Source: Parerythrobacter lutipelagi
GTDB taxonomy: Bacteria > Pseudomonadota > Alphaproteobacteria > Sphingomonadales > Sphingomonadaceae
NCBI RefSeq assembly: GCF_005434975.1
Contig: NZ_SKCJ01000002.1
Span: 744,001 to 808,000 of the forward strand
Reading direction: 5' to 3'
DNA: 64,000 nucleotides
Part shown: one piece after another, positions 1-64,000 of the stretch
How the letters are laid out: each line of letters begins with the position of its first letter
Position numbering within the stretch: the stretch's first letter is position 1
Made by a program: the position numbers and the translations under genes
The notes under the pieces: generated by a model
Database searches by the model: none
The model's input: the letters and a program-made list of their open reading frames with translations, nothing else
Told to the model about the DNA's origin: nothing

Positions 1-655
<655 letters not shown>

Positions 656-656
<1 letters not shown>

Positions 657-1144
657 TGCTGCAAGACGTCCACCCGCAGGCGTTGCGCATCGCCGGTATG
701 CTCAGAGCACGCGGCGAGACAATCGCAGTTGCCGACGGGGCGACGGGCGGCCTCATCGCCGCGAGCCTGCTGACTGTGCCGGGCGCGCTTGATTTCTTTG
801 TCGGGGGCGGGGTGGTTTATTCGCTGCGGGCGCGCGATGTGCTGTTTGACCTGCCGCGCGATGCCTACAAGGGCATGCGCGGGGCGAGCGAAGAGTATGC
901 CATGCTTCAGGCACGTGCGATCCGCGAAAACTTCCGGGCCAACTGGGGCATTGCCGAGAGCGGCTCGGTCGGCGGATCGAGCCATCCTTCTGGTGCGCCA
1001 GCGGGTCGCAGCGTTGTCGCGGTCACTGGCCCGCATGGCGAGTGGACCCATCTGACCGAGACGGGCAGCGATGACCGAATTGCCAATATGGACCGATTTA
1101 CCCGCGCGGCATTGGCGCATCTGGAGGCGGTGCTGACACCATGA
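656..1144 (+). CDS. CinA C-terminal domain (PncC-like) protein with altered active-site motifs
   Basis: This 162-residue protein matches the fold pattern of the stand-alone CinA C-terminal domain, known as PncC when it deamidates nicotinamide mononucleotide. Recognisable parts are TGGLIAASLL, VPGALDFFVGGGVVYS and the C-terminal beta-rich stretch. The family motif AES-x-TGG reads ADGATGG here. The lysine usually found after the VxYSN segment appears as arginine, and the GIAGPGG loop reads GIAESGSVGGSS. It may therefore be inactive as an amidohydrolase or act differently. The ATG at 656 overlaps the ligA stop; a GTG three bases upstream is the alternative. Linkage to an NAD-consuming ligase, whose product is NMN, makes a role in NMN handling attractive, but that is inference. 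Confidence 0.75.
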
Positions 1145-1202
1145 TGCATAGTGGCGGCCTGGCTTGCGCGCTGGTCACCCCCGCTCGGTGGCAGAGCCGA
1201 TA

Positions 1203-2318
1203 ATGCGTCCGGCGCTCCGTTTCCTGCTCGGCGCTATGGCCGTAATAGCGCTCGCGCTGGCGATCACATTCCTGCCGCGCTTGCTGCGGCCCGCCTCCGA
1301 TCCAGTGATCGAAGAGGCCGAACGGATGGCAGAGAACGCCCCGACAAGTCCGGAGCTGCAAGCGCTCGACAGGAGACTCAGCGAACTCGGCGGCACATTT
1401 GACGGACAGGTGGGGATCGCGGTCGTCGACATCGCGCAAGATGCCAGCGTCCATTACAACGGGTTGCAGCAATTGCCGCAGCAGAGCGTGACAAAATTGT
1501 GGGTCGCGCTGACCGCGCTCGACATGGTTGACCAGGGCGAGCTCGACCTGTCCGAGACTGTCGCCATCATGCGGGATGATTTGACCCTGTTTCACCAGCC
1601 ATTGCGCGCGCAAGTGCTCAAACAGGGCATTGTCGTGACCGATTTCGGGGATCTGCTGCAACGCGCCATCATTACCAGCGACAACACCGCCAATGACCGC
1701 TTGCTGCAAAGGGTGGGCGGACCGGATGCCGTGCAGGCGTTTCTCGACGATCATGAGCTCGGCAGCATCCGCTTCGGCAGCGATGAGCGAACCAAGCAGA
1801 GCCGTATCGCCGGGCTCGCATGGCGACCTTCCTATTCCTACGGCAACAGCTTTTTCGAAGCGCGCGGTGATGTACCCGATGACGAGCGCCGCGAAGCGTT
1901 CGAGGCCTATCTCGCCGACCCCGAAGATGGTGCTTCGGCTGTCGCCATCGCGCAGGCTCTTGCCAGCCTGTCCAGAGGCGAGCTGCTGTCGGATCGAAGC
2001 ACGCAAGAACTTCTCGGCATTCTGAGCAGGACGCGCAGCGGCCCGCGCAGGCTCAAGGGCGCAGTCCCGCCCGACTGGGCAATCGCGCACAAGACCGGCA
2101 CGGGCCAGTATTTTGCGGGTGAACAGTCAGGCTATAACGACATCGGCCTGATCACCTCGCCAGAAGGCAAGACTTATGCCGTCGCGGTGCTGATCGGCCG
2201 GACCCGCGCGCCCAATCCCCGGCGGATGGAGTTGATGCAGCGGGTTGTCCACGCCGTGCTCGAATACGACGCGGAGCAATACGGCAAACCGCCGCCCGCA
2301 GCGCTCGCGATCCCTTAG
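1203..2318 (+). CDS. Class A beta-lactamase-type serine hydrolase, membrane-anchored
   Basis: This 371-residue protein has an N-terminal hydrophobic segment (about residues 3-30) that should anchor or export it to the periplasm. The three penicillin-recognising motifs are present: SVTK with Ser95 and Lys98, SDN at 159-161 and KTG at 297-299. The distance from SxxK to KTG is about 38 residues longer than in classical class A enzymes. No clear ExxLN omega-loop motif is visible between SDN and KTG. It belongs to the beta-lactamase 2 group of serine hydrolases; true beta-lactam hydrolysis is uncertain without the general-base glutamate. ATG 1203 is preferred over an upstream TTG at 1164 because it starts directly at the signal or anchor segment. 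The gene ends tail to tail with the next one, overlapping by 4 bases. Confidence 0.8.
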   Translation: MRPALRFLLGAMAVIALALAITFLPRLLRPASDPVIEEAERMAENAPTSPELQALDRRLSELGGTFDGQVGIAVVDIAQDASVHYNGLQQLPQQSVTKLWVALTALDMVDQGELDLSETVAIMRDDLTLFHQPLRAQVLKQGIVVTDFGDLLQRAIITSDNTANDRLLQRVGGPDAVQAFLDDHELGSIRFGSDERTKQSRIAGLAWRPSYSYGNSFFEARGDVPDDERREAFEAYLADPEDGASAVAIAQALASLSRGELLSDRSTQELLGILSRTRSGPRRLKGAVPPDWAIAHKTGTGQYFAGEQSGYNDIGLITSPEGKTYAVAVLIGRTRAPNPRRMELMQRVVHAVLEYDAEQYGKPPPAALAIP

Positions 2319-2986
2319 TCGTTCGGCATCAGGTGGATTTCGCGGATGCACGAGGTGCCGCGTTGTCCCAGCGCGAAGACCACCGCATCGGCCACGTCCT
2401 GCGGCTGCAATTTGGTCGGCTTGGCTTCGTCGAAGAAAGGGGTGTCGACCATGCCGGGTGAAATCACCGTGCAGCGGCCCTGCCATTCGCGCATTTCCTC
2501 TGCAAGATTGCCCGCGAAGCCGTGCACGAACCACTTGGTCGCGCTGTAGATCGAACCTTTGAAATGTTCGCGTCCGGCCTTGGAGCCGGTGACGATGAAA
2601 TGGCCTTTGACCTTCTTCAGTTCGGGCAGCGCCGCATGGGCAGTGTAAAGCACGGCGAGCACATTGAGATGGATCATGTCGTGCCATTCGTCCGGATCAC
2701 CGCCTTCGACCCCGGCATTGCTCACCCCTTTGCCGGCGTTGGCGAAAACACCGTCGAGCGAACCGAACTTCGCCACGGTTTGCGACACCGCAGAAACGAT
2801 CTGATCGCGGTCCGTGACGTCGCACTCGATTGCCAGCGCGCCATCGCCAATATCGGCCGCGATGCGGTCGAGCTTGTCTTTCGAGCGAGCGAGCAGGGCA
2901 ACGTTCCACCCTGCCTTGGCCGCCGCGCGTGCGGTGGCTTCGCCGATGCCGGTCGATGCGCCGGTAATGAGGAGTGTCTGTGCCAT
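2315..2986 (-). CDS. SDR-family NAD(P)-dependent oxidoreductase
   Basis: This 223-residue classical short-chain dehydrogenase has the cofactor motif TGASTGIGEATA at the N-terminus, the NAGKG motif, and a serine-tyrosine-lysine catalytic set in TGSKAG and YSATKW. The PGMVDTPFF segment follows. The substrate cannot be read from sequence. The ATG at 2986 puts the nucleotide-binding strand right at the start; 11 further in-frame codons upstream are probably untranslated. It is separated by 67 bases from the DUF2459 gene that precedes it on the same strand, so it may be the last gene of that run or have its own promoter. Confidence 0.85.
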   Translation of the reverse strand: MAQTLLITGASTGIGEATARAAAKAGWNVALLARSKDKLDRIAADIGDGALAIECDVTDRDQIVSAVSQTVAKFGSLDGVFANAGKGVSNAGVEGGDPDEWHDMIHLNVLAVLYTAHAALPELKKVKGHFIVTGSKAGREHFKGSIYSATKWFVHGFAGNLAEEMREWQGRCTVISPGMVDTPFFDEAKPTKLQPQDVADAVVFALGQRGTSCIREIHLMPND

Positions 2987-3053
2987 GATAGGTCTCGCTT
3001 TGTTGAAAGTGTTACCCACTCAAAGCGCCGCAACGGCAGGAGTTCCAGCACGC

Positions 3054-3740
3054 TTAGTCTGATGGAGGGGGAACCCATTTCATCACGCCGCCCGCCATCG
3101 GGGTCCACCATCCCGTGGCAATGCCCGCTTCGGCAAGCGTATCGCTGGTCCACTGGTTGCAGGTGTTGCCGATATGATAAGTGCCGGGCGCATTGTAAAA
3201 CACATCGTAACCGGCATAGCCGCGATAGGTCTCGCGTTGGCTCGCAGGCAGGACCTGCCGCTCGATTGCCGTGACCAGGCGGCCATACTCGGCTTCGCTG
3301 ATCGTCAGCCGCCGATGATACTCGGACGGGCCGGGGCGAATGTAATGGGCGACATGCAGCAAGCCGTCGCCGCCGATTGCGGCATTCAGCGCAGTGCCGA
3401 TCGACAGGTCGGACCAGGTCGGGGTGTTGAGGAACACTTCACGCTCTCCCCAACTGACCGACACATGGGTGTAAGGCCGGTCGGGCGATGGCAGGTCGCT
3501 GGCGGGAAAATCCGTCCGCCAGTCTTTCTGCGCGGATACCAATGGCATGACGATCGCGGTGTGAATGCCGTTGGTTTCGACCATGATTGTCACGCCTGTC
3601 GCTGGCTCCTGCCAAGCGCCGTTGCGCGGGATTGCGCTGCCGATCCAAGCGGTGAGAAAGAACAAGCCAATCGCTGCCGCAAGAGCAGCGAGGAGCCACA
3701 GGGCGATGCGCTTGCCGCGCCTCGCCCAACGGCCGGTCAT
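3054..3740 (-). CDS. DUF2459 (TIGR02117-type) envelope protein
   Basis: This 228-residue protein has an N-terminal transmembrane helix (about residues 10-33) and a soluble part beginning VTIMVETNGIHTAIVMP. The NGIHT, SWGEREVF and GNTCNQWTSDTL stretches are typical of the DUF2459 family, whose biochemical role is not established. The conserved histidine and cysteine in NGIHT and NTCN suggest a papain-like NlpC-type hydrolase fold, but this is inference. The ATG at 3740 overlaps the prmA stop in an ATGA, so translation is probably coupled to prmA. Eight-residue longer starts exist upstream inside prmA and are less likely. Confidence 0.75.
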   Translation of the reverse strand: MTGRWARRGKRIALWLLAALAAAIGLFFLTAWIGSAIPRNGAWQEPATGVTIMVETNGIHTAIVMPLVSAQKDWRTDFPASDLPSPDRPYTHVSVSWGEREVFLNTPTWSDLSIGTALNAAIGGDGLLHVAHYIRPGPSEYHRRLTISEAEYGRLVTAIERQVLPASQRETYRGYAGYDVFYNAPGTYHIGNTCNQWTSDTLAEAGIATGWWTPMAGGVMKWVPPPSD

Positions 3741-4645
3741 GCGCGGCGACGGCGGAGCCACAGGATCGACCAGTCGCCATTGACCAGGCGCGATGCGAGG
3801 CGGAAACCGGCGCGCCGGTAGGCCGCACGCACCTTTGCCTCCTGCGTCTCCAGCAGACCTGCGAGCACCACATGTCCGCTTGGCGGGACTGCCTCAGCAA
3901 AATCGGGCGCAAGCTCGATCAGGGGGGCGGCAAGAATATTGGCGATCAGCAGGTCGTAAGGGCCACGCGCCTGAAGCAGCGGGTCATCCATTCCGTCGGC
4001 AATGACCATTGCCAGCTGGCCGTTGCCGGGGCCCATCGCGACGTGGTTTTCTGCTGCGTTGAATTCGACCACCTCAGCGCAAATCGCGTCGATGTCGCTC
4101 GCGGTGGCCAGAGCATTCGGCCAAAGGTCCAGCGCGGCAAAAGCAAGCAGCCCGGTCCCGGTGCCGATATCGGCCATATGGCGCGCCACCACGCCGCTCC
4201 GCTTCATTGCTGTGAGTATGGCGAGGCACCCTGCTGTCGTCTCGTGATGACCGGTGCCGAATGCCTGACTGGCAGGGATCGAGAGGCTGCAAACTGCGGG
4301 ATCGCCGTGTGGCGGATAGTCCGGTGTATGGACATAAAATTGGCCCGCGTGGATCGGTTTAACGCCCTGCTGGCTGATGGTTAGCCAATCCTCGTCAGGC
4401 AATTTTTCGATGCCAAGGGCCGGAACATCGTCGCCGAACAAGGCGGCAACCGCCGCTTTATCAGCCTGAACCGGCTTGCGCGAATACCACGCCTCCAGCA
4501 CCCAATCGTCTGGCGTTTGCGGGGTTTCCTCGCGGCCCGACAGGATGACCTCGGGATCCCAGTCCGTCTCTTCTTCATGGGCCAGCAATGCCTGATGCAC
4601 GAGCGGCTTTGACGCATACGCGGTAATTTTCCAGCTACCTGTCAT
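3737..4645 (-). CDS. prmA: Ribosomal protein L11 methyltransferase
   Basis: This 302-residue protein methylates ribosomal protein L11 using S-adenosylmethionine. The family signature FGTGHHET is at residues 129-136, followed by the SAM-binding DIGTGTGLLA at 159-168 and the catalytic-loop region LLIANILA. Length and layout fit alphaproteobacterial PrmA. It lies between a metallo-beta-lactamase gene, with which it overlaps by 11 bases, and a DUF2459 gene, with which it overlaps by 4. All three are probably on one transcript. Confidence 0.93.
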   Translation of the reverse strand: MTGSWKITAYASKPLVHQALLAHEEETDWDPEVILSGREETPQTPDDWVLEAWYSRKPVQADKAAVAALFGDDVPALGIEKLPDEDWLTISQQGVKPIHAGQFYVHTPDYPPHGDPAVCSLSIPASQAFGTGHHETTAGCLAILTAMKRSGVVARHMADIGTGTGLLAFAALDLWPNALATASDIDAICAEVVEFNAAENHVAMGPGNGQLAMVIADGMDDPLLQARGPYDLLIANILAAPLIELAPDFAEAVPPSGHVVLAGLLETQEAKVRAAYRRAGFRLASRLVNGDWSILWLRRRRA

Positions 4646-5549
4646 CGACCGCGCGCTCCTCTTCTGCCAAACGTCGATCGAGCCGCAGCCCGATTGCTCC
4701 AGAATAATTTTTGCAACCGTCCGGATTTGTCCAGGGCGCGCCCCCGCTCATCCGCTTGACCATCTCGCTCGCCGAGGGATGCGGGGTCAGCAGAACATCA
4801 CAATCGAGTGCCGCGAGCCGCGCCAATCCCGCGCGATATTCAGCGACCAAAGCCGGGTGATCGGAATAGCGGTAATCATCCCGGCTGACCGGGCTGAGGC
4901 TGTCTGCATAGACGATAGAGATACAGCTGACAGCATCGCAGCTGCTCCAATGCCAGCTGAGCGCTCCGATCGTATGGCCCGGTGTCGTTGTCGGGGTGAA
5001 TACCACGCCGGCAATCATTCCCGATTCCCCGCCTTTGACCGAGCGGACAGAGCCCGGCACTGGCTGCATCGGTTCGTGCATTCCCGCCTGCGGGTCTCGC
5101 GGGTCCGCTTTGCCCGAACGAATGACCGGAGAAGCGCCTTGGCCAGCGTAGATCGTCGCGCCGCTCAATTGCTGAAGGCGTGCCATGCCGCCAACATGAT
5201 CGAAATGCTCGTGGCTCACGAGCATCGCTTTGACGTCAGCGATATCATATCCGAGCGCGGCGATATTGTCGGAGACGACCTTGGATCCCGGCTCGGTGCC
5301 GCTATCCAGCAGGATCAACCCGTCGCCACCGACGACCAGTATTGCTGCGATCCCGCATGTGCCGACATAATAAGTGTTCGCATGGATCCGGTAGGGCGGG
5401 GCAGGCTTGTCCCACTCGTCCCAATCCTCGCAAACTTCGAGCCATGCCTGCCGGTCAGGTGCGACATCTGACGCGCCCTCGTGGGCCACAGTAGCGCTGC
5501 CTGCAGCCAGTGCCGCCGCCAGCGTTAGCGCCAGCGATCTAGCGAACAT
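4635..5549 (-). CDS. Subclass B3 metallo-beta-lactamase
   Basis: This 304-residue secreted protein has a clear signal peptide (MFARSLALTLAAALAAG, cleavage near residue 22). Zinc ligands are all visible: HEHFDH gives His113, His115, Asp117 and His118; TPGHT gives His192; TPHPS gives His257. The HxHxDH pattern with a histidine after the aspartate, a serine in place of the B1/B2 cysteine (ADSLSP), and the CDVLLTPHP stretch place it in subclass B3, whose members hydrolyse penicillins, cephalosporins and carbapenems. Activity here is predicted, not shown. The ATG at 5549 is preferred to one at 5561 because GGGGCAAG precedes it at suitable spacing. It overlaps the SDR gene upstream and prmA downstream, with no adjacent regulator. 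Confidence 0.87.
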   Translation of the reverse strand: MFARSLALTLAAALAAGSATVAHEGASDVAPDRQAWLEVCEDWDEWDKPAPPYRIHANTYYVGTCGIAAILVVGGDGLILLDSGTEPGSKVVSDNIAALGYDIADVKAMLVSHEHFDHVGGMARLQQLSGATIYAGQGASPVIRSGKADPRDPQAGMHEPMQPVPGSVRSVKGGESGMIAGVVFTPTTTPGHTIGALSWHWSSCDAVSCISIVYADSLSPVSRDDYRYSDHPALVAEYRAGLARLAALDCDVLLTPHPSASEMVKRMSGGAPWTNPDGCKNYSGAIGLRLDRRLAEEERAVDDR

Positions 5550-6264
5550 AGCTTGCCCCATTGGCGTCGATCGTCGCGCCGGTCATGCTTTCGGGCGCGT
5601 CGAGCGCGCAATAGACTGCGATATTGGCGATCTCCTCCGGCTCGGCGACACGGCCAAGCGGGATGTCGGCCAGCAAATCGGGACCGCCGCGGCTGGCAAG
5701 ATAATCGCCTGCCATGGCGGTGTCGGTGAAGCCCGGCGTCACCGCGAAGCTGCTGATGCCCTGCGCCGCATATTGCCGCGCGATGGTCTTGTGCATCGCC
5801 AGCATCCCGCCCTTTGCCGCCGCATAATGCCAGTGCGCGGGCGAATCGCCGCGATGGCCCGCGCGGCTGGCGATATGGACGATCCGGCCGCCCTTGAACC
5901 CCGCGCGAGCGCCGCGTTCCAGCCAGTGCAGCACGGCGAAGCGGGATAGCTGCGCCGCGGCGCTCAAATTAATCCGCAGCGTGTCCTCCCACGCGTCGAG
6001 CCATTCGATGTCCGACCGGTCGAGCGCGCTGGCTTCGAACAGGCCCGCATTGTTCACCAGAACGTCGATTTCGCCGCCTGCACGATCCAGCGCCTCGTTC
6101 CACAAAAGTGCGGGGGCTGCCGGGTCTGCGAGGTTCGCGCCGATGGTCTGTTCGTCATGCGCGATCGTGCCATGGCCGATCACCCTGACGTTACGGGATT
6201 CGAGCTGTTCGCGAATTGCCGCGCCGATTCCGCGACTTGAACCGGTTACAAGAATGCCTGCCAT
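5539..6264 (-). CDS. SDR-family oxidoreductase (FabG-like)
   Basis: This 241-residue classical SDR starts MAGILVTGSSRGIGAAI. It carries the NNAG motif, a serine in HIASRAG, and the catalytic Tyr and Lys in HYAAAKGG. The C-terminal MTGATIDANG is typical of 3-oxoacyl-ACP reductase-like members. The exact substrate is unknown. It is the first gene of a minus-strand run SDR, metallo-beta-lactamase, prmA, DUF2459. Its promoter should lie in the 111-base gap shared with the divergent sdhC. The ATG at 6264 puts the cofactor motif at the N-terminus; the 32 in-frame codons upstream look non-coding. Confidence 0.85.
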   Translation of the reverse strand: MAGILVTGSSRGIGAAIREQLESRNVRVIGHGTIAHDEQTIGANLADPAAPALLWNEALDRAGGEIDVLVNNAGLFEASALDRSDIEWLDAWEDTLRINLSAAAQLSRFAVLHWLERGARAGFKGGRIVHIASRAGHRGDSPAHWHYAAAKGGMLAMHKTIARQYAAQGISSFAVTPGFTDTAMAGDYLASRGGPDLLADIPLGRVAEPEEIANIAVYCALDAPESMTGATIDANGASYVR

Positions 6265-6375
6265 GCAAACCCTATCCAAAAATTTGCAAGCAATGTCGAG
6301 CGCCGATGCCTTGTTTCGCCAAGCGAGTGCGCCTAGGGAATGGCTTAAATCAGGGGACACTACCGGACCAGGCCT

Positions 6376-6810
6376 ATGAGCAATCGACCGCTTTCACCGC
6401 ATCTGAGCATCTGGAAATGGGGGCCGCACATGCTGGTTTCCATCCTGCACCGCGTCACCGGAGACGGGATGGCCCTGGCGGGCCTCGCGATACTGCTGTG
6501 GTGGCTCGGCGCGCTTGCGTCCGGCCCCGCCGCTTACGACAGCTTCACCGGCTGGATGTGGGCAGACATCGGCGCGTTGCAGTGGAGCGGGATCGACATT
6601 CTCTGGTCGCTGCTCAAAGTGCTGCTCAAGATCGTGATGATCGGGCTGAGCTGGGCGTTCTTCACCCACATGCTGAGCGGGCTGCGTCACTTCGTGCTCG
6701 ATATCGGTGCGGGTTACGAGCTCGACACCAACAGGCTGTGGTCGATCGCATCGCCGGTGATCGCCGTCATTCTTACCGCGGGCTTCTGGGCCCTGCTGCT
6801 GCTTCGCTGA
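6376..6810 (+). CDS. sdhC: Succinate dehydrogenase cytochrome b556 subunit
   Basis: This 144-residue protein has the SdhC pattern RPLSPHLSIWKWGPHM followed by SILHRVTG, where the serine, arginine and histidine belong to the quinone and heme region. Three transmembrane helices follow, with a heme-ligand-type histidine in GLRHFVLD. It anchors complex II and helps bind ubiquinone in the inner membrane. It is the first gene of sdhC-sdhD-sdhA, with an 11-base gap to sdhD. Confidence 0.95.
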   Translation: MSNRPLSPHLSIWKWGPHMLVSILHRVTGDGMALAGLAILLWWLGALASGPAAYDSFTGWMWADIGALQWSGIDILWSLLKVLLKIVMIGLSWAFFTHMLSGLRHFVLDIGAGYELDTNRLWSIASPVIAVILTAGFWALLLLR

Positions 6811-6821
6811 GGATTTGAACC

Positions 6822-7211
6822 ATGGGTAACGGAACCTCCATCGGAAAAGTGCGCGGGCTAGGCTCGGCGCACGAAGGACCGCATCATTGGCTGGTCCAGC
6901 GCTTCACCGCGATCGGAAACCTCGTTTTGATGCTGTGGCTGCTGGGCAGCTTCCTGCTACTGCCGGACCTCGGCTACGGCACGCTGGCGAGCTATTTTGC
7001 CAAGCCGGTACCGGCTGTGGCCATGATTCTGCTGGTCCTCAGCCTGTTCTGGCATGCACGCATCGGCCTGCAGGTCCTGATCGAGGATTACGTCCACACA
7101 CCGGGCAACAAGTTCGCCGCGCTCGCCCTGCTCAACCTTGCAACCATCGGTGGCGGTGCCTTCGGCATCTTCTGCGTCGCCCGTCTCGCACTTTCCGGAG
7201 GAGCCGCATAA
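6822..7211 (+). CDS. sdhD: Succinate dehydrogenase membrane anchor subunit
   Basis: This 129-residue protein shows the SdhD pattern: a short N-terminal polar region ([20 protein letters not shown]), then three membrane helices with the heme-ligand region [15 protein letters not shown]. It forms the membrane anchor of complex II with SdhC. The ATG has GAGGATTTGAACC just upstream. Its stop TAA overlaps the sdhA ATG by one base (TAATG), indicating translational coupling. Confidence 0.94.
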
Positions 7212-9022
7212 TGGCCGACACCTCTGCCTACAAAATTATCGACCACACTTATGATGTCATCGTGGTCGGCGCCGGCGGATCCGGCCTGCGCGCCACGATG
7301 GGTGCGGCGGAAGCCGGCCTGCGCACAGCGAATATCTCTAAGGTCTTCCCGACCCGGTCGCACACGGTTGCGGCACAAGGCGGTATTGCCGCCTCGCTTG
7401 GCAATAACAGCCCCGATCACTGGACCTGGCACATGTACGACACCGTCAAGGGGTCGGACTGGCTGGGTGACCAGGATGCGATCGAATATCTTGCGCGTGA
7501 AGCGCCCGCAGCGGTTTACGAGCTGGAGCACGCAGGCGTGCCGTTCAGCCGCAACGAAGACGGCACCATTTACCAGCGCCCGTTCGGCGGCCACATGCAG
7601 AACATGGGTGAAGGCCCGCCGGTCCAGCGCACCTGCGCCGCCGCGGACCGCACCGGCCACGCCATGCTGCATGCGCTCTACCAGCAGAGCCTCAAGTACG
7701 ACGCGGACTTCTTCATCGAGTATTTCGCGCTCGATCTGATCATGTCGGACGGCAAATGCGTCGGCGTAATGGCGATGTGCCTCGATGATGGAACGATCCA
7801 CCGGTTTCGGGCGCAATCGGTCGTTCTGGCGACCGGCGGATATGGCCGCTGCTATTTCACTGCGACTTCGGCCCACACCTGCACCGGCGACGGCGGCGGG
7901 ATGGTGCTACGTGCAGGGCTTCCCCTGCAGGATATGGAGTTCGTCCAGTTCCACCCGACCGGCATCTATGGCGCGGGCGTACTGATCACCGAGGGCGCAC
8001 GCGGAGAGGGCGGTTATCTGACCAACTCCGAGGGCGAGCGGTTCATGGAGCGCTACGCGCCGAGCGCTAAAGACCTCGCATCGCGCGATGTCGTCAGCCG
8101 TTCGATGGCGCTGGAAATGCGCGAAGGGCGCGGCGTGGGCGATGACGGCGACCACATTTATCTGCACCTCGATCATATCGATCCCAAAGTGCTCGCCGAA
8201 CGCCTGCCGGGCATCACCGAAAGCGGCAAGATCTTTGCCGGGGTCGACCTGACCCGCCAGCCGCTGCCGGTAACGCCGACAGTGCATTACAATATGGGCG
8301 GCATTCCGTGCAATTATCACGGCCAGGTCGTGACAGTGGGGCCGGATGGCGATCCCGATACTGTGGTACCGGGCCTGTATGCCGTGGGCGAAGCCGCCTG
8401 CGTTTCGGTCCATGGCGCAAACCGCCTCGGCTCCAACTCGCTGATCGACCTTGTGGTGTTCGGCCGCGCGACCGGCCTCCATCTGAAGGAAAATCTCAAG
8501 ACCGGCGTCAGCCAGCCAGAGCTGCCGAAGGATAGCGCTGATCTGTCGCTCACCCGTCTCGACCATTTCCGCCACGCCGACGGCAGCCTGCCGACCGCAG
8601 AAATTCGCGGCGAGATGCAGAAAGGCATGCAGAAGCACGCCGCCGTGTTCCGTGACAGCAAGCTGCTCGGCGACGGTGTCGAATTGCTCAAATCGGTCAA
8701 CAAGAAGCTGCAGGATGTGAAGGTCCACGACCGTTCGCTGATCTGGAACAGCGACCTGATCGAAACGCTCGAGCTCGACAATCTGATGGCGCAGGCCAAT
8801 GTCACCATCGCCAGCGCGGACAACCGCAAGGAAAGCCGCGGCGCGCATGCGCATGAGGATTTCCCGGACCGCGATGACAAGAACTGGATGAAGCACACCG
8901 CAGCCTGGTTCGAAGGCTGGGGCGGCAATGGCGGCGCGGTGAAAATCGACTACCGCCCGGTCCACGAGTACACGCTGACCGACGACATCGATTACATCGA
9001 GCCGAAGAAGCGGGTTTACTGA
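7211..9022 (+). CDS. sdhA: Succinate dehydrogenase flavoprotein subunit
   Basis: This 603-residue protein oxidises succinate to fumarate with FAD. It has the dinucleotide-binding motif [13 protein letters not shown] near residue 17, the SHTVAAQGG segment whose histidine carries covalent FAD, the substrate-loop [10 protein letters not shown], and [11 protein letters not shown] near the second FAD contact. The C-terminal HEDFPDRDD region is also typical. The frame is open upstream into sdhD, but the ATG at 7211 overlapping the sdhD stop is the correct start. The usual next gene, sdhB for the iron-sulfur subunit, is not found here; an unknown membrane protein gene follows after 4 bases. Confidence 0.96.
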
Positions 9023-9026
9023 CCTG

Positions 9027-9785
9027 TTGGACTGGCTCCGTCGCAATTGGGTGTACATCGCCTGCTTGCTGACGGTGCCGGCCGGGTGTTTGTTGTTCGC
9101 CCATGGCCAGACGATTCCGGTATACACCGACCAACAATTGGCATCGGCTTTGAAGATGGCGGTCTTCAACCCTGACGATGGGCGCAGCCTCACGGAAATG
9201 GGCGACCAGCTGAGAGGCCTTCGCACGTCGCGACACGCTTTTATGCAAGGCGGGATCAGTCTTGGACTGGCCGGAACGACACTTGCCGCGCTGTTTCTGG
9301 CGTTTCGTTGCGAACCGGGGTTTGGCCTGAGAACGCCTCACGAACGCTCAACTTTCACTTCACTTGGGCTTGCGTGCGTCGCCGTTTTCTGGATTGCCGA
9401 ATTCGTATCGTTCGATCTCGACGAGAGGCGTGGCGACATGCTCGTTGGCGGGGGCCCCGCCTATGCGTTCACCTTTTTCAGAATGTTGGTGATGGCTCCG
9501 ATTTCAGCCCTGATCGTCTGGACATTCGGTCGAGTTATTACTGGCGGGTTCGGAGCTTTGCCTGTCTCATTGGCTGTCTGGGACACGCGCAGGACAGTTA
9601 GATCCTGGCTAACAACCTTAGCATTTTTGGTCCCAACGCTGCTGGCGCTCTTTTGTCTTTTATTGGCAGCAACGACGTCGAGATTTCTCCAGACACCGGC
9701 GATCATCGTCTTCATCTATCTCTTCCTTGCAAGCCGGGCTGCTGTCATGGCAGCGCCTATCCCTGACGAACAAGCTCCAGGATAA
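9027..9785 (+). CDS. Uncharacterised multi-pass membrane protein
   Basis: I do not recognise this 252-residue protein. It begins with a hydrophobic segment (WVYIACLLTVPAGCLLF), then a soluble stretch of about 50 residues, and about five more membrane helices with charged loops (ERRGDM, DTRRTVRS). The start is TTG at 9027 or GTG at 9051; neither has a strong ribosome-binding site. It sits 4 bases after sdhA, where sdhB would be expected, and is probably read from the sdh transcript. Hand count of bases 9601-9720 gives 59 of 120 G+C (49%), clearly below nearby core genes, which suggests relaxed selection or acquisition. Confidence 0.65.
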   Translation: MDWLRRNWVYIACLLTVPAGCLLFAHGQTIPVYTDQQLASALKMAVFNPDDGRSLTEMGDQLRGLRTSRHAFMQGGISLGLAGTTLAALFLAFRCEPGFGLRTPHERSTFTSLGLACVAVFWIAEFVSFDLDERRGDMLVGGGPAYAFTFFRMLVMAPISALIVWTFGRVITGGFGALPVSLAVWDTRRTVRSWLTTLAFLVPTLLALFCLLLAATTSRFLQTPAIIVFIYLFLASRAAVMAAPIPDEQAPG

Positions 9786-9806
9786 TTGGAGAGGTTGGAA
9801 CCTTCC

Positions 9807-10325
9807 ATGCCCTTCGCTGCCCATTACTCGCCGACCCGCTCAATCTTGCTTGCGCTGCTGGCCGCAGGGTTCGTCGCAGTCGGACTGTGGATGCTCGGCG
9901 TGTTTGGCGAGGTGCCGGGGGGCGGTCGGCGTCTGCCTGACTGGGCGGTGCCGGTTATCGGCTGGCTCGCTATCGTCTTCTTCGGACCGTTCATGGCGCT
10001 GCACCTGTACAAGGCCGTGACCGGCGGAATTTCGGTGCGGATCGATGAAAGCGGGATGTTGCTCCGCGACTATTCGGACAAGACCATCCCCTGGGATGAC
10101 TTCACCGCGCTCAGCACGCAGAACATGATGGGCACCAACATGCTGCTGTTCGATGTGGTGGACGCGCGCGAGGCGGAGTTCGGGTGGTTCCGGCGAATGA
10201 CGATACCGATGAACCGGAGCATGAACGGCTATGGCAATTCGGTCGTCGTCAACAACACCAATCGCAGCCACGCGGAATTGCTCGACGCCATCGCGCAATT
10301 CGCCCCGCCGCGGCTGCTGCGATAG
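9807..10325 (+). CDS. STM3941-like membrane protein with PH-like domain
   Basis: This 172-residue protein has two N-terminal membrane helices (about residues 12-33 and 45-65). A soluble region beginning ISVRIDESGMLLRDYSDKTIPWDD follows and resembles the small PH-like domain proteins of the STM3941 type. The function is unknown. The ATG at 9807 is chosen over an in-frame TTG at 9786. It lies 21 bases after the preceding membrane protein gene. The family call rests on general pattern, with WDDFTALS after the beta-strand region, and is moderate. Confidence 0.55.
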   Translation: MPFAAHYSPTRSILLALLAAGFVAVGLWMLGVFGEVPGGGRRLPDWAVPVIGWLAIVFFGPFMALHLYKAVTGGISVRIDESGMLLRDYSDKTIPWDDFTALSTQNMMGTNMLLFDVVDAREAEFGWFRRMTIPMNRSMNGYGNSVVVNNTNRSHAELLDAIAQFAPPRLLR

Positions 10326-10377
10326 ACCGCCATAGGTCTGGCTGCGCATCGGCCAGCGGATTGTGGTAAATGGCGCT

Positions 10378-10872
10378 ATGCGCTGGTTTCATCTTCTTGC
10401 CGCAACCACGGTATTAGTTGCCGCCGATCCGGCTGTGCCGTGCGAGCCGGATATCGGGATCGAGGATATTCGCGCACATCTGTTCCTCACCCACAATGGC
10501 ACATTGTCGGACGACATCCTTGCGGAAGGATCCGGCTTCGTCGGCTGGAACACAATTATCGCTGACGAACTCACGCGGGGCCCAGCCGACGATGTGTTGG
10601 TGGTGGTCGAAGTCTCGAGCGGCTCGGAGGATTATATCGCCGATCCTCTCGAGATTTGGGTCACCGCTTCGCAGCGCGGGCCGGGTGAGGATGGCGGCCC
10701 GCTGGTGGAAATTGGCCGCCGGACTGTCCAGGGCATGGTGCTCGGCAGTGACGGACGCGCGTCTGCCGCGCTGTATCTGCCCGACAGCACTTGTGCCGGG
10801 CAATTGACCATTCACGCCCGTTTGCGCGGCGAAGAACGGACCAGGAAACTCCACCTCTACTGCGGCGAATAG
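10378..10872 (+). CDS. Uncharacterised secreted protein
   Basis: This 164-residue protein has an N-terminal signal peptide (MRWFHLLAATTVLVAADPAVP) and is otherwise soluble and acidic, with two cysteines in the mature part (CEPDIGI near the N-terminus and STCAGQ) plus a third at the C-terminal HLYCGE. No known domain was recognised. The frame is open for five codons upstream to a GTG, but the ATG at 10378 starts the signal peptide. It precedes the BlaI regulator gene by 141 bases on the same strand and is probably not part of that operon. Confidence 0.6.
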   Translation: MRWFHLLAATTVLVAADPAVPCEPDIGIEDIRAHLFLTHNGTLSDDILAEGSGFVGWNTIIADELTRGPADDVLVVVEVSSGSEDYIADPLEIWVTASQRGPGEDGGPLVEIGRRTVQGMVLGSDGRASAALYLPDSTCAGQLTIHARLRGEERTRKLHLYCGE

Positions 10873-10946
10873 GCTCTCTGTCGGCAATTGGACGTCCCTG
10901 AAATGTCGTTCATCGAACATGAACGCCCGTTCATCCACGCTTCATG

Positions 10947-10975
10947 TTTACAACCGTAGTCGATGCGCCTACAGA
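10947..10975 (+). promoter_or_regulatory. Candidate sigma-70-type promoter of the blaI-blaR1-like operon
   Basis: TTTACA at 10947-10952 matches the -35 consensus at five of six positions. It is followed after 17 bases by TACAGA at 10970-10975, a weaker -10. Transcription would start near 10982, about 30 bases before the blaI GTG. Both elements overlap the two dyads described as operators, which fits repression by BlaI. Confidence 0.45.
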
Positions 10976-10979
10976 CGTA
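10949..10979. promoter_or_regulatory. Paired BlaI-type operator half-sites
   Basis: TACAACCGTA (10949-10958) and TACAGACGTA (10970-10979) share the form TACA-NN-CGTA. Each differs by one base from the TACA-NN-TGTA dyad bound by BlaI/MecI repressors. The centres are 21 bases apart, two helical turns, so two dimers would bind the same face of the DNA. They lie directly upstream of a BlaI-family gene, which supports autoregulation. Confidence 0.5.
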
Positions 10980-11013
10980 ATCGTCCAGAGCGACGACAAG
11001 AGGGAGGTCCGGC

Positions 11014-11403
11014 GTGGCACTGCCAGCAGACAACAAGCCAGAGCGGATAAGCGAAGCCGAGCATGCGGTGATGGAGGTACTGTGGGAACGCAGCCCGCTG
11101 ACCGCTGCCGAGGTTTGCGAAGCGGTTTGTGAAGCGCGCGACTGGTCGATGCCGACGGTCAAGACTTTGCTGAGCCGCCTTGTCGCCAAGAATGCCGTTG
11201 CCACCGCACCTGACGGTCGCCGTTTCCTTTACACGCCGGTCCTCGCGAAGGCCGACTATATCGGCACGGAATCGCGCCGTCTGGTCGATCGCCTGTTCGC
11301 TGGCCGCGCTGCGCCGCTGTTCGCGCATCTGGCGGAACGGGAAGCGTTGAGCGAGAAAGATATCGACGAAATGGAAGCCCTGCTCAAGGAGCTGCGCAAA
11401 TGA
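11014..11403 (+). CDS. BlaI/MecI/CopY-family transcriptional repressor
   Basis: This 129-residue protein has the winged-helix region ISEAEHAVMEVLWERSPLTA with WSMPTVKTLLSRLVAKNAV and the wing GRRFLYTP, followed by a helical dimerisation tail. BlaI repressors bind TACA-N-TGTA dyads and are inactivated by proteolysis triggered by a membrane M56 protease. The next gene encodes exactly such a protease and overlaps this one in an ATGA. The start is GTG 11014, preceded by GGGAGGTCC. Two dyads upstream suggest that it represses its own operon. Confidence 0.92.
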   Translation: MALPADNKPERISEAEHAVMEVLWERSPLTAAEVCEAVCEARDWSMPTVKTLLSRLVAKNAVATAPDGRRFLYTPVLAKADYIGTESRRLVDRLFAGRAAPLFAHLAEREALSEKDIDEMEALLKELRK

Positions 11404-12986
11404 GCGCGCTGGTGGGTGAGGGGCCCGAGCAATTCCTGCTCGAAACGCTGCTGTGGACCGGCGTGCTGATCGGCATCGTTCTGCTGCTCCGCCGGCCGGT
11501 GAGCCGCTGGCTCGGCCCGCAGGCGGCCTATGCGCTGTGGGCCTTGCCGTTCGCGCGCCTGTTGATGCCGCCGCTTGAACTGCCGGCATGGCTTGCCCCG
11601 GCCGAACCTGCTGCGCCCGACGCTTCGTTCACCTATACCGTCATGACCAGCGAGGAAGCTGCCGCACCGCTTGCCGCGACACCTGCAGCAGAGCCGGTCA
11701 ACTGGCTGGCGATCGCGCTGGTTATCTGGGCGCTGGGAACCACTGCTTTTCTGGTCCGCCGCTTCCAGCAATATTTTGCCATGCGCCGAGAGTTGCTCGC
11801 AGAAGCGCGTCCAATGGGCGAAGCGGGCAAGGTCCGCCTGATTGAAACGCCAGCGACCAATGCCCCGATAGCATTCGGCGTGCGCGACAAGATCATCGCA
11901 TTGCCGCTTGGTTTCATGGCCCTGACCGAGCGGACCACGCGTGATCTCGCCTTGGAGCACGAACTTGCTCACCACCGCGGGCATGACCTGCTCGCCAATT
12001 TCGCGGTCCAGCCGCTCTTCGCAATGCACTGGTTCAACCCATTGGGGTGGGTTGGCTGGCGGGCGATGCGGCGCGACCAGGAAGCCGCCTGCGATGCCCG
12101 GGTCATCGCGTCGCGCGGGACTGAACACAAGGGGGCTTACGCTTCCGTCATAGCCGGTTTTGCGACCGGTCCTCATGTCGCACTGGCAGCGCCCATGGCG
12201 TGCCCGGTGCTGGGCGACAAATCCATTATCCACCGTCTCAGGAGTTTGACGATGTCCGATATTTCCCCGCGCCGCCGCACAGCCGGCCGCGCCTTGATGG
12301 CCGCCGGCTTGCTCGCCCTGCCGCTGACTGCAACCATCACTTATGCCAGCGCACCGGCTGCGCCAGCGGCCCCGGCTGCACCTCTCTCGTCACTTGCACC
12401 GGGTGCGGTACCGGTGCCGCCCGCACCCCCGGCGCCGCCGTTGCCGATGATGCTCCAGGCTGCGCCTGACATCGAAGTCGAAGTCGATGAAAACGGTGAT
12501 ACGGTTCGGGTCGAGCGCCGGGTCATCGTGCACAACACGTCTGAAAAGCATGCCGATGGTTCAGAGCATCCGGCAAAGCATGTCGAGCGCAAGGTCATGA
12601 TCCGCGATCCGGAAAACAAGCTTAGCGCTGCCGATCGGGACAAGATCATGGCTGAAGTTCGCCGCAGCCTCGACGAAGCGGATGCGGAAATCGATGCGGC
12701 GATGCACCAAATGCGCGTCGCAAAGATCGAGCTCGATGGTGCCAAACATGGCATGACCAAGGTCAGCATTGAATGCCGCGGCGGAGACAAGGGTGCCGAA
12801 TGGCGGACCAAAGACGGCGAGACTGTAACCCGCTTGTGCACCAGCGATGTGATGGCGCAGGCACTCGAAGGGCTGAAGCAGGCCCGCGCGGAAATTGCGC
12901 GCACCAGAGAAATGGACGCGGAAATGCGCGCTGAAGTGATCAAGGCGCTCGACGAGAAAATCGCCAGCTGGAAAAGTCGGGACTGA
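11400..12986 (+). CDS. BlaR1-like M56 membrane metalloprotease with a non-penicillin-binding C-terminal domain
   Basis: This 528-residue protein has membrane helices near residues 13-30, 42-58, 100-118 and 295-318. The M56 protease signature HELAH is at 187-191, with a downstream zinc-ligand glutamate in DQEAACD and the APIAFGVRDKIIALP segment. BlaR1 proteins use this domain to cause loss of the BlaI repressor. The outer part is unlike BlaR1: instead of a penicillin-binding sensor with SxxK and KTG, there is an Ala-Pro-rich linker (320-350) and about 170 charged, partly helical residues. What it senses is therefore unknown. It overlaps blaI by 4 bases, and a terminator-like hairpin follows. 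Confidence 0.88.
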   Translation: MSALVGEGPEQFLLETLLWTGVLIGIVLLLRRPVSRWLGPQAAYALWALPFARLLMPPLELPAWLAPAEPAAPDASFTYTVMTSEEAAAPLAATPAAEPVNWLAIALVIWALGTTAFLVRRFQQYFAMRRELLAEARPMGEAGKVRLIETPATNAPIAFGVRDKIIALPLGFMALTERTTRDLALEHELAHHRGHDLLANFAVQPLFAMHWFNPLGWVGWRAMRRDQEAACDARVIASRGTEHKGAYASVIAGFATGPHVALAAPMACPVLGDKSIIHRLRSLTMSDISPRRRTAGRALMAAGLLALPLTATITYASAPAAPAAPAAPLSSLAPGAVPVPPAPPAPPLPMMLQAAPDIEVEVDENGDTVRVERRVIVHNTSEKHADGSEHPAKHVERKVMIRDPENKLSAADRDKIMAEVRRSLDEADAEIDAAMHQMRVAKIELDGAKHGMTKVSIECRGGDKGAEWRTKDGETVTRLCTSDVMAQALEGLKQARAEIARTREMDAEMRAEVIKALDEKIASWKSRD

Positions 12987-13016
12987 CCGCTTTTCCCGAG
13001 GCGAAAGTTCCGCATG

Positions 13017-13050
13017 GGGCGGGGAGGCAGAGGCTTCTCCGCCCTTTCTC
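13017..13050 (+). terminator. Rho-independent terminator after the BlaR1-like gene
   Basis: GGGCGGGGAG (13017-13026) can pair with TTCTCCGCCC (13035-13044) in a ten-pair stem with two G-T pairs and an eight-base loop. TTTCTC follows at once. It should separate the blaI-M56 pair from creD at least partly. Confidence 0.6.
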
Positions 13051-13172
13051 ATGGGCTGGGACGGCTCATGCCCGATCCATGGCATCGCGCCTGTCGCGGC
13101 CATCCTCCACATTCAGTAGACATTCATTCGTCGCTCGTATTGCACGGCTCGTCGTAATGGAGGAGGATTGGA

Positions 13173-14567
13173 ATGACCCAGCGCAGCCCGGGGCTGAAGC
13201 TTTTGTTCGTGTGCATCATCGGCTTCGTGCTGCTTGTGCCGCTCATCATGGTCTACGCGCTGGTCAACGACCGGCAGTCCCAATCGGAGGTCGCGCAGGA
13301 TGCGATCACCGCAGGTTGGGGCGGTGAGCAGACTATTGCCGGCCCGGTGCTGGTCATTCCTTTCACCGGCACTTCGGTCGAGACGGAAACGGTCAATGGG
13401 GAGCAACGCCGCCGGACCGTGACGGCGCGGCGGGAGCTGTTTCTTGCGCCCACGCAGCAGAGCATCGCGACCGAGCTGACACCGGACTACAAGGAATATT
13501 CGATTTACCGTTCGGTGATCTACGATTCCGATACGCAAGGCACCGCCAGTTTTGACTTGCCGGAGGATTTTTCGCGACTTGGCATCGAGCGCAGCGCTTT
13601 GCTGCTCGATCAGGCCGAATTGCGTTTCGGCATTTCCGATCCGCGCGGACTGACTGACGGGACATCGGTTTCGGTTGGTGGTCAGGCGATGACGTTGCAG
13701 CCTGGCAATGGCCCGCGCAGCACGGGCGGGAACGGCTTCTCGACCGCTGTGGATTGGGATGGGAGCGCCTCGCTGGAAGTCGCCTGGGTCTACGGCCTGC
13801 GGGGCAGCAAATCATTCGCCATGGTCCCACGAGGCGGCGAGACCGAATGGACGATTTCATCACCCTGGCAGCACCCGAGTTTCGGCGGCAGCTTCCTGCC
13901 TGAGAACGACAGCCGCGAAGTCACGAGCGACGGTTTCAAGGCGACTTATTCGGGGATCACCAACCTTGCCTTGGGAGAAGCGCTGGTGACTCTCGACGAG
14001 GCCGGACCGCCGCCACCGCATGCGTCCGAGCGCATGGCCTATGATGCACCGATCGCAGCTGGTCAGAGCAAGTCTGCCACGATCAGGCTGGTCGAGCCGG
14101 TCGACCTTTACAGCCAGGTCGACCGGTCGGTGAAATATGGCTTCCTGTTCATCGGTTTCACCTTCCTGGCCTATCTGATGTTCGATGTGGTTGGCGGCGC
14201 ACGTGTCGCTTCGGCGGAATATTTGCTGACCGGTGTCGGGCTGGTGCTGTTCTTCGTCATGCTGCTCGCTTTCGCCGAAGTGGTCGGATTCACCTGGGCG
14301 TACATTGTGGCCAGCGCGGCGGTGATCGGGCTGCTGACAAGCTACAGCGCGGCAATCCTGGGAGGATGGCGACGGGCAGGAATGATCGGCGGCATGCTGA
14401 CCGGCCTCTACGTGACGCTCTACATTCTGCTCAGCCTTGAAGCATGGGCGCTGATGATCGGCTCAGTGTTGCTGTTCGCCGCGCTCGCTGCCGTTATGTA
14501 CGCCACGCGCAACGTCGAATGGTCGCTCAGGCAGGGCGAGGAGCACGAGGAAAGCTTTGCGGTGTGA
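13173..14567 (+). CDS. creD: Inner membrane protein CreD
   Basis: This 464-residue protein has the CreD layout: one N-terminal transmembrane helix (about 8-29), a periplasmic beta-rich domain of about 300 residues, and a bundle of about six helices at the C-terminus (from VKYGFLFIGFTFLAYLMFDVV onward). In Enterobacteria and Aeromonas, CreD belongs to the CreBC regulon and is linked to envelope integrity and beta-lactam response; the mechanism is unsolved. Here it follows a BlaI/M56 pair and not CreBC, so control by BlaI-like signalling is possible. GGAGGA precedes the ATG at good spacing. A bidirectional terminator hairpin follows the gene. Confidence 0.85.
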   Translation: MTQRSPGLKLLFVCIIGFVLLVPLIMVYALVNDRQSQSEVAQDAITAGWGGEQTIAGPVLVIPFTGTSVETETVNGEQRRRTVTARRELFLAPTQQSIATELTPDYKEYSIYRSVIYDSDTQGTASFDLPEDFSRLGIERSALLLDQAELRFGISDPRGLTDGTSVSVGGQAMTLQPGNGPRSTGGNGFSTAVDWDGSASLEVAWVYGLRGSKSFAMVPRGGETEWTISSPWQHPSFGGSFLPENDSREVTSDGFKATYSGITNLALGEALVTLDEAGPPPPHASERMAYDAPIAAGQSKSATIRLVEPVDLYSQVDRSVKYGFLFIGFTFLAYLMFDVVGGARVASAEYLLTGVGLVLFFVMLLAFAEVVGFTWAYIVASAAVIGLLTSYSAAILGGWRRAGMIGGMLTGLYVTLYILLSLEAWALMIGSVLLFAALAAVMYATRNVEWSLRQGEEHEESFAV

Positions 14568-14576
14568 TGGGGACAG

Positions 14577-14600
14577 GCGGGGGCCAGTTTGGTCCCCGCC
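14577..14600. terminator. Hairpin between convergent creD and ypfJ genes
   Basis: GGCGGGG (14577-14583) pairs with CCCCGCC (14594-14600), extended by CCA with TGG past one bulged T, closing a GTT loop. It is placed exactly between two convergent stop codons and can serve both directions, though T-runs are short. Confidence 0.55.
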
Positions 14601-15467
14601 TTACTGCATCTCGACGATCCGGTCGCACTGGGTGTCATCGCCCGATTGCAAACCAAGCTGTAGCGCCTGCATCCGCTGCTGGCTGGTGCCGTGGGTGAAG
14701 CCTTCCGGATTGACCCGCTGGCCGGCGCTTCTCTGGAGCGTGTCGTCCCCGATCGCAGCGGCAGCGCGCATCCCTTCTTCGAGATCGCCCGGTTCGATCA
14801 GGTTGCGGTTCTTGCCCGCCCACACGCCGGCATAGCAATCGGCCTGCAGTTCCATCCGCACCTGCAGCTGGTTCGACTGGCGCGGGTTGCGCTGCTGCAA
14901 GCTGCGTATCTGGCCGGCAACGCCGGTCAGATACTGGATATGGTGGCCGTATTCGTGCGCGATGACATAGTAGCGCGCAAAATCACCGCCTTTGCCCGAC
15001 ATGCTCGCCAGCTGGTCGTAGAAATTCACATCGATGTAGATCGTCTGGTCGCCCGGGCAGTAGAACGGCCCCATGCCGACAGAGCCGCTGCCGCAACCGG
15101 TGCTGAAACGGTTGCTTGCGGGGAAACGCAGGATCGGGTCCTGGAATGGCACGCCGGCCTGTTGGAAAACCGGCTGCCAGGTGTCGTTGAGCGATGACAG
15201 AGCGTTGCAGGTCTCCAGCGCATACTGGTTCGAATTGCAGAGTTCTTCCGCCGTCTGACCGCCGGCTTGCTCCATTCGTGGAGCGGTTTGTGTGTCACCG
15301 CCGCCGAGCATTTGTGCCGGATCGACGCCGAATACCAGCGCAGCAATCAGCACTATGACCAAAGTCCCGCAGCCCGCCTTGCCTCCGCCGCCGCCGGGGA
15401 ATCCGCCGCCGCCTCCGCGAGTGGTGCCGACACGGATATTGCTAGGATCGAAGCGGTTCAGACGCAT
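14601..15467 (-). CDS. ypfJ: YpfJ-family neutral zinc metallopeptidase
   Basis: This 288-residue protein has a glycine-rich N-terminal cytoplasmic tail (GGGGGFPGGGGG), one membrane helix (about residues 33-47) and a periplasmic domain. The zinc motif HEYGHH is at 171-176 with a downstream glutamate in MELQADCYAGVWA. That arrangement defines the YpfJ/putative neutral zinc metallopeptidase family, of unknown substrate. Four cysteines in the mature part (LCNSN, ETCNA, TGCGSG, FYCPGD) probably form disulphides. It is transcribed divergently from bdhA. Confidence 0.88.
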   Translation of the reverse strand: MRLNRFDPSNIRVGTTRGGGGGFPGGGGGKAGCGTLVIVLIAALVFGVDPAQMLGGGDTQTAPRMEQAGGQTAEELCNSNQYALETCNALSSLNDTWQPVFQQAGVPFQDPILRFPASNRFSTGCGSGSVGMGPFYCPGDQTIYIDVNFYDQLASMSGKGGDFARYYVIAHEYGHHIQYLTGVAGQIRSLQQRNPRQSNQLQVRMELQADCYAGVWAGKNRNLIEPGDLEEGMRAAAAIGDDTLQRSAGQRVNPEGFTHGTSQQRMQALQLGLQSGDDTQCDRIVEMQ

Positions 15468-15516
15468 GGATGCTCCCCCGGAGTGTTATATCTCGTCCGG
15501 CGATTGCGCTGGACAC

Positions 15517-15541
15517 GGAACTTAATGCTCGCAAATACGCT
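15517..15541 (+). promoter_or_regulatory. Candidate general-stress (EcfG-type) promoter upstream of bdhA
   Basis: GGAAC at 15517-15521 is followed after 16 bases by CGCT at 15538-15541. The EcfG consensus of alphaproteobacteria is GGAAC-N16/17-CGTT, so the -10 has one mismatch. The implied transcript start is about 35-40 bases ahead of the bdhA ATG. A single mismatched match can occur by chance. Confidence 0.25.
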
Positions 15542-15584
15542 CGCAGGTAAAGCCCGCAAGATTCACAACCTCCAGGAGATCGCA

Positions 15585-16340
15585 ATGTTCCTTTCCGGCA
15601 AACGCGCACTTGTGACCGGCTCGACATCGGGCATCGGTCTGGCTGTCGCACGCGCGCTGGCCGCTGAAGGGGCAGACATTGTCCTGAACGGGTTTGGCGA
15701 TGCTGCTGAGATCGCGACGCTGTGCGACGAGTTATCGGCCCGGCATGTCGGTGCGGATCTGTTGTCGCAGGAAGGCTGCGAGCAATTGATGGCCGAAGCC
15801 GGGCCGGTTGATATTCTCATCAACAACGCCGGTATGCAGCACGTCGCGCCGGTGGACGATTTCCCGGTCGACAGGTGGAATGCGATCATTGCGCTCAATC
15901 TCACAGCGGCGTTCCACACCGTGCGGCTGGCTGTGCCGCATATGAAGGAACGGGGGTGGGGCCGGATCATCAACACCGCCAGCGCGCATTCGAAGACTGC
16001 CTCACCGTTCAAAAGCGCGTATAACGCCAGCAAACACGGGATCGACGGCTTCACGAAAACGATCGCGCTGGAACTCGCGCAGACCGGTGTGACGGCGAAT
16101 TGCATCAGCCCGGGCTATGTGTGGACCCCGCTGGTCGAAAACCAGATACCGGACACCATGAAGGCGCGCGGCATGACCCGCGACGAAGTGATCAACGATG
16201 TCCTGCTGGCGAAAACGCCGACAAAGAAGTTCGTCCAGCCGGCAGAAATCGGCGCGCTCGCGGCGTTCCTTTGCCGCGAGGAAGCTGGCAATGTAACCGG
16301 GGCGAACTGGAGCATCGATGGCGGCTGGACCGCTCAGTAG
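15585..16340 (+). CDS. bdhA: 3-hydroxybutyrate dehydrogenase
   Basis: This 251-residue SDR interconverts (R)-3-hydroxybutyrate and acetoacetate with NAD+, a step in use of polyhydroxybutyrate or ketone bodies. Family-specific features are the NNAGMQHVAPVDDFP segment, Ser133, Tyr146 and Lys150 in the TASAHS and SAYNASKHG region, and the ISPGYVWTPLVE loop. The total length is typical. GGAG precedes the ATG at 15585 at good spacing; a much longer open frame upstream overlaps the divergent ypfJ and is not coding. A possible stress promoter lies upstream. Confidence 0.92.
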   Translation: MFLSGKRALVTGSTSGIGLAVARALAAEGADIVLNGFGDAAEIATLCDELSARHVGADLLSQEGCEQLMAEAGPVDILINNAGMQHVAPVDDFPVDRWNAIIALNLTAAFHTVRLAVPHMKERGWGRIINTASAHSKTASPFKSAYNASKHGIDGFTKTIALELAQTGVTANCISPGYVWTPLVENQIPDTMKARGMTRDEVINDVLLAKTPTKKFVQPAEIGALAAFLCREEAGNVTGANWSIDGGWTAQ

Positions 16341-16367
16341 CGCAGGCGAGGAGAGGAAGCAGGGGTT

Positions 16368-17840
16368 ATGACAGGGTTGCGCAGCCTGATCGCCTTGCTG
16401 GCGGCATTGGCGCTTGGCGCCTGCGCAACCGTGCCTTCGGCCGAAACCGACTTCGCTGCCGCTCGCAGCGCGCTCGACGAACATATCAGGGTGCTCGCTG
16501 CGCCTGAATATGGCGGGCGCGCGCCTGGCACTGAAGGCGGCCGGATGACCGAACAATATATCGCCGACCAGCTGGCGGCCTATGGCTTCGAGCCTGGCGC
16601 GGGCGGCGGTGAATGGCGCCAGCCAATCGAGCTTTCGAGCTATGCGCCCCGCTCATCAACCCTGACAGTCGTTCAGGGCCGCCGCGATGCGACGATCAGC
16701 GGCGAGGGCCTGGTCGTCAGAATGGAGGCCAAGACTTTCAGCTTCGCCGACAAGATCGCGGTGTTCGTCGGTTCGGACCTGCGGCTGCGCGAAGGATCAC
16801 TCAAAGGGCAGGTCGCCTTCGTCCATGCAGATGATGTGCAATCTGTCGCGACCGCCCTGTTGGCGGCAGAACCGGGAGCGATCGTTGCCCTGTTCGAAGA
16901 TCAGGAACGGTACGAGCAGTTTGCAAGGGGTTTCCGCCGCGGCCGTTTCAGTCTTGCGACACAAGAGGACGAAACAACCGCGTTCGCTCTGTTGTCGCCT
17001 GCCAATGTCGAGATTCTTTCGCGCGTGCTCGGCACTCCTGTCGCGGAGATTGCCGAAGAGGCACGCGCAGCCAACGGGCCGATCCTGCTGGCCGCGACCG
17101 CCAGTCTGGTTGGCGAACAGAGCCGCGAAACTATCGAGACTGCAAATGTCATCGGTCGTCTCCCGGGCAAGGAAATCGGCAGCGGTGTGGTGCTAATGCT
17201 GTCGCATTGGGACCATCTGGGAACCTGCGGCAACGAAGACGATGAAGATCGGCTGTGCAATGGCGCAGTGGACAATGCGAGCGGCGTCGGCGTGATGCTC
17301 GAGACCGCTCGCATTGTCGCCGCCAGCGGACCGCTCGACCGCGATCTTTACGTCGTCGGTACGACGGCGGAAGAGCTCGGCTTGCTGGGGGCCGAAGCCT
17401 TGGCCGAGGACCCGCCGTTCGCGCTTCCGACAGTCGTGGCGGCGTTCAATATGGATACCATGGCAATTTCGCCCCGAGGTGCGCCGATAACGGTGATCGG
17501 CGACGGACGTACTCCGCTTGATCGCGGCATACGCGAAGTGGCCGGAGCACTCGGCCGGACGCTTGATATTCGTGAGGAACACCAGCAGTTTGTCCGGCGG
17601 CAGGATGGCTGGGCTCTACTTTCGCGCGATGTTCCAACGGTTCTGGTCGGCACAGCAATGGGTGACGAACAGGCGTTCTCGGATTTCATGTCGACTCACT
17701 ATCACGCAGCGAGTGATGAGTGGCGCGAAGACCTCGAATTGGGCGGTGCGACGGAGGATATCTTCCTCCATGTGGCGCTGCTCGAATATTTCGGCAGCGG
17801 AGCGACATACAATCCGGGCGAAGACGCGCCCGAGCAATAG
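16368..17840 (+). CDS. M28-family zinc peptidase lipoprotein
   Basis: This 490-residue protein has a lipoprotein signal ending in LGAC (Cys19). The M28 aminopeptidase zinc ligands are visible: SHWDH with His280 and Asp282, GAVDNASG with Asp302, TAEELG with Glu335/Glu336, and NMDT with Asp363. A protease-associated-type insert lies at about residues 95-250. The final ligand histidine is probably in STHYHAASDE. It should be an envelope-attached aminopeptidase; the substrate is not known. It starts 27 bases after bdhA. Confidence 0.9.
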   Translation: MTGLRSLIALLAALALGACATVPSAETDFAAARSALDEHIRVLAAPEYGGRAPGTEGGRMTEQYIADQLAAYGFEPGAGGGEWRQPIELSSYAPRSSTLTVVQGRRDATISGEGLVVRMEAKTFSFADKIAVFVGSDLRLREGSLKGQVAFVHADDVQSVATALLAAEPGAIVALFEDQERYEQFARGFRRGRFSLATQEDETTAFALLSPANVEILSRVLGTPVAEIAEEARAANGPILLAATASLVGEQSRETIETANVIGRLPGKEIGSGVVLMLSHWDHLGTCGNEDDEDRLCNGAVDNASGVGVMLETARIVAASGPLDRDLYVVGTTAEELGLLGAEALAEDPPFALPTVVAAFNMDTMAISPRGAPITVIGDGRTPLDRGIREVAGALGRTLDIREEHQQFVRRQDGWALLSRDVPTVLVGTAMGDEQAFSDFMSTHYHAASDEWREDLELGGATEDIFLHVALLEYFGSGATYNPGEDAPEQ

Positions 17841-17889
17841 CGCCACTTTCTGCGCGCATGGGCTAGCCGAGCGTCATGGTTCCGGTTAA

Positions 17890-19401
<1,512 letters not shown>

Positions 19402-19419
19402 CCTTGCAGGAGCAGGGGC

Positions 19420-20601
19420 GTGACGCCCGCAGCTCGCGTCCAGTCGGCGATCGTGATCCTCGATGCCATCATCGACGCTGCGCGTTCCAATGGTGCGCCA
19501 GCGGACAGGATCATGGCGGATTGGGCCAAGGCAAACCGCTACGCCGGGTCGAAAGATCGCCGCGCGGTGCGCGAACTGGTATACGGTGCCATCCGTGATT
19601 GCGGGCCCATCCCGGCAACCGGCCGCGCAGCGATGTTGCGCCATTTTGGCGAAGATGCTGCGCTGCGGGCCTTGTTCGATGGCTCGAATTACGGGCCCGC
19701 GGCAATCGACCCGGCCGAACCGGTGGCGAAGGGCGGAGTGGCTGTCGATTGGCTGGCCAATTTGCTGGCGAAATCCGGTATCAGCCGGGAAGAGGGCGAA
19801 AGCCTGCTGGAACGCGCGCCGCTGGACATCCGCGTCAACGCTCTGAAGGCGGATCGCGGGACAGTCGAATTGCCAGAAGCAGGCGAGACGCTGGCCGCAC
19901 CGCACGCTTTGCGCTTTGCAACCGGCACGCAGGTCGAGCAATGGCCCGCCTATCGCGAAGGCCGGATCGAAGTGCAGGATCATGGCAGCCAATGGGCCTG
20001 TGCGGCGGTCAAGGCGCAGCCCGGCGAAACAATCATCGATTTGTGCGCCGGGGCAGGGGGCAAAACGTTATCGCTGGCGGCAGCGATGGACAATCGCGGC
20101 ACCCTGATTGCGAGCGACACCGACAAGCGCCGGATGGGCAATCTCCCGCCGCGTGCAGAGCGGGCCGGTGCAGGCATAATCGAAACCGTGCTGCTCGACC
20201 CGGGCAAGGAAATCGAGACCTTGGCTGACTACCGCGCCAAGGCAGACGCAGTCCTCGTCGACGCGCCGTGTTCAGGCACCGGAACATGGCGCCGCAATCC
20301 CGAGGCGCGCTGGCGGATCGATCGCAAACAGATCGAGAATTATGCCGAGGCGCAGGCGCGGTTGCTCGATATCGGATCGCAACTGGTCAAGCCCGGCGGC
20401 AGACTGGTATACGTGACTTGCTCGCTGCTCGATGCGGAAGGGATGGACGGCATCGCCGCTTTCCTGACCAGCCATCCGGCATGGACTGCACAGCCGCTCG
20501 ACCTGCCGGTCGGCCGCCAGCACGGCGCAGGAACGCGGCTCACTCCGTACCATGACGGCACGGACGGATTTTTCATCGCGAGTCTATCTTTGGCATGTTA
20601 A
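19420..20601 (+). CDS. RsmB/NOP-family RNA 5-methylcytosine methyltransferase
   Basis: This 393-residue protein has an N-terminal NusB-like helical domain (about residues 1-130) and a Rossmann methyltransferase domain. The SAM motif DLCAGAGGKTLSLA is near residue 208. The two catalytic cysteines of the family lie in VDAPCSGTGTWRRNP and YVTCSLL. It should methylate cytosine in RNA, most likely 16S rRNA, but the exact target cannot be read from sequence. The start is GTG 19420, shortly after guaB. Confidence 0.9.
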   Translation: MTPAARVQSAIVILDAIIDAARSNGAPADRIMADWAKANRYAGSKDRRAVRELVYGAIRDCGPIPATGRAAMLRHFGEDAALRALFDGSNYGPAAIDPAEPVAKGGVAVDWLANLLAKSGISREEGESLLERAPLDIRVNALKADRGTVELPEAGETLAAPHALRFATGTQVEQWPAYREGRIEVQDHGSQWACAAVKAQPGETIIDLCAGAGGKTLSLAAAMDNRGTLIASDTDKRRMGNLPPRAERAGAGIIETVLLDPGKEIETLADYRAKADAVLVDAPCSGTGTWRRNPEARWRIDRKQIENYAEAQARLLDIGSQLVKPGGRLVYVTCSLLDAEGMDGIAAFLTSHPAWTAQPLDLPVGRQHGAGTRLTPYHDGTDGFFIASLSLAC

Positions 20602-20660
20602 CGATGAAGTCTATGGCAGATTCCGCCACCTCACGACCGACTGCCGTCAAGGAGTTCATC

Positions 20661-21164
20661 ATGCGTTACGCCCCGCTTGCCGCCGCTCTGTCACTCGCGC
20701 TGGCTGTGACTTCGAGCATGGGCGCAGCGGGCGAACGCGAAGCTTCACCGCGCGCGGCGATGCTCATCGCGGAAGGCAAGGCGGCGCTGGATGCCGGGCA
20801 GCCGCAGAAGGCGATCGACGCATTCGAAGCCGCGCTGGTGGTGGATCCGGCCTATACCGGCACCTATCTGCACCTCGCCGAGGCCGCGCGCCGCGACGGG
20901 ATGCAAGGCAAGGCTATCGCCTATTACCGTGAAGTGCTGACCCGCGATCCGGACAATTTCGCTGCGATTTCGGGCGAAGGCGAAGCTCTGGTGGAGAAAG
21001 GCGCGCTGGAGAAGGCGAAGACCAATCTTGCCAAGCTTGAATCCGAATGCGGTTCGGGTTGCGCAGAGACTCAGGAACTTGCCACCGCCATCGCCCGCGG
21101 CCCGCAGCCGCGCGTGCTGGCAGCGGAAAATGTTCTGCCCGATACGCAGGTGACGCAGAACTGA
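20661..21164 (+). CDS. Secreted tetratricopeptide-repeat protein
   Basis: This 167-residue protein has a signal peptide (MRYAPLAAALSLALAVTSSM) and about three TPR units (for example AAMLIAEGKAALDAGQPQKA and AIAYYREVLTRDPDNFAAI). Such proteins act as periplasmic binding scaffolds; the partner is unknown. Two cysteines lie in SECGSGCAE. AAGGAG sits seven bases before the ATG at 20661, which settles the start over longer open-frame alternatives. It converges with rppH across a four-base gap. Confidence 0.85.
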   Translation: MRYAPLAAALSLALAVTSSMGAAGEREASPRAAMLIAEGKAALDAGQPQKAIDAFEAALVVDPAYTGTYLHLAEAARRDGMQGKAIAYYREVLTRDPDNFAAISGEGEALVEKGALEKAKTNLAKLESECGSGCAETQELATAIARGPQPRVLAAENVLPDTQVTQN

Positions 21165-21168
21165 TCAC

Positions 21169-21642
21169 TCAGATCAGCTCGCGGAATTCCCTGACCACCG
21201 CGCGGTAGACATCGCGTTTGAAGGATACGATGAGGCCCGGCAGATCTTCCGGGTCAACCCATTTCCATTCGCAGAATTCCGGCGGGTCATGCGCGTTGAT
21301 GTCGATATCCGCATCTTCGCCTTTGAAGCGCGCGAGGAACCAATGCTGTTCCTGACCGCGGTATTTGCCGCCCCATAGCTTGCCGTGCAGCTCTTCCGGC
21401 AGATCATAGCGCACCGGATGCGGCATTGCGGCGATGATATCGACCAGATCGGCGGTTACGCCGGTTTCCTCAGCCAGTTCGCGCAATGCAGCGGCCTGGA
21501 TTTCTTCACCCGGATCGATTCCGCCCTGCGGCATTTGCCATGCACCGATGTCCTTCGAATCGATGCGCTGAGCGGCGAAGACCCGGCCCTGGCGATTGGC
21601 CAGCATCACCCCGGCACAGGGGCGGTAATTGCGTTCCGACAT
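21169..21642 (-). CDS. rppH: RNA pyrophosphohydrolase (Nudix)
   Basis: This 157-residue protein removes pyrophosphate from 5' triphosphate RNA ends and so starts RNase E-type decay. It has the RppH pattern [21 protein letters not shown], the [11 protein letters not shown] segment, and the Nudix box with [12 protein letters not shown]. The C-terminal [13 protein letters not shown] stretch is also typical. It may be cotranscribed with the esterase gene, which ends upstream on the same strand 11 bases away. Confidence 0.94.
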
Positions 21643-21653
21643 GCGTAGTGAAC

Positions 21654-22604
21654 CTATCCGTAGCGTCCGAGCTTGACCTTGATCGCTCCGAGGAACGCTT
21701 CGAGGTCTGACTGCCCGCTCGGTATAGCCTTACGCAAAGTTGTAAACCCGTGAATGATACCGGGAAATTCGAAGTAACTGACTTCGGTGCCCTGCTGGAT
21801 CAGATGCGCTGCGTATTCGCGGCCCGAATCGCGCAAAGGGTCGAGCCCTGCGGTGCAGATCACGGTCGGCGGGGTGTTGTCGCACGGCCCGACCATCGGC
21901 GTGTGGCGCGGATCGCTGGCATCGCCGCCATACTGCTCGGTAAACCAGGCCATCGCCGCGCCGGTCAGAAGAAAACCCTCGGCAAAGGATGCTAGGCTGG
22001 AATGCTGGCTGACATCGCTGGCGACCGGATAGATCGGGGCCTGGACAACCACCGGCACATCGGCCGGGTCGGCCATCAGCTGGTTGGTGGTGACAATGGT
22101 CAGGTTCCCGCCTGCGCTATCCCCGGTGATGACCAGTCCGGTAATGTCCCGCCCCAGCGCTTCGGGTGATGAGGCAATCCAGCGCGCGGCAGCTTCGCAA
22201 TCGTCGGGCGCGGCGGGGAAGGGGTGTTCTGGCGCGAGGCGATAGTCGACCGACACCACGGGCAGGTCGAGATGGTGCGAGATCTCCGTACACAGATTGT
22301 GATAAACCTCGAGATCGCCGATCACGAAACCGCCGCCGTGGATGAATATGACGCAGGGGCCGGGATCGCGGTTTTGTTGCGTATCGTATAGCCGCAGCGG
22401 GATCTCGCCCGCAGGGCCGGGACAGGCCAGGTCCCTGACCACTGCCAGCGGCCGCGCTTCGGCTTCCGCGACCGAGCCAAGGACGCGCATCTGTTCGCGG
22501 CCCTCCACAGCGCCGACTTCCTCCACGCCCTGGCTGCCCATCTGCTCCAGCATGGCCAGAAAGGCCTTCACATCGTCGCGCACAAAATGCTCGGTATCGG
22601 CCAT
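21654..22604 (-). CDS. Alpha/beta hydrolase of the HSL (family IV) esterase type
   Basis: This 316-residue protein shows the hormone-sensitive-lipase group motifs: HGGGFVIGD for the oxyanion hole, [15 protein letters not shown], and the nucleophile elbow GDSAGG. The acid and histidine are in DPLRDSG and IIHGF. It should hydrolyse short-chain carboxylic esters in the cytoplasm. Its start at 22604 is 172 bases from divergent korA. The natural substrate is unknown. Confidence 0.9.
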
Positions 22605-22776
22605 GGTATTTCTCTCCCTGATCGCTTTGCCGACAGCTTAGCGGCCCGCTGCCCCTTTTCCACTCGACATTTTGCCAGTAGCAGAGAAAAACTTGATTGC
22701 GGGAGCAGGACCGGGTGCATAGGTGCCCGGCTCGACCACAAGGCGCGGCGGGCAGTCGCGCACGAAAAGGAATTTT

Positions 22777-24717
22777 ATGGCTACGCAGGCCAAGGCGCCT
22801 CTCACCGAAAATCCCGAAGCCGTTGTTGTCCGTTTTGCCGGGGATTCCGGCGACGGTATGCAGCTGACCGGCGGGCAGTTCACCCTCTCGACCGCATTGG
22901 CGGGCAACGATCTGGCGACCTTCCCCGATTTCCCGGCGGAAATTCGCGCCCCGCAAGGCACGCTGTTCGGCGTTTCCGCGTTCCAGATCAATTTCGGCAG
23001 CCGCGAGATCAACACCGCAGGTGACGCGCCCGATGTGCTGGTCGCGATGAACCCGGCCGCGCTCAAGACAAATATAGCCGCGCTCAAACCGGGCGGGCTG
23101 GTGATCGCCGACACGGGCGCCTTCACCAAGCGCAACCTCGACAAGGCGCATTACAGTGCCAACCCGCTGGAAGATGACAGCCTCGCGAAATACGATGTGC
23201 TGGCGTTCGACATCAGCGAAAAGACGATCGAAGCGGTCAAGCCGTTCGGCCTAGGCAACAAGGACGCGCTACGCTCCAAGAACATGTGGACCCTCGGCCT
23301 CGCGCTGTGGATGTTCGACCGCCCGCGAGAGCCGATCCACGACTGGCTGAAGGCCAAGTTCAAGTCCAAGCCTGATATTGCCGATGCCAATATTGCTGCA
23401 CTCGATGCGGGTCATGCTTACGGCGAAACGGCCGAACTGGCCGGTCCGATGAAGCAATACACGATCGAGCCGGTCGAAAGCGATCCGGGGCTCTATCGCA
23501 CGATCACGGGCGCGGAAGCGGTGTCGCTCGGCCTTGTGGCTGGCGCGCAGCTGGCTGAATTGCCGATGTTCTTCGGCGGCTATCCGATTACGCCGGCCTC
23601 CGCGATCCTGCATCATCTGGCGCGGCTGAAGGAGTTTGGTGTCACCACCTTCCAGGCGGAAGACGAGATTGCCGCGATCTGCGCCGCCATCGGCGCGAGC
23701 TATGCGGGCAGCCTTGGCGTTACCTCGTCATCCGGCCCCGGCATTGCGCTCAAGGGCGAGGCGATGGGCCTTGCCATCATGACCGAGCTGCCGCTGGTCA
23801 TCGTCAACAGCCAGCGCGGCGGCCCGTCGACCGGCCTGCCGACCAAGACCGAGCAGAGCGACCTCTATCAGGCGGTCTATGGCCGCAATGGCGATGCGCC
23901 GATGCCGGTGGTGTCATGCTCCAGCCCGGGCGATGCGTTCGAAGCAGCGATCGAGGCCTGCCGGATTGCGGTGGAATACATGACCCCCGTCATGCTGCTG
24001 ACCGACGGCTATATCGCCAACGCAGCCGAGCCGTGGAAGGTGCCCGATCCGGCCAATTATACCCCGTTCCCCGCGAAATTCCTCGAGCAGAAGAACGGCA
24101 CCGATAGCGCGGGCGGCGAGACATTGTTGCCGTACAAGCGCGATGAAAAGGGTGCGCGTCCGTGGATCAAGCCGGGCACGCCCGATCTGATGCACCGCAT
24201 CGGCGGGATCGAGAAAGCGGTCGATACCGGCCACATCGACTATGCGCCCGACAACCATCAGGCGATGACCGACGCACGACGTGACAAGGTGCTGGGCGTG
24301 GCCGTGCCCGATCAGGAAGTTTGCCTGGGTGACACCTCGGGCAAGCTGGCGGTGGTCGGTTGGGGATCAACCTTCGGCCCGATCCATCAGGCGGTGCGCC
24401 GAGCGCGGGCCAAGGGCGTCGACGTCAGCCATATCCATGTCCGCTACATCTGGCCGCTGCCGGGCAACCTCGGGGATTTGCTCAAGTCCTTCGACCATGT
24501 GCTGGTGCCGGAAATGAACACCGGCCAGTTCAAGACTGTGCTGCGTGACCAGTTCCTCGTCGATGCGCAGCCGCTCACCAAGACCAGCGGCCAGCCATTC
24601 CAGATCGCAGAGTTGGAAGAGGCCATCGGCAAATTTTTCGATGGGATCGAAGGCAACGAGGGCGGCGAGGTGCCGGTTAATGACCAGCAGTTGCCGAGCC
24701 CGGAGGCGGATGGATGA
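22777..24717 (+). CDS. korA: 2-oxoacid:ferredoxin oxidoreductase, fused gamma-alpha subunit
   Basis: This 646-residue protein joins an N-terminal gamma domain (RFAGDSGDGMQLTGGQF) to an alpha domain (GGYPITPASAILHHLA, then the PP-type region with TSSSGPGIALKGEAMG). With KorB it oxidatively decarboxylates 2-oxoglutarate or a similar acid to the CoA thioester with thiamine pyrophosphate and reduces ferredoxin. The substrate is inferred from the family and not proven. AAAAGG precedes the ATG at 22777. Its stop overlaps a small membrane-protein gene (ATGA), which in turn overlaps korB. Confidence 0.9.
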   Translation: MATQAKAPLTENPEAVVVRFAGDSGDGMQLTGGQFTLSTALAGNDLATFPDFPAEIRAPQGTLFGVSAFQINFGSREINTAGDAPDVLVAMNPAALKTNIAALKPGGLVIADTGAFTKRNLDKAHYSANPLEDDSLAKYDVLAFDISEKTIEAVKPFGLGNKDALRSKNMWTLGLALWMFDRPREPIHDWLKAKFKSKPDIADANIAALDAGHAYGETAELAGPMKQYTIEPVESDPGLYRTITGAEAVSLGLVAGAQLAELPMFFGGYPITPASAILHHLARLKEFGVTTFQAEDEIAAICAAIGASYAGSLGVTSSSGPGIALKGEAMGLAIMTELPLVIVNSQRGGPSTGLPTKTEQSDLYQAVYGRNGDAPMPVVSCSSPGDAFEAAIEACRIAVEYMTPVMLLTDGYIANAAEPWKVPDPANYTPFPAKFLEQKNGTDSAGGETLLPYKRDEKGARPWIKPGTPDLMHRIGGIEKAVDTGHIDYAPDNHQAMTDARRDKVLGVAVPDQEVCLGDTSGKLAVVGWGSTFGPIHQAVRRARAKGVDVSHIHVRYIWPLPGNLGDLLKSFDHVLVPEMNTGQFKTVLRDQFLVDAQPLTKTSGQPFQIAELEEAIGKFFDGIEGNEGGEVPVNDQQLPSPEADG

Positions 24718-25064
24718 GGTTTGGTTCGTTCGCAATCGTGGTTGGAGCAACGGTCATATCCCTGTTCCCAGTGGTGTGGATAGCCGATCTTCAGTCGAAG
24801 TACTGGATCGCAGGGTGTTGGGGATTGCTGGTCGGCGGGGGCTTGGCCTACTTTATCGACAAACGATTGGAAGTCCCTTCTGGCCATAATAACCGGGTGC
24901 AAGCACTAGTCTACGCAATGGTTTTACCGGTTGTGCTAATCGGACAACATTTAATCGAGACGAACGCTCCGGCCGAATTGCTGAGCCTGCTTTGCATTGT
25001 ATTCTCGTTTGGTATGTCACTCGACATGATCGCCTCGCCAGCTCTTGAAAGTGAAATTCAATGA
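24714..25064 (+). CDS. Small membrane protein inserted between korA and korB
   Basis: I do not recognise this 116-residue protein. It has about four membrane helices: residues 4-23, 30-48, 63-80 and 88-105. Its ATG overlaps the korA stop by 4 bases and its stop overlaps the korB ATG by 4 bases, so all three should be translated in sequence. Hand count of bases 24901-25020 gives 56 of 120 G+C (47%), against 82 of 120 (68%) for 25501-25620 in korB. The odd composition suggests recent origin or acquisition, yet the tight overlaps argue that it is expressed. Confidence 0.75.
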   Translation: MRFGSFAIVVGATVISLFPVVWIADLQSKYWIAGCWGLLVGGGLAYFIDKRLEVPSGHNNRVQALVYAMVLPVVLIGQHLIETNAPAELLSLLCIVFSFGMSLDMIASPALESEIQ

Positions 25065-26110
25065 ACGCACCCGTTAAGATCGAAACCACGCTCAAGGACT
25101 GGGAAACCGACCAGGAAGTTCGCTGGTGCCCGGGTTGCGGGGACTACGCGATCCTGAAGGCCGTGCAGCGCACGCTGCCGCAGCTGGGGGCGGACCCGTC
25201 GAACACCTGCTTCATCAGCGGGATCGGCTGTTCGAGCCGCTTCCCCTATTACATGGAGACATACGGTTTCCACACGATCCACGGCCGCGCGCCGGCGGTG
25301 GCGACCGGTGTGAAACTGGCCAATCCAGATCTCGATATCTGGCTGGTGACCGGCGACGGTGACGGATTATCCATTGGCGGCAATCACTTGATGCATGTTC
25401 TTCGCAGGAATGTGAACATGCAGATCATGCTGTTCAACAACGAGATTTACGGCCTGACCAAGGGGCAGGCTTCACCCACCAGCCGCGAAGGGACCAAATC
25501 GCCTTCGACCCCGCTGGGGAGCTATGACCATCCCGCGCGACCTGCCGCCTTTGCGCTGGGCTCGGGTGCCCGCTTCGTCGGTCGCGGGTTCGACGTGTCG
25601 AAGAATCTGCCCGATGTGCTCAAGGCGGCACACGCCCATCAGGGCGCGGCCTTCATCGAGATTTTCCAGAACTGCATCGTCTACAACAAGGACGTGTTCG
25701 ACGATTTCGCGGCGCCCAAAGGGGCGGAAGATCGCCAGCTGTGGCTGGAGAATGGCAAGCCGATGCTGTTCGCTAAAGACACCAAGGGGCTGACGCTCAA
25801 CCGCGAGAAGCTTTGTCTCGAAGTGGTCGATGTCGCCGCCGGTGAAGACGGCTCACCCGATTGGGAAGCGGCTGACGTGATTGTCCATGATGTCACCAAT
25901 CGCACCGTGGCGCATATGTTGGTCGAAATGCCGTTCGGGCCATTCCCGATGGCGCTGGGCGTGCTGTATGACGATCCGCGCCCGACTTTCGAAAGCGCGG
26001 TCGTCGAAGAGCGCGCACGGGCGAGTGCAGGCAAGGACGCAAACCTCGCCAAGCTGCTTGGCAAGGGGCAGACTTGGACGGTCAGCGGTACGGCGCAGGA
26101 TCCTGTCTGA
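25061..26110 (+). CDS. korB: 2-oxoacid:ferredoxin oxidoreductase beta subunit
   Basis: This 349-residue protein binds thiamine pyrophosphate and the iron-sulfur cluster of the complex. It has WCPGCGDYAILKA, GIGCSSRFPYYM, the TPP site GDGDGLSIGGNH and the LFNNEIYGLTKGQ stretch. Length fits the two-subunit KorAB type. Together with KorA it offers a ferredoxin-linked route beside the usual 2-oxoglutarate dehydrogenase. The start is the ATG inside the stop overlap with the preceding small gene. Confidence 0.93.
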   Translation: MNAPVKIETTLKDWETDQEVRWCPGCGDYAILKAVQRTLPQLGADPSNTCFISGIGCSSRFPYYMETYGFHTIHGRAPAVATGVKLANPDLDIWLVTGDGDGLSIGGNHLMHVLRRNVNMQIMLFNNEIYGLTKGQASPTSREGTKSPSTPLGSYDHPARPAAFALGSGARFVGRGFDVSKNLPDVLKAAHAHQGAAFIEIFQNCIVYNKDVFDDFAAPKGAEDRQLWLENGKPMLFAKDTKGLTLNREKLCLEVVDVAAGEDGSPDWEAADVIVHDVTNRTVAHMLVEMPFGPFPMALGVLYDDPRPTFESAVVEERARASAGKDANLAKLLGKGQTWTVSGTAQDPV

Positions 26111-26263
26111 CACGCAGCTTTCCTACTCGCACACAGCTGGGCTAAGGTGCTGAAATGGCCATAGTCCCCACTCTGTTCACTGCTGTTTCAGGCCAGCATA
26201 CACGGGGCGAAAAACCTTGCTTTGAACAGTGTTCCACATGTTCCACTTGGGTCCGCGCCGCGC

Positions 26264-27178
26264 ATGGATAATCTGACTCACTCCCTCGTTGGCGCATTGC
26301 TCGGACAGGCGGGGCTGAAAAAGAAGACGGGCCTTGCGATGCCCGCGCTGATCATCGGGGCGAACCTGCCCGATGTCGACGCGGCGTGCCTTTTCTGGCT
26401 CGAAGGGGTCGAGCATCTCGGCTTCCGGCGCGGGATTACGCATGGGCCGCCCGCGCTGGTGCTGCTCCCGCTGATACTCGCGGGGCTGTTGTGGGGCTTC
26501 GACCGCTGGCAAACGAAACGCGGCAAGCGACCGGAAGGGCGGCTGCCGATCAGTTTCAAATGGCTCTTCCTGCTGAGCTTTATCGGCTGCCTGACCCACC
26601 CTGCGCTCGACTGGCTCAACGTCTACGGCATCCGCTTGCTTGAGCCGTTTTCGAGCCAGTGGTTCTATGGCGATACGCTGTTCATCATTGATGTGTGGCT
26701 TTGGGCGCTGATGGGCTTTGCCACATGGTTCTCGCTGCGCCGGGAGAAGCGGGGCGGGGAGTGGATGCGGCCTGCAAGGATCGCGATTGCCGTGGCGCTG
26801 GCGTATATCGGGCTGAATTGGATCAACACACAACTCGTGATTTTGCACGCCCCATCCTTTGATGACCCTATTATGAGCCCCGTGCCAATCAAGTTTTGGG
26901 AGCGCGAAATCATAGCTGATAACGGAGACGGTACTTACCTGATCGATTATGAAGAGGTCGGCGATGCGATGCTTTTGCAGCAATGCGATCTGGATTCGGC
27001 ACGAGCGGAAAACTCAGAAGTCGAAGCCTTCCTTTTCTGGTCCCGTGCGCCCTTTGCAGAGTTTGCGCCCGATGGCTCCGTCCTCCTCCGAGATGCGCGC
27101 TTCTACGATCCGCGTGCGCGTGACCGTTTTTCTGTCGCGCTGCCCGATGTGAAGTGTGAGGAACTTCCTGACCCTTGA
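26264..27178 (+). CDS. YdjM/DUF457-type membrane-bound metal-dependent hydrolase
   Basis: This 304-residue protein starts MDNLTHSLVGALLGQAG. It has the conserved HS, NLPDVDA, ITHGP and CLTHPALDW motifs of the YdjM/DUF457 family, with about four to five membrane helices in the first 210 residues and a soluble C-terminal domain. Metal-dependent hydrolase activity is inferred from the conserved His and Asp pattern. The ATG at 26264 is used; a TTG 14 codons upstream is less likely. Confidence 0.82.
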   Translation: MDNLTHSLVGALLGQAGLKKKTGLAMPALIIGANLPDVDAACLFWLEGVEHLGFRRGITHGPPALVLLPLILAGLLWGFDRWQTKRGKRPEGRLPISFKWLFLLSFIGCLTHPALDWLNVYGIRLLEPFSSQWFYGDTLFIIDVWLWALMGFATWFSLRREKRGGEWMRPARIAIAVALAYIGLNWINTQLVILHAPSFDDPIMSPVPIKFWEREIIADNGDGTYLIDYEEVGDAMLLQQCDLDSARAENSEVEAFLFWSRAPFAEFAPDGSVLLRDARFYDPRARDRFSVALPDVKCEELPDP

Positions 27179-27180
27179 AC

Positions 27181-27266
27181 CGTCATTTCGAGCGTAGCGA
27201 AGCAATCCAGAGCCGAGTGCGATACGCCCTGGATTGCGGCGGCGACTGTGTCGCCTCGCAATGACG
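27181..27266. repeat. Dispersed palindromic intergenic repeat
   Basis: CGTCATTTCGAG (27181-27192) faces CTCGCAATGACG (27255-27266), and GCAATCCAG (27202-27210) faces CTGGATTGC (27229-27237). The whole element folds as a long imperfect hairpin. It resembles the CGTCATTGCGAG-type repeat spread between genes in many alphaproteobacterial genomes. No second copy was noticed in this window. Confidence 0.7.
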
Positions 27267-27294
27267 GATGAGGGGCAATCGTGACAGGGAACCA

Positions 27295-28683
27295 ATGACC
27301 AAACCACAAATCGTATGGCTAAGGCGCGACCTGCGCATGGCGGACAATCCGGCGCTGTACCACGCGGCGCAGGCCGGGCCTGTGGTCGCAGTCTATGTTC
27401 TGGATGACGAAAGCCCCAAGCATCACAGCCTGGGCGGGGCGTCGCGCTGGTGGCTGCACCATTCTCTCGAGAGTTTGTCGAAAAGCCTTGGCGCGCGCAA
27501 CGCGAGGCTGGTGCTGCGGCGCGGCGATGCGATGGAAGAATTGATGGCGGTCGCGCACTCGGTCGGCGCGCAAACCATCCACGCCAACCGCCACTACGAG
27601 CCGTGGTGGCGCAAGCTGCAGGGCGAGCTTGCAGCAGAAATCGATCTGCAGCTTTACGACGGCAACTACCTCTTCCCGCCCGGCGCAATCACGACCGGTT
27701 CGGGCGATCCGTACAAGATCTACACCCCGTTCTCGAGATCCGCGCTTCAGGCAATGCCGCCGCGCGACGAACTGCCCGAGCCGGAAACGCTCTCCTCGCC
27801 CGACGAATGGCCTGCATCGGACGAACTGTCAGACTGGGGCCTGCTACCGACCAAGCCGGACTGGGCGGGCGGCTTGCGCGCTTTCTGGGAAGTCGGTGAA
27901 CGCGCCGCGCACGACCGTCTCTACTGGTGGCTGGGCGAAGTCGACAAATATGACGAGGGTCGCAATTTTCCGTCGGTCGACGAAACCAGCCGCCTGTCGC
28001 CGCATCTGCATCACGGCGAAATCTCGCCGATCCAGATCTGGCACTGCTTCAAGAACAAGCGCAGCCAGGGATGGAAGACGTTCGAGAAAGAGCTGATTTG
28101 GCGCGACTATGCGCAGAACGTAATCTGCCAGTTTCCTGACTACGCGACGACAAGCTATCGCGACGGTTGGGAAGAGATGGGTTGGCGCAACCCAAATCGC
28201 GGGCACATCATTCAGGAAGAGCTCGAGGCATGGCAGCAGGGGCGCACCGGCTATCCGATTGTCGATGCCGGAATGCGCCAGCTGTGGCAAACGGGCTGGA
28301 TGCACAACCGCGTGCGAATGATCGCGGCGAGTTTCCTCATCAAGCATTTGCTGATCGACTGGACCCATGGAGAACGGTGGTTCTGGGATACACTGGTCGA
28401 TGCTGATTACGGTTCCAACGGCACCAACTGGCAATGGGTGGCGGGCACCGGCGTGGACAGCAATATGTTCGTGCGGATCATGGCGCCGCTGAGCCAGTCG
28501 GAGAAATTCGACGCGGCAGGGTATATTCGGGAATACGTGCCTGAACTCGCCGGACTTTCGGACACGACGATCCACGACCCTGAGGAGCATGGCTGCAAGC
28601 CGGAGGATTATCCGTCCAAAATTATCGGCCACCGTGAAGCCCGGGAGCGAGCGCTGCAAACCTATCGTGAAATGAAGGGTTAG
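27295..28683 (+). CDS. phrB: Class I deoxyribodipyrimidine photolyase
   Basis: This 462-residue enzyme repairs UV-induced pyrimidine dimers using light, FAD and an antenna cofactor. It has the N-terminal WLRRDLRMADNPAL signature, the middle FAD-binding domain with WRDYAQNVI and the C-terminal DGERWFWDTLVDADYGSN-like stretch with NWQWVAGTG. The ATG at 27295 has GGGAA ahead of it. A long intergenic repeat separates it from the preceding gene. Confidence 0.94.
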   Translation: MTKPQIVWLRRDLRMADNPALYHAAQAGPVVAVYVLDDESPKHHSLGGASRWWLHHSLESLSKSLGARNARLVLRRGDAMEELMAVAHSVGAQTIHANRHYEPWWRKLQGELAAEIDLQLYDGNYLFPPGAITTGSGDPYKIYTPFSRSALQAMPPRDELPEPETLSSPDEWPASDELSDWGLLPTKPDWAGGLRAFWEVGERAAHDRLYWWLGEVDKYDEGRNFPSVDETSRLSPHLHHGEISPIQIWHCFKNKRSQGWKTFEKELIWRDYAQNVICQFPDYATTSYRDGWEEMGWRNPNRGHIIQEELEAWQQGRTGYPIVDAGMRQLWQTGWMHNRVRMIAASFLIKHLLIDWTHGERWFWDTLVDADYGSNGTNWQWVAGTGVDSNMFVRIMAPLSQSEKFDAAGYIREYVPELAGLSDTTIHDPEEHGCKPEDYPSKIIGHREARERALQTYREMKG

Positions 28684-28724
28684 CGCGCTTGCCCGCAGCG
28701 CAGGGCGGCGGCATAGATGCCTCC

Positions 28725-29978
28725 ATGGCGTCGAGAGGCATGACATCGGATAATTCGGGTAGGGGCAAAGCCCTGCTTGCGGGCGCGTCACGATTCGAAC
28801 GCAAGCCCGGCCTGATCGCGCGAACGGTCGCGCCAGCCTTTGAAACCATCCTGGACAAGGTGGATCAGGGGATGGAATGCGGTGTGATGCACGGGCATCT
28901 GCCTGACGGCACGACCCGCGTTCTGGGTGGCCGAAATCCCGGTTTCGAAGCGCATGTGAACCTCAATGACTGGCGCGGCCTGATGCGGCTGGCAACCAAC
29001 GGTTCGATTGGCTGGTACCAGGCGTGGGAGGCGGGCGAGTGGGACAGCCCTGACCCGGTTCCAGTGTTTGCGCTGTTCGCCGCCAATGGGGATGCACTGG
29101 GCGAGACGGGCCGTGCCTCAGGGCCATTCCGATGGGCGGCGCGCTTTGCGCACTGGCTTAATCGCAACACCAAATCCGGGTCGGAGCGCAACATCAATGC
29201 GCACTACGATCTGGGCAATGATTTCTACCGCCAGTGGCTCGACCCGACGATGAGTTACTCCTCCGCACTGTTCGCGGCCGATTGCGATCTCGAGACGGCG
29301 CAGCGAAACAAGTGGCAAGCGCTGACAGACCGGCTTGGGTCTCCCGACGGCTTGCTGGAAATCGGCTGCGGTTGGGGCGGCTTGTCCGACCATTTCGCCA
29401 GAGGCGGGGCAAGCGTCACCGGGATCAGCCTGTCGGACGAGCAGCTGGCGTGGGCGCGCGAGCGGCACGACCCCTCGATCTCGTTCCTCAAGCAGGATTA
29501 TCGCGACACGGATGGCAAATTCGACGCGATCGTCAGCGTGGAAATGGTCGAAGCGCTTGGGCGGGAATACTGGCCCACCTTCATGGACTGCATCGCGCGC
29601 AATCTGAAGCAAGGCGGCAAGGCTGCGATCCAGTATATCTCGATCAGGGACTCGCTGTTTGATTCCTACGCCAAAAGCGCGGATTTCATTCAGGCTTACG
29701 TCTTCCCCGGCGGCTTGCTGATCCGGACCAGCGAATTCCGCCAGTTGGCTGAAGAACGCGGCCTTGCATGGCGCGACCAGCACGACTTCGGGATCGACTA
29801 TGCCGAAACCTTGAAGGTCTGGCGGGAGAATTTCGATCGCGCATCTGCTGACGGCAACCTGCCTGCCGGCTTTGACCAGCGGTTCCGGCGGCTATGGCGG
29901 TATTACCTGATGTATTGCGAGGGCGGGTTCCGCGGTCGCGGGATCGACGTTCATCAAGTGACACTTGTGAAGGAATAG
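28725..29978 (+). CDS. cfa: Cyclopropane-fatty-acyl-phospholipid synthase family methyltransferase
   Basis: This 417-residue protein has an N-terminal lipid-binding region and a SAM-dependent methyltransferase domain. It shows INAHYDLGNDFYRQWLDPTM, the SAM motif LEIGCGWGG, EMVEALG and the C-terminal YYLMYCEGGFRGRG. Family members add a methylene group to unsaturated acyl chains of membrane lipids. Start choice is uncertain: ATG 28725 is used, and ATG 28740 is the alternative; neither has an ideal ribosome-binding site. The next gene starts three bases after the stop. Confidence 0.87.
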   Translation: MASRGMTSDNSGRGKALLAGASRFERKPGLIARTVAPAFETILDKVDQGMECGVMHGHLPDGTTRVLGGRNPGFEAHVNLNDWRGLMRLATNGSIGWYQAWEAGEWDSPDPVPVFALFAANGDALGETGRASGPFRWAARFAHWLNRNTKSGSERNINAHYDLGNDFYRQWLDPTMSYSSALFAADCDLETAQRNKWQALTDRLGSPDGLLEIGCGWGGLSDHFARGGASVTGISLSDEQLAWARERHDPSISFLKQDYRDTDGKFDAIVSVEMVEALGREYWPTFMDCIARNLKQGGKAAIQYISIRDSLFDSYAKSADFIQAYVFPGGLLIRTSEFRQLAEERGLAWRDQHDFGIDYAETLKVWRENFDRASADGNLPAGFDQRFRRLWRYYLMYCEGGFRGRGIDVHQVTLVKE

Positions 29979-29980
29979 AT

Positions 29981-31168
29981 GTGAAATATTGCCCAACGGT
30001 CGCGATGATTCTGGCAGCCGGATTGCTTTCAGCCTGCAGCACTGTTCCATCAGACGAGTCGGCTACGGGCAAGCTCTCGAATGTCACAATGAGCATGCCG
30101 AAGGGCGAAGTCGTGATGGACGGTGCGCAGATACTCGCATGGGATGATGCCACACGGTCATCGCGCTTCCGCAAGATGGAAGACTTCTTCCCTGGCCTTG
30201 AGGTAGCGCCGCCAAGCAACCCAATCAAATTGGAGCGCGGCAACGCACTGAACGGGAATCTCGTCGCTGAGCTTGATGCCTTTATGGCCGACACCAACGC
30301 CGCGGGTGTTATGGTTTTGCAGGATGGCAAGATTCGTTATGAGAAATACGCACTGGGTTTTGGTCCGGAGCAGCGCTGGACCAGCTTTTCAGTGGCGAAG
30401 AGTTTCACTTCGACCCTGATGGGCGCAGCCTTGAAGGACGGATACATATCGAGTCTTCAGGATCCGGTTTCGCAATACATCACCGGTCTGAAAGGCAGCG
30501 CATATGACGACGTGTCCGTCGAACAGCTGGCCACGATGACATCTGGCGTGCGTTGGAACGAGGACTACACCGATCCCACAAGCGACGTGGCCCTGATGTT
30601 CAACACGACGCCGGAGCCAGGACAGGACCAGGTCGTCGAATATATGAAAAACTTGCCGCGTGAAGCGCCCGCAGGCGAGAAGTTTGTCTACAAGACCGGC
30701 GAGACCAACCTGATCGGCGTACTGGTCGAGGAAGCGACCGGGCGCAGGCTTGCCGATTATGCTGCGGAGAAGATTGTCGGCCCGGCTGGCTTCGAAGGCT
30801 CGCTGTTCTGGCAGACTGACTTGTCCAACCGCAATGTCGGTGGCTGCTGCCTTTCGCTAAGGCTCGCGGATTACGCGCGTTTTGGGCAATTCGTGCTTGA
30901 GGGCGGCGGCAATGTCGTTCCCGCTGGATGGTTTGAAGACGCGGGGGACTCGAAAGTCCAGTTCGGTGGTGGATTCGGCTACGGCTACCAATGGTGGACC
31001 TATCCGGTCGATAATTTCGGGGCGCAGGGTATCTTCGGACAAGCGATCACCATCGTGCCGGAAAATAACCTCGTGATTGCCGTCGTTAGCAATTGGCCAA
31101 GTGCAACGAGCCGCGAGAACCGGCTCAAACTGTTGATGGCGAGTGCGGCAATCGCCCAGGGTGAGTAG
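29981..31168 (+). CDS. Class C beta-lactamase-type serine hydrolase lipoprotein
   Basis: This 395-residue protein has a lipoprotein signal ending in LLSAC (Cys17) and the serine hydrolase motif SVAKSF. VYKTGETN serves as the Y-x-N region. This is the beta-lactamase (Pfam 00144) group, which includes esterases and D-aminopeptidases, so real beta-lactam hydrolysis is not implied. The start is GTG 29981 with AAGGA six bases ahead; longer open-frame starts overlap cfa. It follows cfa by two bases and probably shares its transcript. Confidence 0.86.
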   Translation: MKYCPTVAMILAAGLLSACSTVPSDESATGKLSNVTMSMPKGEVVMDGAQILAWDDATRSSRFRKMEDFFPGLEVAPPSNPIKLERGNALNGNLVAELDAFMADTNAAGVMVLQDGKIRYEKYALGFGPEQRWTSFSVAKSFTSTLMGAALKDGYISSLQDPVSQYITGLKGSAYDDVSVEQLATMTSGVRWNEDYTDPTSDVALMFNTTPEPGQDQVVEYMKNLPREAPAGEKFVYKTGETNLIGVLVEEATGRRLADYAAEKIVGPAGFEGSLFWQTDLSNRNVGGCCLSLRLADYARFGQFVLEGGGNVVPAGWFEDAGDSKVQFGGGFGYGYQWWTYPVDNFGAQGIFGQAITIVPENNLVIAVVSNWPSATSRENRLKLLMASAAIAQGE

Positions 31169-31182
31169 CCCATAGTCCCGAG

Positions 31183-31548
31183 TTAGATCGTGCTGCGGTA
31201 CACCGTAGACGGGCTGTACTGCTGCAGGATGTTGTCGTGCACGATGGGGCTTAGCAGTTCCATGAATGCGCAGCCGACAATCGAATTTTCCCACCACACC
31301 ACTTCGGCCTGAAGTGATTCGAGGCCGGGCAGAGTGATCCAGCAAACCTGACCGAGGTGCATCCGGCTGATCGCCGAGGCTGAGAAGCCGGAAATTGAAA
31401 GGTCGTGCACCACCGTTTGGAAGGCACGCCCGCCCGAGGCCCGCAATTGCGCGGGAATCGTGATCTTCGTGCGCGGGCTGCAACGATCTTCTTGCGCTGC
31501 GAGATGATAATTGTCCTGTGTATCCATCATCATAGCCCGAAACCCCAT
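31183..31548 (-). CDS. PilZ-domain protein (c-di-GMP binding)
   Basis: This small protein, up to 121 residues, is a single PilZ domain. The c-di-GMP contacts are present: the RxxxR motif (RCSPR) near residue 22, and the D-x-S-x-x-G motif (DLSISG) about 27 residues later. It should act as a stand-alone effector that binds c-di-GMP and a partner protein. The start is unclear, since three consecutive methionines (31527-31533) lie downstream of the ATG at 31548. It converges with the serine hydrolase gene across 14 bases. Confidence 0.85.
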   Translation of the reverse strand: MGFRAMMMDTQDNYHLAAQEDRCSPRTKITIPAQLRASGGRAFQTVVHDLSISGFSASAISRMHLGQVCWITLPGLESLQAEVVWWENSIVGCAFMELLSPIVHDNILQQYSPSTVYRSTI

Positions 31549-31661
31549 CTAAAAATTGACCAAAGCCTTTCCGCATCCTTGCGCGGGAGACTTTGCACAG
31601 TGTCGACGTTTCTGGTTTCGAGCTGGTTGCGCAGGATACTTAAGAAGAATTTACCAGCGCC

Positions 31662-32384
31662 TTAGGCGGAATCCGGCACTCTTTCGCGGTGGCCGGTGGC
31701 GAAATCCTCGCTCAGCAGAGCCACCACGCGTTCCGCGACTCGCATCGGATCTTTGACCGTGGCGGGATCTTCACCTGGATACGCCTTTGCCCGCATGGCC
31801 GTGCGCGTGGCACCGGGATCGAGAATTGCGACTTTCACGCCACCGATCTTCTCGACTTCGGCGGCGTAGCTATCCAGCAGTGATTCGAACGCCGCCTTGG
31901 TTGAGCCATAGGCGGCCCAGTAAGCGCGCGGTGCAGAGCCGACAGAGCTGGTCAGCCCGATAATCCGGCCATGACCGCTGCGCTTCAACAGCGGGTCGAA
32001 TGCTGCGAGCAAGGCTTGGGTCGACAACAGGTTCGTAGTGATAGCAGTGCTGAATTGCTTCGGATCGATCTGTGTCACTGGCGTGAGCATCGGCAGATAG
32101 GCCGCTGAAAGCACAAGAATATCCAGCTTGTCCCACCGGCTTGCGACGGCCGCTGCCAGACGTGCAATACCATCTGCTTCAGTCAGATCGACCGGGGCAA
32201 TGGTCGACTGCCCGCCCGCATCGTGGATCAGGTCCTCAACCGCTTCCAGCGCGCGCACATCGCGCCCCGTCAGAATAACATGCGCACCGGCAGCGGCGAG
32301 CGCTTGTGCGGTCGCCGCGCCGATCCCCTTGCTGGCACCGGTGACAAGGGCAAGACGGCCTTCGAAAGGCTTGCTGTCAGACAT
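31662..32384 (-). CDS. SDR-family NAD(P)-dependent oxidoreductase
   Basis: This 240-residue protein has TGASKGIGAATAQ as cofactor motif, SAAY in place of NNAG, a catalytic serine in TSSVGS, and the Tyr-Lys pair in YGSTKAAF. The substrate is unknown. Its ATG abuts the purF stop directly (stop 32385, start 32384), so it is very probably translated from the purF transcript. The pairing of purF with a short SDR is seen in related organisms, but its purpose is not known to me. Confidence 0.85.
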   Translation of the reverse strand: MSDSKPFEGRLALVTGASKGIGAATAQALAAAGAHVILTGRDVRALEAVEDLIHDAGGQSTIAPVDLTEADGIARLAAAVASRWDKLDILVLSAAYLPMLTPVTQIDPKQFSTAITTNLLSTQALLAAFDPLLKRSGHGRIIGLTSSVGSAPRAYWAAYGSTKAAFESLLDSYAAEVEKIGGVKVAILDPGATRTAMRAKAYPGEDPATVKDPMRVAERVVALLSEDFATGHRERVPDSA

Positions 32385-33851
32385 TCAGGCGACCTTGTCG
32401 AACGAGAGCTGGGCGTCGTCGTCCTGCTTGCGCGAAAGATCGGTCAAAGACGTCGGATAATCGCCGGTAAAGCATGCGTCGCAAAACTGCGGGCATGCTG
32501 GTTTGCGCGCTTCGTGCCCGACAGCGCGATAGAGCCCGTCGATCGAAACGAATGCCAGACTGTCTGCCTTGATGAAAGCGCGCATCGGTTCGACATCCAT
32601 CCGCGCGGCCAACAGCTTGGATCGCTCAGGCGTATCGACGCCGTAGAAACAGCTATGCGCCGTTGGCGGACTGGCAACACGGAAATGCACTTCGCTCGCG
32701 CCGGCATCGCGCATCATTTCAACGATTTGGAGCGAAGTTGTGCCGCGGACAATCGAATCGTCGATCAGCACGATGCGCTTGCCTTCTACCAGGCTGCGGT
32801 TGGCATTGTGCTTGCGCTTCACACCGCTGTTTCGTGCACCGTCGTTTGGCTGAATGAATGTTCGCCCGACATAGTGCGAACGGATGATCCCGAGCTCGAA
32901 AGGAATGCCCGATTGCTGCGCGAAACCGATCGCTGCGGGAACGCCGCTGTCCGGCACTGGCACGACCAGGTCCGCTTCAACGGGGTTCTCTATGGCGAGC
33001 TGCTCGCCGATGGCCTTGCGCGCGGCATAGACGCTGCGCCCGTCGAAGATCGAATCCGGACGGCTGAAATAGACATGTTCGAAAATGCACGGGCGCGAGG
33101 CGTGCTTGCCAAACGGATGCAGCGAGTCGATCTTGCCATCGAAGCCGACCTTGATCATCTCGCCCGGTTCCACCTGGCGGATAAATTCCGCACCCACGAC
33201 ATCGAACGCTACGCTTTCGCTGGCGAACAGGACCGCGTCTCCCATCCGGCCCATGACCAGAGGCCGGATGCCGAGCGGGTCGCGGCAGGCGATCATGCCT
33301 TCGGGCGTCATCACTATGAGGGAATAAGCGCCCTCGACCATGCGCAGCGCATCGGTCAGCCGATCGACAATCGTCGGATAGCGGCTGGTCGCAACGAGAT
33401 GGATGATAACCTCGGTGTCGGAGGTCGACTGGAAAATCGCACCGCGGCCGACCAGTTCATTGCGCAGCGTCTGAGCATTGGAAAAATTGCCATTGTGCGC
33501 AACCGCAAAGCCGCCGCTTGCAAGATCGGCGTATAAGGGTTGCACATTGCGCAGCCCTGCGCCGCCGGTGGTCGAATAGCGGACGTGGCCCGCCGCCATG
33601 TGACCGGGCAATTCGTCGAGCTGGCCCTGGGACGAAAAATTCTCGCCGACATGACCCAGGCCGCGCCGGGTGAAGAATGTCGTCCCGTCAAAGCTGGTAA
33701 TGCCGGCCGCTTCCTGCCCGCGGTGCTGCAACGCGTGCAAACCGAGCGCGGTCGCCGCGGCGGCTTTCTCAGCGCCGATGGCCCCGAATACGCCGCACTC
33801 TTCGCGCAGCTTGTCGCCATCTTCGTCCCTGAAGGGGTGGGTGAAATTCAT
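32385..33851 (-). CDS. purF: Amidophosphoribosyltransferase
   Basis: This 488-residue enzyme transfers the amide of glutamine to PRPP, the first step of purine synthesis. It has REECGVFG with the N-terminal nucleophile cysteine near residue 19 after a short propeptide, HNGNFSN, and a PRPP-binding region with VLIDDSIVRGTTS. The C-terminal QFCDACFTGDYP carries cysteines typical of the family. It is divergent from lolC across a 176-base gap and precedes an SDR gene on the same strand. Confidence 0.96.
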   Translation of the reverse strand: MNFTHPFRDEDGDKLREECGVFGAIGAEKAAAATALGLHALQHRGQEAAGITSFDGTTFFTRRGLGHVGENFSSQGQLDELPGHMAAGHVRYSTTGGAGLRNVQPLYADLASGGFAVAHNGNFSNAQTLRNELVGRGAIFQSTSDTEVIIHLVATSRYPTIVDRLTDALRMVEGAYSLIVMTPEGMIACRDPLGIRPLVMGRMGDAVLFASESVAFDVVGAEFIRQVEPGEMIKVGFDGKIDSLHPFGKHASRPCIFEHVYFSRPDSIFDGRSVYAARKAIGEQLAIENPVEADLVVPVPDSGVPAAIGFAQQSGIPFELGIIRSHYVGRTFIQPNDGARNSGVKRKHNANRSLVEGKRIVLIDDSIVRGTTSLQIVEMMRDAGASEVHFRVASPPTAHSCFYGVDTPERSKLLAARMDVEPMRAFIKADSLAFVSIDGLYRAVGHEARKPACPQFCDACFTGDYPTSLTDLSRKQDDDAQLSFDKVA

Positions 33852-34027
33852 AGCCGACCGCCTGTGCCTGTCCTGCGCGCGTCATTGGCGATGTTGCAGT
33901 CAGATTACAAGGCTAGTGTCCCCGCGAAGAGGCTTGGCCGGTGGACTGTCGCGCCTATTTCATTGCAGCGACAGGAAAGCCTGCCTAAACGTGCGGCACC
34001 TTTGCCACTATCCGGGCCGCAGCCATC

Positions 34028-35269
34028 TTGTTTCTCACCAATTTCGAATGGACCATCGCCAAGCGCTACCTGCTTCCAGGGCGCAGCGAGGCTTTTATCG
34101 CGCTGGTCGCAGGCATTAGCGTCGTGGTGGTCATGCTCAGCGTGGCCATGCTTATCGCAGTGATGAGCGTGATGAACGGTTTCCGCGGCGAGCTCCTCGA
34201 CCGGATCGTCGGCATGAACGGTCATGCGATCGTGCAGGCGTATGGTGGCCGGCTCGACAATTGGGAGGCCGTGCTCGACGATATCCGCGAAGCCGAAGGC
34301 GTGACTGAAGCGTCCCCGTTGATCGAACAACCTCTGCTCGCCAGTTTCAACGGGCGGGTCGAAGGCATCGTGATGCGCGGCAACACTGCGGAAGATATCG
34401 AACAACTCAACGAACAGCTGGTAATCGGCGATCTTTCGCAACTCAAAGCCGGAGCGAGCAAGGTTGCGATCGGAGCGAGGCTGGCGGAGAATATCGGAAT
34501 TCGGGTTGGTGATACGCTGACCATTATCAATCCGCAGGGCCGAACGACGCCTTTCGGCACCGTCCCGCGCCAAATTGGATATGAGGTCGCCGCCCTGTTC
34601 GAGACAGGCATTTACGAATTCGATCAGGCCTTTGTCATCATGCCGATACCCGATGCCCAGACCTTGCTGTTGAGCGGCAACAAGATCGGCATGATCGAAG
34701 TTCAGACCGAAGACGCCGACCGGGTAGAGGAATTCATGGCCCCGATAGAGGCCAAACTTCAGGGCCGGGCTGTCGTTTCGAGCTGGAAGGAGATCAACTC
34801 GTCGATTTTCCAGGCGCTGGAAGTCGAGCGGGTGGCGATGTTCTTCGCGCTGTCGATCATCGTGGTCGTGGCGGCATTCAACATCCTCTCCTCGCTGGTG
34901 ATGCTGGTGCGCGCCAAGACGCGTGACATTGCCATCATGCGAACAATGGGCGCGACCCGGCGCAGTTTGATGAAGATATTTGTGACGACAGGATTTTCCG
35001 TCGGCGCGATTGGCGCGGGGGCGGGGGTTGCGCTCGGCTTTCTGATCCTCGCGGCCCGCCAGCCGCTCGTCAATTTTATCCAGATTGCGACCGGTGCTCA
35101 AATCTGGGACCCGCAAGTGCGCATCCTAACCGAACTGCCTTCCCGGGTTGATCCGTGGGAAGTCTTCTGGATCGTCGTTCTGGCGTTGGGGCTGAGCCTG
35201 CTGGCGACAATCTATCCGGCATACAAGGCGGCCAAGACGGATCCGGTGCAGGTGCTTCGTTATGAGTGA
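34028..35269 (+). CDS. lolC: Lipoprotein-releasing ABC transporter permease (LolC/E)
   Basis: This 413-residue membrane protein starts [19 protein letters not shown]. It has one N-terminal helix, a large periplasmic domain (about residues 50-270) and three C-terminal helices ending in [18 protein letters not shown]. It extracts mature lipoproteins from the inner membrane for transfer to LolA. No second permease gene is adjacent, so the transporter is probably a homodimer with LolD (LolF type). The start codon is TTG 34028, fixed by the conserved N-terminus. It overlaps lolD by eight bases. Confidence 0.92.
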
Positions 35270-35936
35270 TCCGGTGGTCAAACTCGAAAAGCTGACCCGT
35301 AGCTTCAAGCAGGGCAGCACTACAATCCACGTGCTGCGCGGGGTCGACCTCACGATCATGCCGGGCGAGATCGTTGGATTGCTCGGGCCGTCGGGTTCGG
35401 GCAAGTCGACACTGCTTCAGGCGGTTGGCTTGCTGGAGGGCGGCTTCGGTGGAAGGATCGCCATCGGAGGCGTCGAAGCCAGCTCGCTGCCGTCAGACGA
35501 ACGGACCAATCTGCGCCGAACGCACCTGGGCTTCGTCTATCAGTTCCATCACCTGCTGCCCGATTTTACCGCGCAGGAAAATGTGAATCTGCCGCAGCTT
35601 ATCGCTGGAATATCAACGGCCGAGGCGAATGAGCGATCGGAGCAATTGCTCTCGGCGCTGGGCCTGGCCGAGCGTCTCTCTCATAGGCCAAACCAGCTTT
35701 CAGGGGGCGAGCAGCAGCGCGTCGCTGTTGCGCGCGGGCTGGCCAATCGCCCGCACTTGGTTCTTGCGGACGAGCCAACCGGCAATCTCGACGAAGAAAC
35801 CGCGGACCGTGTGCTGGCGCAATTCCTCGAGCTCGTACGAGGGGAAGGCAGTTCGGCATTGGTGGCGACGCATAATGAGCGGCTGGCAGCGAAGATGGAT
35901 CGCGTGGTTCGACTGCACGAAGGCGTAATCGAGTAA
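35262..35936 (+). CDS. lolD: Lipoprotein-releasing ABC transporter ATP-binding protein
   Basis: This 224-residue ATPase powers the LolC permease. The Walker A motif GPSGSGKST is near residue 42. The signature [16 protein letters not shown] comes next, followed by Walker [13 protein letters not shown], then the H-loop histidine in VATHNE. The length is typical. It starts inside the end of lolC (ATGAGTGA overlap), so both are made together. Confidence 0.94.
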
Positions 35937-36008
35937 CCGACGGTTTAGCGATGCAGTCGAGGGGCTGAGTGCTTCTCTGTCGAACACCGTCGAACTTTGG
36001 TGGAAAGA

Positions 36009-36029
36009 AAATTGCCCCCTGAGCAATTT
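36009..36029. repeat. Short A+T-rich inverted repeat after lolD
   Basis: AAATTGC (36009-36015) and GCAATTT (36023-36029) are a perfect inverted repeat with a seven-base loop, in a 137-base gap before the DUF1579-like gene. It could be a protein-binding dyad or weak hairpin. No T-run follows. Confidence 0.3.
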
Positions 36030-36073
36030 GCGATGCAGCTGTTTTCGGCAGAGTCGGTTTAAGGGGACTACAG

Positions 36074-36598
36074 ATGATTTCTCCATTGCTCGCAGCAATG
36101 CTGCTCCAGACATCCCCCGTAGCACCGGATCCCGCGCCTGCGCCGCCCCCTCCACCCTGCGCCAGCGAAGGTCACGCAGGGTTCGATTTCTGGTTGGGCG
36201 AGTGGGAGGTCTTTAATCCGACCGGAGCGCGAGTGGGAGAAAGCCGGATCGAGCGCGATCATAACGGCTGCGCGGTGATCGAGAACTGGATGCCTTCGAG
36301 CGGCAACACTGGCACCAGCCTCAATCACTACGACCCGCGTACCGATCAGTGGCACCAGAAATGGATCGGTTCCGGCGGCGGTGCCGTCGAATTCAGTGGC
36401 GGTGTGACCGACGGGAAAATGGTCCTGACCGGCAATTGGCCCAGTGCGCAGGCGCCGCACCAGCTGATCCGCATGAGCTATACTGTCGAAGATGGCGGTA
36501 GCGTCCGTCAGTTCGGCGAAGCGTCACTCGATCACGGTCTGACGTGGCAAACCAGTTTCGATTTCCTATATCGGCCCAAGTCGCAATCTGCGCTCTGA
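36074..36598 (+). CDS. DUF1579-like secreted protein
   Basis: This 174-residue protein has a short N-terminal hydrophobic segment and a proline-rich stretch (APDPAPAPPPPP). It is followed by a beta-rich domain opening HAGFDFWLGEWEVF, similar to the DUF1579 group. The function is unknown. The start is the ATG at 36074, preceded by AAGGGG. It ends 14 bases before the glutathione peroxidase gene, so cotranscription is likely. Confidence 0.65.
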   Translation: MISPLLAAMLLQTSPVAPDPAPAPPPPPCASEGHAGFDFWLGEWEVFNPTGARVGESRIERDHNGCAVIENWMPSSGNTGTSLNHYDPRTDQWHQKWIGSGGGAVEFSGGVTDGKMVLTGNWPSAQAPHQLIRMSYTVEDGGSVRQFGEASLDHGLTWQTSFDFLYRPKSQSAL

Positions 36599-36612
36599 TC
36601 CGAGGAAACGAA

Positions 36613-37092
36613 ATGACCACACTTGCCGACTTTACCGTCGAGAAATCCGATGGCAGCACGCTCGACCTGTCTGAAAAGAAGGGCAAGGTCCTGCTGGTCG
36701 TCAACACAGCGAGCAAATGCGGCTTCACTCCGCAGTACAAGGGGCTCGAGGCGGTCTTTCAGGATTACAAGGACAAGGGTTTCGAAGTCATGGCGTTCCC
36801 CTGCAATCAGTTCGGCGGGCAGGAACCGGGCAATCAGGACGACATCGAGCAGTTCTGCGAAGTCAATTTCGGCCTCAGTTTCCTGCTGATGAAGAAAGTC
36901 GATGTGAACGGTGACGGCGCAAGCCCGCTGTTCGACTGGATGAAGGGCGAAGCGCCCGGGCTGATGGGTTCGAAATCGATCAAATGGAACTTCACCAAAT
37001 TCCTCATTGATCGCGATGGCAAGGTGGTGAAACGCTACGCCCCGCAGGACACGCCGGACGCGATCCGGAAAGATATCGAGAAACTGCTGTAA
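36613..37092 (+). CDS. Glutathione peroxidase
   Basis: This 159-residue thiol peroxidase has all three catalytic positions: Cys in NTASKCGFTPQ, Gln in FPCNQFGGQEPG and Trp in KWNFTKFLID. Cysteine replaces selenocysteine as usual in bacteria. Members reduce peroxides with thioredoxin or glutathione as donor. GAGGAAACGAA precedes the ATG at 36613, which is preferred to the upstream start because the peptide then begins at a typical site. Confidence 0.94.
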   Translation: MTTLADFTVEKSDGSTLDLSEKKGKVLLVVNTASKCGFTPQYKGLEAVFQDYKDKGFEVMAFPCNQFGGQEPGNQDDIEQFCEVNFGLSFLLMKKVDVNGDGASPLFDWMKGEAPGLMGSKSIKWNFTKFLIDRDGKVVKRYAPQDTPDAIRKDIEKLL

Positions 37093-37102
37093 CCGTTACG
37101 CC

Positions 37103-37124
37103 TTGCCCTGCGAATAGAGGGCAA
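37103..37124 (+). terminator. Hairpin after glutathione peroxidase gene
   Basis: TTGCCCT (37103-37109) and AGGGCAA (37118-37124) form a perfect seven-pair stem with an eight-base loop, ten bases after the stop. There is no T-run, so it may be a weak terminator or a processing or stability element. Confidence 0.35.
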
Positions 37125-37141
37125 ACCGGAGGGAGGGCGGC

Positions 37142-37492
37142 ATGCTCGAATCGATCAATCAGTGGTTTCTTTCGCTCGGCGCAGAATACGGGGTAAATCC
37201 CTATATCTTCGGCGGCATCTACATAGGTGCCGTGCCCTTTTTCCTGCTGTCGATCGCGTGGTTGGTGCGGCGCGCAAAAGCAGGCAGGTCGACGGTGCTT
37301 CCGACGCTGTGCGCCGGTTTCTGCTTCGTTTCCGCGTATATTTACCTCGCCATAGCCGGGCGCAATATACCCTTGTGGGTGTGGATATTTCTCGCCGCGC
37401 TGATCGTTTACGGCGCATGGTCGAGCATTCGTGATACCCGGCGCAAAATCGCCGAAGCGAAAGCGGAAGACGCTGACGAAGCCGGGAACTGA
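37142..37492 (+). CDS. Uncharacterised small membrane protein
   Basis: This 116-residue protein has three predicted membrane helices (about residues 21-42, 55-72 and 78-95) and a highly charged C-terminal tail (RRKIAEAKAEDADEAG). No family was recognised. GGAGGGAGGG lies about ten bases before the ATG. It lies between the glutathione peroxidase gene and dnaE, with 64 bases to dnaE. Confidence 0.7.
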   Translation: MLESINQWFLSLGAEYGVNPYIFGGIYIGAVPFFLLSIAWLVRRAKAGRSTVLPTLCAGFCFVSAYIYLAIAGRNIPLWVWIFLAALIVYGAWSSIRDTRRKIAEAKAEDADEAGN

Positions 37493-37556
37493 GACTGTGG
37501 AGAATTTCCTCGCTTTGCACCTTTGAGGAATCGCTGCGAAATCCTAGTCTGTCCTA

Positions 37557-40500
37557 ATGGCCTATGCCCCGTTCATTCCGCTGCGCGTTCTTTCGTCCTA
37601 CTCGATGCTGGAAGGGGCGATCGATCCCAAGGCAATCGCCAAGCTGGCCAAGGAACGCGGTTTCCCGGCGATTGCGATCGCCGATCGCAACGGACTTTAC
37701 GGAGCGGTCATGTTCGCTTCGGCCTGCATGGAAACGGGTATCCAGCCGATCATCGGAACGCTGCTCGGCGTTGCACGTGACGAGGAAGGGCGACGGGTCG
37801 ATTACCTGCCTCTCTATGCGCAGGACGAGACCGGATATGACAATCTGTGCCACCTGGTCTCAAAAGCCCATCTCGACCGGCCGCTTGAGTTTGATCCGCA
37901 TGTTCAATTGGCAGACATGGAAGGCCACAGCGATGGTCTGATTGCGCTGACCGGTGCGAGCGAAGGCGCGCTGACGGATTTGCTGGCCAATGGGCAGGCA
38001 GATGCAGCTGAAGCCTTGCTGGACAAGTTGACCAGCCTGTTCCCCGGCCGTCTTTACATCGAGTTGGCGCGGCGCGGCAATTTATCCGAAGATACCGCCG
38101 AGAACGCGCTGATCGACCTTGCCTATGCGCGTGATTTGCCGCTGGTCGCGACGAACCCGGCCAATTTCGCCGAACCGCACATGCACAAGGCGCATGATGC
38201 GATGTTGTGTATCGCGGGGTCAACACACATCGAGGCGGAAGACCGGGCCAGATCAAACAAGGAAGCCTGGGTGAAGTCGGCATCGATGATGCAGGAATCC
38301 TTTGCTGACCTGCCAGAGGCAATGGCCAATACGCTCGTGATTGCGCAGCGCTGTGCTTATGCCCCGCCTTATCGTGATCCGATCCTGCCGAGTCTCGCCG
38401 GCGATCTGGAAGGCGAGGCGAAAGCGCTTGCGGACGACGCCCGCAAGGGTCTCGAGGCGCGGCTTGAACCCTATGGCGAGATGTCGGACGAAGAGCGCAA
38501 GGTCTATTTCGACCGGCTCGACTTCGAGGTCGGCGTCATCAACCAGATGGGCTTCCCTGGCTACTTCCTGATTGTTGCTGATTTCATCAAATGGGCTAAG
38601 GATCACGACATTCCCGTGGGGCCGGGGCGCGGTTCGGGCGCAGGATCGCTGGTCGCTTGGTCGCTCACCATTACCGATCTCGATCCGATCAAGCTGGGCT
38701 TGCTGTTCGAACGCTTTCTCAATCCGGAACGTGTGTCGATGCCCGACTTCGACATCGATTTCTGCGAGACCCGGCGCGGCGAAGTCATCCGCTATGTGCA
38801 GCAGAAATACGGCCACGATCACGTCGCGCAGATCATCACCTTCGGCAAGCTGAAAGCGCGCGCTGTCTTGCGCGACTGCGGGCGTATTCTGCAGATGAGC
38901 TACGGCCATGTCGACCGGCTGTGCAAGATGGTGCCGAACCACCCGACTGACCCGTGGACCTTGCCCCGCGCACTCAACGGTGCAGCCGAATTCAGGCGCG
39001 AGTACGAGAACGACAACGAAGTGAAGCGGCTGGTCGATCTGGCGATGAAGCTGGAAGGTTTCCCGCGCAACAGTTCAACCCACGCTGCGGGTGTGGTGAT
39101 TGGCGACAGGCCGCTGGCGCAACTCGTCCCGCTCTATCGCGATCCGCGCTCGGATATGCCGGTGACGCAATACGACATGAAAAATGTCGAGAGTTCCGGT
39201 CTGGTCAAATTCGACTTCCTCGGTCTGAAAACCCTGTCGGTTCTGCAGAAAGCGGTGAAGCTGCTGGGAAAACGCGGGATAGAGCTTGATCTCGGCGCTC
39301 TCGCCTGGGACGATCCGGCAGTCTACGAGCTGATGAAATCGGGCAATACGGTCGGCGTTTTCCAGCTGGAATCGGAGGGCATGCGCCGCACGCTGACGGC
39401 GGTCAAACCGACCAAGTTCGAAGACATTATCGCGCTGGTCAGTCTCTACCGCCCGGGCCCGATGGACAACATCCCGCTGTTCGGCAAACGCAAGGCTGGC
39501 GAGGTCCCGATCGAGTACCCGCACCCGAAGCTGGCTGAAATTCTCGAAGAAACATACGGGATTTTCGTCTATCAGGAACAGGTGATGCAAGCCGCGCAGA
39601 TCCTTGCGGGATACTCGCTCGGTGACGCTGATCTCCTGCGCCGCGCGATGGGCAAGAAGAACCAGGCAGAGATGGACAAGCAGCGCGCCCGCTTCATCGA
39701 AGGCTGCGCCGCAAATTCCGGTATCGAAGCGAAGAAGGCGTCTGAACTGTTCGACTTGATCGACAAGTTTGCCGGCTACGGTTTCAACAAGTCGCATGCC
39801 GCCGCTTACGCACTGCTCGCCTATCAGACAGCGTGGCTCAAGGCGCACTATCCGGAAGAATTCTATGCTGCTTCGATGTGTTTCGATATGCACCAGTCGG
39901 AGAAGCTGGCGCTGTTCGTCGACGATGCGCGCCGCCACGGGATCGAGGTCGCGCCGCCTGACGTAAACCGCTCTGTGGCTGAATTTTCTGTCGAGCGGAC
40001 GGATGATGGCTATGCCGTGCGTTATGCCTTGGCGGGCATCCGCAACGTTGGCGAGAAAGCGATGGAAGCGCTGGTCGCCGAGCGCGAGGCGCATGGCTGG
40101 TTCGAGAATTTGCAGGAGTTTTTCGAGCGGTTGCCCAAGGGCAGCATGAACTCACGCCAGCTTGAGGGCCTGATCTGTGCCGGTGCGCTCGATCGGCTCG
40201 AGCCCAATCGGGCCAGGCTGTTCAAGAACGCCGATCTGCTGCTGGCAGTCGCGGAAAGCGCTGCGCGGGAACGCGAAAGCGGGCAGGGTGGCCTGTTCGG
40301 CGGCGAAGAAGCCTCGACTGACACGTTGCGCCTGAAGGAAACCGAGGAGTGGTCGCGCGCTGACAAGATGGCGAAGGAGCGGGAGAATTTCGGCTTCTAT
40401 TTTTCGGCCCATCCAGTCCAGCAACATTGGCAGGTTGCCTCCGCCAATGGAGCACGAACATATCAAAGCCTGATGGAATCCGGTGCCCCGCCGGGCGGCC

Positions 40501-41030
40501 GCCAGCCGGCCGTGATGGCGGCGATGGTGGAGAAAGTGAATCGCGGCAAGACGCGCAAGGGCAAGGACTTTGTTCGGGCTGATTTCTCGGACCAGACAGG
40601 ACAATTCAGCGCCGCGTGTTTCGAGGAATCGCTGGTCGAGAAGTTCACGCAATGGGCTGAAGACAGCACATCGATACTGCTCAACGTAGAGCTCGACTCG
40701 CCCAGTCCTGATGAACCGCCGCGCATAACCGTTCGCGGGGCCCGCCCGCTGGAAGAAGTGAAGGGCGGCTCGCGAATGTTGTTGTCGCTCGAGGTGCACG
40801 ACCCGGCAGCGCTGCATGATCTGAAGCTCGCGCTGGTATCGGGCACGCCGGGGCACGGCGAAGTGCTGGTGCGGCTCAGGACAGGTGCAGATCCAGAACC
40901 GCAATTGCGCCTCGGCCGCGACTTTGCGCTTGATGGCGAATTGGCGGAGCGGCTCGCGCTGGTGGAAGGCTTGGAAAAGGTGTCACTGACGACCCGAAGG
41001 GGGACGACCCACCTACGCCTCGTCGCTTGA
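37557..41030 (+). CDS. dnaE: DNA polymerase III alpha subunit
   Basis: This 1157-residue protein is the replicative polymerase. It has an N-terminal PHP domain (FIPLRVLSSYSMLEGA, IADRNGLYGAV), the catalytic PDFDIDFC with FCETRRGEVI, GPGRGSGAGSLVAW, and a fingers region with RPGPMD. The C-terminal OB-fold region follows. Length is standard for type DnaE1. Its last 18 bases overlap the end of the convergent small membrane-protein gene. Confidence 0.97.
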   Translation: MAYAPFIPLRVLSSYSMLEGAIDPKAIAKLAKERGFPAIAIADRNGLYGAVMFASACMETGIQPIIGTLLGVARDEEGRRVDYLPLYAQDETGYDNLCHLVSKAHLDRPLEFDPHVQLADMEGHSDGLIALTGASEGALTDLLANGQADAAEALLDKLTSLFPGRLYIELARRGNLSEDTAENALIDLAYARDLPLVATNPANFAEPHMHKAHDAMLCIAGSTHIEAEDRARSNKEAWVKSASMMQESFADLPEAMANTLVIAQRCAYAPPYRDPILPSLAGDLEGEAKALADDARKGLEARLEPYGEMSDEERKVYFDRLDFEVGVINQMGFPGYFLIVADFIKWAKDHDIPVGPGRGSGAGSLVAWSLTITDLDPIKLGLLFERFLNPERVSMPDFDIDFCETRRGEVIRYVQQKYGHDHVAQIITFGKLKARAVLRDCGRILQMSYGHVDRLCKMVPNHPTDPWTLPRALNGAAEFRREYENDNEVKRLVDLAMKLEGFPRNSSTHAAGVVIGDRPLAQLVPLYRDPRSDMPVTQYDMKNVESSGLVKFDFLGLKTLSVLQKAVKLLGKRGIELDLGALAWDDPAVYELMKSGNTVGVFQLESEGMRRTLTAVKPTKFEDIIALVSLYRPGPMDNIPLFGKRKAGEVPIEYPHPKLAEILEETYGIFVYQEQVMQAAQILAGYSLGDADLLRRAMGKKNQAEMDKQRARFIEGCAANSGIEAKKASELFDLIDKFAGYGFNKSHAAAYALLAYQTAWLKAHYPEEFYAASMCFDMHQSEKLALFVDDARRHGIEVAPPDVNRSVAEFSVERTDDGYAVRYALAGIRNVGEKAMEALVAEREAHGWFENLQEFFERLPKGSMNSRQLEGLICAGALDRLEPNRARLFKNADLLLAVAESAARERESGQGGLFGGEEASTDTLRLKETEEWSRADKMAKERENFGFYFSAHPVQQHWQVASANGARTYQSLMESGAPPGGRQPAVMAAMVEKVNRGKTRKGKDFVRADFSDQTGQFSAACFEESLVEKFTQWAEDSTSILLNVELDSPSPDEPPRITVRGARPLEEVKGGSRMLLSLEVHDPAALHDLKLALVSGTPGHGEVLVRLRTGADPEPQLRLGRDFALDGELAERLALVEGLEKVSLTTRRGTTHLRLVA

Positions 41031-41357
41031 GGTCTTCTGCACCGTCCGCTCGAACATCCCGGTCCACCGTGCAAGAATAACCAGGAATATCGGTAAAAGC
41101 ATCGTGTTCACAATGTCGTGCAAGCTGCTGAATAAATAAGGATTGTCTTCCGTCTGCATATTGTAGCGAATGTCGGCCACTTCATTTCCGAGCGCCACGA
41201 TGAGCACCACCAGCAGCGCTTTGCCACTGCGTGCTTTCCAGCGGAACACAAGGTTCGCGGCGACGAAAACGATCAGCGCGACATAGATATGAAGCGCGTC
41301 TTTCTCGAGCCCTGTCATACCGACTGCCAAGAGCTTGAGTTCATAAAGCCATCGCAT
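41013..41357 (-). CDS. Small membrane protein, VanZ-like
   Basis: This 114-residue protein has three to four membrane helices (for example [19 protein letters not shown] and [17 protein letters not shown]). The layout, including the LGNEVADI and DIVNTMLLP segments, recalls VanZ-like membrane proteins, but the match is weak. The ATG at 41357 gives a sensible N-terminus. It overlaps dnaE tail to tail and is divergent from the acyl-CoA synthetase gene across 80 bases. Confidence 0.6.
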
Positions 41358-41437
41358 GACCGTGAGCCTTAGACCGATTGCCAATTCTGGCAAGCAAAGG
41401 CATGACAGGACACAAAGCATAATCGGAGAGAGTGACT

Positions 41438-43048
41438 ATGGCGACTGCACCATTGGGAGCAATGCAAGACTGGACCATGCGGGTCACGCACGTGATCGAT
41501 CACGCAGCGCGCGAAGCAGGCGAACGGGAAATTGTGACCCGTTGGGCAGACGGGGCCGAGACCCGGACCAACTGGGCAGGCATTCGCACCGATGCTCTCA
41601 AGATGGCTCAGGCACTGTTGGCGCTTGGCATCGAGAAAGGCGACCGGGTTGCCAGCCTCGCGATGAACCACTCCCGCCATTTGGTCAGCTGGTACGGCGT
41701 CGCCGGGATGGGCGGGGTGCTCCACACGGTGAACCCGCGCCTGTTCGACGATCAACTGGAATATATCGTCAACCACGCCGAAGATAAGGTGCTGTGCTAC
41801 GACGCGGCATTTCAGCCGATTGTCGACCGGATGAAAGAACGCTGGACCACGGTCGAACATTACGTCTGTTATGACAGCGGAGAGAATTCGCCGGCATTCG
41901 AAGACTGGATCGCAGAGCAGGACGGCAATTTTGAATGGGTAGCAGGGGCGGAGAATGACCCGTGCATGATCTGCTACACCAGCGGCACGACGGGCAACCC
42001 CAAGGGCGTGCAATACGAGCATCGCTCCACTCTGATGCACGCGCTCGCGGGATTGCAGCCAGCAGCGTTCAATTTCAGTTCCGCCAGTGTGATGTTGCCG
42101 GTGGTGCCGATGTTCCATGCGGCAAGCTGGGGGTTGCCCTATGCGGGCGCGATGGCGGGGATCAAATTCGTCTTCAGTGCAGTCAATGATCCGGCGGTCC
42201 TGCACGAACTTATGATCCGGGAAGGCGTGACCGATAGCGCCGGTGTACCGACCGTCTGGCTCGCGCATTTCCAGTATTGCGACAAGGAAGGCATCGACTT
42301 GCCGCCGCTCAAGGCGGCAACCATTGGCGGCTCGGCTTGCCCGAAATTCATGATCGAGCGACTGATGAAGAACGGCACGCGCGTTCAGCACGCCTGGGGC
42401 ATGACGGAAACATCCCCGATCGGCACCGTTGGCGGTCCGACATGGGACTGGGACCAGCTCAGTTTCGAGGAGAAGGTCGCCAAGACCGCGATGCAGGGGC
42501 GGCCGATCTTCGGCGTGGAACTGCGGACGGTCGATCTCGACGACATGATGACCGAACTGCCGCGCGACGGCGAAGCGTCGGGTGCGCTGCAAATCCGCGG
42601 GCCGTGGATCATCAAGCGCTATTTCAAGGCAGAGCAGGATGCGGTCGGCAATGACGGCTGGTTCGACACCGGTGATGTTGGCATCATCCACCCTGATGGA
42701 ACGCTGCAACTCACCGACCGGACCAAAGACGTCATCAAATCGGGCGGCGAGTGGATCAGTTCGGTCGAGCTGGAGAATGCCGCTGTCGGTCACGACGGCG
42801 TGGCTGAAGCCGCCTGTGTGGGAATGCCGCACCCGAAGTGGGACGAACGCCCTGTGCTGTTCGTGGTCAAGGCCGAGGGAAAAGACGTGACGGCTGACGA
42901 TATCCTCGATCATTTGCGACCACAAATCGCCAAATGGTGGATGCCCGACGCGATCGAATTCGTCGATGATATCCCGCACACGGCGACCGGCAAGATCAGC
43001 AAGAAAGACCTGCGCGAGCGGTTCAGCGACTACACGCTGGAGGCTTGA
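41438..43048 (+). CDS. AlkK-like medium- or long-chain acyl-CoA synthetase
   Basis: This 536-residue AMP-forming ligase starts [24 protein letters not shown]. This N-terminus matches AlkK-type fatty acyl-CoA synthetases. The ATP-binding motif [16 protein letters not shown] is near residue 182. [13 protein letters not shown] and the C-terminal [12 protein letters not shown] are typical. It should activate fatty acids with CoA for beta-oxidation. GGAGAG lies eight bases before the ATG at 41438; an ATG two codons upstream is weaker. The next gene starts 13 bases past the stop. Confidence 0.9.
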
Positions 43049-43061
43049 TCGCATCTCTCGC

Positions 43062-43598
43062 TTGATCCTGCTCAACAAGCCGTTCGGGGTCCTGTCGCAA
43101 TTCACCGGCGGCAAGGACGGGGTCGACGATACGCTGGCACATCTGGTCGATGTCCCCGGTGTCTATCCGGCTGGCCGTCTGGACAAGGACAGCGAAGGGC
43201 TTTTGCTGCTGACCGATGACGGGCGGTTGCAGGCACGGATCGCAGAGCCAAAATTCAAGACAGCCAAAACCTATTTCGTGCAGGTGGAAGGCGTTGCGAA
43301 CGAGCCGGCTCTCGATGCTTTGCGGGCAGGCGTAAAGTTGAACGACGGTATGACCCGTCCCGCGCAAGCGCAGCTGATCGAGCCGCCGGAAATCTGGGAC
43401 CGGATCCCGCCGATCCGCGTGCGCAAGAGCATACCCGACAGCTGGATTTCCGTGACCATTTCGGAAGGGCGCAATCGGCAGGTCCGGCGCATGACAGCGG
43501 CGGTCGGCTTGCCGACGCTGCGGCTGGTTCGTTGGCGCGTCGGGGAATGGGCCGTAGATACGCTTGCCCCCGGCGAATGGCGCGAAATTGACATTTGA
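43062..43598 (+). CDS. RluE-type 23S rRNA pseudouridine synthase
   Basis: This protein of about 178 residues carries RluE/RsuA family marks: ILLNKPFGVLSQFT, the catalytic aspartate in GRLDKDSEGLLLLT, and the RNQVRRM-like NRQVRRMTAAVGLPTLRLVR. The likely reaction is pseudouridylation of 23S rRNA (U2457 in RluE numbering). The start is taken as TTG 43062 because upstream in-frame codons lie inside the previous gene and read as non-coding sequence. The start is therefore uncertain by a few codons. Confidence 0.85.
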   Translation: MILLNKPFGVLSQFTGGKDGVDDTLAHLVDVPGVYPAGRLDKDSEGLLLLTDDGRLQARIAEPKFKTAKTYFVQVEGVANEPALDALRAGVKLNDGMTRPAQAQLIEPPEIWDRIPPIRVRKSIPDSWISVTISEGRNRQVRRMTAAVGLPTLRLVRWRVGEWAVDTLAPGEWREIDI

Positions 43599-43609
43599 GG
43601 AGAGACACG

Positions 43610-44041
43610 ATGGACCGATTTATCGACCCTAGCCCGGCGAATTTCCAGGCGTTCAAGGATCTACCGCGAGATGAGCCGATCCACATGCTCAACCTGCTGC
43701 ACTACCGCGAGCTGGCCGAGTATCCGCAGGGGCATGAGCATCACGGCAATGGCTGGACCGGGCGCCGCGCCTATGAGGAATACGGCAAGACGAGCGGCCC
43801 GATCTTCCACCGCGTGGGCGGCTCGATTGTCTGGAGGGGGACGTTCCAGACGATGGTAACCGGCCCTGACGACATGCGCTGGGACGATGGCTTCGTGGCG
43901 CAATATCCAAACAGCGGGGCGTTCTTCGAAATGATCAAGGACCCGGATTACCAGAAGGCGGTAGTAAACCGCACGGCTGCTTTGCAAGACAGTCGGCTGG
44001 TGCGGTTCAAACCGGGTGATACCGCGGGAGGGTTCGGCTAA
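43610..44041 (+). CDS. DUF1330-like protein
   Basis: This 143-residue soluble protein has the dimeric ferredoxin-like fold pattern of the DUF1330 group: PIHMLNLLHYRELAEYP, RRAYEEYGKTSGPIFHRVGG, WDDGFVAQYPNSGAFFEMI. The function is unknown. GGAGAGACACG precedes the ATG at 43610 closely. Its stop overlaps the end of the convergent radical SAM gene by three bases. Confidence 0.75.
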   Translation: MDRFIDPSPANFQAFKDLPRDEPIHMLNLLHYRELAEYPQGHEHHGNGWTGRRAYEEYGKTSGPIFHRVGGSIVWRGTFQTMVTGPDDMRWDDGFVAQYPNSGAFFEMIKDPDYQKAVVNRTAALQDSRLVRFKPGDTAGGFG

Positions 44042-45138
44042 AACAGCCGCATCTGCCCGCCGACCTCCGGCGGCCTGAACCTTGTGCAATCGAGCTCGAA
44101 CTGCGCCTTGCCGACGCCGGCACGCTTGCATGCCAATCGGAAGCGGGCGCGGAATAGGTCGGCCCAGACGCCGGTCGGTTTCATACGGCTGAAGAAGTTC
44201 GGGTCATTGTCCTTGCCCCCTCCTGTTGCATTGGCCCGGATCGAGCGCACGATGCTCATCACTTTGCCCGCTCGGTCAGGATAGTGGACGTCAAGCCATT
44301 CACGGAACAGCGGCGAGACTTCGTGCGGCAGGCGAAGCGGAATCCAGCCGACACTACCGACACCGATTGCGGCCGCGCGCTGGACAATCTCCTCCATGAA
44401 CTCGTCCGTGATGGCCGGGATCACCGGCGCAACGGAACAATGCGAGGGGATACCCGCGCCGACCAGTTTCTCCAGCGCAGCCAAGCGCTTGGACGGGGAA
44501 GCTGCACGCGGTTCCAGCTTGCCGGACAGACGCGGGTCGAGGCTCGTGACGGAAATCGCCACTGCTACCAGCCGTTGCTGCGCCATTTCGGCCAGCAGGT
44601 CGATATCGTCGATCACCCGGTCGGATTTGGTTGTAATGGTAATCGGATGCCGCGCATCAAGGCACACTTCAAGCACTTGCCGGGTGATGCGATATTGACG
44701 CTCGATCGGCTGATAGGGATCGGTGTTAGTCCCCATTGCAATCGGGCGAGGGCGGTACTTCGGCTTCGCCAGGGTAGCACGCAGCAATTGCGCCGCGTTG
44801 GGCTTGGCGAACAGCTTGGTCTCGAAGTCGAGGCCCGGTGACAGATCGTGATAGGCATGGGTCGGTCGCGCAAAGCAATACACACAGCCGTGCTCGCACC
44901 CACGATAGGCATTGATCGAGCGGTCGAAAGCGATGTCGGGCGACTGGTTGAAACTCAGGATCGTCTTCGGATGTTCTTCGGTCACGGTCGTGCGCAGCTT
45001 CACCGGAGGTCCATCGATTGCTTCCATCGCGTCGCGCCATTCGCCGTCGACCTCACGGTCTGCCAAGCCAAAGCGTAGCGGCACCGTGCCCGACTGCGCG
45101 CCGCGCCCGTGATTGATCTGTTTCGGTTGCTCCGACAT
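44038..45138 (-). CDS. PA0069-family radical SAM protein
   Basis: This 366-residue protein has the radical SAM cluster motif CEHGCVYC (in AYRGCEHGCVYCFARP) and the PIAMGTNTDPYQPIE segment typical of the PA0069 group, related to spore photoproduct lyase-like enzymes. The function is unknown. The ATG at 45138 gives MSEQPKQINHGRGA as the N-terminus and is preferred to one 18 codons upstream. Confidence 0.87.
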   Translation of the reverse strand: MSEQPKQINHGRGAQSGTVPLRFGLADREVDGEWRDAMEAIDGPPVKLRTTVTEEHPKTILSFNQSPDIAFDRSINAYRGCEHGCVYCFARPTHAYHDLSPGLDFETKLFAKPNAAQLLRATLAKPKYRPRPIAMGTNTDPYQPIERQYRITRQVLEVCLDARHPITITTKSDRVIDDIDLLAEMAQQRLVAVAISVTSLDPRLSGKLEPRAASPSKRLAALEKLVGAGIPSHCSVAPVIPAITDEFMEEIVQRAAAIGVGSVGWIPLRLPHEVSPLFREWLDVHYPDRAGKVMSIVRSIRANATGGGKDNDPNFFSRMKPTGVWADLFRARFRLACKRAGVGKAQFELDCTRFRPPEVGGQMRLF

Positions 45139-45178
45139 GGTGGAACATATAGAGAACAAAAGTCTCAATGTCACGGGA

Positions 45179-45718
45179 TCAATAGAGGCCAAGCTCAGCC
45201 TTGGCCCTGGCGATAGCGCGCAACACCGTATCGTTCGGAAATTCGCCGATGGTGTTGCCTATCGGTGCAGCTCGTGGCGTGAAACGGCGCGTGATGAGCC
45301 AGTCATCGAGCGCGCTGAGGCCGTCTGCGCATTGCTTCGCCAGGCGTTCGCAGGCCTCGGCATCGTCCAGCATGAATCGATAATCGAAAGCCTTCGACTG
45401 ATAATCGCAGCGAGCACCTTCGACTGTCCACAATTCGATCGGGCATGTCAGGATCGCCCGCTGCTCGAACTCGGTGCGGGCAAATCCTTTCTCCAAGTCT
45501 TGGCCATCGGTACCGATTTTCGACCACGCAGCCTGGAGCGAAAAGGAACCGCCATATTTCGCCAGCTGCAATAGGATGAAATGGACCTCGTCTCCGGATT
45601 CGCGGCGCCATTCGGGATATTTTCCGGAAAAGCCCAACGCTTCGATGCCGGGTTCGAGATGCGCTCGCAGGGCGCTTCGCATCGCACGATTGCCGGAACC
45701 GGCTTTCCGGGCGGCCAT
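45179..45718 (-). CDS. Uncharacterised DUF4304-like protein
   Basis: This 179-residue soluble protein resembles the DUF4304 type at low level: LRAHLEPGIEALGFSGKYPEWRRE, then VHFILLQLAKYGGSFSLQAAWSKIG. The function is unknown. It starts one base after the moaB stop and is the last gene of the minus-strand run UDG-like, slt, moaB, this gene. The family call is weak. Confidence 0.6.
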   Translation of the reverse strand: MAARKAGSGNRAMRSALRAHLEPGIEALGFSGKYPEWRRESGDEVHFILLQLAKYGGSFSLQAAWSKIGTDGQDLEKGFARTEFEQRAILTCPIELWTVEGARCDYQSKAFDYRFMLDDAEACERLAKQCADGLSALDDWLITRRFTPRAAPIGNTIGEFPNDTVLRAIARAKAELGLY

Positions 45719-45719
45719 G

Positions 45720-46247
45720 TCAGACCTCTGTCAGGCGGGGCATCAGTTGTACGAAGTTGCACGGCTTGTTCCGGCTGTCGAGCTGCCCTGCGAGGATGCC
45801 GTCCCAACCGTCCTTCACTGCACCGTTCGAACCGGGCAGGGCGAAGATATATGTACCGCGCGAAAGCACTGCGCACGCACGGCTCTGTATTGTGCTGGTC
45901 CCTATTGTCGAATAGCTGATCATACGAAACAGTTCGCCGAACCCGGGGATGTCGCGGGTCTTGATCCGGTCGAGTGCTTCGGGCGTGACATCGCGTCCCG
46001 TCAGCCCGGTTCCCCCGGTCGTGACGATCGCGTCTATCGCGCTATCGTCGATCCAGTTGTTGAGCCGCAGGACCAGTCCTTCGACGTCGTCTTGTTCGAT
46101 CGCTCTTGCTGCCAGCCGATGGCCTGCAGCCTTGATCCGTTCAGCGAGGATATCGCCGGACGTGTCGTCACTGGCGGTGCGAGTGTCGGATACCGTGAGT
46201 AGCGCAAGGTTGAGCGGCGTGAATTGCAGAGAAAGGTCGACGGCCAT
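45720..46247 (-). CDS. moaB: Molybdenum cofactor biosynthesis protein B
   Basis: This 175-residue protein has the MoaB/Mog fold: LALLTVSDTRTASDDTSGD at the N-terminus, VTTGGTGLTGRDVTPEAL, and ALPGSNGAVKDGWD. It is believed to adenylylate molybdopterin in cofactor assembly, although MogA is the main enzyme in many bacteria. The ATG overlaps the slt stop by one base. Confidence 0.93.
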   Translation of the reverse strand: MAVDLSLQFTPLNLALLTVSDTRTASDDTSGDILAERIKAAGHRLAARAIEQDDVEGLVLRLNNWIDDSAIDAIVTTGGTGLTGRDVTPEALDRIKTRDIPGFGELFRMISYSTIGTSTIQSRACAVLSRGTYIFALPGSNGAVKDGWDGILAGQLDSRNKPCNFVQLMPRLTEV

Positions 46248-48010
46248 CAGTCGCGGCGCGTTATGCGTACGCCGCTCCCACCTGAGAGTTCAGGAAAGGT
46301 TGGCCACATGCCCTGCGCCAACGCCGCGCGGCTGGGGGAAGGGCCGCCTGCCTGCCGCTCGTACATCCAGTAATTGCGCATGACGATCGCGACATAGCCG
46401 CGCGTTTCCCAATAGGGGATGCTTTCCATGTAAAGCAGCGCATCACCCTGGTCGCGCACTTCGCTGTTCCACCGCGTGACTGGTGACAAACCCGCATTGT
46501 ACGCAGCCATGATCTTCGGCAGCAAACCGCCGGTCGCGCTGCTGTCACGCAGCATTTCGAGGTGCTCTTGCCCGAAGGCGAGGTTGATCTCGGGCTGCGA
46601 GAGGTCACGCGCGCTGCCTGATACCCCGATCTTGCCGGCATGGTCGCGGGCGGCCGCCGGCATGATCTGCATCAGCCCGCGCGCGCCCGCAGGGCTGACG
46701 ACGGCGGCGCGAAAATTCGATTCCTGCAGCGTGTGCGCATAAGCCAGCGCCGGATCCACTTTCCAGCCGTTGACCGGTTGCCAGCGCGGCGCGGGATAGC
46801 GCAATGCCGGTTCGGAGCGCGCACCGCGCGGCGCGTTGTGCGCCATCCACAGCTGGGTCGAAGGCAGGCCCAATTCGCGCGCGAGCCGGGACAGTTCACC
46901 ATATTGCGACGCGTTACCGATCCGTGCCTGATGGCGCAGGATCTCGTCGGCGAGGTCGCTGCGTCCGATTTCTGAAAGTGCCACGGCGGTGCGAACGTTG
47001 GGCACATTGCGCAGGGTTCGCCAGTCGGACTCATCGAAATCGGGCGTCTTGTGCGCCTGCGGAACGGCTTGTCCCAGCTGTTCCAGTGCGAGCATGCCGT
47101 AGAGCGTTTCGTCCATCCGCGCAGCACCGCGCAGCTGTTCGGCAGCCTTTTCGGGATTCCGGCAGCGAATGAGCGAACGGCTCGCCCAATAGAAAGCTGC
47201 CGCTGAAAGCTCGGGATTGGTCGCGCGCTGTGCGGACCGCTGGAAATAGACCGACGCGATTTCGCAATCGTCGAGCCGCCAGGCTGCAAGGCCGGCAACC
47301 CAGTCGCCCTCCGCAACCCAAGCGCCGGAACCCTCCGACACAGTGCGGGCCATGCCAAGCGCTGCCGAGTCCTGATTCTCTATGAAGTAGCTCCAAGCGA
47401 CACGCTGGCGCCATTCTGCGCGTGCCTCGCCGCTCAGCTGGGCGTCGACTCCGTCAAGCAGGATGCGTGCGCCATCGGGGTCATCGTTCTTGATCTTGTC
47501 CAGGATCGCCGCGCTGACCGAACCGGGCATCGATCCATCGTTGACTCTGCGGGGCAGGATACGCTTCGACGCATAGCCCTGGCTGACAAAGGACTGCTCG
47601 CGCGGGACCGGATAAGTTGCGTCGAGCCCGCGCTTTTCGCCGAGCGTTGCCAAGCGGTCTGCATGCGGCAAATCCGTCCCGGCGGATAACCACTGGCGGA
47701 TCGAGTCCGCTGGGACCTGCGGACTGTTGGCGTGGAGATAATATTCGGCGCGGGCGGCCTGATGAAGCGGCCCGTCGTCGCGCTGCTGAAGCAGGTTTTC
47801 AACCTCGGTCCAGTTCTCCCGGTCTATCGCGCGGAATAGCTTTGCGTAGTATTCCTTGTCGGAATTCGACAGCAGTTCCGGAACATTGTTGGAGTTGGCG
47901 CGAGCGCGGAAATAATCTGCGGCCGTAGAGTTTGCGGAGGCGGGTGTAGCGAGTGCACCGCCGGTGACCGCCAGGCCGATTGCAAAGGCAATGCGCATTG
48001 AACCGGTCAT
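46247..48010 (-). CDS. slt: Soluble lytic transglycosylase
   Basis: This 587-residue periplasmic protein has a signal peptide (MRIAFAIGLAVTGGALATPASA) and a long alpha-helical superhelix, ending in a GH23 catalytic domain. The catalytic glutamate is in YAHTLQESNFRAA, followed by SPAGARGLMQIMPAAA and AYNAGLSPV. It cleaves peptidoglycan with formation of 1,6-anhydro-MurNAc. The start is ATG 48010, or ATG 47998 four codons on. The preceding UDG-like gene ends seven bases upstream. Confidence 0.92.
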   Translation of the reverse strand: MTGSMRIAFAIGLAVTGGALATPASANSTAADYFRARANSNNVPELLSNSDKEYYAKLFRAIDRENWTEVENLLQQRDDGPLHQAARAEYYLHANSPQVPADSIRQWLSAGTDLPHADRLATLGEKRGLDATYPVPREQSFVSQGYASKRILPRRVNDGSMPGSVSAAILDKIKNDDPDGARILLDGVDAQLSGEARAEWRQRVAWSYFIENQDSAALGMARTVSEGSGAWVAEGDWVAGLAAWRLDDCEIASVYFQRSAQRATNPELSAAAFYWASRSLIRCRNPEKAAEQLRGAARMDETLYGMLALEQLGQAVPQAHKTPDFDESDWRTLRNVPNVRTAVALSEIGRSDLADEILRHQARIGNASQYGELSRLARELGLPSTQLWMAHNAPRGARSEPALRYPAPRWQPVNGWKVDPALAYAHTLQESNFRAAVVSPAGARGLMQIMPAAARDHAGKIGVSGSARDLSQPEINLAFGQEHLEMLRDSSATGGLLPKIMAAYNAGLSPVTRWNSEVRDQGDALLYMESIPYWETRGYVAIVMRNYWMYERQAGGPSPSRAALAQGMWPTFPELSGGSGVRITRRD

Positions 48011-48017
48011 TCTCACG

Positions 48018-48782
48018 TCAGCCTTCCGTCCAGTCGAGCCATCGCCGCCAGAATTGTTTGCGACGGCCGACCGACCGAAGCAGTTCACCAAGAGTGGCAG
48101 CACCCATCAAAGCTACGCTGCCCCTGTCATGGTTAAAATCTTGTAAAACAGGAGGGTCTTGCGCCGTATCGTGGCTCAAAAGCGGCAGAATGTTGCGCCC
48201 GAAGGCAAGAATGCGTTTCGGAGCGACCAGGCTTATGTGATGCGCGAGAAGTTCACCGACCCCATCGGCCTTTAACTGCTTCCATTCAGGCAAGGGTGTG
48301 TGACGCATCAGGACACTGGCGAGGTAGACGGAGTCCGGGCTGATCGCAGCAGCCGACAAAAAGCTTGCCAGCAATTTGCCATCGGGGCCGGACAGCAGCG
48401 CATCGCGATCGGTCTGCTCCGGCTCCGGCACTATGACCATCAGCGAGGCGCCGGCGTTGCCCCTTGGCGCGATCAGAGGATAGCTGCCACCGCCATCGAC
48501 ATCGGGCGAGTCGACCCACCACGACTGAAATTTGGCGATATCGACCGGCCATGCCGACTTCTCACCACCGAATTGGACGCGGGGGATTTCCGGCGCGGCT
48601 GGACGAGCTGGTTTGGTTTGCTTGGGTACCATTGCGGGCGCGTCCGCCGGTGGCGCTTGCTCCGGCTCCGCCAGCCAGTCCGTAGCGTCATTTTCGAACT
48701 CGCAATCGACGCCTGCCAGCTGCCACCATTCGCGTGCAGCCTCATAGTCCTGGATCAGTTCGAGAGTTCGTGGATTGCCCAT
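48018..48782 (-). CDS. Degenerate uracil-DNA glycosylase-like protein
   Basis: This 254-residue protein resembles the uracil-DNA glycosylase superfamily from about residue 112 onward: VIVPEPEQTDRDALLSGPDG recalls the GExPGxxEDxxG motif, and PKRILAFGR (188-196) recalls the PKxIxxLG strand. The acidic-proline loop is changed, no cysteines for a 4Fe-4S cluster are visible, and the histidine-containing HPS loop before the last helix is replaced by MGAATLGELL. It is probably inactive as a glycosylase or has a new role. The ATG at 48782 is preferred to an upstream start. It leads the run with slt, moaB and an unknown gene. Confidence 0.7.
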   Translation of the reverse strand: MGNPRTLELIQDYEAAREWWQLAGVDCEFENDATDWLAEPEQAPPADAPAMVPKQTKPARPAAPEIPRVQFGGEKSAWPVDIAKFQSWWVDSPDVDGGGSYPLIAPRGNAGASLMVIVPEPEQTDRDALLSGPDGKLLASFLSAAAISPDSVYLASVLMRHTPLPEWKQLKADGVGELLAHHISLVAPKRILAFGRNILPLLSHDTAQDPPVLQDFNHDRGSVALMGAATLGELLRSVGRRKQFWRRWLDWTEG

Positions 48783-48884
48783 AGAAGAGCGCGGGTCTTG
48801 ACCTCTCGCGCCGCAGTATACAAGGCTTTCCGGCACTTTCTGCGCGATTGAAAGCGCGCCCGGCAACTAAGGATCAAAGACGCA

Positions 48885-50546
48885 ATGAGCGCCGAGACTG
48901 TAGAACGAGAATCCATGCCCTGCGATGTGGTGATTGTTGGCGGCGGCCCGGCGGGCTTGTCGGCAGCAATCCGGCTCAAGCAGATCAATGATGAGCTTGA
49001 AGTCGTGGTGCTTGAGAAAGGGTCGGAAATCGGCGCGCACATTCTGTCCGGCGCTGTGGTCGATCCAAAGGCGCTGGACGAGCTGTTTCCCGATTGGCGC
49101 GACATGGATTGCCCGATGGCGCAAACGCCGGTGACGGACAATTGGCACTGGATCCTGTCGAAAGGCAAAAGCTATCCATTGCCGCATCTCGCGATGCCGC
49201 CTTTCATGTCGAACAGCGGTTGTTACACCGGCTCGCTCGGCAATCTGACCCGCTGGCTTGGTGAACAGGCCGAAGCGCTCGGCGTGATGGTCTTCCCGGG
49301 TTTCCCCGCAGCAGAAGTCATGCTCGACGATCAGGGCGCGGTCAGCGGCGTGATCACTCAGGACATGGGCGTAGCCGCTGATGGATCGCACAAGGGCGAT
49401 TTCCAACCCGGCATGGAAATCCGCGCGAAATACACCCTGTTCGCGGAGGGCGCACGCGGCAATCTGACGAAGCAGATGAAGGCAGCATTCGATCTCGAAG
49501 CGGACTGCCAGCCGCAGGTTTATGGCCTTGGCATCAAGGAATTGTGGGATATCAACCCTGACAAGCACGTTCCGGGCCGGGTCATTCACACGCAGGGCTG
49601 GCCGCTGTCGGAAAGCGATACCTGGGGCGGGGGCTTCCTCTACCATCAGGCCAACGGACAGGTCGCGATCGGCTTTGTGACCGCGCTTGATTACAAGAAC
49701 CCCTATGTCGCCCCGTTCCAGGAATTCCAGCGCTGGAAACAGCACCCGGCGATCCGCGAATATCTCGAAGGCGGCACCCGTGTCGCCTATGGTGCGCGTG
49801 CGATCAACGAGGGCGGCTGGCAGTCCGTGCCCAAGCTGGCTTTCCCCGGCGGTGCGCTGATCGGCTGCGCGGCGGGCTTCGTCAACGTGCCGCGTATCAA
49901 AGGCAGCCACACCGCGATGAAGAGCGGCATGCTGGCAGCGGAAAGCGTTGCCGCAGCAATCGCTTCGGGCGCGGAAAAGTCCGAGCTGATGGATTACGAC
50001 GCGGCCGTGCGCGACAGCTGGATCGCCAAGGAATTGAAGCAGGTGCAGAACGCACAACCGATTGTCGCGAAATTTGGTGGCGATGTCGGGACAGTGCTCG
50101 CAGGCATCGACATGTGGATGCGGCAACTGAAAATCGGTCTGCCGTATGCGATGAAACACCACCGCGACTACGAAGAGCTTCAGCGCGCCGATCTGCATCA
50201 ACCGATCGACTATCCCAAGCCCGACGGCAAAATCAGTTTTGATCGCCTGACTTCGGTCGCTTTCAGCTTCACCAATCACGCTGAAGACCAGCCGAACCAT
50301 TTGAAGCTGAAAGACCCTGCGCTGCAAAAGACCAGTGAGCTAAAGGTCTTCGCCGGCCCCTCGACCCGCTACTGCCCGGCGGGCGTTTATGAATGGATCG
50401 AGGACGAAGACAGCGGCGAGATGCGGTTCCAGATCAACAGCCAGAACTGCGTCCACTGCAAGACCTGCGACATCAAGGACCCCAACCAAAACATCGAATG
50501 GACCACGCCCGAAGGCGGCGGCGGGCCGAACTATCCGAATATGTGA
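48885..50546 (+). CDS. Electron transfer flavoprotein-ubiquinone oxidoreductase
   Basis: This 553-residue enzyme passes electrons from acyl-CoA and other dehydrogenases through ETF to ubiquinone. It has the FAD motif VVIVGGGPAGLSAA near residue 15, GAHILSGAVVDP, and the 4Fe-4S region in the C-terminus: YCPAGVYEW, then NCVHCKTCDIKDP. It is peripheral in the inner membrane. It is divergent from the UDG-like gene over 102 bases. Two small orphan genes follow on the same strand, the first after 12 bases. Confidence 0.95.
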   Translation: MSAETVERESMPCDVVIVGGGPAGLSAAIRLKQINDELEVVVLEKGSEIGAHILSGAVVDPKALDELFPDWRDMDCPMAQTPVTDNWHWILSKGKSYPLPHLAMPPFMSNSGCYTGSLGNLTRWLGEQAEALGVMVFPGFPAAEVMLDDQGAVSGVITQDMGVAADGSHKGDFQPGMEIRAKYTLFAEGARGNLTKQMKAAFDLEADCQPQVYGLGIKELWDINPDKHVPGRVIHTQGWPLSESDTWGGGFLYHQANGQVAIGFVTALDYKNPYVAPFQEFQRWKQHPAIREYLEGGTRVAYGARAINEGGWQSVPKLAFPGGALIGCAAGFVNVPRIKGSHTAMKSGMLAAESVAAAIASGAEKSELMDYDAAVRDSWIAKELKQVQNAQPIVAKFGGDVGTVLAGIDMWMRQLKIGLPYAMKHHRDYEELQRADLHQPIDYPKPDGKISFDRLTSVAFSFTNHAEDQPNHLKLKDPALQKTSELKVFAGPSTRYCPAGVYEWIEDEDSGEMRFQINSQNCVHCKTCDIKDPNQNIEWTTPEGGGGPNYPNM

Positions 50547-50558
50547 GAGGGACTGCGA

Positions 50559-51104
50559 TTGACCGGATTAGCCCGATACCCGAACTCCCTTTCAATCGGA
50601 GCAACAGTCGCGTCGTTCTTCGTTGTCGTGTCGTTCGCCAATGTCGCGGCCCATGGCTTTGAGATAGTCGAAGCCCCTCCGAGCGTCTGTCTGGACGAGG
50701 TATCGAGCATCAAAGGAAAACTCGAGACGTTGCTATCCTCCGCATCCGCGAGGAATTTCGCCGAGTTCGAAAAGGCAAATGGCGAGAATCGTTTGAAGGC
50801 TCCAAGATTCGTCTCGCTCGATCATGGTTATCTCACTTTCGAGCAAGCCTATGCCCAGTGGGCTGACTTGGCTAACCCGCAGCCCCAATCGGCTGTTCTG
50901 ACAAACTGGAGACCAGTGCTCGACCAAGGCCGGGAATCCGATCGGGATGTCCGGATATTTCTGGCGACTATCGAGAATTCTCGCTGGGATGTCCGGACTT
51001 CGATCTCCACGCGTGTCAAGCGGGACTATTTCGTCCAGTCATACGGTTGTGATTTGTTCCTGATACAAGAAACCGATTTGGCCTTTTCAGTGGCAGGCCG
51101 TTGA
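50559..51104 (+). CDS. Uncharacterised secreted or anchored protein behind ETF-QO
   Basis: I do not recognise this 181-residue protein. It has a hydrophobic N-terminal segment (about residues 13-31, SIGATVASFFVVVSFANVAA), then an acidic-polar soluble region and a single cysteine near the C-terminus. The start is TTG 50559, with GAGAGG eight bases ahead. Hand count of bases 50761-50880 gives 63 of 120 G+C (53%), below the flanking ETF-QO gene. It lies 12 bases after that gene and may be cotranscribed. Confidence 0.6.
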   Translation: MTGLARYPNSLSIGATVASFFVVVSFANVAAHGFEIVEAPPSVCLDEVSSIKGKLETLLSSASARNFAEFEKANGENRLKAPRFVSLDHGYLTFEQAYAQWADLANPQPQSAVLTNWRPVLDQGRESDRDVRIFLATIENSRWDVRTSISTRVKRDYFVQSYGCDLFLIQETDLAFSVAGR

Positions 51105-51188
51105 TTACATGACCTTTCGATGCGAACTGACGACATCTTTCATTCAATCAAGGGAGGGGCCGGAAGACGCCGATGGGGTGGAGGCCTT

Positions 51189-51851
51189 GTGCCGAGACAA
51201 GCAGGACGATTGGTGATTGGCCCGTGGCTTTTTCCGATGATCGTTTCAGTGATGGTGGCCGGATGCGTGGAGGAAGTGCAAACGGGAGACACCTCCAGCG
51301 TGAACGATAATCAGCTTGTCTCTGTCGCCACGCCCGTTGCAGAGCAGGACTACGTTGCTCCCCAAAGCGAACAGCCCTTCTCGAGCGCCTGTGCCGGCGG
51401 CGACACAGGGTACCGGTCCTTCCACAACTTTCCGAGCGCCGGATATCATGGGGGGATATGGAAATGTTCCAATGGGGTAGAGACACAATTGGCGATCTGG
51501 ACCGGGCAGCAGATATTTTACGGGTTCGCTTCATCGGCCTGTCCCGACAAGAGCTTCGATGCCGTCGCCGACGGCCGCGAGGTGCTCGATATCCGGGAAA
51601 GCAGGCATCACGTCGCCGCCGATGTTCAAAAGGCAAGGATGTTTCTCGAAAAGGAACTCGTTGTTTTTCGGTCGCAATGCGGGTTGCCGGAACTTAGCGT
51701 CGATGGATCGTTGGCCGGCTTGGAAGGTGAACTTGAGAAGGAAGTGGTGCGCAGCTGGGTCCAGAATCGCTACGGTCAGCTGCGGGGAGGCGGATCGACC
51801 AACGATGCGCTCTTGAAACAGGCACAAAGGGAATATGAGGAATTGCGTTGA
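51189..51851 (+). CDS. Uncharacterised lipoprotein
   Basis: This 220-residue protein has a lipoprotein signal: MPRQAGRLVIGPWLFPMIVS then VMVAGC with Cys26 as lipid site. The rest is soluble with further cysteines (SSACAGG, WKCSNG, SACPDKS, SQCGLP), probably paired as disulphides. No family was recognised. GTG 51189 is chosen because GGTGGAGG lies close upstream; the frame is open to an ATG 69 bases earlier. It follows another orphan secreted protein. Confidence 0.6.
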   Translation: MPRQAGRLVIGPWLFPMIVSVMVAGCVEEVQTGDTSSVNDNQLVSVATPVAEQDYVAPQSEQPFSSACAGGDTGYRSFHNFPSAGYHGGIWKCSNGVETQLAIWTGQQIFYGFASSACPDKSFDAVADGREVLDIRESRHHVAADVQKARMFLEKELVVFRSQCGLPELSVDGSLAGLEGELEKEVVRSWVQNRYGQLRGGGSTNDALLKQAQREYEELR

Positions 51852-51884
51852 ACCGCGTGATGTTCATCCACTAGTAACGCTTCG

Positions 51885-52697
51885 ATGCTCCTCACAGAGA
51901 CCGCCTTCGCCAAGATCAACCTCGCGCTGCATGTCAGGCATCGGCGCGACGATGGCTACCATGAGCTCGAGACGCTGTTCGCCTTCCTCGATGTCGGCGA
52001 CCGTATAACCGCGCGACCGGCGAAGGAAGACAGCCTGCAGGTGCTCGGCGAATTTGCCAGGGCGCTGGACGATCCGTTCGACAACCTCGTGATGCGCGCG
52101 CTCGGCGCGATGCCGCGTTCGGAAGGTCTTGCGGTTACGCTTGAGAAGAACCTTCCGGTCGCGGCCGGGCTCGGCGGCGGCTCGGCCGATGCTGGCGCGA
52201 TCTTCCGGCTTGTCGCGCACCACTACGGCACCCGGGAGGATATCATGGAGCGCGCTGCTAAACTTGGCGCGGATGTCCCGGCCTGCGTCGCCAGCATTGC
52301 GCAGGTGGGGCGTGGTACCGGAACACAGCTGCGCCGCGCAAACAACGATTGGGAAGGGATGCCCGTCCTGCTGGTCAATCCGCGTGTACCGCTGGCGACT
52401 GGCCCGGTTTTCGCGGCATGGAACGGCAAGGATCGCGGGCCGTTACCGCAGGGTAAGGTGAGCGACATCGCGCGAGCCGGACGCAACGATCTGGAAACTC
52501 CTGCCATCGCGCTCGTGCCCGAGATCGGCGAATTGCTCGCCACGCTCGGCGGAACAAATCCGCTGCTCGCGCGTATGTCGGGTTCAGGAGCTACATGTTT
52601 CGCAATTTTTCATACGCAAGAGGCCGTCCGCGGCGCTATGGACCGCGTAGCAAGGCTCCATCCGAGCTGGTGGCAAATGCCGGGACGACTTCGATGA
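51885..52697 (+). CDS. ispE: 4-diphosphocytidyl-2-C-methyl-D-erythritol kinase
   Basis: This 270-residue GHMP kinase phosphorylates CDP-methylerythritol in the non-mevalonate isoprenoid pathway. It has ETAFAKINLALHVRHRR with the catalytic lysine region, the ATP loop PVAAGLGGGSADAGA, and the C-terminal MSGSGATCFAIF. Length is slightly short but normal for the group. Its stop overlaps the next gene's ATG in an ATGA. Confidence 0.95.
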   Translation: MLLTETAFAKINLALHVRHRRDDGYHELETLFAFLDVGDRITARPAKEDSLQVLGEFARALDDPFDNLVMRALGAMPRSEGLAVTLEKNLPVAAGLGGGSADAGAIFRLVAHHYGTREDIMERAAKLGADVPACVASIAQVGRGTGTQLRRANNDWEGMPVLLVNPRVPLATGPVFAAWNGKDRGPLPQGKVSDIARAGRNDLETPAIALVPEIGELLATLGGTNPLLARMSGSGATCFAIFHTQEAVRGAMDRVARLHPSWWQMPGRLR

Positions 52698-53425
52698 TTG
52701 ATGGTCTACCCTATCGTCAGGTAGGGGAACCCGCGCGCGGCAAGATCGTGTGCGTGGCCGATCATGCATCCAATTACGTTCCGGAAGAAATCGAACTTGG
52801 CGTCCCGCCGGAATTGCTGGAAACGCATATTGCGCTTGATATCGGGACCGAAGGCATCGCCGACCGCATGTCGCGCCGTCATGCCGTCCCGGCGCATATC
52901 GCATGTGTCAGCCGCCTAGTGTGCGATTTCCATCGCAGGGAAGACGAAGCTTCGGTCGTGCCTACATCCAGCGACGGGCACCTGATCCCCGGCAATATCG
53001 GCGCGAATGTTGAAGGCCGGATCGAGAAATACCACCGCGTCTATCACGAAGCTCTGGCGAAATGGCTTGATGCGGCTCAGCCGGAACTCATCGTCGCGCT
53101 GCATAGCTTTACACCCAAGCTCGAGTCTAAGCCGTTCGAAGATCGTCCGTGGGAAGTCGCGCTGCTCTACAACCAGGACGACAGCGCCGCCCAGCATGCA
53201 ATGCGGCTGTTCCGCGAGGAAGGTCTCGAAGTCGGCGATAACCAACCCTATTCGGGCAAGCAGCTCAACGCGACGATGGATCGCCATGCAGAAGGTCGCA
53301 ACCGGCCTTATCTGACCGTTGAAATCCGGCAGGACCTGATCGCCACAGAGGCCGACCAGGCGAGGTGGGCTGCGCTGCTCACGGATGTCGCCAATCGCAC
53401 GGCTCTGGCGCTGAAAGGCGTCTGA
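52694..53425 (+). CDS. N-formylglutamate amidohydrolase family protein
   Basis: This 243-residue protein carries the FGase family marks: VCVADHASNYVPEEI, CDFHRREDEASVVP and VALHSFTPKL, followed by GRNRPYLTVEIRQDLI. Metal-binding histidine and aspartate residues are conserved in these motifs. It may hydrolyse N-formylglutamate (histidine degradation) or another N-acyl amino acid. The start in the ATGA overlap with ispE fits the family N-terminus better than a longer start. Confidence 0.86.
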   Translation: MIDGLPYRQVGEPARGKIVCVADHASNYVPEEIELGVPPELLETHIALDIGTEGIADRMSRRHAVPAHIACVSRLVCDFHRREDEASVVPTSSDGHLIPGNIGANVEGRIEKYHRVYHEALAKWLDAAQPELIVALHSFTPKLESKPFEDRPWEVALLYNQDDSAAQHAMRLFREEGLEVGDNQPYSGKQLNATMDRHAEGRNRPYLTVEIRQDLIATEADQARWAALLTDVANRTALALKGV

Positions 53426-53436
53426 GCGCGCGTACC

Positions 53437-53461
53437 AGCCTGTGGCAGGCTAAAGATTTTC
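53437..53461 (+). terminator. Terminator-like hairpin before ilvD
   Basis: AGCCTG (53437-53442) and CAGGCT (53446-53451) form a perfect six-pair stem with a TGG loop, followed by AAAGATTTT. It lies 11 bases after the FGase stop and should end that transcript. Confidence 0.5.
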
Positions 53462-53530
53462 CCTTTCGACTGACACGGCGCTTGCTCTAGGGTCGCCAGC
53501 GCAACCGAATTGTCTTTCCGGAAGGACATC

Positions 53531-55387
53531 ATGCCCGACTATCGCTCCCGCACATCGACCCACGGCCGCAACATGGCCGGCGCGCGCGGCCTGTGGCGTG
53601 CCACCGGTATGAAAGACGATGATTTCGGCAAACCGATCATCGCTGTTGTGAACAGCTTTACACAATTTGTCCCCGGACATGTCCACCTGAAAGACCTGGG
53701 CCAGATGGTTGCGCGCGAGATCGAGGCAGCGGGCGGCGTAGCCAAGGAATTCAACACGATAGCGGTCGATGACGGGATTGCGATGGGGCATGACGGGATG
53801 CTCTATTCGCTCCCCAGCCGCGACCTGATCGCTGACAGCGTTGAATACATGGTCAACGCCCACTGCGCCGATGCGATGGTGTGCATTTCCAATTGTGACA
53901 AGATTACCCCCGGCATGCTGATGGCAGCGATGCGGATAAACATTCCGGTCGTATTCGTCAGCGGCGGCCCGATGGAAGCGGGCAAAGTGGTGCTGAAGGG
54001 CAAGGAAGTCGCCCTAGATCTGGTCGATGCAATGGTGGCTGCCGCCGACGAAAGCTACACTGACGAGGAAGTGGCCGAGATCGAACGATCCGCCTGTCCC
54101 ACATGCGGATCATGCAGCGGGATGTTTACCGCCAATTCGATGAATTGCCTGACTGAGGCTCTCGGGCTTTCGCTCCCGGGCAACGGCTCGACACTGGCGA
54201 CCCACGCCGACCGCAAACAGCTGTTTCTGCGTGCAGGGCGGCTGGTGGTCGAACTGTGCCGCCGGTATTACGAGGACAGCAACGATAATGTCCTGCCGCG
54301 CTCTATCGCCAGCTTCGAGGCTTTCGAGAATGCGATGAGCCTCGATATCGCCATGGGCGGGTCGACCAACACCGTGCTCCACCTGCTGGCCGCTGCGCAG
54401 GAAGCAGGGGTCGACTTTACGATGGAAGATATCGACCGTTTAAGCCGCAAAGTGCCCTGTCTGTCCAAAGTTGCTCCTGCCAAGTCGGATGTCCACATGG
54501 AAGATGTCCACCGCGCGGGCGGCATCATGTCGATTCTGGGCCAGCTGGACCGTGCGGGGCTACTCCATACAGCTTTACCGACCGTGCACAGTGCTACGAT
54601 GGCCGATGCGCTCGATGAATGGGATATTTCGCGCACCAGCAGCCCATCTGTGCAGCAATTCTTCAAGGCTGCACCAGGCGGCGTGCCGACGCAGACCGCA
54701 TTCAGCCAGGACCGGCGCTGGAGCGAGCTCGACCTCGACCGGCAAGGCGGCGTTATCCGGAGTGCGGAACACGCCTTCAGCCAGGATGGCGGGTTGGCGG
54801 TGCTGTACGGAAATCTCGCGGAGGATGGCTGCATCGTGAAGACCGCCGGAGTGGATGAGAGCATCCTCAAATTTTCCGGCCCGGCCAAGGTTTATGAAAG
54901 CCAGGATGCAGCGGTAACCGCCATTTTGACCGATCAGGTTGAGGAAGGCGATGTGGTCGTCATCCGTTACGAGGGGCCGCGCGGGGGACCGGGGATGCAG
55001 GAAATGCTCTACCCCACGAGTTACCTCAAATCGAAAGGTCTCGGAAAGGCCTGCGCATTGGTGACAGACGGCCGGTTCTCAGGCGGGACGTCAGGGCTTT
55101 CCATCGGTCATGCCTCACCCGAAGCGGCCGAAGGCGGGACCATTGGCCTGGTTCAAAGCGGGGACTTGATCGAGATCGATATCCCCGAGCGGACGATAAC
55201 GCTCGCCGTGGCGGAGGCGGAGCTGGCAGCCAGACGCTCCGCAATGGAGGCCAAGGGGGATGCCGCGTGGCAACCGCTCGAGAAGCGCAAGCGCAAGGTT
55301 TCTGTCGCGCTGCAAGCCTATGCTGCAATGACCACCAGCGCGGCGCGCGGAGCGGTGCGCGATATCACGCAGCTGCGCCGCAAATGA
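53531..55387 (+). CDS. ilvD: Dihydroxy-acid dehydratase
   Basis: This 618-residue iron-sulfur enzyme makes 2-oxo acids in valine, isoleucine and pantothenate synthesis. Cluster cysteines lie in [11 protein letters not shown] and in [26 protein letters not shown] and [15 protein letters not shown] are typical. The long form matches the E. coli type. GGAAGGACATC precedes the ATG at 53531. Its stop overlaps the next gene in an ATGA. Confidence 0.96.
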
Positions 55388-55758
55388 GGAACCTCGCTGT
55401 CACAATATGCGCCGTTATACTTGCGGCCTGTTCATCGGACAAAGCTCTGCCGCAGCAGGCCGAGGAGGGTGCTAGCCCCGTCGACTGCGCGCTGGGTGAA
55501 GGCAGCGATTTCGGTGTGTTTTGTCTGCTCGAGTCGGACACTATCGAAGGCAAGAGCATCGTGACTATCCGTCATCCGGACGGCGGTTTCCGCCGCTTCG
55601 TTGTGCAGGAAGACGGCAGCGGATTGCGCGCAGCCGACGGGGCGGACACGGCGCAAAACACGTTGATAGAAGACGGCGCGCGCCTCGAAGTGGTTGTCGG
55701 TATGGACCGCTATCGACTACCGGTCCGGGAATATGTCGCAGCCGCTCCTCAAGACTGA
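55384..55758 (+). CDS. Small uncharacterised lipoprotein
   Basis: This 124-residue protein has a lipobox signal ([18 protein letters not shown], lipid on Cys16) and a short beta-rich domain with two cysteines (VDCALG, GVFCLLE). No family was recognised. The ATG overlaps the ilvD stop by four bases, so translation should be coupled. Its end overlaps the nnr gene by 26 bases. Confidence 0.7.
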
Positions 55759-57160
55759 TCAGGTGCTGACCGTCGCCCAGATGCAGGCGGCGGAGCAGGC
55801 GTTGTTCGATTCGGGCATCAGCGTAGACGAACTGATGCAACGTGCCGGGCGCGGCGCCGGTGAAATCGTTTGGCGGATGGCTGCAGGACACAAAGTGTCG
55901 GTGCTATGCGGGCCCGGCAACAATGGCGGTGACGGCTATGTGATCGCACAGCTGCTGCATGAGCGCGATGTGCCGGTAACGATAGTTGCCCCGCTTGAAC
56001 CGAAAACTGACGCCGCAAAGAAAGCCAGGTCGCTCTACAAGGGGAAAATAGCCGCGAACGCGCATGGGTTGTCCGGTGCCGTGTTCGTGGATTGTCTGTT
56101 CGGCAGCGGGCTGACACGGGAGCTGTCGAACGATTTGGCAGGCCTCGTCGATGGACTGATCCTCTCGCACGAGATGTCGATCGCGGTCGATTTGCCAAGC
56201 GGAGTCGAATCCGACACCGGTCAATGTTTCGATCGTCTCGGCGAATATCGATGCACTATTGCGCTGGGCGCATGGAAATTCGCTCACTTTAGCGGTCCTG
56301 CCTCTACGCAGATGGGCCGCTTGCACCTCGTCGATATCGGCGTCGGAAAGATCGGCAGCGGCGCATATCTCATGCCGCATGCGCGAGTCTCCCTTCCTTG
56401 GCCCGCTGCGCATAAATATACGCGCGGCCTGCTTGCTGTGATCGGTGGGCAAATGCCGGGCGCGCCTGTGCTCGCAGCAAAAGCAGCGATGCGGGCAGGG
56501 GCAGGCTATGTAAAACTGTTCACGCCTGAAGTTCCGCATTCCGTTCCAGCAAGCCTTGTGGCAGACACGCAGGCACTGGACGTTTCGCTCGAAGACCCCC
56601 GAATTGATGCCCTGTTGGTTGGACCAGGCCTTGGTCTGGGAGACAATGCGCGTGAACGGTTGCGGCTGACACTCGACCTGCAGTTGCCCACGGTGCTTGA
56701 TGCCGATGCGCTGCGCTTGCTCGACTATGCGATGCTGCAGGATGCCGAGCCTGAAACTATCGTCGTCACGCCGCATGACGGTGAATTGCGCAAGTTGTGT
56801 GAAACCTTCGGGGTTGCAGCCGATTGCAAGCGTACGCGCGCGGCAGGACTGCAAGCGGCCACCGGCATGACGATCATCGCCAAGGGCCCGGATACCACCG
56901 TCCACGGCGAGGGTGAACGCGATGGCGAGACAATCCTGACCGGCCTGTTCCGCCCGGCTTCAAGCTGGCTCTCGGTGGCGGGAAGCGGAGATGTTCTGGC
57001 TGGCATCGCCGCCAGCCGTCTCGCGGCGGGCGAAGATCCGTTCGATGCTGCCGTGCAGTCCGTTTGGCTGCACGGCGAGGCAGCACATCTCGCAGGCGCC
57101 GCGTTCACCGCAGATGATCTGGCTGAACACGTTTCACAAGCAATGGCCGCGCTTCGATGA
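55733..57160 (+). CDS. nnr: Bifunctional NAD(P)H-hydrate epimerase / ADP-dependent dehydratase
   Basis: This 475-residue protein joins the YjeF N-terminal epimerase domain (CGPGNNGGDGYVIAQLL) to the C-terminal dehydratase domain (LLVGPGLGLGDNA, VAGSGDVLAGI). It repairs hydrated NAD(P)H in the cytoplasm. The ATG at 55733 has GGGAAT just upstream. It overlaps the next methyltransferase gene by four bases (ATGA). Confidence 0.95.
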   Translation: MSQPLLKTDQVLTVAQMQAAEQALFDSGISVDELMQRAGRGAGEIVWRMAAGHKVSVLCGPGNNGGDGYVIAQLLHERDVPVTIVAPLEPKTDAAKKARSLYKGKIAANAHGLSGAVFVDCLFGSGLTRELSNDLAGLVDGLILSHEMSIAVDLPSGVESDTGQCFDRLGEYRCTIALGAWKFAHFSGPASTQMGRLHLVDIGVGKIGSGAYLMPHARVSLPWPAAHKYTRGLLAVIGGQMPGAPVLAAKAAMRAGAGYVKLFTPEVPHSVPASLVADTQALDVSLEDPRIDALLVGPGLGLGDNARERLRLTLDLQLPTVLDADALRLLDYAMLQDAEPETIVVTPHDGELRKLCETFGVAADCKRTRAAGLQAATGMTIIAKGPDTTVHGEGERDGETILTGLFRPASSWLSVAGSGDVLAGIAASRLAAGEDPFDAAVQSVWLHGEAAHLAGAAFTADDLAEHVSQAMAALR

Positions 57161-58350
57161 GCGACCGCGAAGAGATCATTCGTATCGCTGCCAAAGGAGA
57201 CGGGGTGACGACCAGCGGCCGTCATGTCGCCTTCGCGGTGCCCGGCGACACGGTTGGCGCGGATGGTCAGGTGATCGCCGGGCCACATCACAATGACCCT
57301 CCGTGCCGTCATTTCCGCAAATGCGGTGGGTGCCAGTTGCAGCATGCTGATGAAGAATGCTGGAGTGAATTCGTGCGATCCCGAGTGGTCAATGCCGCGG
57401 CCGGGCATGATCTTGAGCCTGAGGAAACCCTGCCGGCCTATTGCTCGCCTCCTGCCTCGCGGAGACGGGTCACATTGCATGGGACGACGGGCAAAGGTGG
57501 CGTGCTCGGTTTTCGGGAGCAGGGCTCTCATCGCGTCGTCGACCTGAGGGAATGCCCGGTGATGCGACCGGAACTTGCCCGGCTGATCGCGCCTCTGCGT
57601 GCGCTGTTGGCATCATTGCCAGTGCGGTCCGCAGTCGACATCCATCTTTCCATCGCCGAGCAGGGCGTTGTGTGCGAATTGCGCAAGTTGGAGCTCGAGG
57701 GTCTGCAAGCGATAGAGCGTGTCACGAACTTTGCGCAAATCAATCGCTTGGCCCGTCTCACCGTCGACCAGGGCTATGGTGCTGAAACCCAGTGGGAACC
57801 AGAGCCTGTGACTGTGTCACTTGGAGGGGTGTCGGTTGGCCTTCCGCATGATTCCTTCTTGCAGCCGACCGCAGATGGTGAGGCGGCGCTGCTAGCGGAC
57901 GCGCAAGCCTGGCTGCAGGGGGCGCACCTGGTTGCCGATCTGTTTGCCGGACTCGGGACGTTTGCCTTTGGCGTATCCGGAGATTGCAAGATCCTGGCAG
58001 TCGAGGCAGCGCGCGACGCGCACCTTGCTTGCAAGGCGGCAGCGAATTCTCGCGGGCTCCCGGTGCACGCGCTCCATCGCGACCTTTTCCGCAATCCGTT
58101 GACTACTGCCGAGCTCGACAAATTTGATGCCGTGATAGTCGACCCGCCCCGGGCAGGAGCGCGCGAACAATGCGAGCAGATCGCGGCAAGCGGCGTCGAG
58201 CGTGTGGTATATGTCAGTTGCAATCCATCGAGCTGGGCACGCGACGCGAGACGGCTTGTCGATGGAGGGTACAGGCTGGCGAAATTACGCCCGGTCGGGC
58301 AATTTCGTTGGTCGACCCATGTCGAATTGACGAGTCTGTTTGTTCGCTAA
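57157..58350 (+). CDS. RumA/TrmA-family RNA 5-methyluridine methyltransferase
   Basis: This 397-residue protein has the iron-sulfur motif CRHFRKCGGC plus a fourth cysteine in LRECPVM, a SAM-binding region with DLFAGLGTFAF, and catalytic motifs VDPPRAG and VSCNPSSWARD. It should methylate uridine in rRNA or tRNA. The N-terminal TRAM-like segment opens the protein. It ends tail to tail with the exosortase-associated hydrolase gene. Confidence 0.9.
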   Translation: MSDREEIIRIAAKGDGVTTSGRHVAFAVPGDTVGADGQVIAGPHHNDPPCRHFRKCGGCQLQHADEECWSEFVRSRVVNAAAGHDLEPEETLPAYCSPPASRRRVTLHGTTGKGGVLGFREQGSHRVVDLRECPVMRPELARLIAPLRALLASLPVRSAVDIHLSIAEQGVVCELRKLELEGLQAIERVTNFAQINRLARLTVDQGYGAETQWEPEPVTVSLGGVSVGLPHDSFLQPTADGEAALLADAQAWLQGAHLVADLFAGLGTFAFGVSGDCKILAVEAARDAHLACKAAANSRGLPVHALHRDLFRNPLTTAELDKFDAVIVDPPRAGAREQCEQIAASGVERVVYVSCNPSSWARDARRLVDGGYRLAKLRPVGQFRWSTHVELTSLFVR

Positions 58351-59120
58351 GCTCGCAGCGCGCCGAGGATTTCCTGCTCAAGCCACGTCTTCGCATCAGG
58401 TTCGACATAAGCGTGCGAGGCGCCGGGACAGCGCGCGATTCGCTCGTCATCAGATGGCCAGATCGAGGCGAAAACCTGAGCTGTCCGGTCCGATTCCGCG
58501 AGAAGTATCATTACCGGTCCGGCAAATTCGGCGAGCCCGGCCTGCATCTCGCGAGCAAGCGAGGAAGGCGCTGCTTTGGGTTTGGCGGCTTGCGCCAGTC
58601 CGCGCCCCAGTTTTCCGAGGTCTATCTCGCCCTTGAGCAAGCGTATCCATTCGCGCGGATTGGCGAGCTTGCCAATATAGCGTGAACGGATTGCCTCGGG
58701 CGGTGGTGTCCCATCGTCATCCTCGATGGTCCATGGATTGCTGAGGATTAGCGCATCGCAGCCCGCACCCGATGCCAGCATCAGAGCGCTCGCGGCATCA
58801 CAATTGCCAAAACCGACAACCCGCCGGATACCGGGCGCTATGGCCCGGAAAGCATCCAGCGCAGCGGCAATATCTTTCTCGCTCTTGCGAAAGCCGCGAT
58901 TCTCGCCGTCGCTGTCGCCAACGCCCCTGCGGTCGAAACGGAAAACGGGGAAACCTGCCTTCGCGATGTCCGCCGCCAGTCTCGACTGGCCCTGAAAGGC
59001 GCCCGAGCGTATCTCGTTGCCGCCGCTGACTAACATGAGTCCCGTGGTGCCCGGAGCGGAATCCAGTGTCCCGATGCACGTCCTGCCCTGGCATTCGAAG
59101 GTAAGATGCATCCGGCTCAC
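58347..59120 (-). CDS. Exosortase A system-associated hydrolase 1 (TIGR03100-like)
   Basis: This 257-residue alpha/beta hydrolase has FRFDRRGVGDSDGENRGF and the elbow GFGNCDAASALML. The nucleophile position is Cys107 (GNCDAA), not serine; Asp211 in LLAESDRTA and His236 in GASHAY complete a likely triad. This fits the exosortase A (TIGR03100) group, whose reaction is unknown. It overlaps hydrolase 2 by four bases and closes the minus-strand XrtA run. Confidence 0.87.
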   Translation of the reverse strand: MSRMHLTFECQGRTCIGTLDSAPGTTGLMLVSGGNEIRSGAFQGQSRLAADIAKAGFPVFRFDRRGVGDSDGENRGFRKSEKDIAAALDAFRAIAPGIRRVVGFGNCDAASALMLASGAGCDALILSNPWTIEDDDGTPPPEAIRSRYIGKLANPREWIRLLKGEIDLGKLGRGLAQAAKPKAAPSSLAREMQAGLAEFAGPVMILLAESDRTAQVFASIWPSDDERIARCPGASHAYVEPDAKTWLEQEILGALRA

Positions 59121-59803
59121 TGGCCGAGTATCCCGATGGCCAGCACCGCTGCAAGCGCGTCAGCCTGCTCCGGATCTTCATCCGGTTCGGCCCGGAGCCA
59201 CAAAGGCGTGCCGCCAACTGTTTCGTGATCGATGTCGATCGCAAAATCGTGACCCGGAAGGGGTTTTGAGGAAAGCGAAGTGTACATCTCGCTCCCGAGT
59301 GACCACCCGGCTGCTGTAATGCCTTGATTGGCTGCGATGTCCTGCAGTTCGGTCATCGTTTCGAATGTGCCGCTCTCCTGCGATGCCAGTGATCTGGCTC
59401 TGAGGAGGGACCGGACCGAATTCTTTCCCGCAATCGGGGCATAGCGCCAGCCGGGGAGATGACCGGGTGCGAAGAGCGCTCCGTTTCGCACGGAAAACCA
59501 ATGTGTTACGCGAAAATGCTCACAGGCGCTTTCGACTGCAGCTCGAAGCATCGGGAGCGTCAAATCATCCTGCTTGAACAGGCTTTCGTTGGTTCCCGGA
59601 AGATCGGGCAGGATGCAGTCGATCCCGGAGAGATCGAGCCGGTACATGATCTCAGCGAGTTGTCGGCGGAACTTGTTCGCTTCATCGAATAGTGGCGGGA
59701 TCAGCAAGAGGCGGTAGTCTCGCCCCCGGTCGAAAACCAGCGCGGCTTCCTCTCGGGATTTGCCACCATGATCAGGTGCGAGCCAAGCGGTGACCGCGCG
59801 CAT
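59117..59803 (-). CDS. Exosortase A system-associated hydrolase 2 (TIGR03101-like)
   Basis: This 228-residue protein has an alpha/beta hydrolase fold: LLLIPPLFDEANKFRRQLAE, ILPDLPGTNES. The elbow region reads HWFSVRNGALFA, so the usual Gly-x-Ser-x-Gly has Arg106 at the nucleophile position. It is probably not a working hydrolase by itself. In the XrtA clusters it always seems paired with hydrolase 1. It starts two bases before the ACP stop boundary and overlaps hydrolase 1. Confidence 0.8.
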   Translation of the reverse strand: MRAVTAWLAPDHGGKSREEAALVFDRGRDYRLLLIPPLFDEANKFRRQLAEIMYRLDLSGIDCILPDLPGTNESLFKQDDLTLPMLRAAVESACEHFRVTHWFSVRNGALFAPGHLPGWRYAPIAGKNSVRSLLRARSLASQESGTFETMTELQDIAANQGITAAGWSLGSEMYTSLSSKPLPGHDFAIDIDHETVGGTPLWLRAEPDEDPEQADALAAVLAIGILGQ

Positions 59804-59805
59804 GA

Positions 59806-60117
59806 TCAGCCTTCGACGGCTTTCATCTCGGCAAAGGCGAGCAACGCGCCATACGTTTCCAGCATTTCGCCATCGACGTCATCGTCTTCGATAATGATAT
59901 CGAGCCGGTCTTCCATTTCCGTCAGCAAGCCTGCCACGGCCATGGAATCGAGCTCCGGCAAATGGCCGAATAGGCCGGTCTCGCCATCGAATTCCTCAAC
60001 CCGATCGCAATCCAGCCCGAGTACATCGGCAATGATTGCGCGAAGCTTGTCGTCGATAGCCTGCCGGCTCGGCGGCAGGCCGCGGCCAGCTTTTGGTGTT
60101 TCAGTCTCACCGGTCAT
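59806..60117 (-). CDS. Exosortase-associated acyl carrier protein
   Basis: This 103-residue acidic protein has the phosphopantetheine attachment motif LDSMA with Ser58 in PELDSMAVAGLL, and helices on both sides typical of carrier proteins. The carrier presumably holds an acyl or aminoacyl group made by the nearby AMP-dependent ligase. It sits between the FemAB-like gene (36 bases upstream) and hydrolase 2 (2 bases downstream). Confidence 0.88.
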   Translation of the reverse strand: MTGETETPKAGRGLPPSRQAIDDKLRAIIADVLGLDCDRVEEFDGETGLFGHLPELDSMAVAGLLTEMEDRLDIIIEDDDVDGEMLETYGALLAFAEMKAVEG

Positions 60118-60153
60118 GTAGGCCGAAATTCCCCTGAATGTGCGGCGCTGCCC

Positions 60154-61128
60154 TTAGCTTTGGGCGTTGCCGGGCGCAAGCCGGGTAAGCATTCGCTTGG
60201 CGAGTGCTGGCCAGGCGCGCAGGCTGGTCGGGTTGAGGCAGTCTATCCGGTACCGTGGCCGGTCTTCCTCCATCCAATCCCGCTTGTAGGGATCATTGCC
60301 AGTCCCGAAATCGACCAAATCGACTGAATCGATGTCGATCACATGCTCGAACAAGGCCGCGCTCAGCGTAGTGCCTGCCGAGAGCGCTTTCATCGATTCA
60401 AGATGCGCGAGTTTATGGATAAAGGCGGTGCCGTTTTCGACTGTCCAGAATTGGGCGGCAACCGGCTCACCCATATGTTTGGCAACGGCGAAACGCATAC
60501 GACCTGCAGCAGCCTCGTCCTCGGCAAACTGGCGCAGCAGACGTGGATCGCCTTCTTCGGGTTTCCAGCTTTCCGCATAGATCGATTCGTAGTCCGCCCA
60601 ATCGGTTGGATTGAAATCGGTGTGGATTGCAACGTCGACTTTCTTCGCTTTGCGTTTGAGTGTCGTCCGCACGGGCCCGGGGCGAGTCTCCCAATACTCG
60701 GCGAAGGATCGGCCTCTCACTGCGAGGACGTGGTTGTGGTCGCAACGGTCGAGTTGAACCTGCCAGCCAGCAGCGCGGAAGGCTTGGGCCAGATTCTCCG
60801 CTTCACCGGCTTCACCTGGCACAGGCGACATGACAATTCGTGACCTGCCGCGTCTGAGTTTCCGTGCCAGTTCTTCGACAAGCTCCTGATCGGTCCCGAT
60901 CGGCGCCCATGTGAAGCTGTACCAATTGGTCAGCGAATCCAGGCGGCGACCGTGATCGGCAAACACAAGCGCTACGCTGCGATCATCTTTTTCCGCCACG
61001 GCGACGAGCACTTTCTCAGCTCGGTCTTCCAGCAGACGAAGCCATTCGGAGCGCAGGAAGGGTCCGTCAGCGGCGAGATTCATCGCTTGCAAGACGTTAA
61101 CCGTGTGGTGATAGCTGAGCGTCGTCAC
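60154..61128 (-). CDS. FemAB/GNAT-like acyltransferase of the XrtA cluster
   Basis: This 324-residue protein shows a FemAB-type double-GNAT layout: PFLRSEWLRLLED near the N-terminus, WETRPGPVRTTLKRKAKKV, and AAQFWTVENGTAFIHKLAHLE. Similar proteins occur with exosortase systems (BioF2-like acetyltransferases). It might transfer an acyl or aminoacyl group onto a surface sugar or lipid. The start is probably GTG 61128, since the downstream ATG at 61083 would cut conserved sequence. The divergent ligase gene begins only 27 bases away. Confidence 0.78.
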   Translation of the reverse strand: MTTLSYHHTVNVLQAMNLAADGPFLRSEWLRLLEDRAEKVLVAVAEKDDRSVALVFADHGRRLDSLTNWYSFTWAPIGTDQELVEELARKLRRGRSRIVMSPVPGEAGEAENLAQAFRAAGWQVQLDRCDHNHVLAVRGRSFAEYWETRPGPVRTTLKRKAKKVDVAIHTDFNPTDWADYESIYAESWKPEEGDPRLLRQFAEDEAAAGRMRFAVAKHMGEPVAAQFWTVENGTAFIHKLAHLESMKALSAGTTLSAALFEHVIDIDSVDLVDFGTGNDPYKRDWMEEDRPRYRIDCLNPTSLRAWPALAKRMLTRLAPGNAQS

Positions 61129-61155
61129 GTTCGAATTTTGTCCTGCCGGAGCCTC

Positions 61156-62682
61156 ATGTCCCTAGCGTCAGTACCTCAAGCCAAACCGCTCGACCATCTG
61201 GCGGAGCGCGGGGCCGATAGCGATCCCGCACTGGTGCTGCGTAGTGAAACGCTTAGCTTTAAGGACTTAAGAAGCCGTATTGCGCGTCTGGCGCAATGGT
61301 TGAGTGACAGAATTCCGGATAAGGGCGCTCGCATTGCAACATGGGCGGCAAAGGGGGAGTTGACCTGCCTCATGCCGTTGGCAGCGGCGAGAGCGGGGCT
61401 GGTGCATGTACCCATCAACCCGCTGCTCAAACACGCTCAGGTCGCGCATATCCTCAGCGACAGCGGCGCAAGGATGTTGATCGGGACCAAATCCCGACTG
61501 GCGACGCTGGCACAAGGTGATCTGCCTTCCGGGTGCGAATTGCTTGAAGAGAGCGATGCGCTCGCGGCGGCATTTGCGCGCAAAGACGGCATGCCGGCTA
61601 GCACAGCCGACCCGTCGGAACTGTGCGCAATTCTCTACACCAGTGGTTCGACCGGACGACCCAAGGGCGTGATGCTGAGCCACGCCAACCTGTGGCTGGG
61701 CGCGGTCAGTGTGGCGGACTATCTCGGGATGAAAAGCGACGATGTGACGCTCGCAGTGCTGCCGCTTTCGTTCGACTACGGGCAGAACCAGTTGCTCAGC
61801 GCATGGTACGCAGGTGGCTCTGCCGTCCCGCTCGACTATTTGTTCCCGCGCGATGTGGTGAAGGCTTGCGCCAAGCACCAGGTTACCACGCTGGCAGCGG
61901 TACCGCCGCTGTGGGTTCAGCTGACAGAGATCGATTGGCCATTGGAAGCCGTGACCCCGATGCGCCGGATGACCAACAGTGGCGGTGCATTGACCGCTGA
62001 TCTGGTTCACCAATTGCGGACGATTTTCCCTGTGGCGCGGCTGTTCCCGATGTACGGGCTGACCGAAGCCTTTCGCTCGACCTATCTCGATCCTTCGCTG
62101 GTTGACAGCCACCCGACCTCGATGGGGAAAGCCATTCCGTTTGCAGAGATTCTTGTCATCGGCGACGATGGCAATTCCGCTGATCCGGGCGAGGAAGGCG
62201 AATTGGTCCATTGCGGCCCCTTGGTCGCGCAAGGCTATTGGCAGGATCCCGAACGCACGGCCCAGCGCTTCAAACCCGCGCCGTCCCATTCTGAGTTCGG
62301 CGGTCTGGCAGTCTGGTCGGGCGATAGGGTCAAGCGCGACGAGTCCGGTTTGCTTTACTTCGTCGGACGGCGCGATGCGATGATCAAGAGTGCGGGCAAC
62401 CGGATCAGTCCGCAAGAGGTGGAGGAGGCTGCTTTGGCAAGCGGCCTGGTTGCAGAGGCTGTGGCCCTGGGCATTGCAGACGACAGGTTGGGACAAGCAG
62501 TGCACCTCGTCGTACGCCGCGAGCAAGAAGCACATGATGCGGAAGGTGCTCTGGTCAAATTCCTGAGCCGTGAATTGCCGAATTTCATGCAGCCGCAGGT
62601 GATACATTGGCGCGACAAGATGCCGCTCAATCCAAATGGAAAGATTGACCGGACCGCGCTTCAGCAGGAGATTGCGGCATGA
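61156..62682 (+). CDS. Exosortase A system-associated AMP-dependent ligase (TIGR03098-like)
   Basis: This 508-residue adenylate-forming enzyme has the ATP motif YTSGSTGRPKGVMLSH, then PMYGLTEAFRSTY and the C-terminal lysine in NPNGKIDRTAL. It activates a carboxylic acid and probably loads it on the carrier protein encoded nearby. The substrate is unknown. The start is ATG 61156; the 68 in-frame codons upstream overlap the divergent FemAB-like gene. It overlaps the decarboxylase gene by four bases. Confidence 0.87.
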   Translation: MSLASVPQAKPLDHLAERGADSDPALVLRSETLSFKDLRSRIARLAQWLSDRIPDKGARIATWAAKGELTCLMPLAAARAGLVHVPINPLLKHAQVAHILSDSGARMLIGTKSRLATLAQGDLPSGCELLEESDALAAAFARKDGMPASTADPSELCAILYTSGSTGRPKGVMLSHANLWLGAVSVADYLGMKSDDVTLAVLPLSFDYGQNQLLSAWYAGGSAVPLDYLFPRDVVKACAKHQVTTLAAVPPLWVQLTEIDWPLEAVTPMRRMTNSGGALTADLVHQLRTIFPVARLFPMYGLTEAFRSTYLDPSLVDSHPTSMGKAIPFAEILVIGDDGNSADPGEEGELVHCGPLVAQGYWQDPERTAQRFKPAPSHSEFGGLAVWSGDRVKRDESGLLYFVGRRDAMIKSAGNRISPQEVEEAALASGLVAEAVALGIADDRLGQAVHLVVRREQEAHDAEGALVKFLSRELPNFMQPQVIHWRDKMPLNPNGKIDRTALQQEIAA

Positions 62683-63905
62683 AGCCTCTTGGTCCGATAC
62701 CTGCCGGGTATGGCGCTGTTGGTGGCGAATTGGCCATCGGCGGCAGGCCAGCAAGCGAACTCGTCGCGGAGAGCGGGCGCACGCCGGTGTTCGTTTATTC
62801 GCGCCAGCATCTCGATGAGCGCATAGCGCAGTTGCGTGCCGCTCTGCCGAACCGTGTTGGTATCAATTACGCCATCAAGGCCAATTCATTCGCGCCGGTG
62901 CTCCATCACATGGCCGGGCTTGTCGATGGGTTCGATATCGCTTCCGGAGGCGAGCTGGCGATGGCTCAGGCTGCGGGGCTCGACCCTGCACGGATCAGCT
63001 TTGCCGGGCCGGGCAAGCGCGATGAAGAGCTTGAGGCGGCAATATCGGCGGGAGTGACGCTTAATTGCGAATCCGGCGGCGAAGTCGATCGCGCGCTGGC
63101 TATAGCTGAGAGGCTTGGCTTGACCCCGCGCATGGCACTCAGAGTCAATCCGAGCTTCGAGCTGCGCGGATCTGGCATGAAAATGGGCGGCGGAGCGAAG
63201 CCGTTCGGTATCGATGAAGCACAGGTGCCGGGGATCGCCCGCAAAATTCTTGAAGCCGCAGCCGACTGGCGCGGCCTGCACATCTTTACCGGCAGTCAGG
63301 CTTTGTCCGCTGACGCTATCATCGAAACCCAGGGCAATGTGCTCGACCTCGCGAGCCGTCTCGCGGCGGAGATCGGGGCTTCCTTGCCCAAGCTGAATAT
63401 GGGCGGCGGCTTCGGTATCCCCTATTTCCACGGCGATGAACCACTCGATGTCGCAGCGATCGGATCGGCGCTTGGTCAGAGGCTAAGGGACCTGCCCGAA
63501 AACCTCCGGCAAACAGAACTTTGCGTCGAACTTGGTCGCTATCTTGTCGGCGAAGCCGGTGTCTACCTGACCCGGATCGTCGACCGCAAAGTGAGCCATG
63601 GCACGACCTACCTTGTGACTGATGGTGGCCTGCATCACCAGCTCGCCGCATCGGGCAACTTCGGTACGGTGGTGAGGCGCAATTATCCGGTGGCAATTGC
63701 CAGCCATTTCGATGCCGAGCCTGCAGAAGAAGTCTACGTCGTTGGCTGCCTGTGCACACCGCTCGACCGTTTGGCCGACGGAGCGATGCTCCCACGTGCC
63801 GAAGTAGGCGATCTGGTCGCGGTGTTCTGTGCCGGAGCCTATGGTGCTAACGCCTCTCCCAGCGCGTTTCTCGGGCAGGGGCCTGCCGCTGAAATGCTGG
63901 TTTAA
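62679..63905 (+). CDS. Exosortase A system-associated PLP-dependent decarboxylase (TIGR03099-like)
   Basis: This 408-residue fold-III PLP enzyme has Lys67 in INYAIKANS to bind the cofactor, GLHIFTGSQAL, NMGGGFGIPYF and CVELGRYLVGEAG. The substrate-binding cysteine loop reads GCLCTPLD, close to ornithine-type (CDGLD) and unlike diaminopimelate-type (CESGD) forms. It probably decarboxylates a basic or amino acid for the XrtA pathway. The ATG overlaps the ligase stop. Confidence 0.9.
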   Translation: MKPLGPIPAGYGAVGGELAIGGRPASELVAESGRTPVFVYSRQHLDERIAQLRAALPNRVGINYAIKANSFAPVLHHMAGLVDGFDIASGGELAMAQAAGLDPARISFAGPGKRDEELEAAISAGVTLNCESGGEVDRALAIAERLGLTPRMALRVNPSFELRGSGMKMGGGAKPFGIDEAQVPGIARKILEAAADWRGLHIFTGSQALSADAIIETQGNVLDLASRLAAEIGASLPKLNMGGGFGIPYFHGDEPLDVAAIGSALGQRLRDLPENLRQTELCVELGRYLVGEAGVYLTRIVDRKVSHGTTYLVTDGGLHHQLAASGNFGTVVRRNYPVAIASHFDAEPAEEVYVVGCLCTPLDRLADGAMLPRAEVGDLVAVFCAGAYGANASPSAFLGQGPAAEMLV

Positions 63906-63978
63906 TCTTTGCATCCGATCCGTCCCGAATTGGGACTATGGCGTACTAAACATCGGGAAACGCAAAAAGGCTAACCGG

Positions 63979-64000
63979 ATGTTCACCCTTTTTTGTGAGG
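63979..64000 (+). CDS. Possible start of the next XrtA-cluster gene (cut by the window edge)
   Basis: AAAAAGG followed eight bases later by ATG 63979 opens a frame reading MFTLFCE to the edge. Placement 73 bases after the decarboxylase gene fits the next gene of the surface polysaccharide cluster. Only seven codons are visible, so no function is claimed. Confidence 0.35.

Follow-up and report, generated by a model that had tools for sequence, protein, structure and literature searches.

The seam between korA and korB has been invaded repeatedly in Sphingomonadaceae by differing small genes and repeats, and often by membrane genes. The window, which is the whole 64,000-nt stretch of Parerythrobacter lutipelagi DNA that was analyzed, contains one such insert, an orphan gene for a protein of 116 residues. 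We regard this gene as probably a recently acquired orphan encoding a four-helix inner-membrane protein, which captured a Shine-Dalgarno sequence and became coupled to korB and which is not a fixed subunit of Kor, the 2-oxoacid:acceptor oxidoreductase. We infer that its predicted product would be an accessory protein of the membrane in its own right.

Results

The inserted gene and its neighbors

The features of the locus are listed in Table 1. The length, strand and coordinates of the inserted gene in the first-pass annotation were exact, as were the four-base ATGA overlaps with korA and korB. The low G+C content of the insert was also confirmed; however, the reported size of the contrast (47% versus 68%) did not hold at full length, at which we found 51.0% over the 343 inserted bases and 61.3% in korB. 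The GC content by codon position was 0.56/0.39/0.57 in the inserted gene and 0.65/0.46/0.79 in korA, and the pattern of the inserted gene reads as coding. An opening of at least 110 codons in any forward frame occurred in approximately 5.6% of composition-matched random 351-mers, and the open length, taken alone, is weak evidence for a gene. The membrane character is stronger evidence than the open length. In particular, the protein has three hydropathy peaks; when 827 random ORFs of 90-180 residues were simulated, none had three or more such peaks. Additionally, a single-sequence AlphaFold model of low confidence (pLDDT 57.8) contained four helices (residues 3-22, 29-53, 59-82 and 87-115), which agrees with the earlier description of a small membrane protein.

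Table 1. Features of the korA-korB locus in the window
Feature	Position	Strand	Evidence
korA, 2-oxoacid:acceptor oxidoreductase alpha (gamma-alpha fusion type)	22777..24717	+	TIGR03710, Pfam POR, POR_N
Shine-Dalgarno GGAGG in the korA tail, 7 nt ahead of the insert ATG	24702..24706	+	duplex energy of -9.5 kcal/mol with the 16S tail
Orphan gene for a 116-residue membrane protein	24714..25064	+	open reading frame, 116 codons
ATGA overlap, korA end and inserted gene start	24714-24717	+	read from sequence
ATGA overlap, inserted gene stop and korB start	25061..25064	+	read from sequence
korB, 2-oxoacid:acceptor oxidoreductase beta	25061..26110	+	Pfam TPP_enzyme_C above cut-off

The naming of korA was supported by TIGR03710, which the protein matched as an alpha subunit with 644 bits (cut-off 482.75). 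The naming of korB was less exact: the protein scored 247.3 bits with TIGR02177, just below the cut-off of 261.9 and aligned over residues 21-210 only, and 100.1 bits with Pfam TPP_enzyme_C, above the cut-off, and it is best described as KorB/PorB-like. The genome of the window also encodes SucA, and Kor is therefore not its sole route from 2-oxoglutarate. Furthermore, 66 of 298 family genomes had no korB match at E 1e-60, which, together with the presence of SucA, fits a gene pair that tolerates invasion.

Search for relatives of the inserted protein

The 116-residue protein had no match above cut-off in Pfam or NCBIfam. An identity as signal peptidase II was rejected, since the Peptidase_A8 match reached 12 bits against a gathering score of 25 (E 0.24) and the NCBIfam lipoprotein signal peptidase match reached 14.3 bits against a cut-off of 321. 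Among the 298 family genomes, only the genome of the window was matched at E < 1e-3, and three further genomes matched weakly (E 0.002 to 0.008). Searches of the genome collection and of plasmids, phages and viral contigs gave no relative, and we therefore set aside a plasmid or phage origin. A phrog match of unknown function (E 0.0009, 19.6 bits) was too weak for use, a PDB match (E 0.045) had the look of chance, and Rfam gave no match within positions 20000-30000 of the window.

Both sister species from the genus also differed from the window, as one had a tight seam and the other had a membrane ORF of 135 residues in the seam with no detectable similarity to the 116-residue protein. The first-pass annotation had raised the possibility of a newcomer, and the absence of the gene from the other genomes among the 298, including both sister species, bears this out. 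It had also proposed a comparison of the kor operons of relatives, which revealed other inserts in the same seam but not the same gene elsewhere; the protein is not kept in korAB-bearing relatives in the manner of a conserved KorAB membrane subunit. Relatives living away from kor were sought with a profile from an alignment of inserts (A2) over 397 family genomes, with at most ten candidates per genome scored. The strong matches were the profile's own members at kor, and the rest were weak (E 0.0018 or more); because kor inserts absent from the alignment (e.g., L102) escaped the profile and the candidates were so limited, this result is weak evidence against relatives elsewhere.

Elsewhere in the window, an ORF of 168 residues (positions 37753-38256, reverse strand) had a third-position GC of 0.42 and a four-base overlap with an upstream ORF of 229 residues. 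Neither ORF had a Pfam match, and the former could be another newcomer.

Survey of korA-korB seams

The seams were collected from genomes with listed korB places and from 80 further contigs, a part of all korB genomes, with one genome per species; as the loci were listed by korB score, the set is biased to near relatives of the window. Loci with identical korB were merged, L001 was left out as a duplicate of L003, and L002, L006 and L007 were left out as weak matches away from kor. The gap was 20 nt or less in 161 of the 258 distinct Sphingomonadaceae junctions and was exactly -4 in 113. Gaps above 20, 60 and 200 nt were found in 97, 86 and 37 junctions, respectively. In the other families of the order, 9 of 40 junctions exceeded 20 nt, one exceeded 60 nt and none exceeded 200 nt, and no ORF of at least 20 residues was listed in the junctions above 20 nt. 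Two probable mis-joins (L388, gap -100; L447, gap -1026, the latter among the junctions from outside the family) were entered as tight.

The inserts were classified by simple hydropathy and length rules and by repeat tags based on peptide motifs chosen by eye, such that one locus may count in two classes. Larger membrane ORFs (at least 90 residues and at least two hydropathy peaks; 100-160 residues) were found at 19 of the 258 loci, and clear mutual similarity was absent for most of them. One-helix ORFs of fewer than 46 residues were present at 24 loci, which brings membrane ORFs of both sizes to 43 loci. Other ORFs of at least 60 residues were found at 15 loci, repeat-like sequence at 28 and the class "other" at 17. 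This frequency of membrane ORFs among the seams counted is not predicted by a purely neutral model of newcomers.

A Pfam scan of 20 cargo proteins gave six matches (Bflower twice, DUF6572, isochorismatase, HicA and HicB), and apart from repeats and the toxin-antitoxin pair, no recognized mobile gene was found among these 20. In L382 and L384, the HicA/HicB pair, an isochorismatase-like ORF (by eye) and two more ORFs lie between korA and korB. A Pfam isochorismatase was also present at the kor seam of L178, which belongs to a distant branch. Among the open-licence papers listed, we found no report of kor-seam inserts or of the microprotein described below.

Comparison with other seams

We compared the kor seam with four other seams of the same family. 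Gaps above 20 nt were found at 0 of 30 ispE-FGase seams, at 0 of 27 nnr-rlmD seams (3 of 30 loci were dropped for want of the upstream gene) and at 2 of 7 ligA-cinA seams (8 of 15 loci had no ligA match beside cinA). Of the genomes that these control sets share with the kor set, 10 of 27 and 8 of 24 had a kor gap above 20 nt. The ispE-FGase and nnr-rlmD results suggested a hotspot confined to Kor, and this was overturned by trpB-trpA. The trpB-trpA gap exceeded 20 nt at 12 of 28 loci and, after the addition of 20 genomes (15 above 20 nt; 19 taken from the ispE control), at 27 of 48; two loci without both genes had been dropped from the 30 and from the 50. Both seams were available for 41 genomes, of which 24 were invaded at trpB-trpA and 14 at kor.

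The cargo of trpB-trpA was also comparable. Small membrane ORFs were found at 7 of the 48 loci (L457, L462, L466, L474, L483, L491 and L493), a rate like the 43 of 258 at kor. Mutually similar DUF559-type genes were found at five loci (L472, L483, L492, L500 and L502; Pfam was run on the gene of L483), and some inserts lacked a sizeable ORF. The kor seam is thus prone to invasion, yet this is not specific to Kor, which argues against a dedicated Kor tether; a membrane tether at trpB-trpA would make no obvious sense.

Two further observations were made at trpB-trpA. The genome of the window itself has a 1322-nt insert there (L483, G000:C2:648822-651582), which contains a DUF559 gene together with a membrane ORF; the latter, of approximately 164 residues, abuts trpA and has no similarity to the kor insert. 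In addition, the inserts of L487, L488, L489, L494 and L498 measured 175-187 nt with no listed ORF above 23 codons and are possibly a common element.

History of the inserts and kinship among them

The inserts were placed on a FastTree tree of korB with 296 rows, with 2 of the 298 rows left out. The presence or absence of an insert required 72 changes, and the larger membrane inserts required 16 changes for 19 rows, the soluble inserts 13 for 15 and the similar microproteins 8 for 16; these counts are approximate, because many branches were poorly supported (in an earlier korB tree of 208 rows, 74 of 205 were drawn open). Sister rows on the tree held differing contents (L128 and L131; L068, L072 and L079). 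Conversely, similar inserts joined distant branches, as found for the two best homologous pairs of membrane inserts, L031-L124 (E 3e-12) and L037-L014 (E 1e-14 to 1e-15). By korB, L031 and L037 are sisters, yet their inserts match different loci.

A chain of weak similarity among 17 larger membrane proteins takes in the window protein, which matched L128 at E 0.0026 when about 66 proteins were compared, and these similarities suggest that the larger membrane inserts may be not fully independent. With leave-one-out profiles, 8 of the 17 scored at least 12 bits and above all three decoys (L014, L015, L037, L055, L068, L102, L124 and L128). In contrast, six, including the window protein at 5.7 bits, did no better than at least one decoy, and a reversed decoy of L050 reached 11 bits. 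With block-shuffled decoys, no pair that included the window protein reached z 3. These decoy results indicate that part of the homology signal reflects generic membrane composition. In helix 2, one glycine was invariant in an alignment of 10 rows and nearly invariant in one of 14, and the alignments contained no strongly conserved motif besides it. The homology of the larger membrane inserts thus appears partial and uncertain.

Translation signals at the seam

The inserted gene starts where korB does in most relatives and thus lies behind the strong Shine-Dalgarno sequence of the korA tail (Table 1), whereas the energy at korB of the window was only -1.8 kcal/mol. From these positions, the newcomer appears to use the signal that serves korB in relatives. 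Across the loci, the median energy of the korB signal was -4.15 behind gene inserts (n 34) and -7.1 at tight seams (n 127; p 4e-8); the weakening is in part mechanical, as it would follow from any new sequence placed ahead of korB. For first inserted ORFs that start within 12 bases of the korA end (n 28), the median was -6.4, which was like that of korB at tight seams (p 0.59). The chosen ORF had a four-base overlap with the korA end in 17 of 34 gene inserts and with the korB start in 20 of 34.

These features suggest the following course of events. A new gene would enter the stop/start overlap of korA and korB and take over the Shine-Dalgarno sequence in the korA tail. Judging from the new ATGA overlap, ribosomes that end at the stop codon of the insert may re-initiate on korB, by which the insert would be co-expressed with Kor. 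Loss of insert translation would then lower KorB, which may help to keep the insert. We also considered transposition with a four-base target duplication, which was rejected since the ATGA at the korB start belongs to korB and the ATGA at the korA end is missing in several inserts (L005, L014).

A one-helix microprotein at the kor seam of other genera

Similar one-helix ORFs of approximately 26-35 residues, picked by eye, were found at 16 of the 258 seams (L231, L234, L343, L347, L110, L197, L211, L198, L205, L214, L340, L342, L345, L376, L381 and L387). Genes of this size tend to be skipped by standard annotation. The sequence often has K-P near the start and a core of P-L followed by hydrophobic residues, and in at least 11 of the 16 the ORF shares 4 to 11 bases with the korA end. 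It persists beside repeats or other ORFs in L340, L342, L347, L381 and L387; the last was tagged for its 134-residue membrane ORF only, yet contains the microprotein as well.

The ratio of non-synonymous to synonymous changes was below 1 in all eight microprotein pairs computed. In four independent pairs, we counted 37 synonymous and 22 non-synonymous changes over approximately 82 and 242 sites, respectively, and the pairs compared thus bear signs of purifying selection. All 16 rows fall outside a 172-row clade that comprises the window, which has no microprotein, and its nearer relatives; this clade, free of similar microproteins, holds 16 of the 19 larger membrane inserts. On these grounds, the microprotein seems a better candidate than the 116-residue gene for a membrane peptide linked to Kor. 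It is quite doubtful, however, that the microprotein, at roughly 27 residues, holds the otherwise soluble Kor at the membrane near its electron acceptor and that larger membrane proteins, the 116-residue one among them, were recruited instead where it was lost, for example in the relatives of the window.

Discussion

Role and origin of the inserted gene

The first-pass annotation proposed that the protein tethers Kor to the membrane or links it to electron transfer. This was not sustained for the inserted gene, as 161 of 258 seams are tight, the larger inserts lie dispersed over the korB tree, and trpB-trpA has undergone comparable invasion. A wider version, in which the protein anchors KorAB to the membrane or serves it as an electron-transfer adaptor and separate lineages brought differing membrane proteins to one site, is unlikely in our estimation. 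Synthesis between the two subunits would, on that account, place the complex at the membrane, and we give this little credence. The account could explain the 43 loci with membrane ORFs (19 larger, 24 one-helix), the purifying selection on the microprotein of 16 rows picked by eye (8 of 8 pairs below 1), its co-occurrence with a 134-residue membrane ORF in L387 and the concentration of 16 of the 19 larger inserts in the clade that lacks it. It sits poorly with the gaps of 20 nt or less at 161 of 258 seams, with membrane inserts of the same kind at trpB-trpA and with the lack of any strongly conserved motif besides one glycine in the aligned larger proteins.

Origin by descent is also improbable, namely that a fast-evolving four-helix family resided at the seam ancestrally and was lost many times, with the window gene as a local diverged copy. 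Against it, homologous pairs span separate branches of the korB tree, and the contents of sister rows are unlike; the window protein is among the 6 of 17 not above at least one decoy (one reversed decoy, that of L050, itself reached 11 bits), and no pair with it reached z 3 against block-shuffled decoys. Nevertheless, the larger inserts have their size and hydropathy pattern in common, 8 of 17 rose above decoys at 12 bits or more, and the helix-2 glycine was invariant in 10 rows. An origin within the seam itself, de novo from inserted non-coding sequence (for example, the repeats present at many of these seams), likewise has little to commend it. Both seams often carry short non-coding or repeat inserts (28 repeat-tagged and 17 "other" loci at kor and several trp loci), and one study reportedly links de novo genes of yeast to membrane proteins (PMC7005711). 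Such an origin is at odds with the coding-like codon-position pattern of the window ORF, with its three hydropathy peaks, a number that none of the 827 random ORFs simulated (90-180 residues) attained, and with the known domains in other inserts (HicA, HicB, isochorismatase, Bflower and DUF6572 at kor; DUF559 at trp). We therefore favor a recently acquired gene.

A gene so acquired shows a route by which a new membrane gene can come into an operon with tight overlaps and leave it intact: it would take the ribosome-binding signal of the upstream gene tail and hand the ribosomes on through a new overlap. If this is true, some stop/start overlaps of enzyme-subunit pairs are regular entry points and cheap places for catching very young genes. 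The case also warns that operon position alone is a poor guide to function. The one-helix kor microprotein, for its part, is a small and directly testable gene.

Comparison with known systems

The korA and korB genes of the window encode the same type of enzyme as KorAB and other two-subunit 2-oxoacid:ferredoxin oxidoreductases (TIGR03710, TIGR02177). The window differs from the korAB loci of its relatives, where a tight seam is commoner, in having a membrane gene between the subunits. To our knowledge, such a gene is no part of this two-subunit family.

Cytochrome bd is itself a membrane enzyme, whereas KorAB is soluble, and this difference has to be kept in mind when the kor microprotein, a candidate partner of Kor, is compared with CydX. 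CydX, CydY and CydZ are described as small proteins of cytochrome bd operons (PMC4325964). The kor microprotein resembles CydX in size and setting, in being a very short and sequence-variable peptide encoded with oxidoreductase subunits (PMC4325964), and we found it to be a short one-helix peptide with signs of purifying selection. The window protein, in contrast, is larger than CydX and has no shown relation to it.

The kor seam is also comparable to the horizontal-transfer hotspots between core genes of Oliveira et al. 2017 (PMC5635113), since the flanking genes are constant and the cargo turns over. Differing cargo between the same flanks was indeed found, with 97 of 258 seams above 20 nt and 72 changes on the korB tree. 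By its flanks and cargo, the kor seam is a candidate hotspot. Unlike the hotspots of that paper, it is a four-base stop/start overlap within an enzyme-subunit pair, and what it holds is in most cases one short gene or a repeat.
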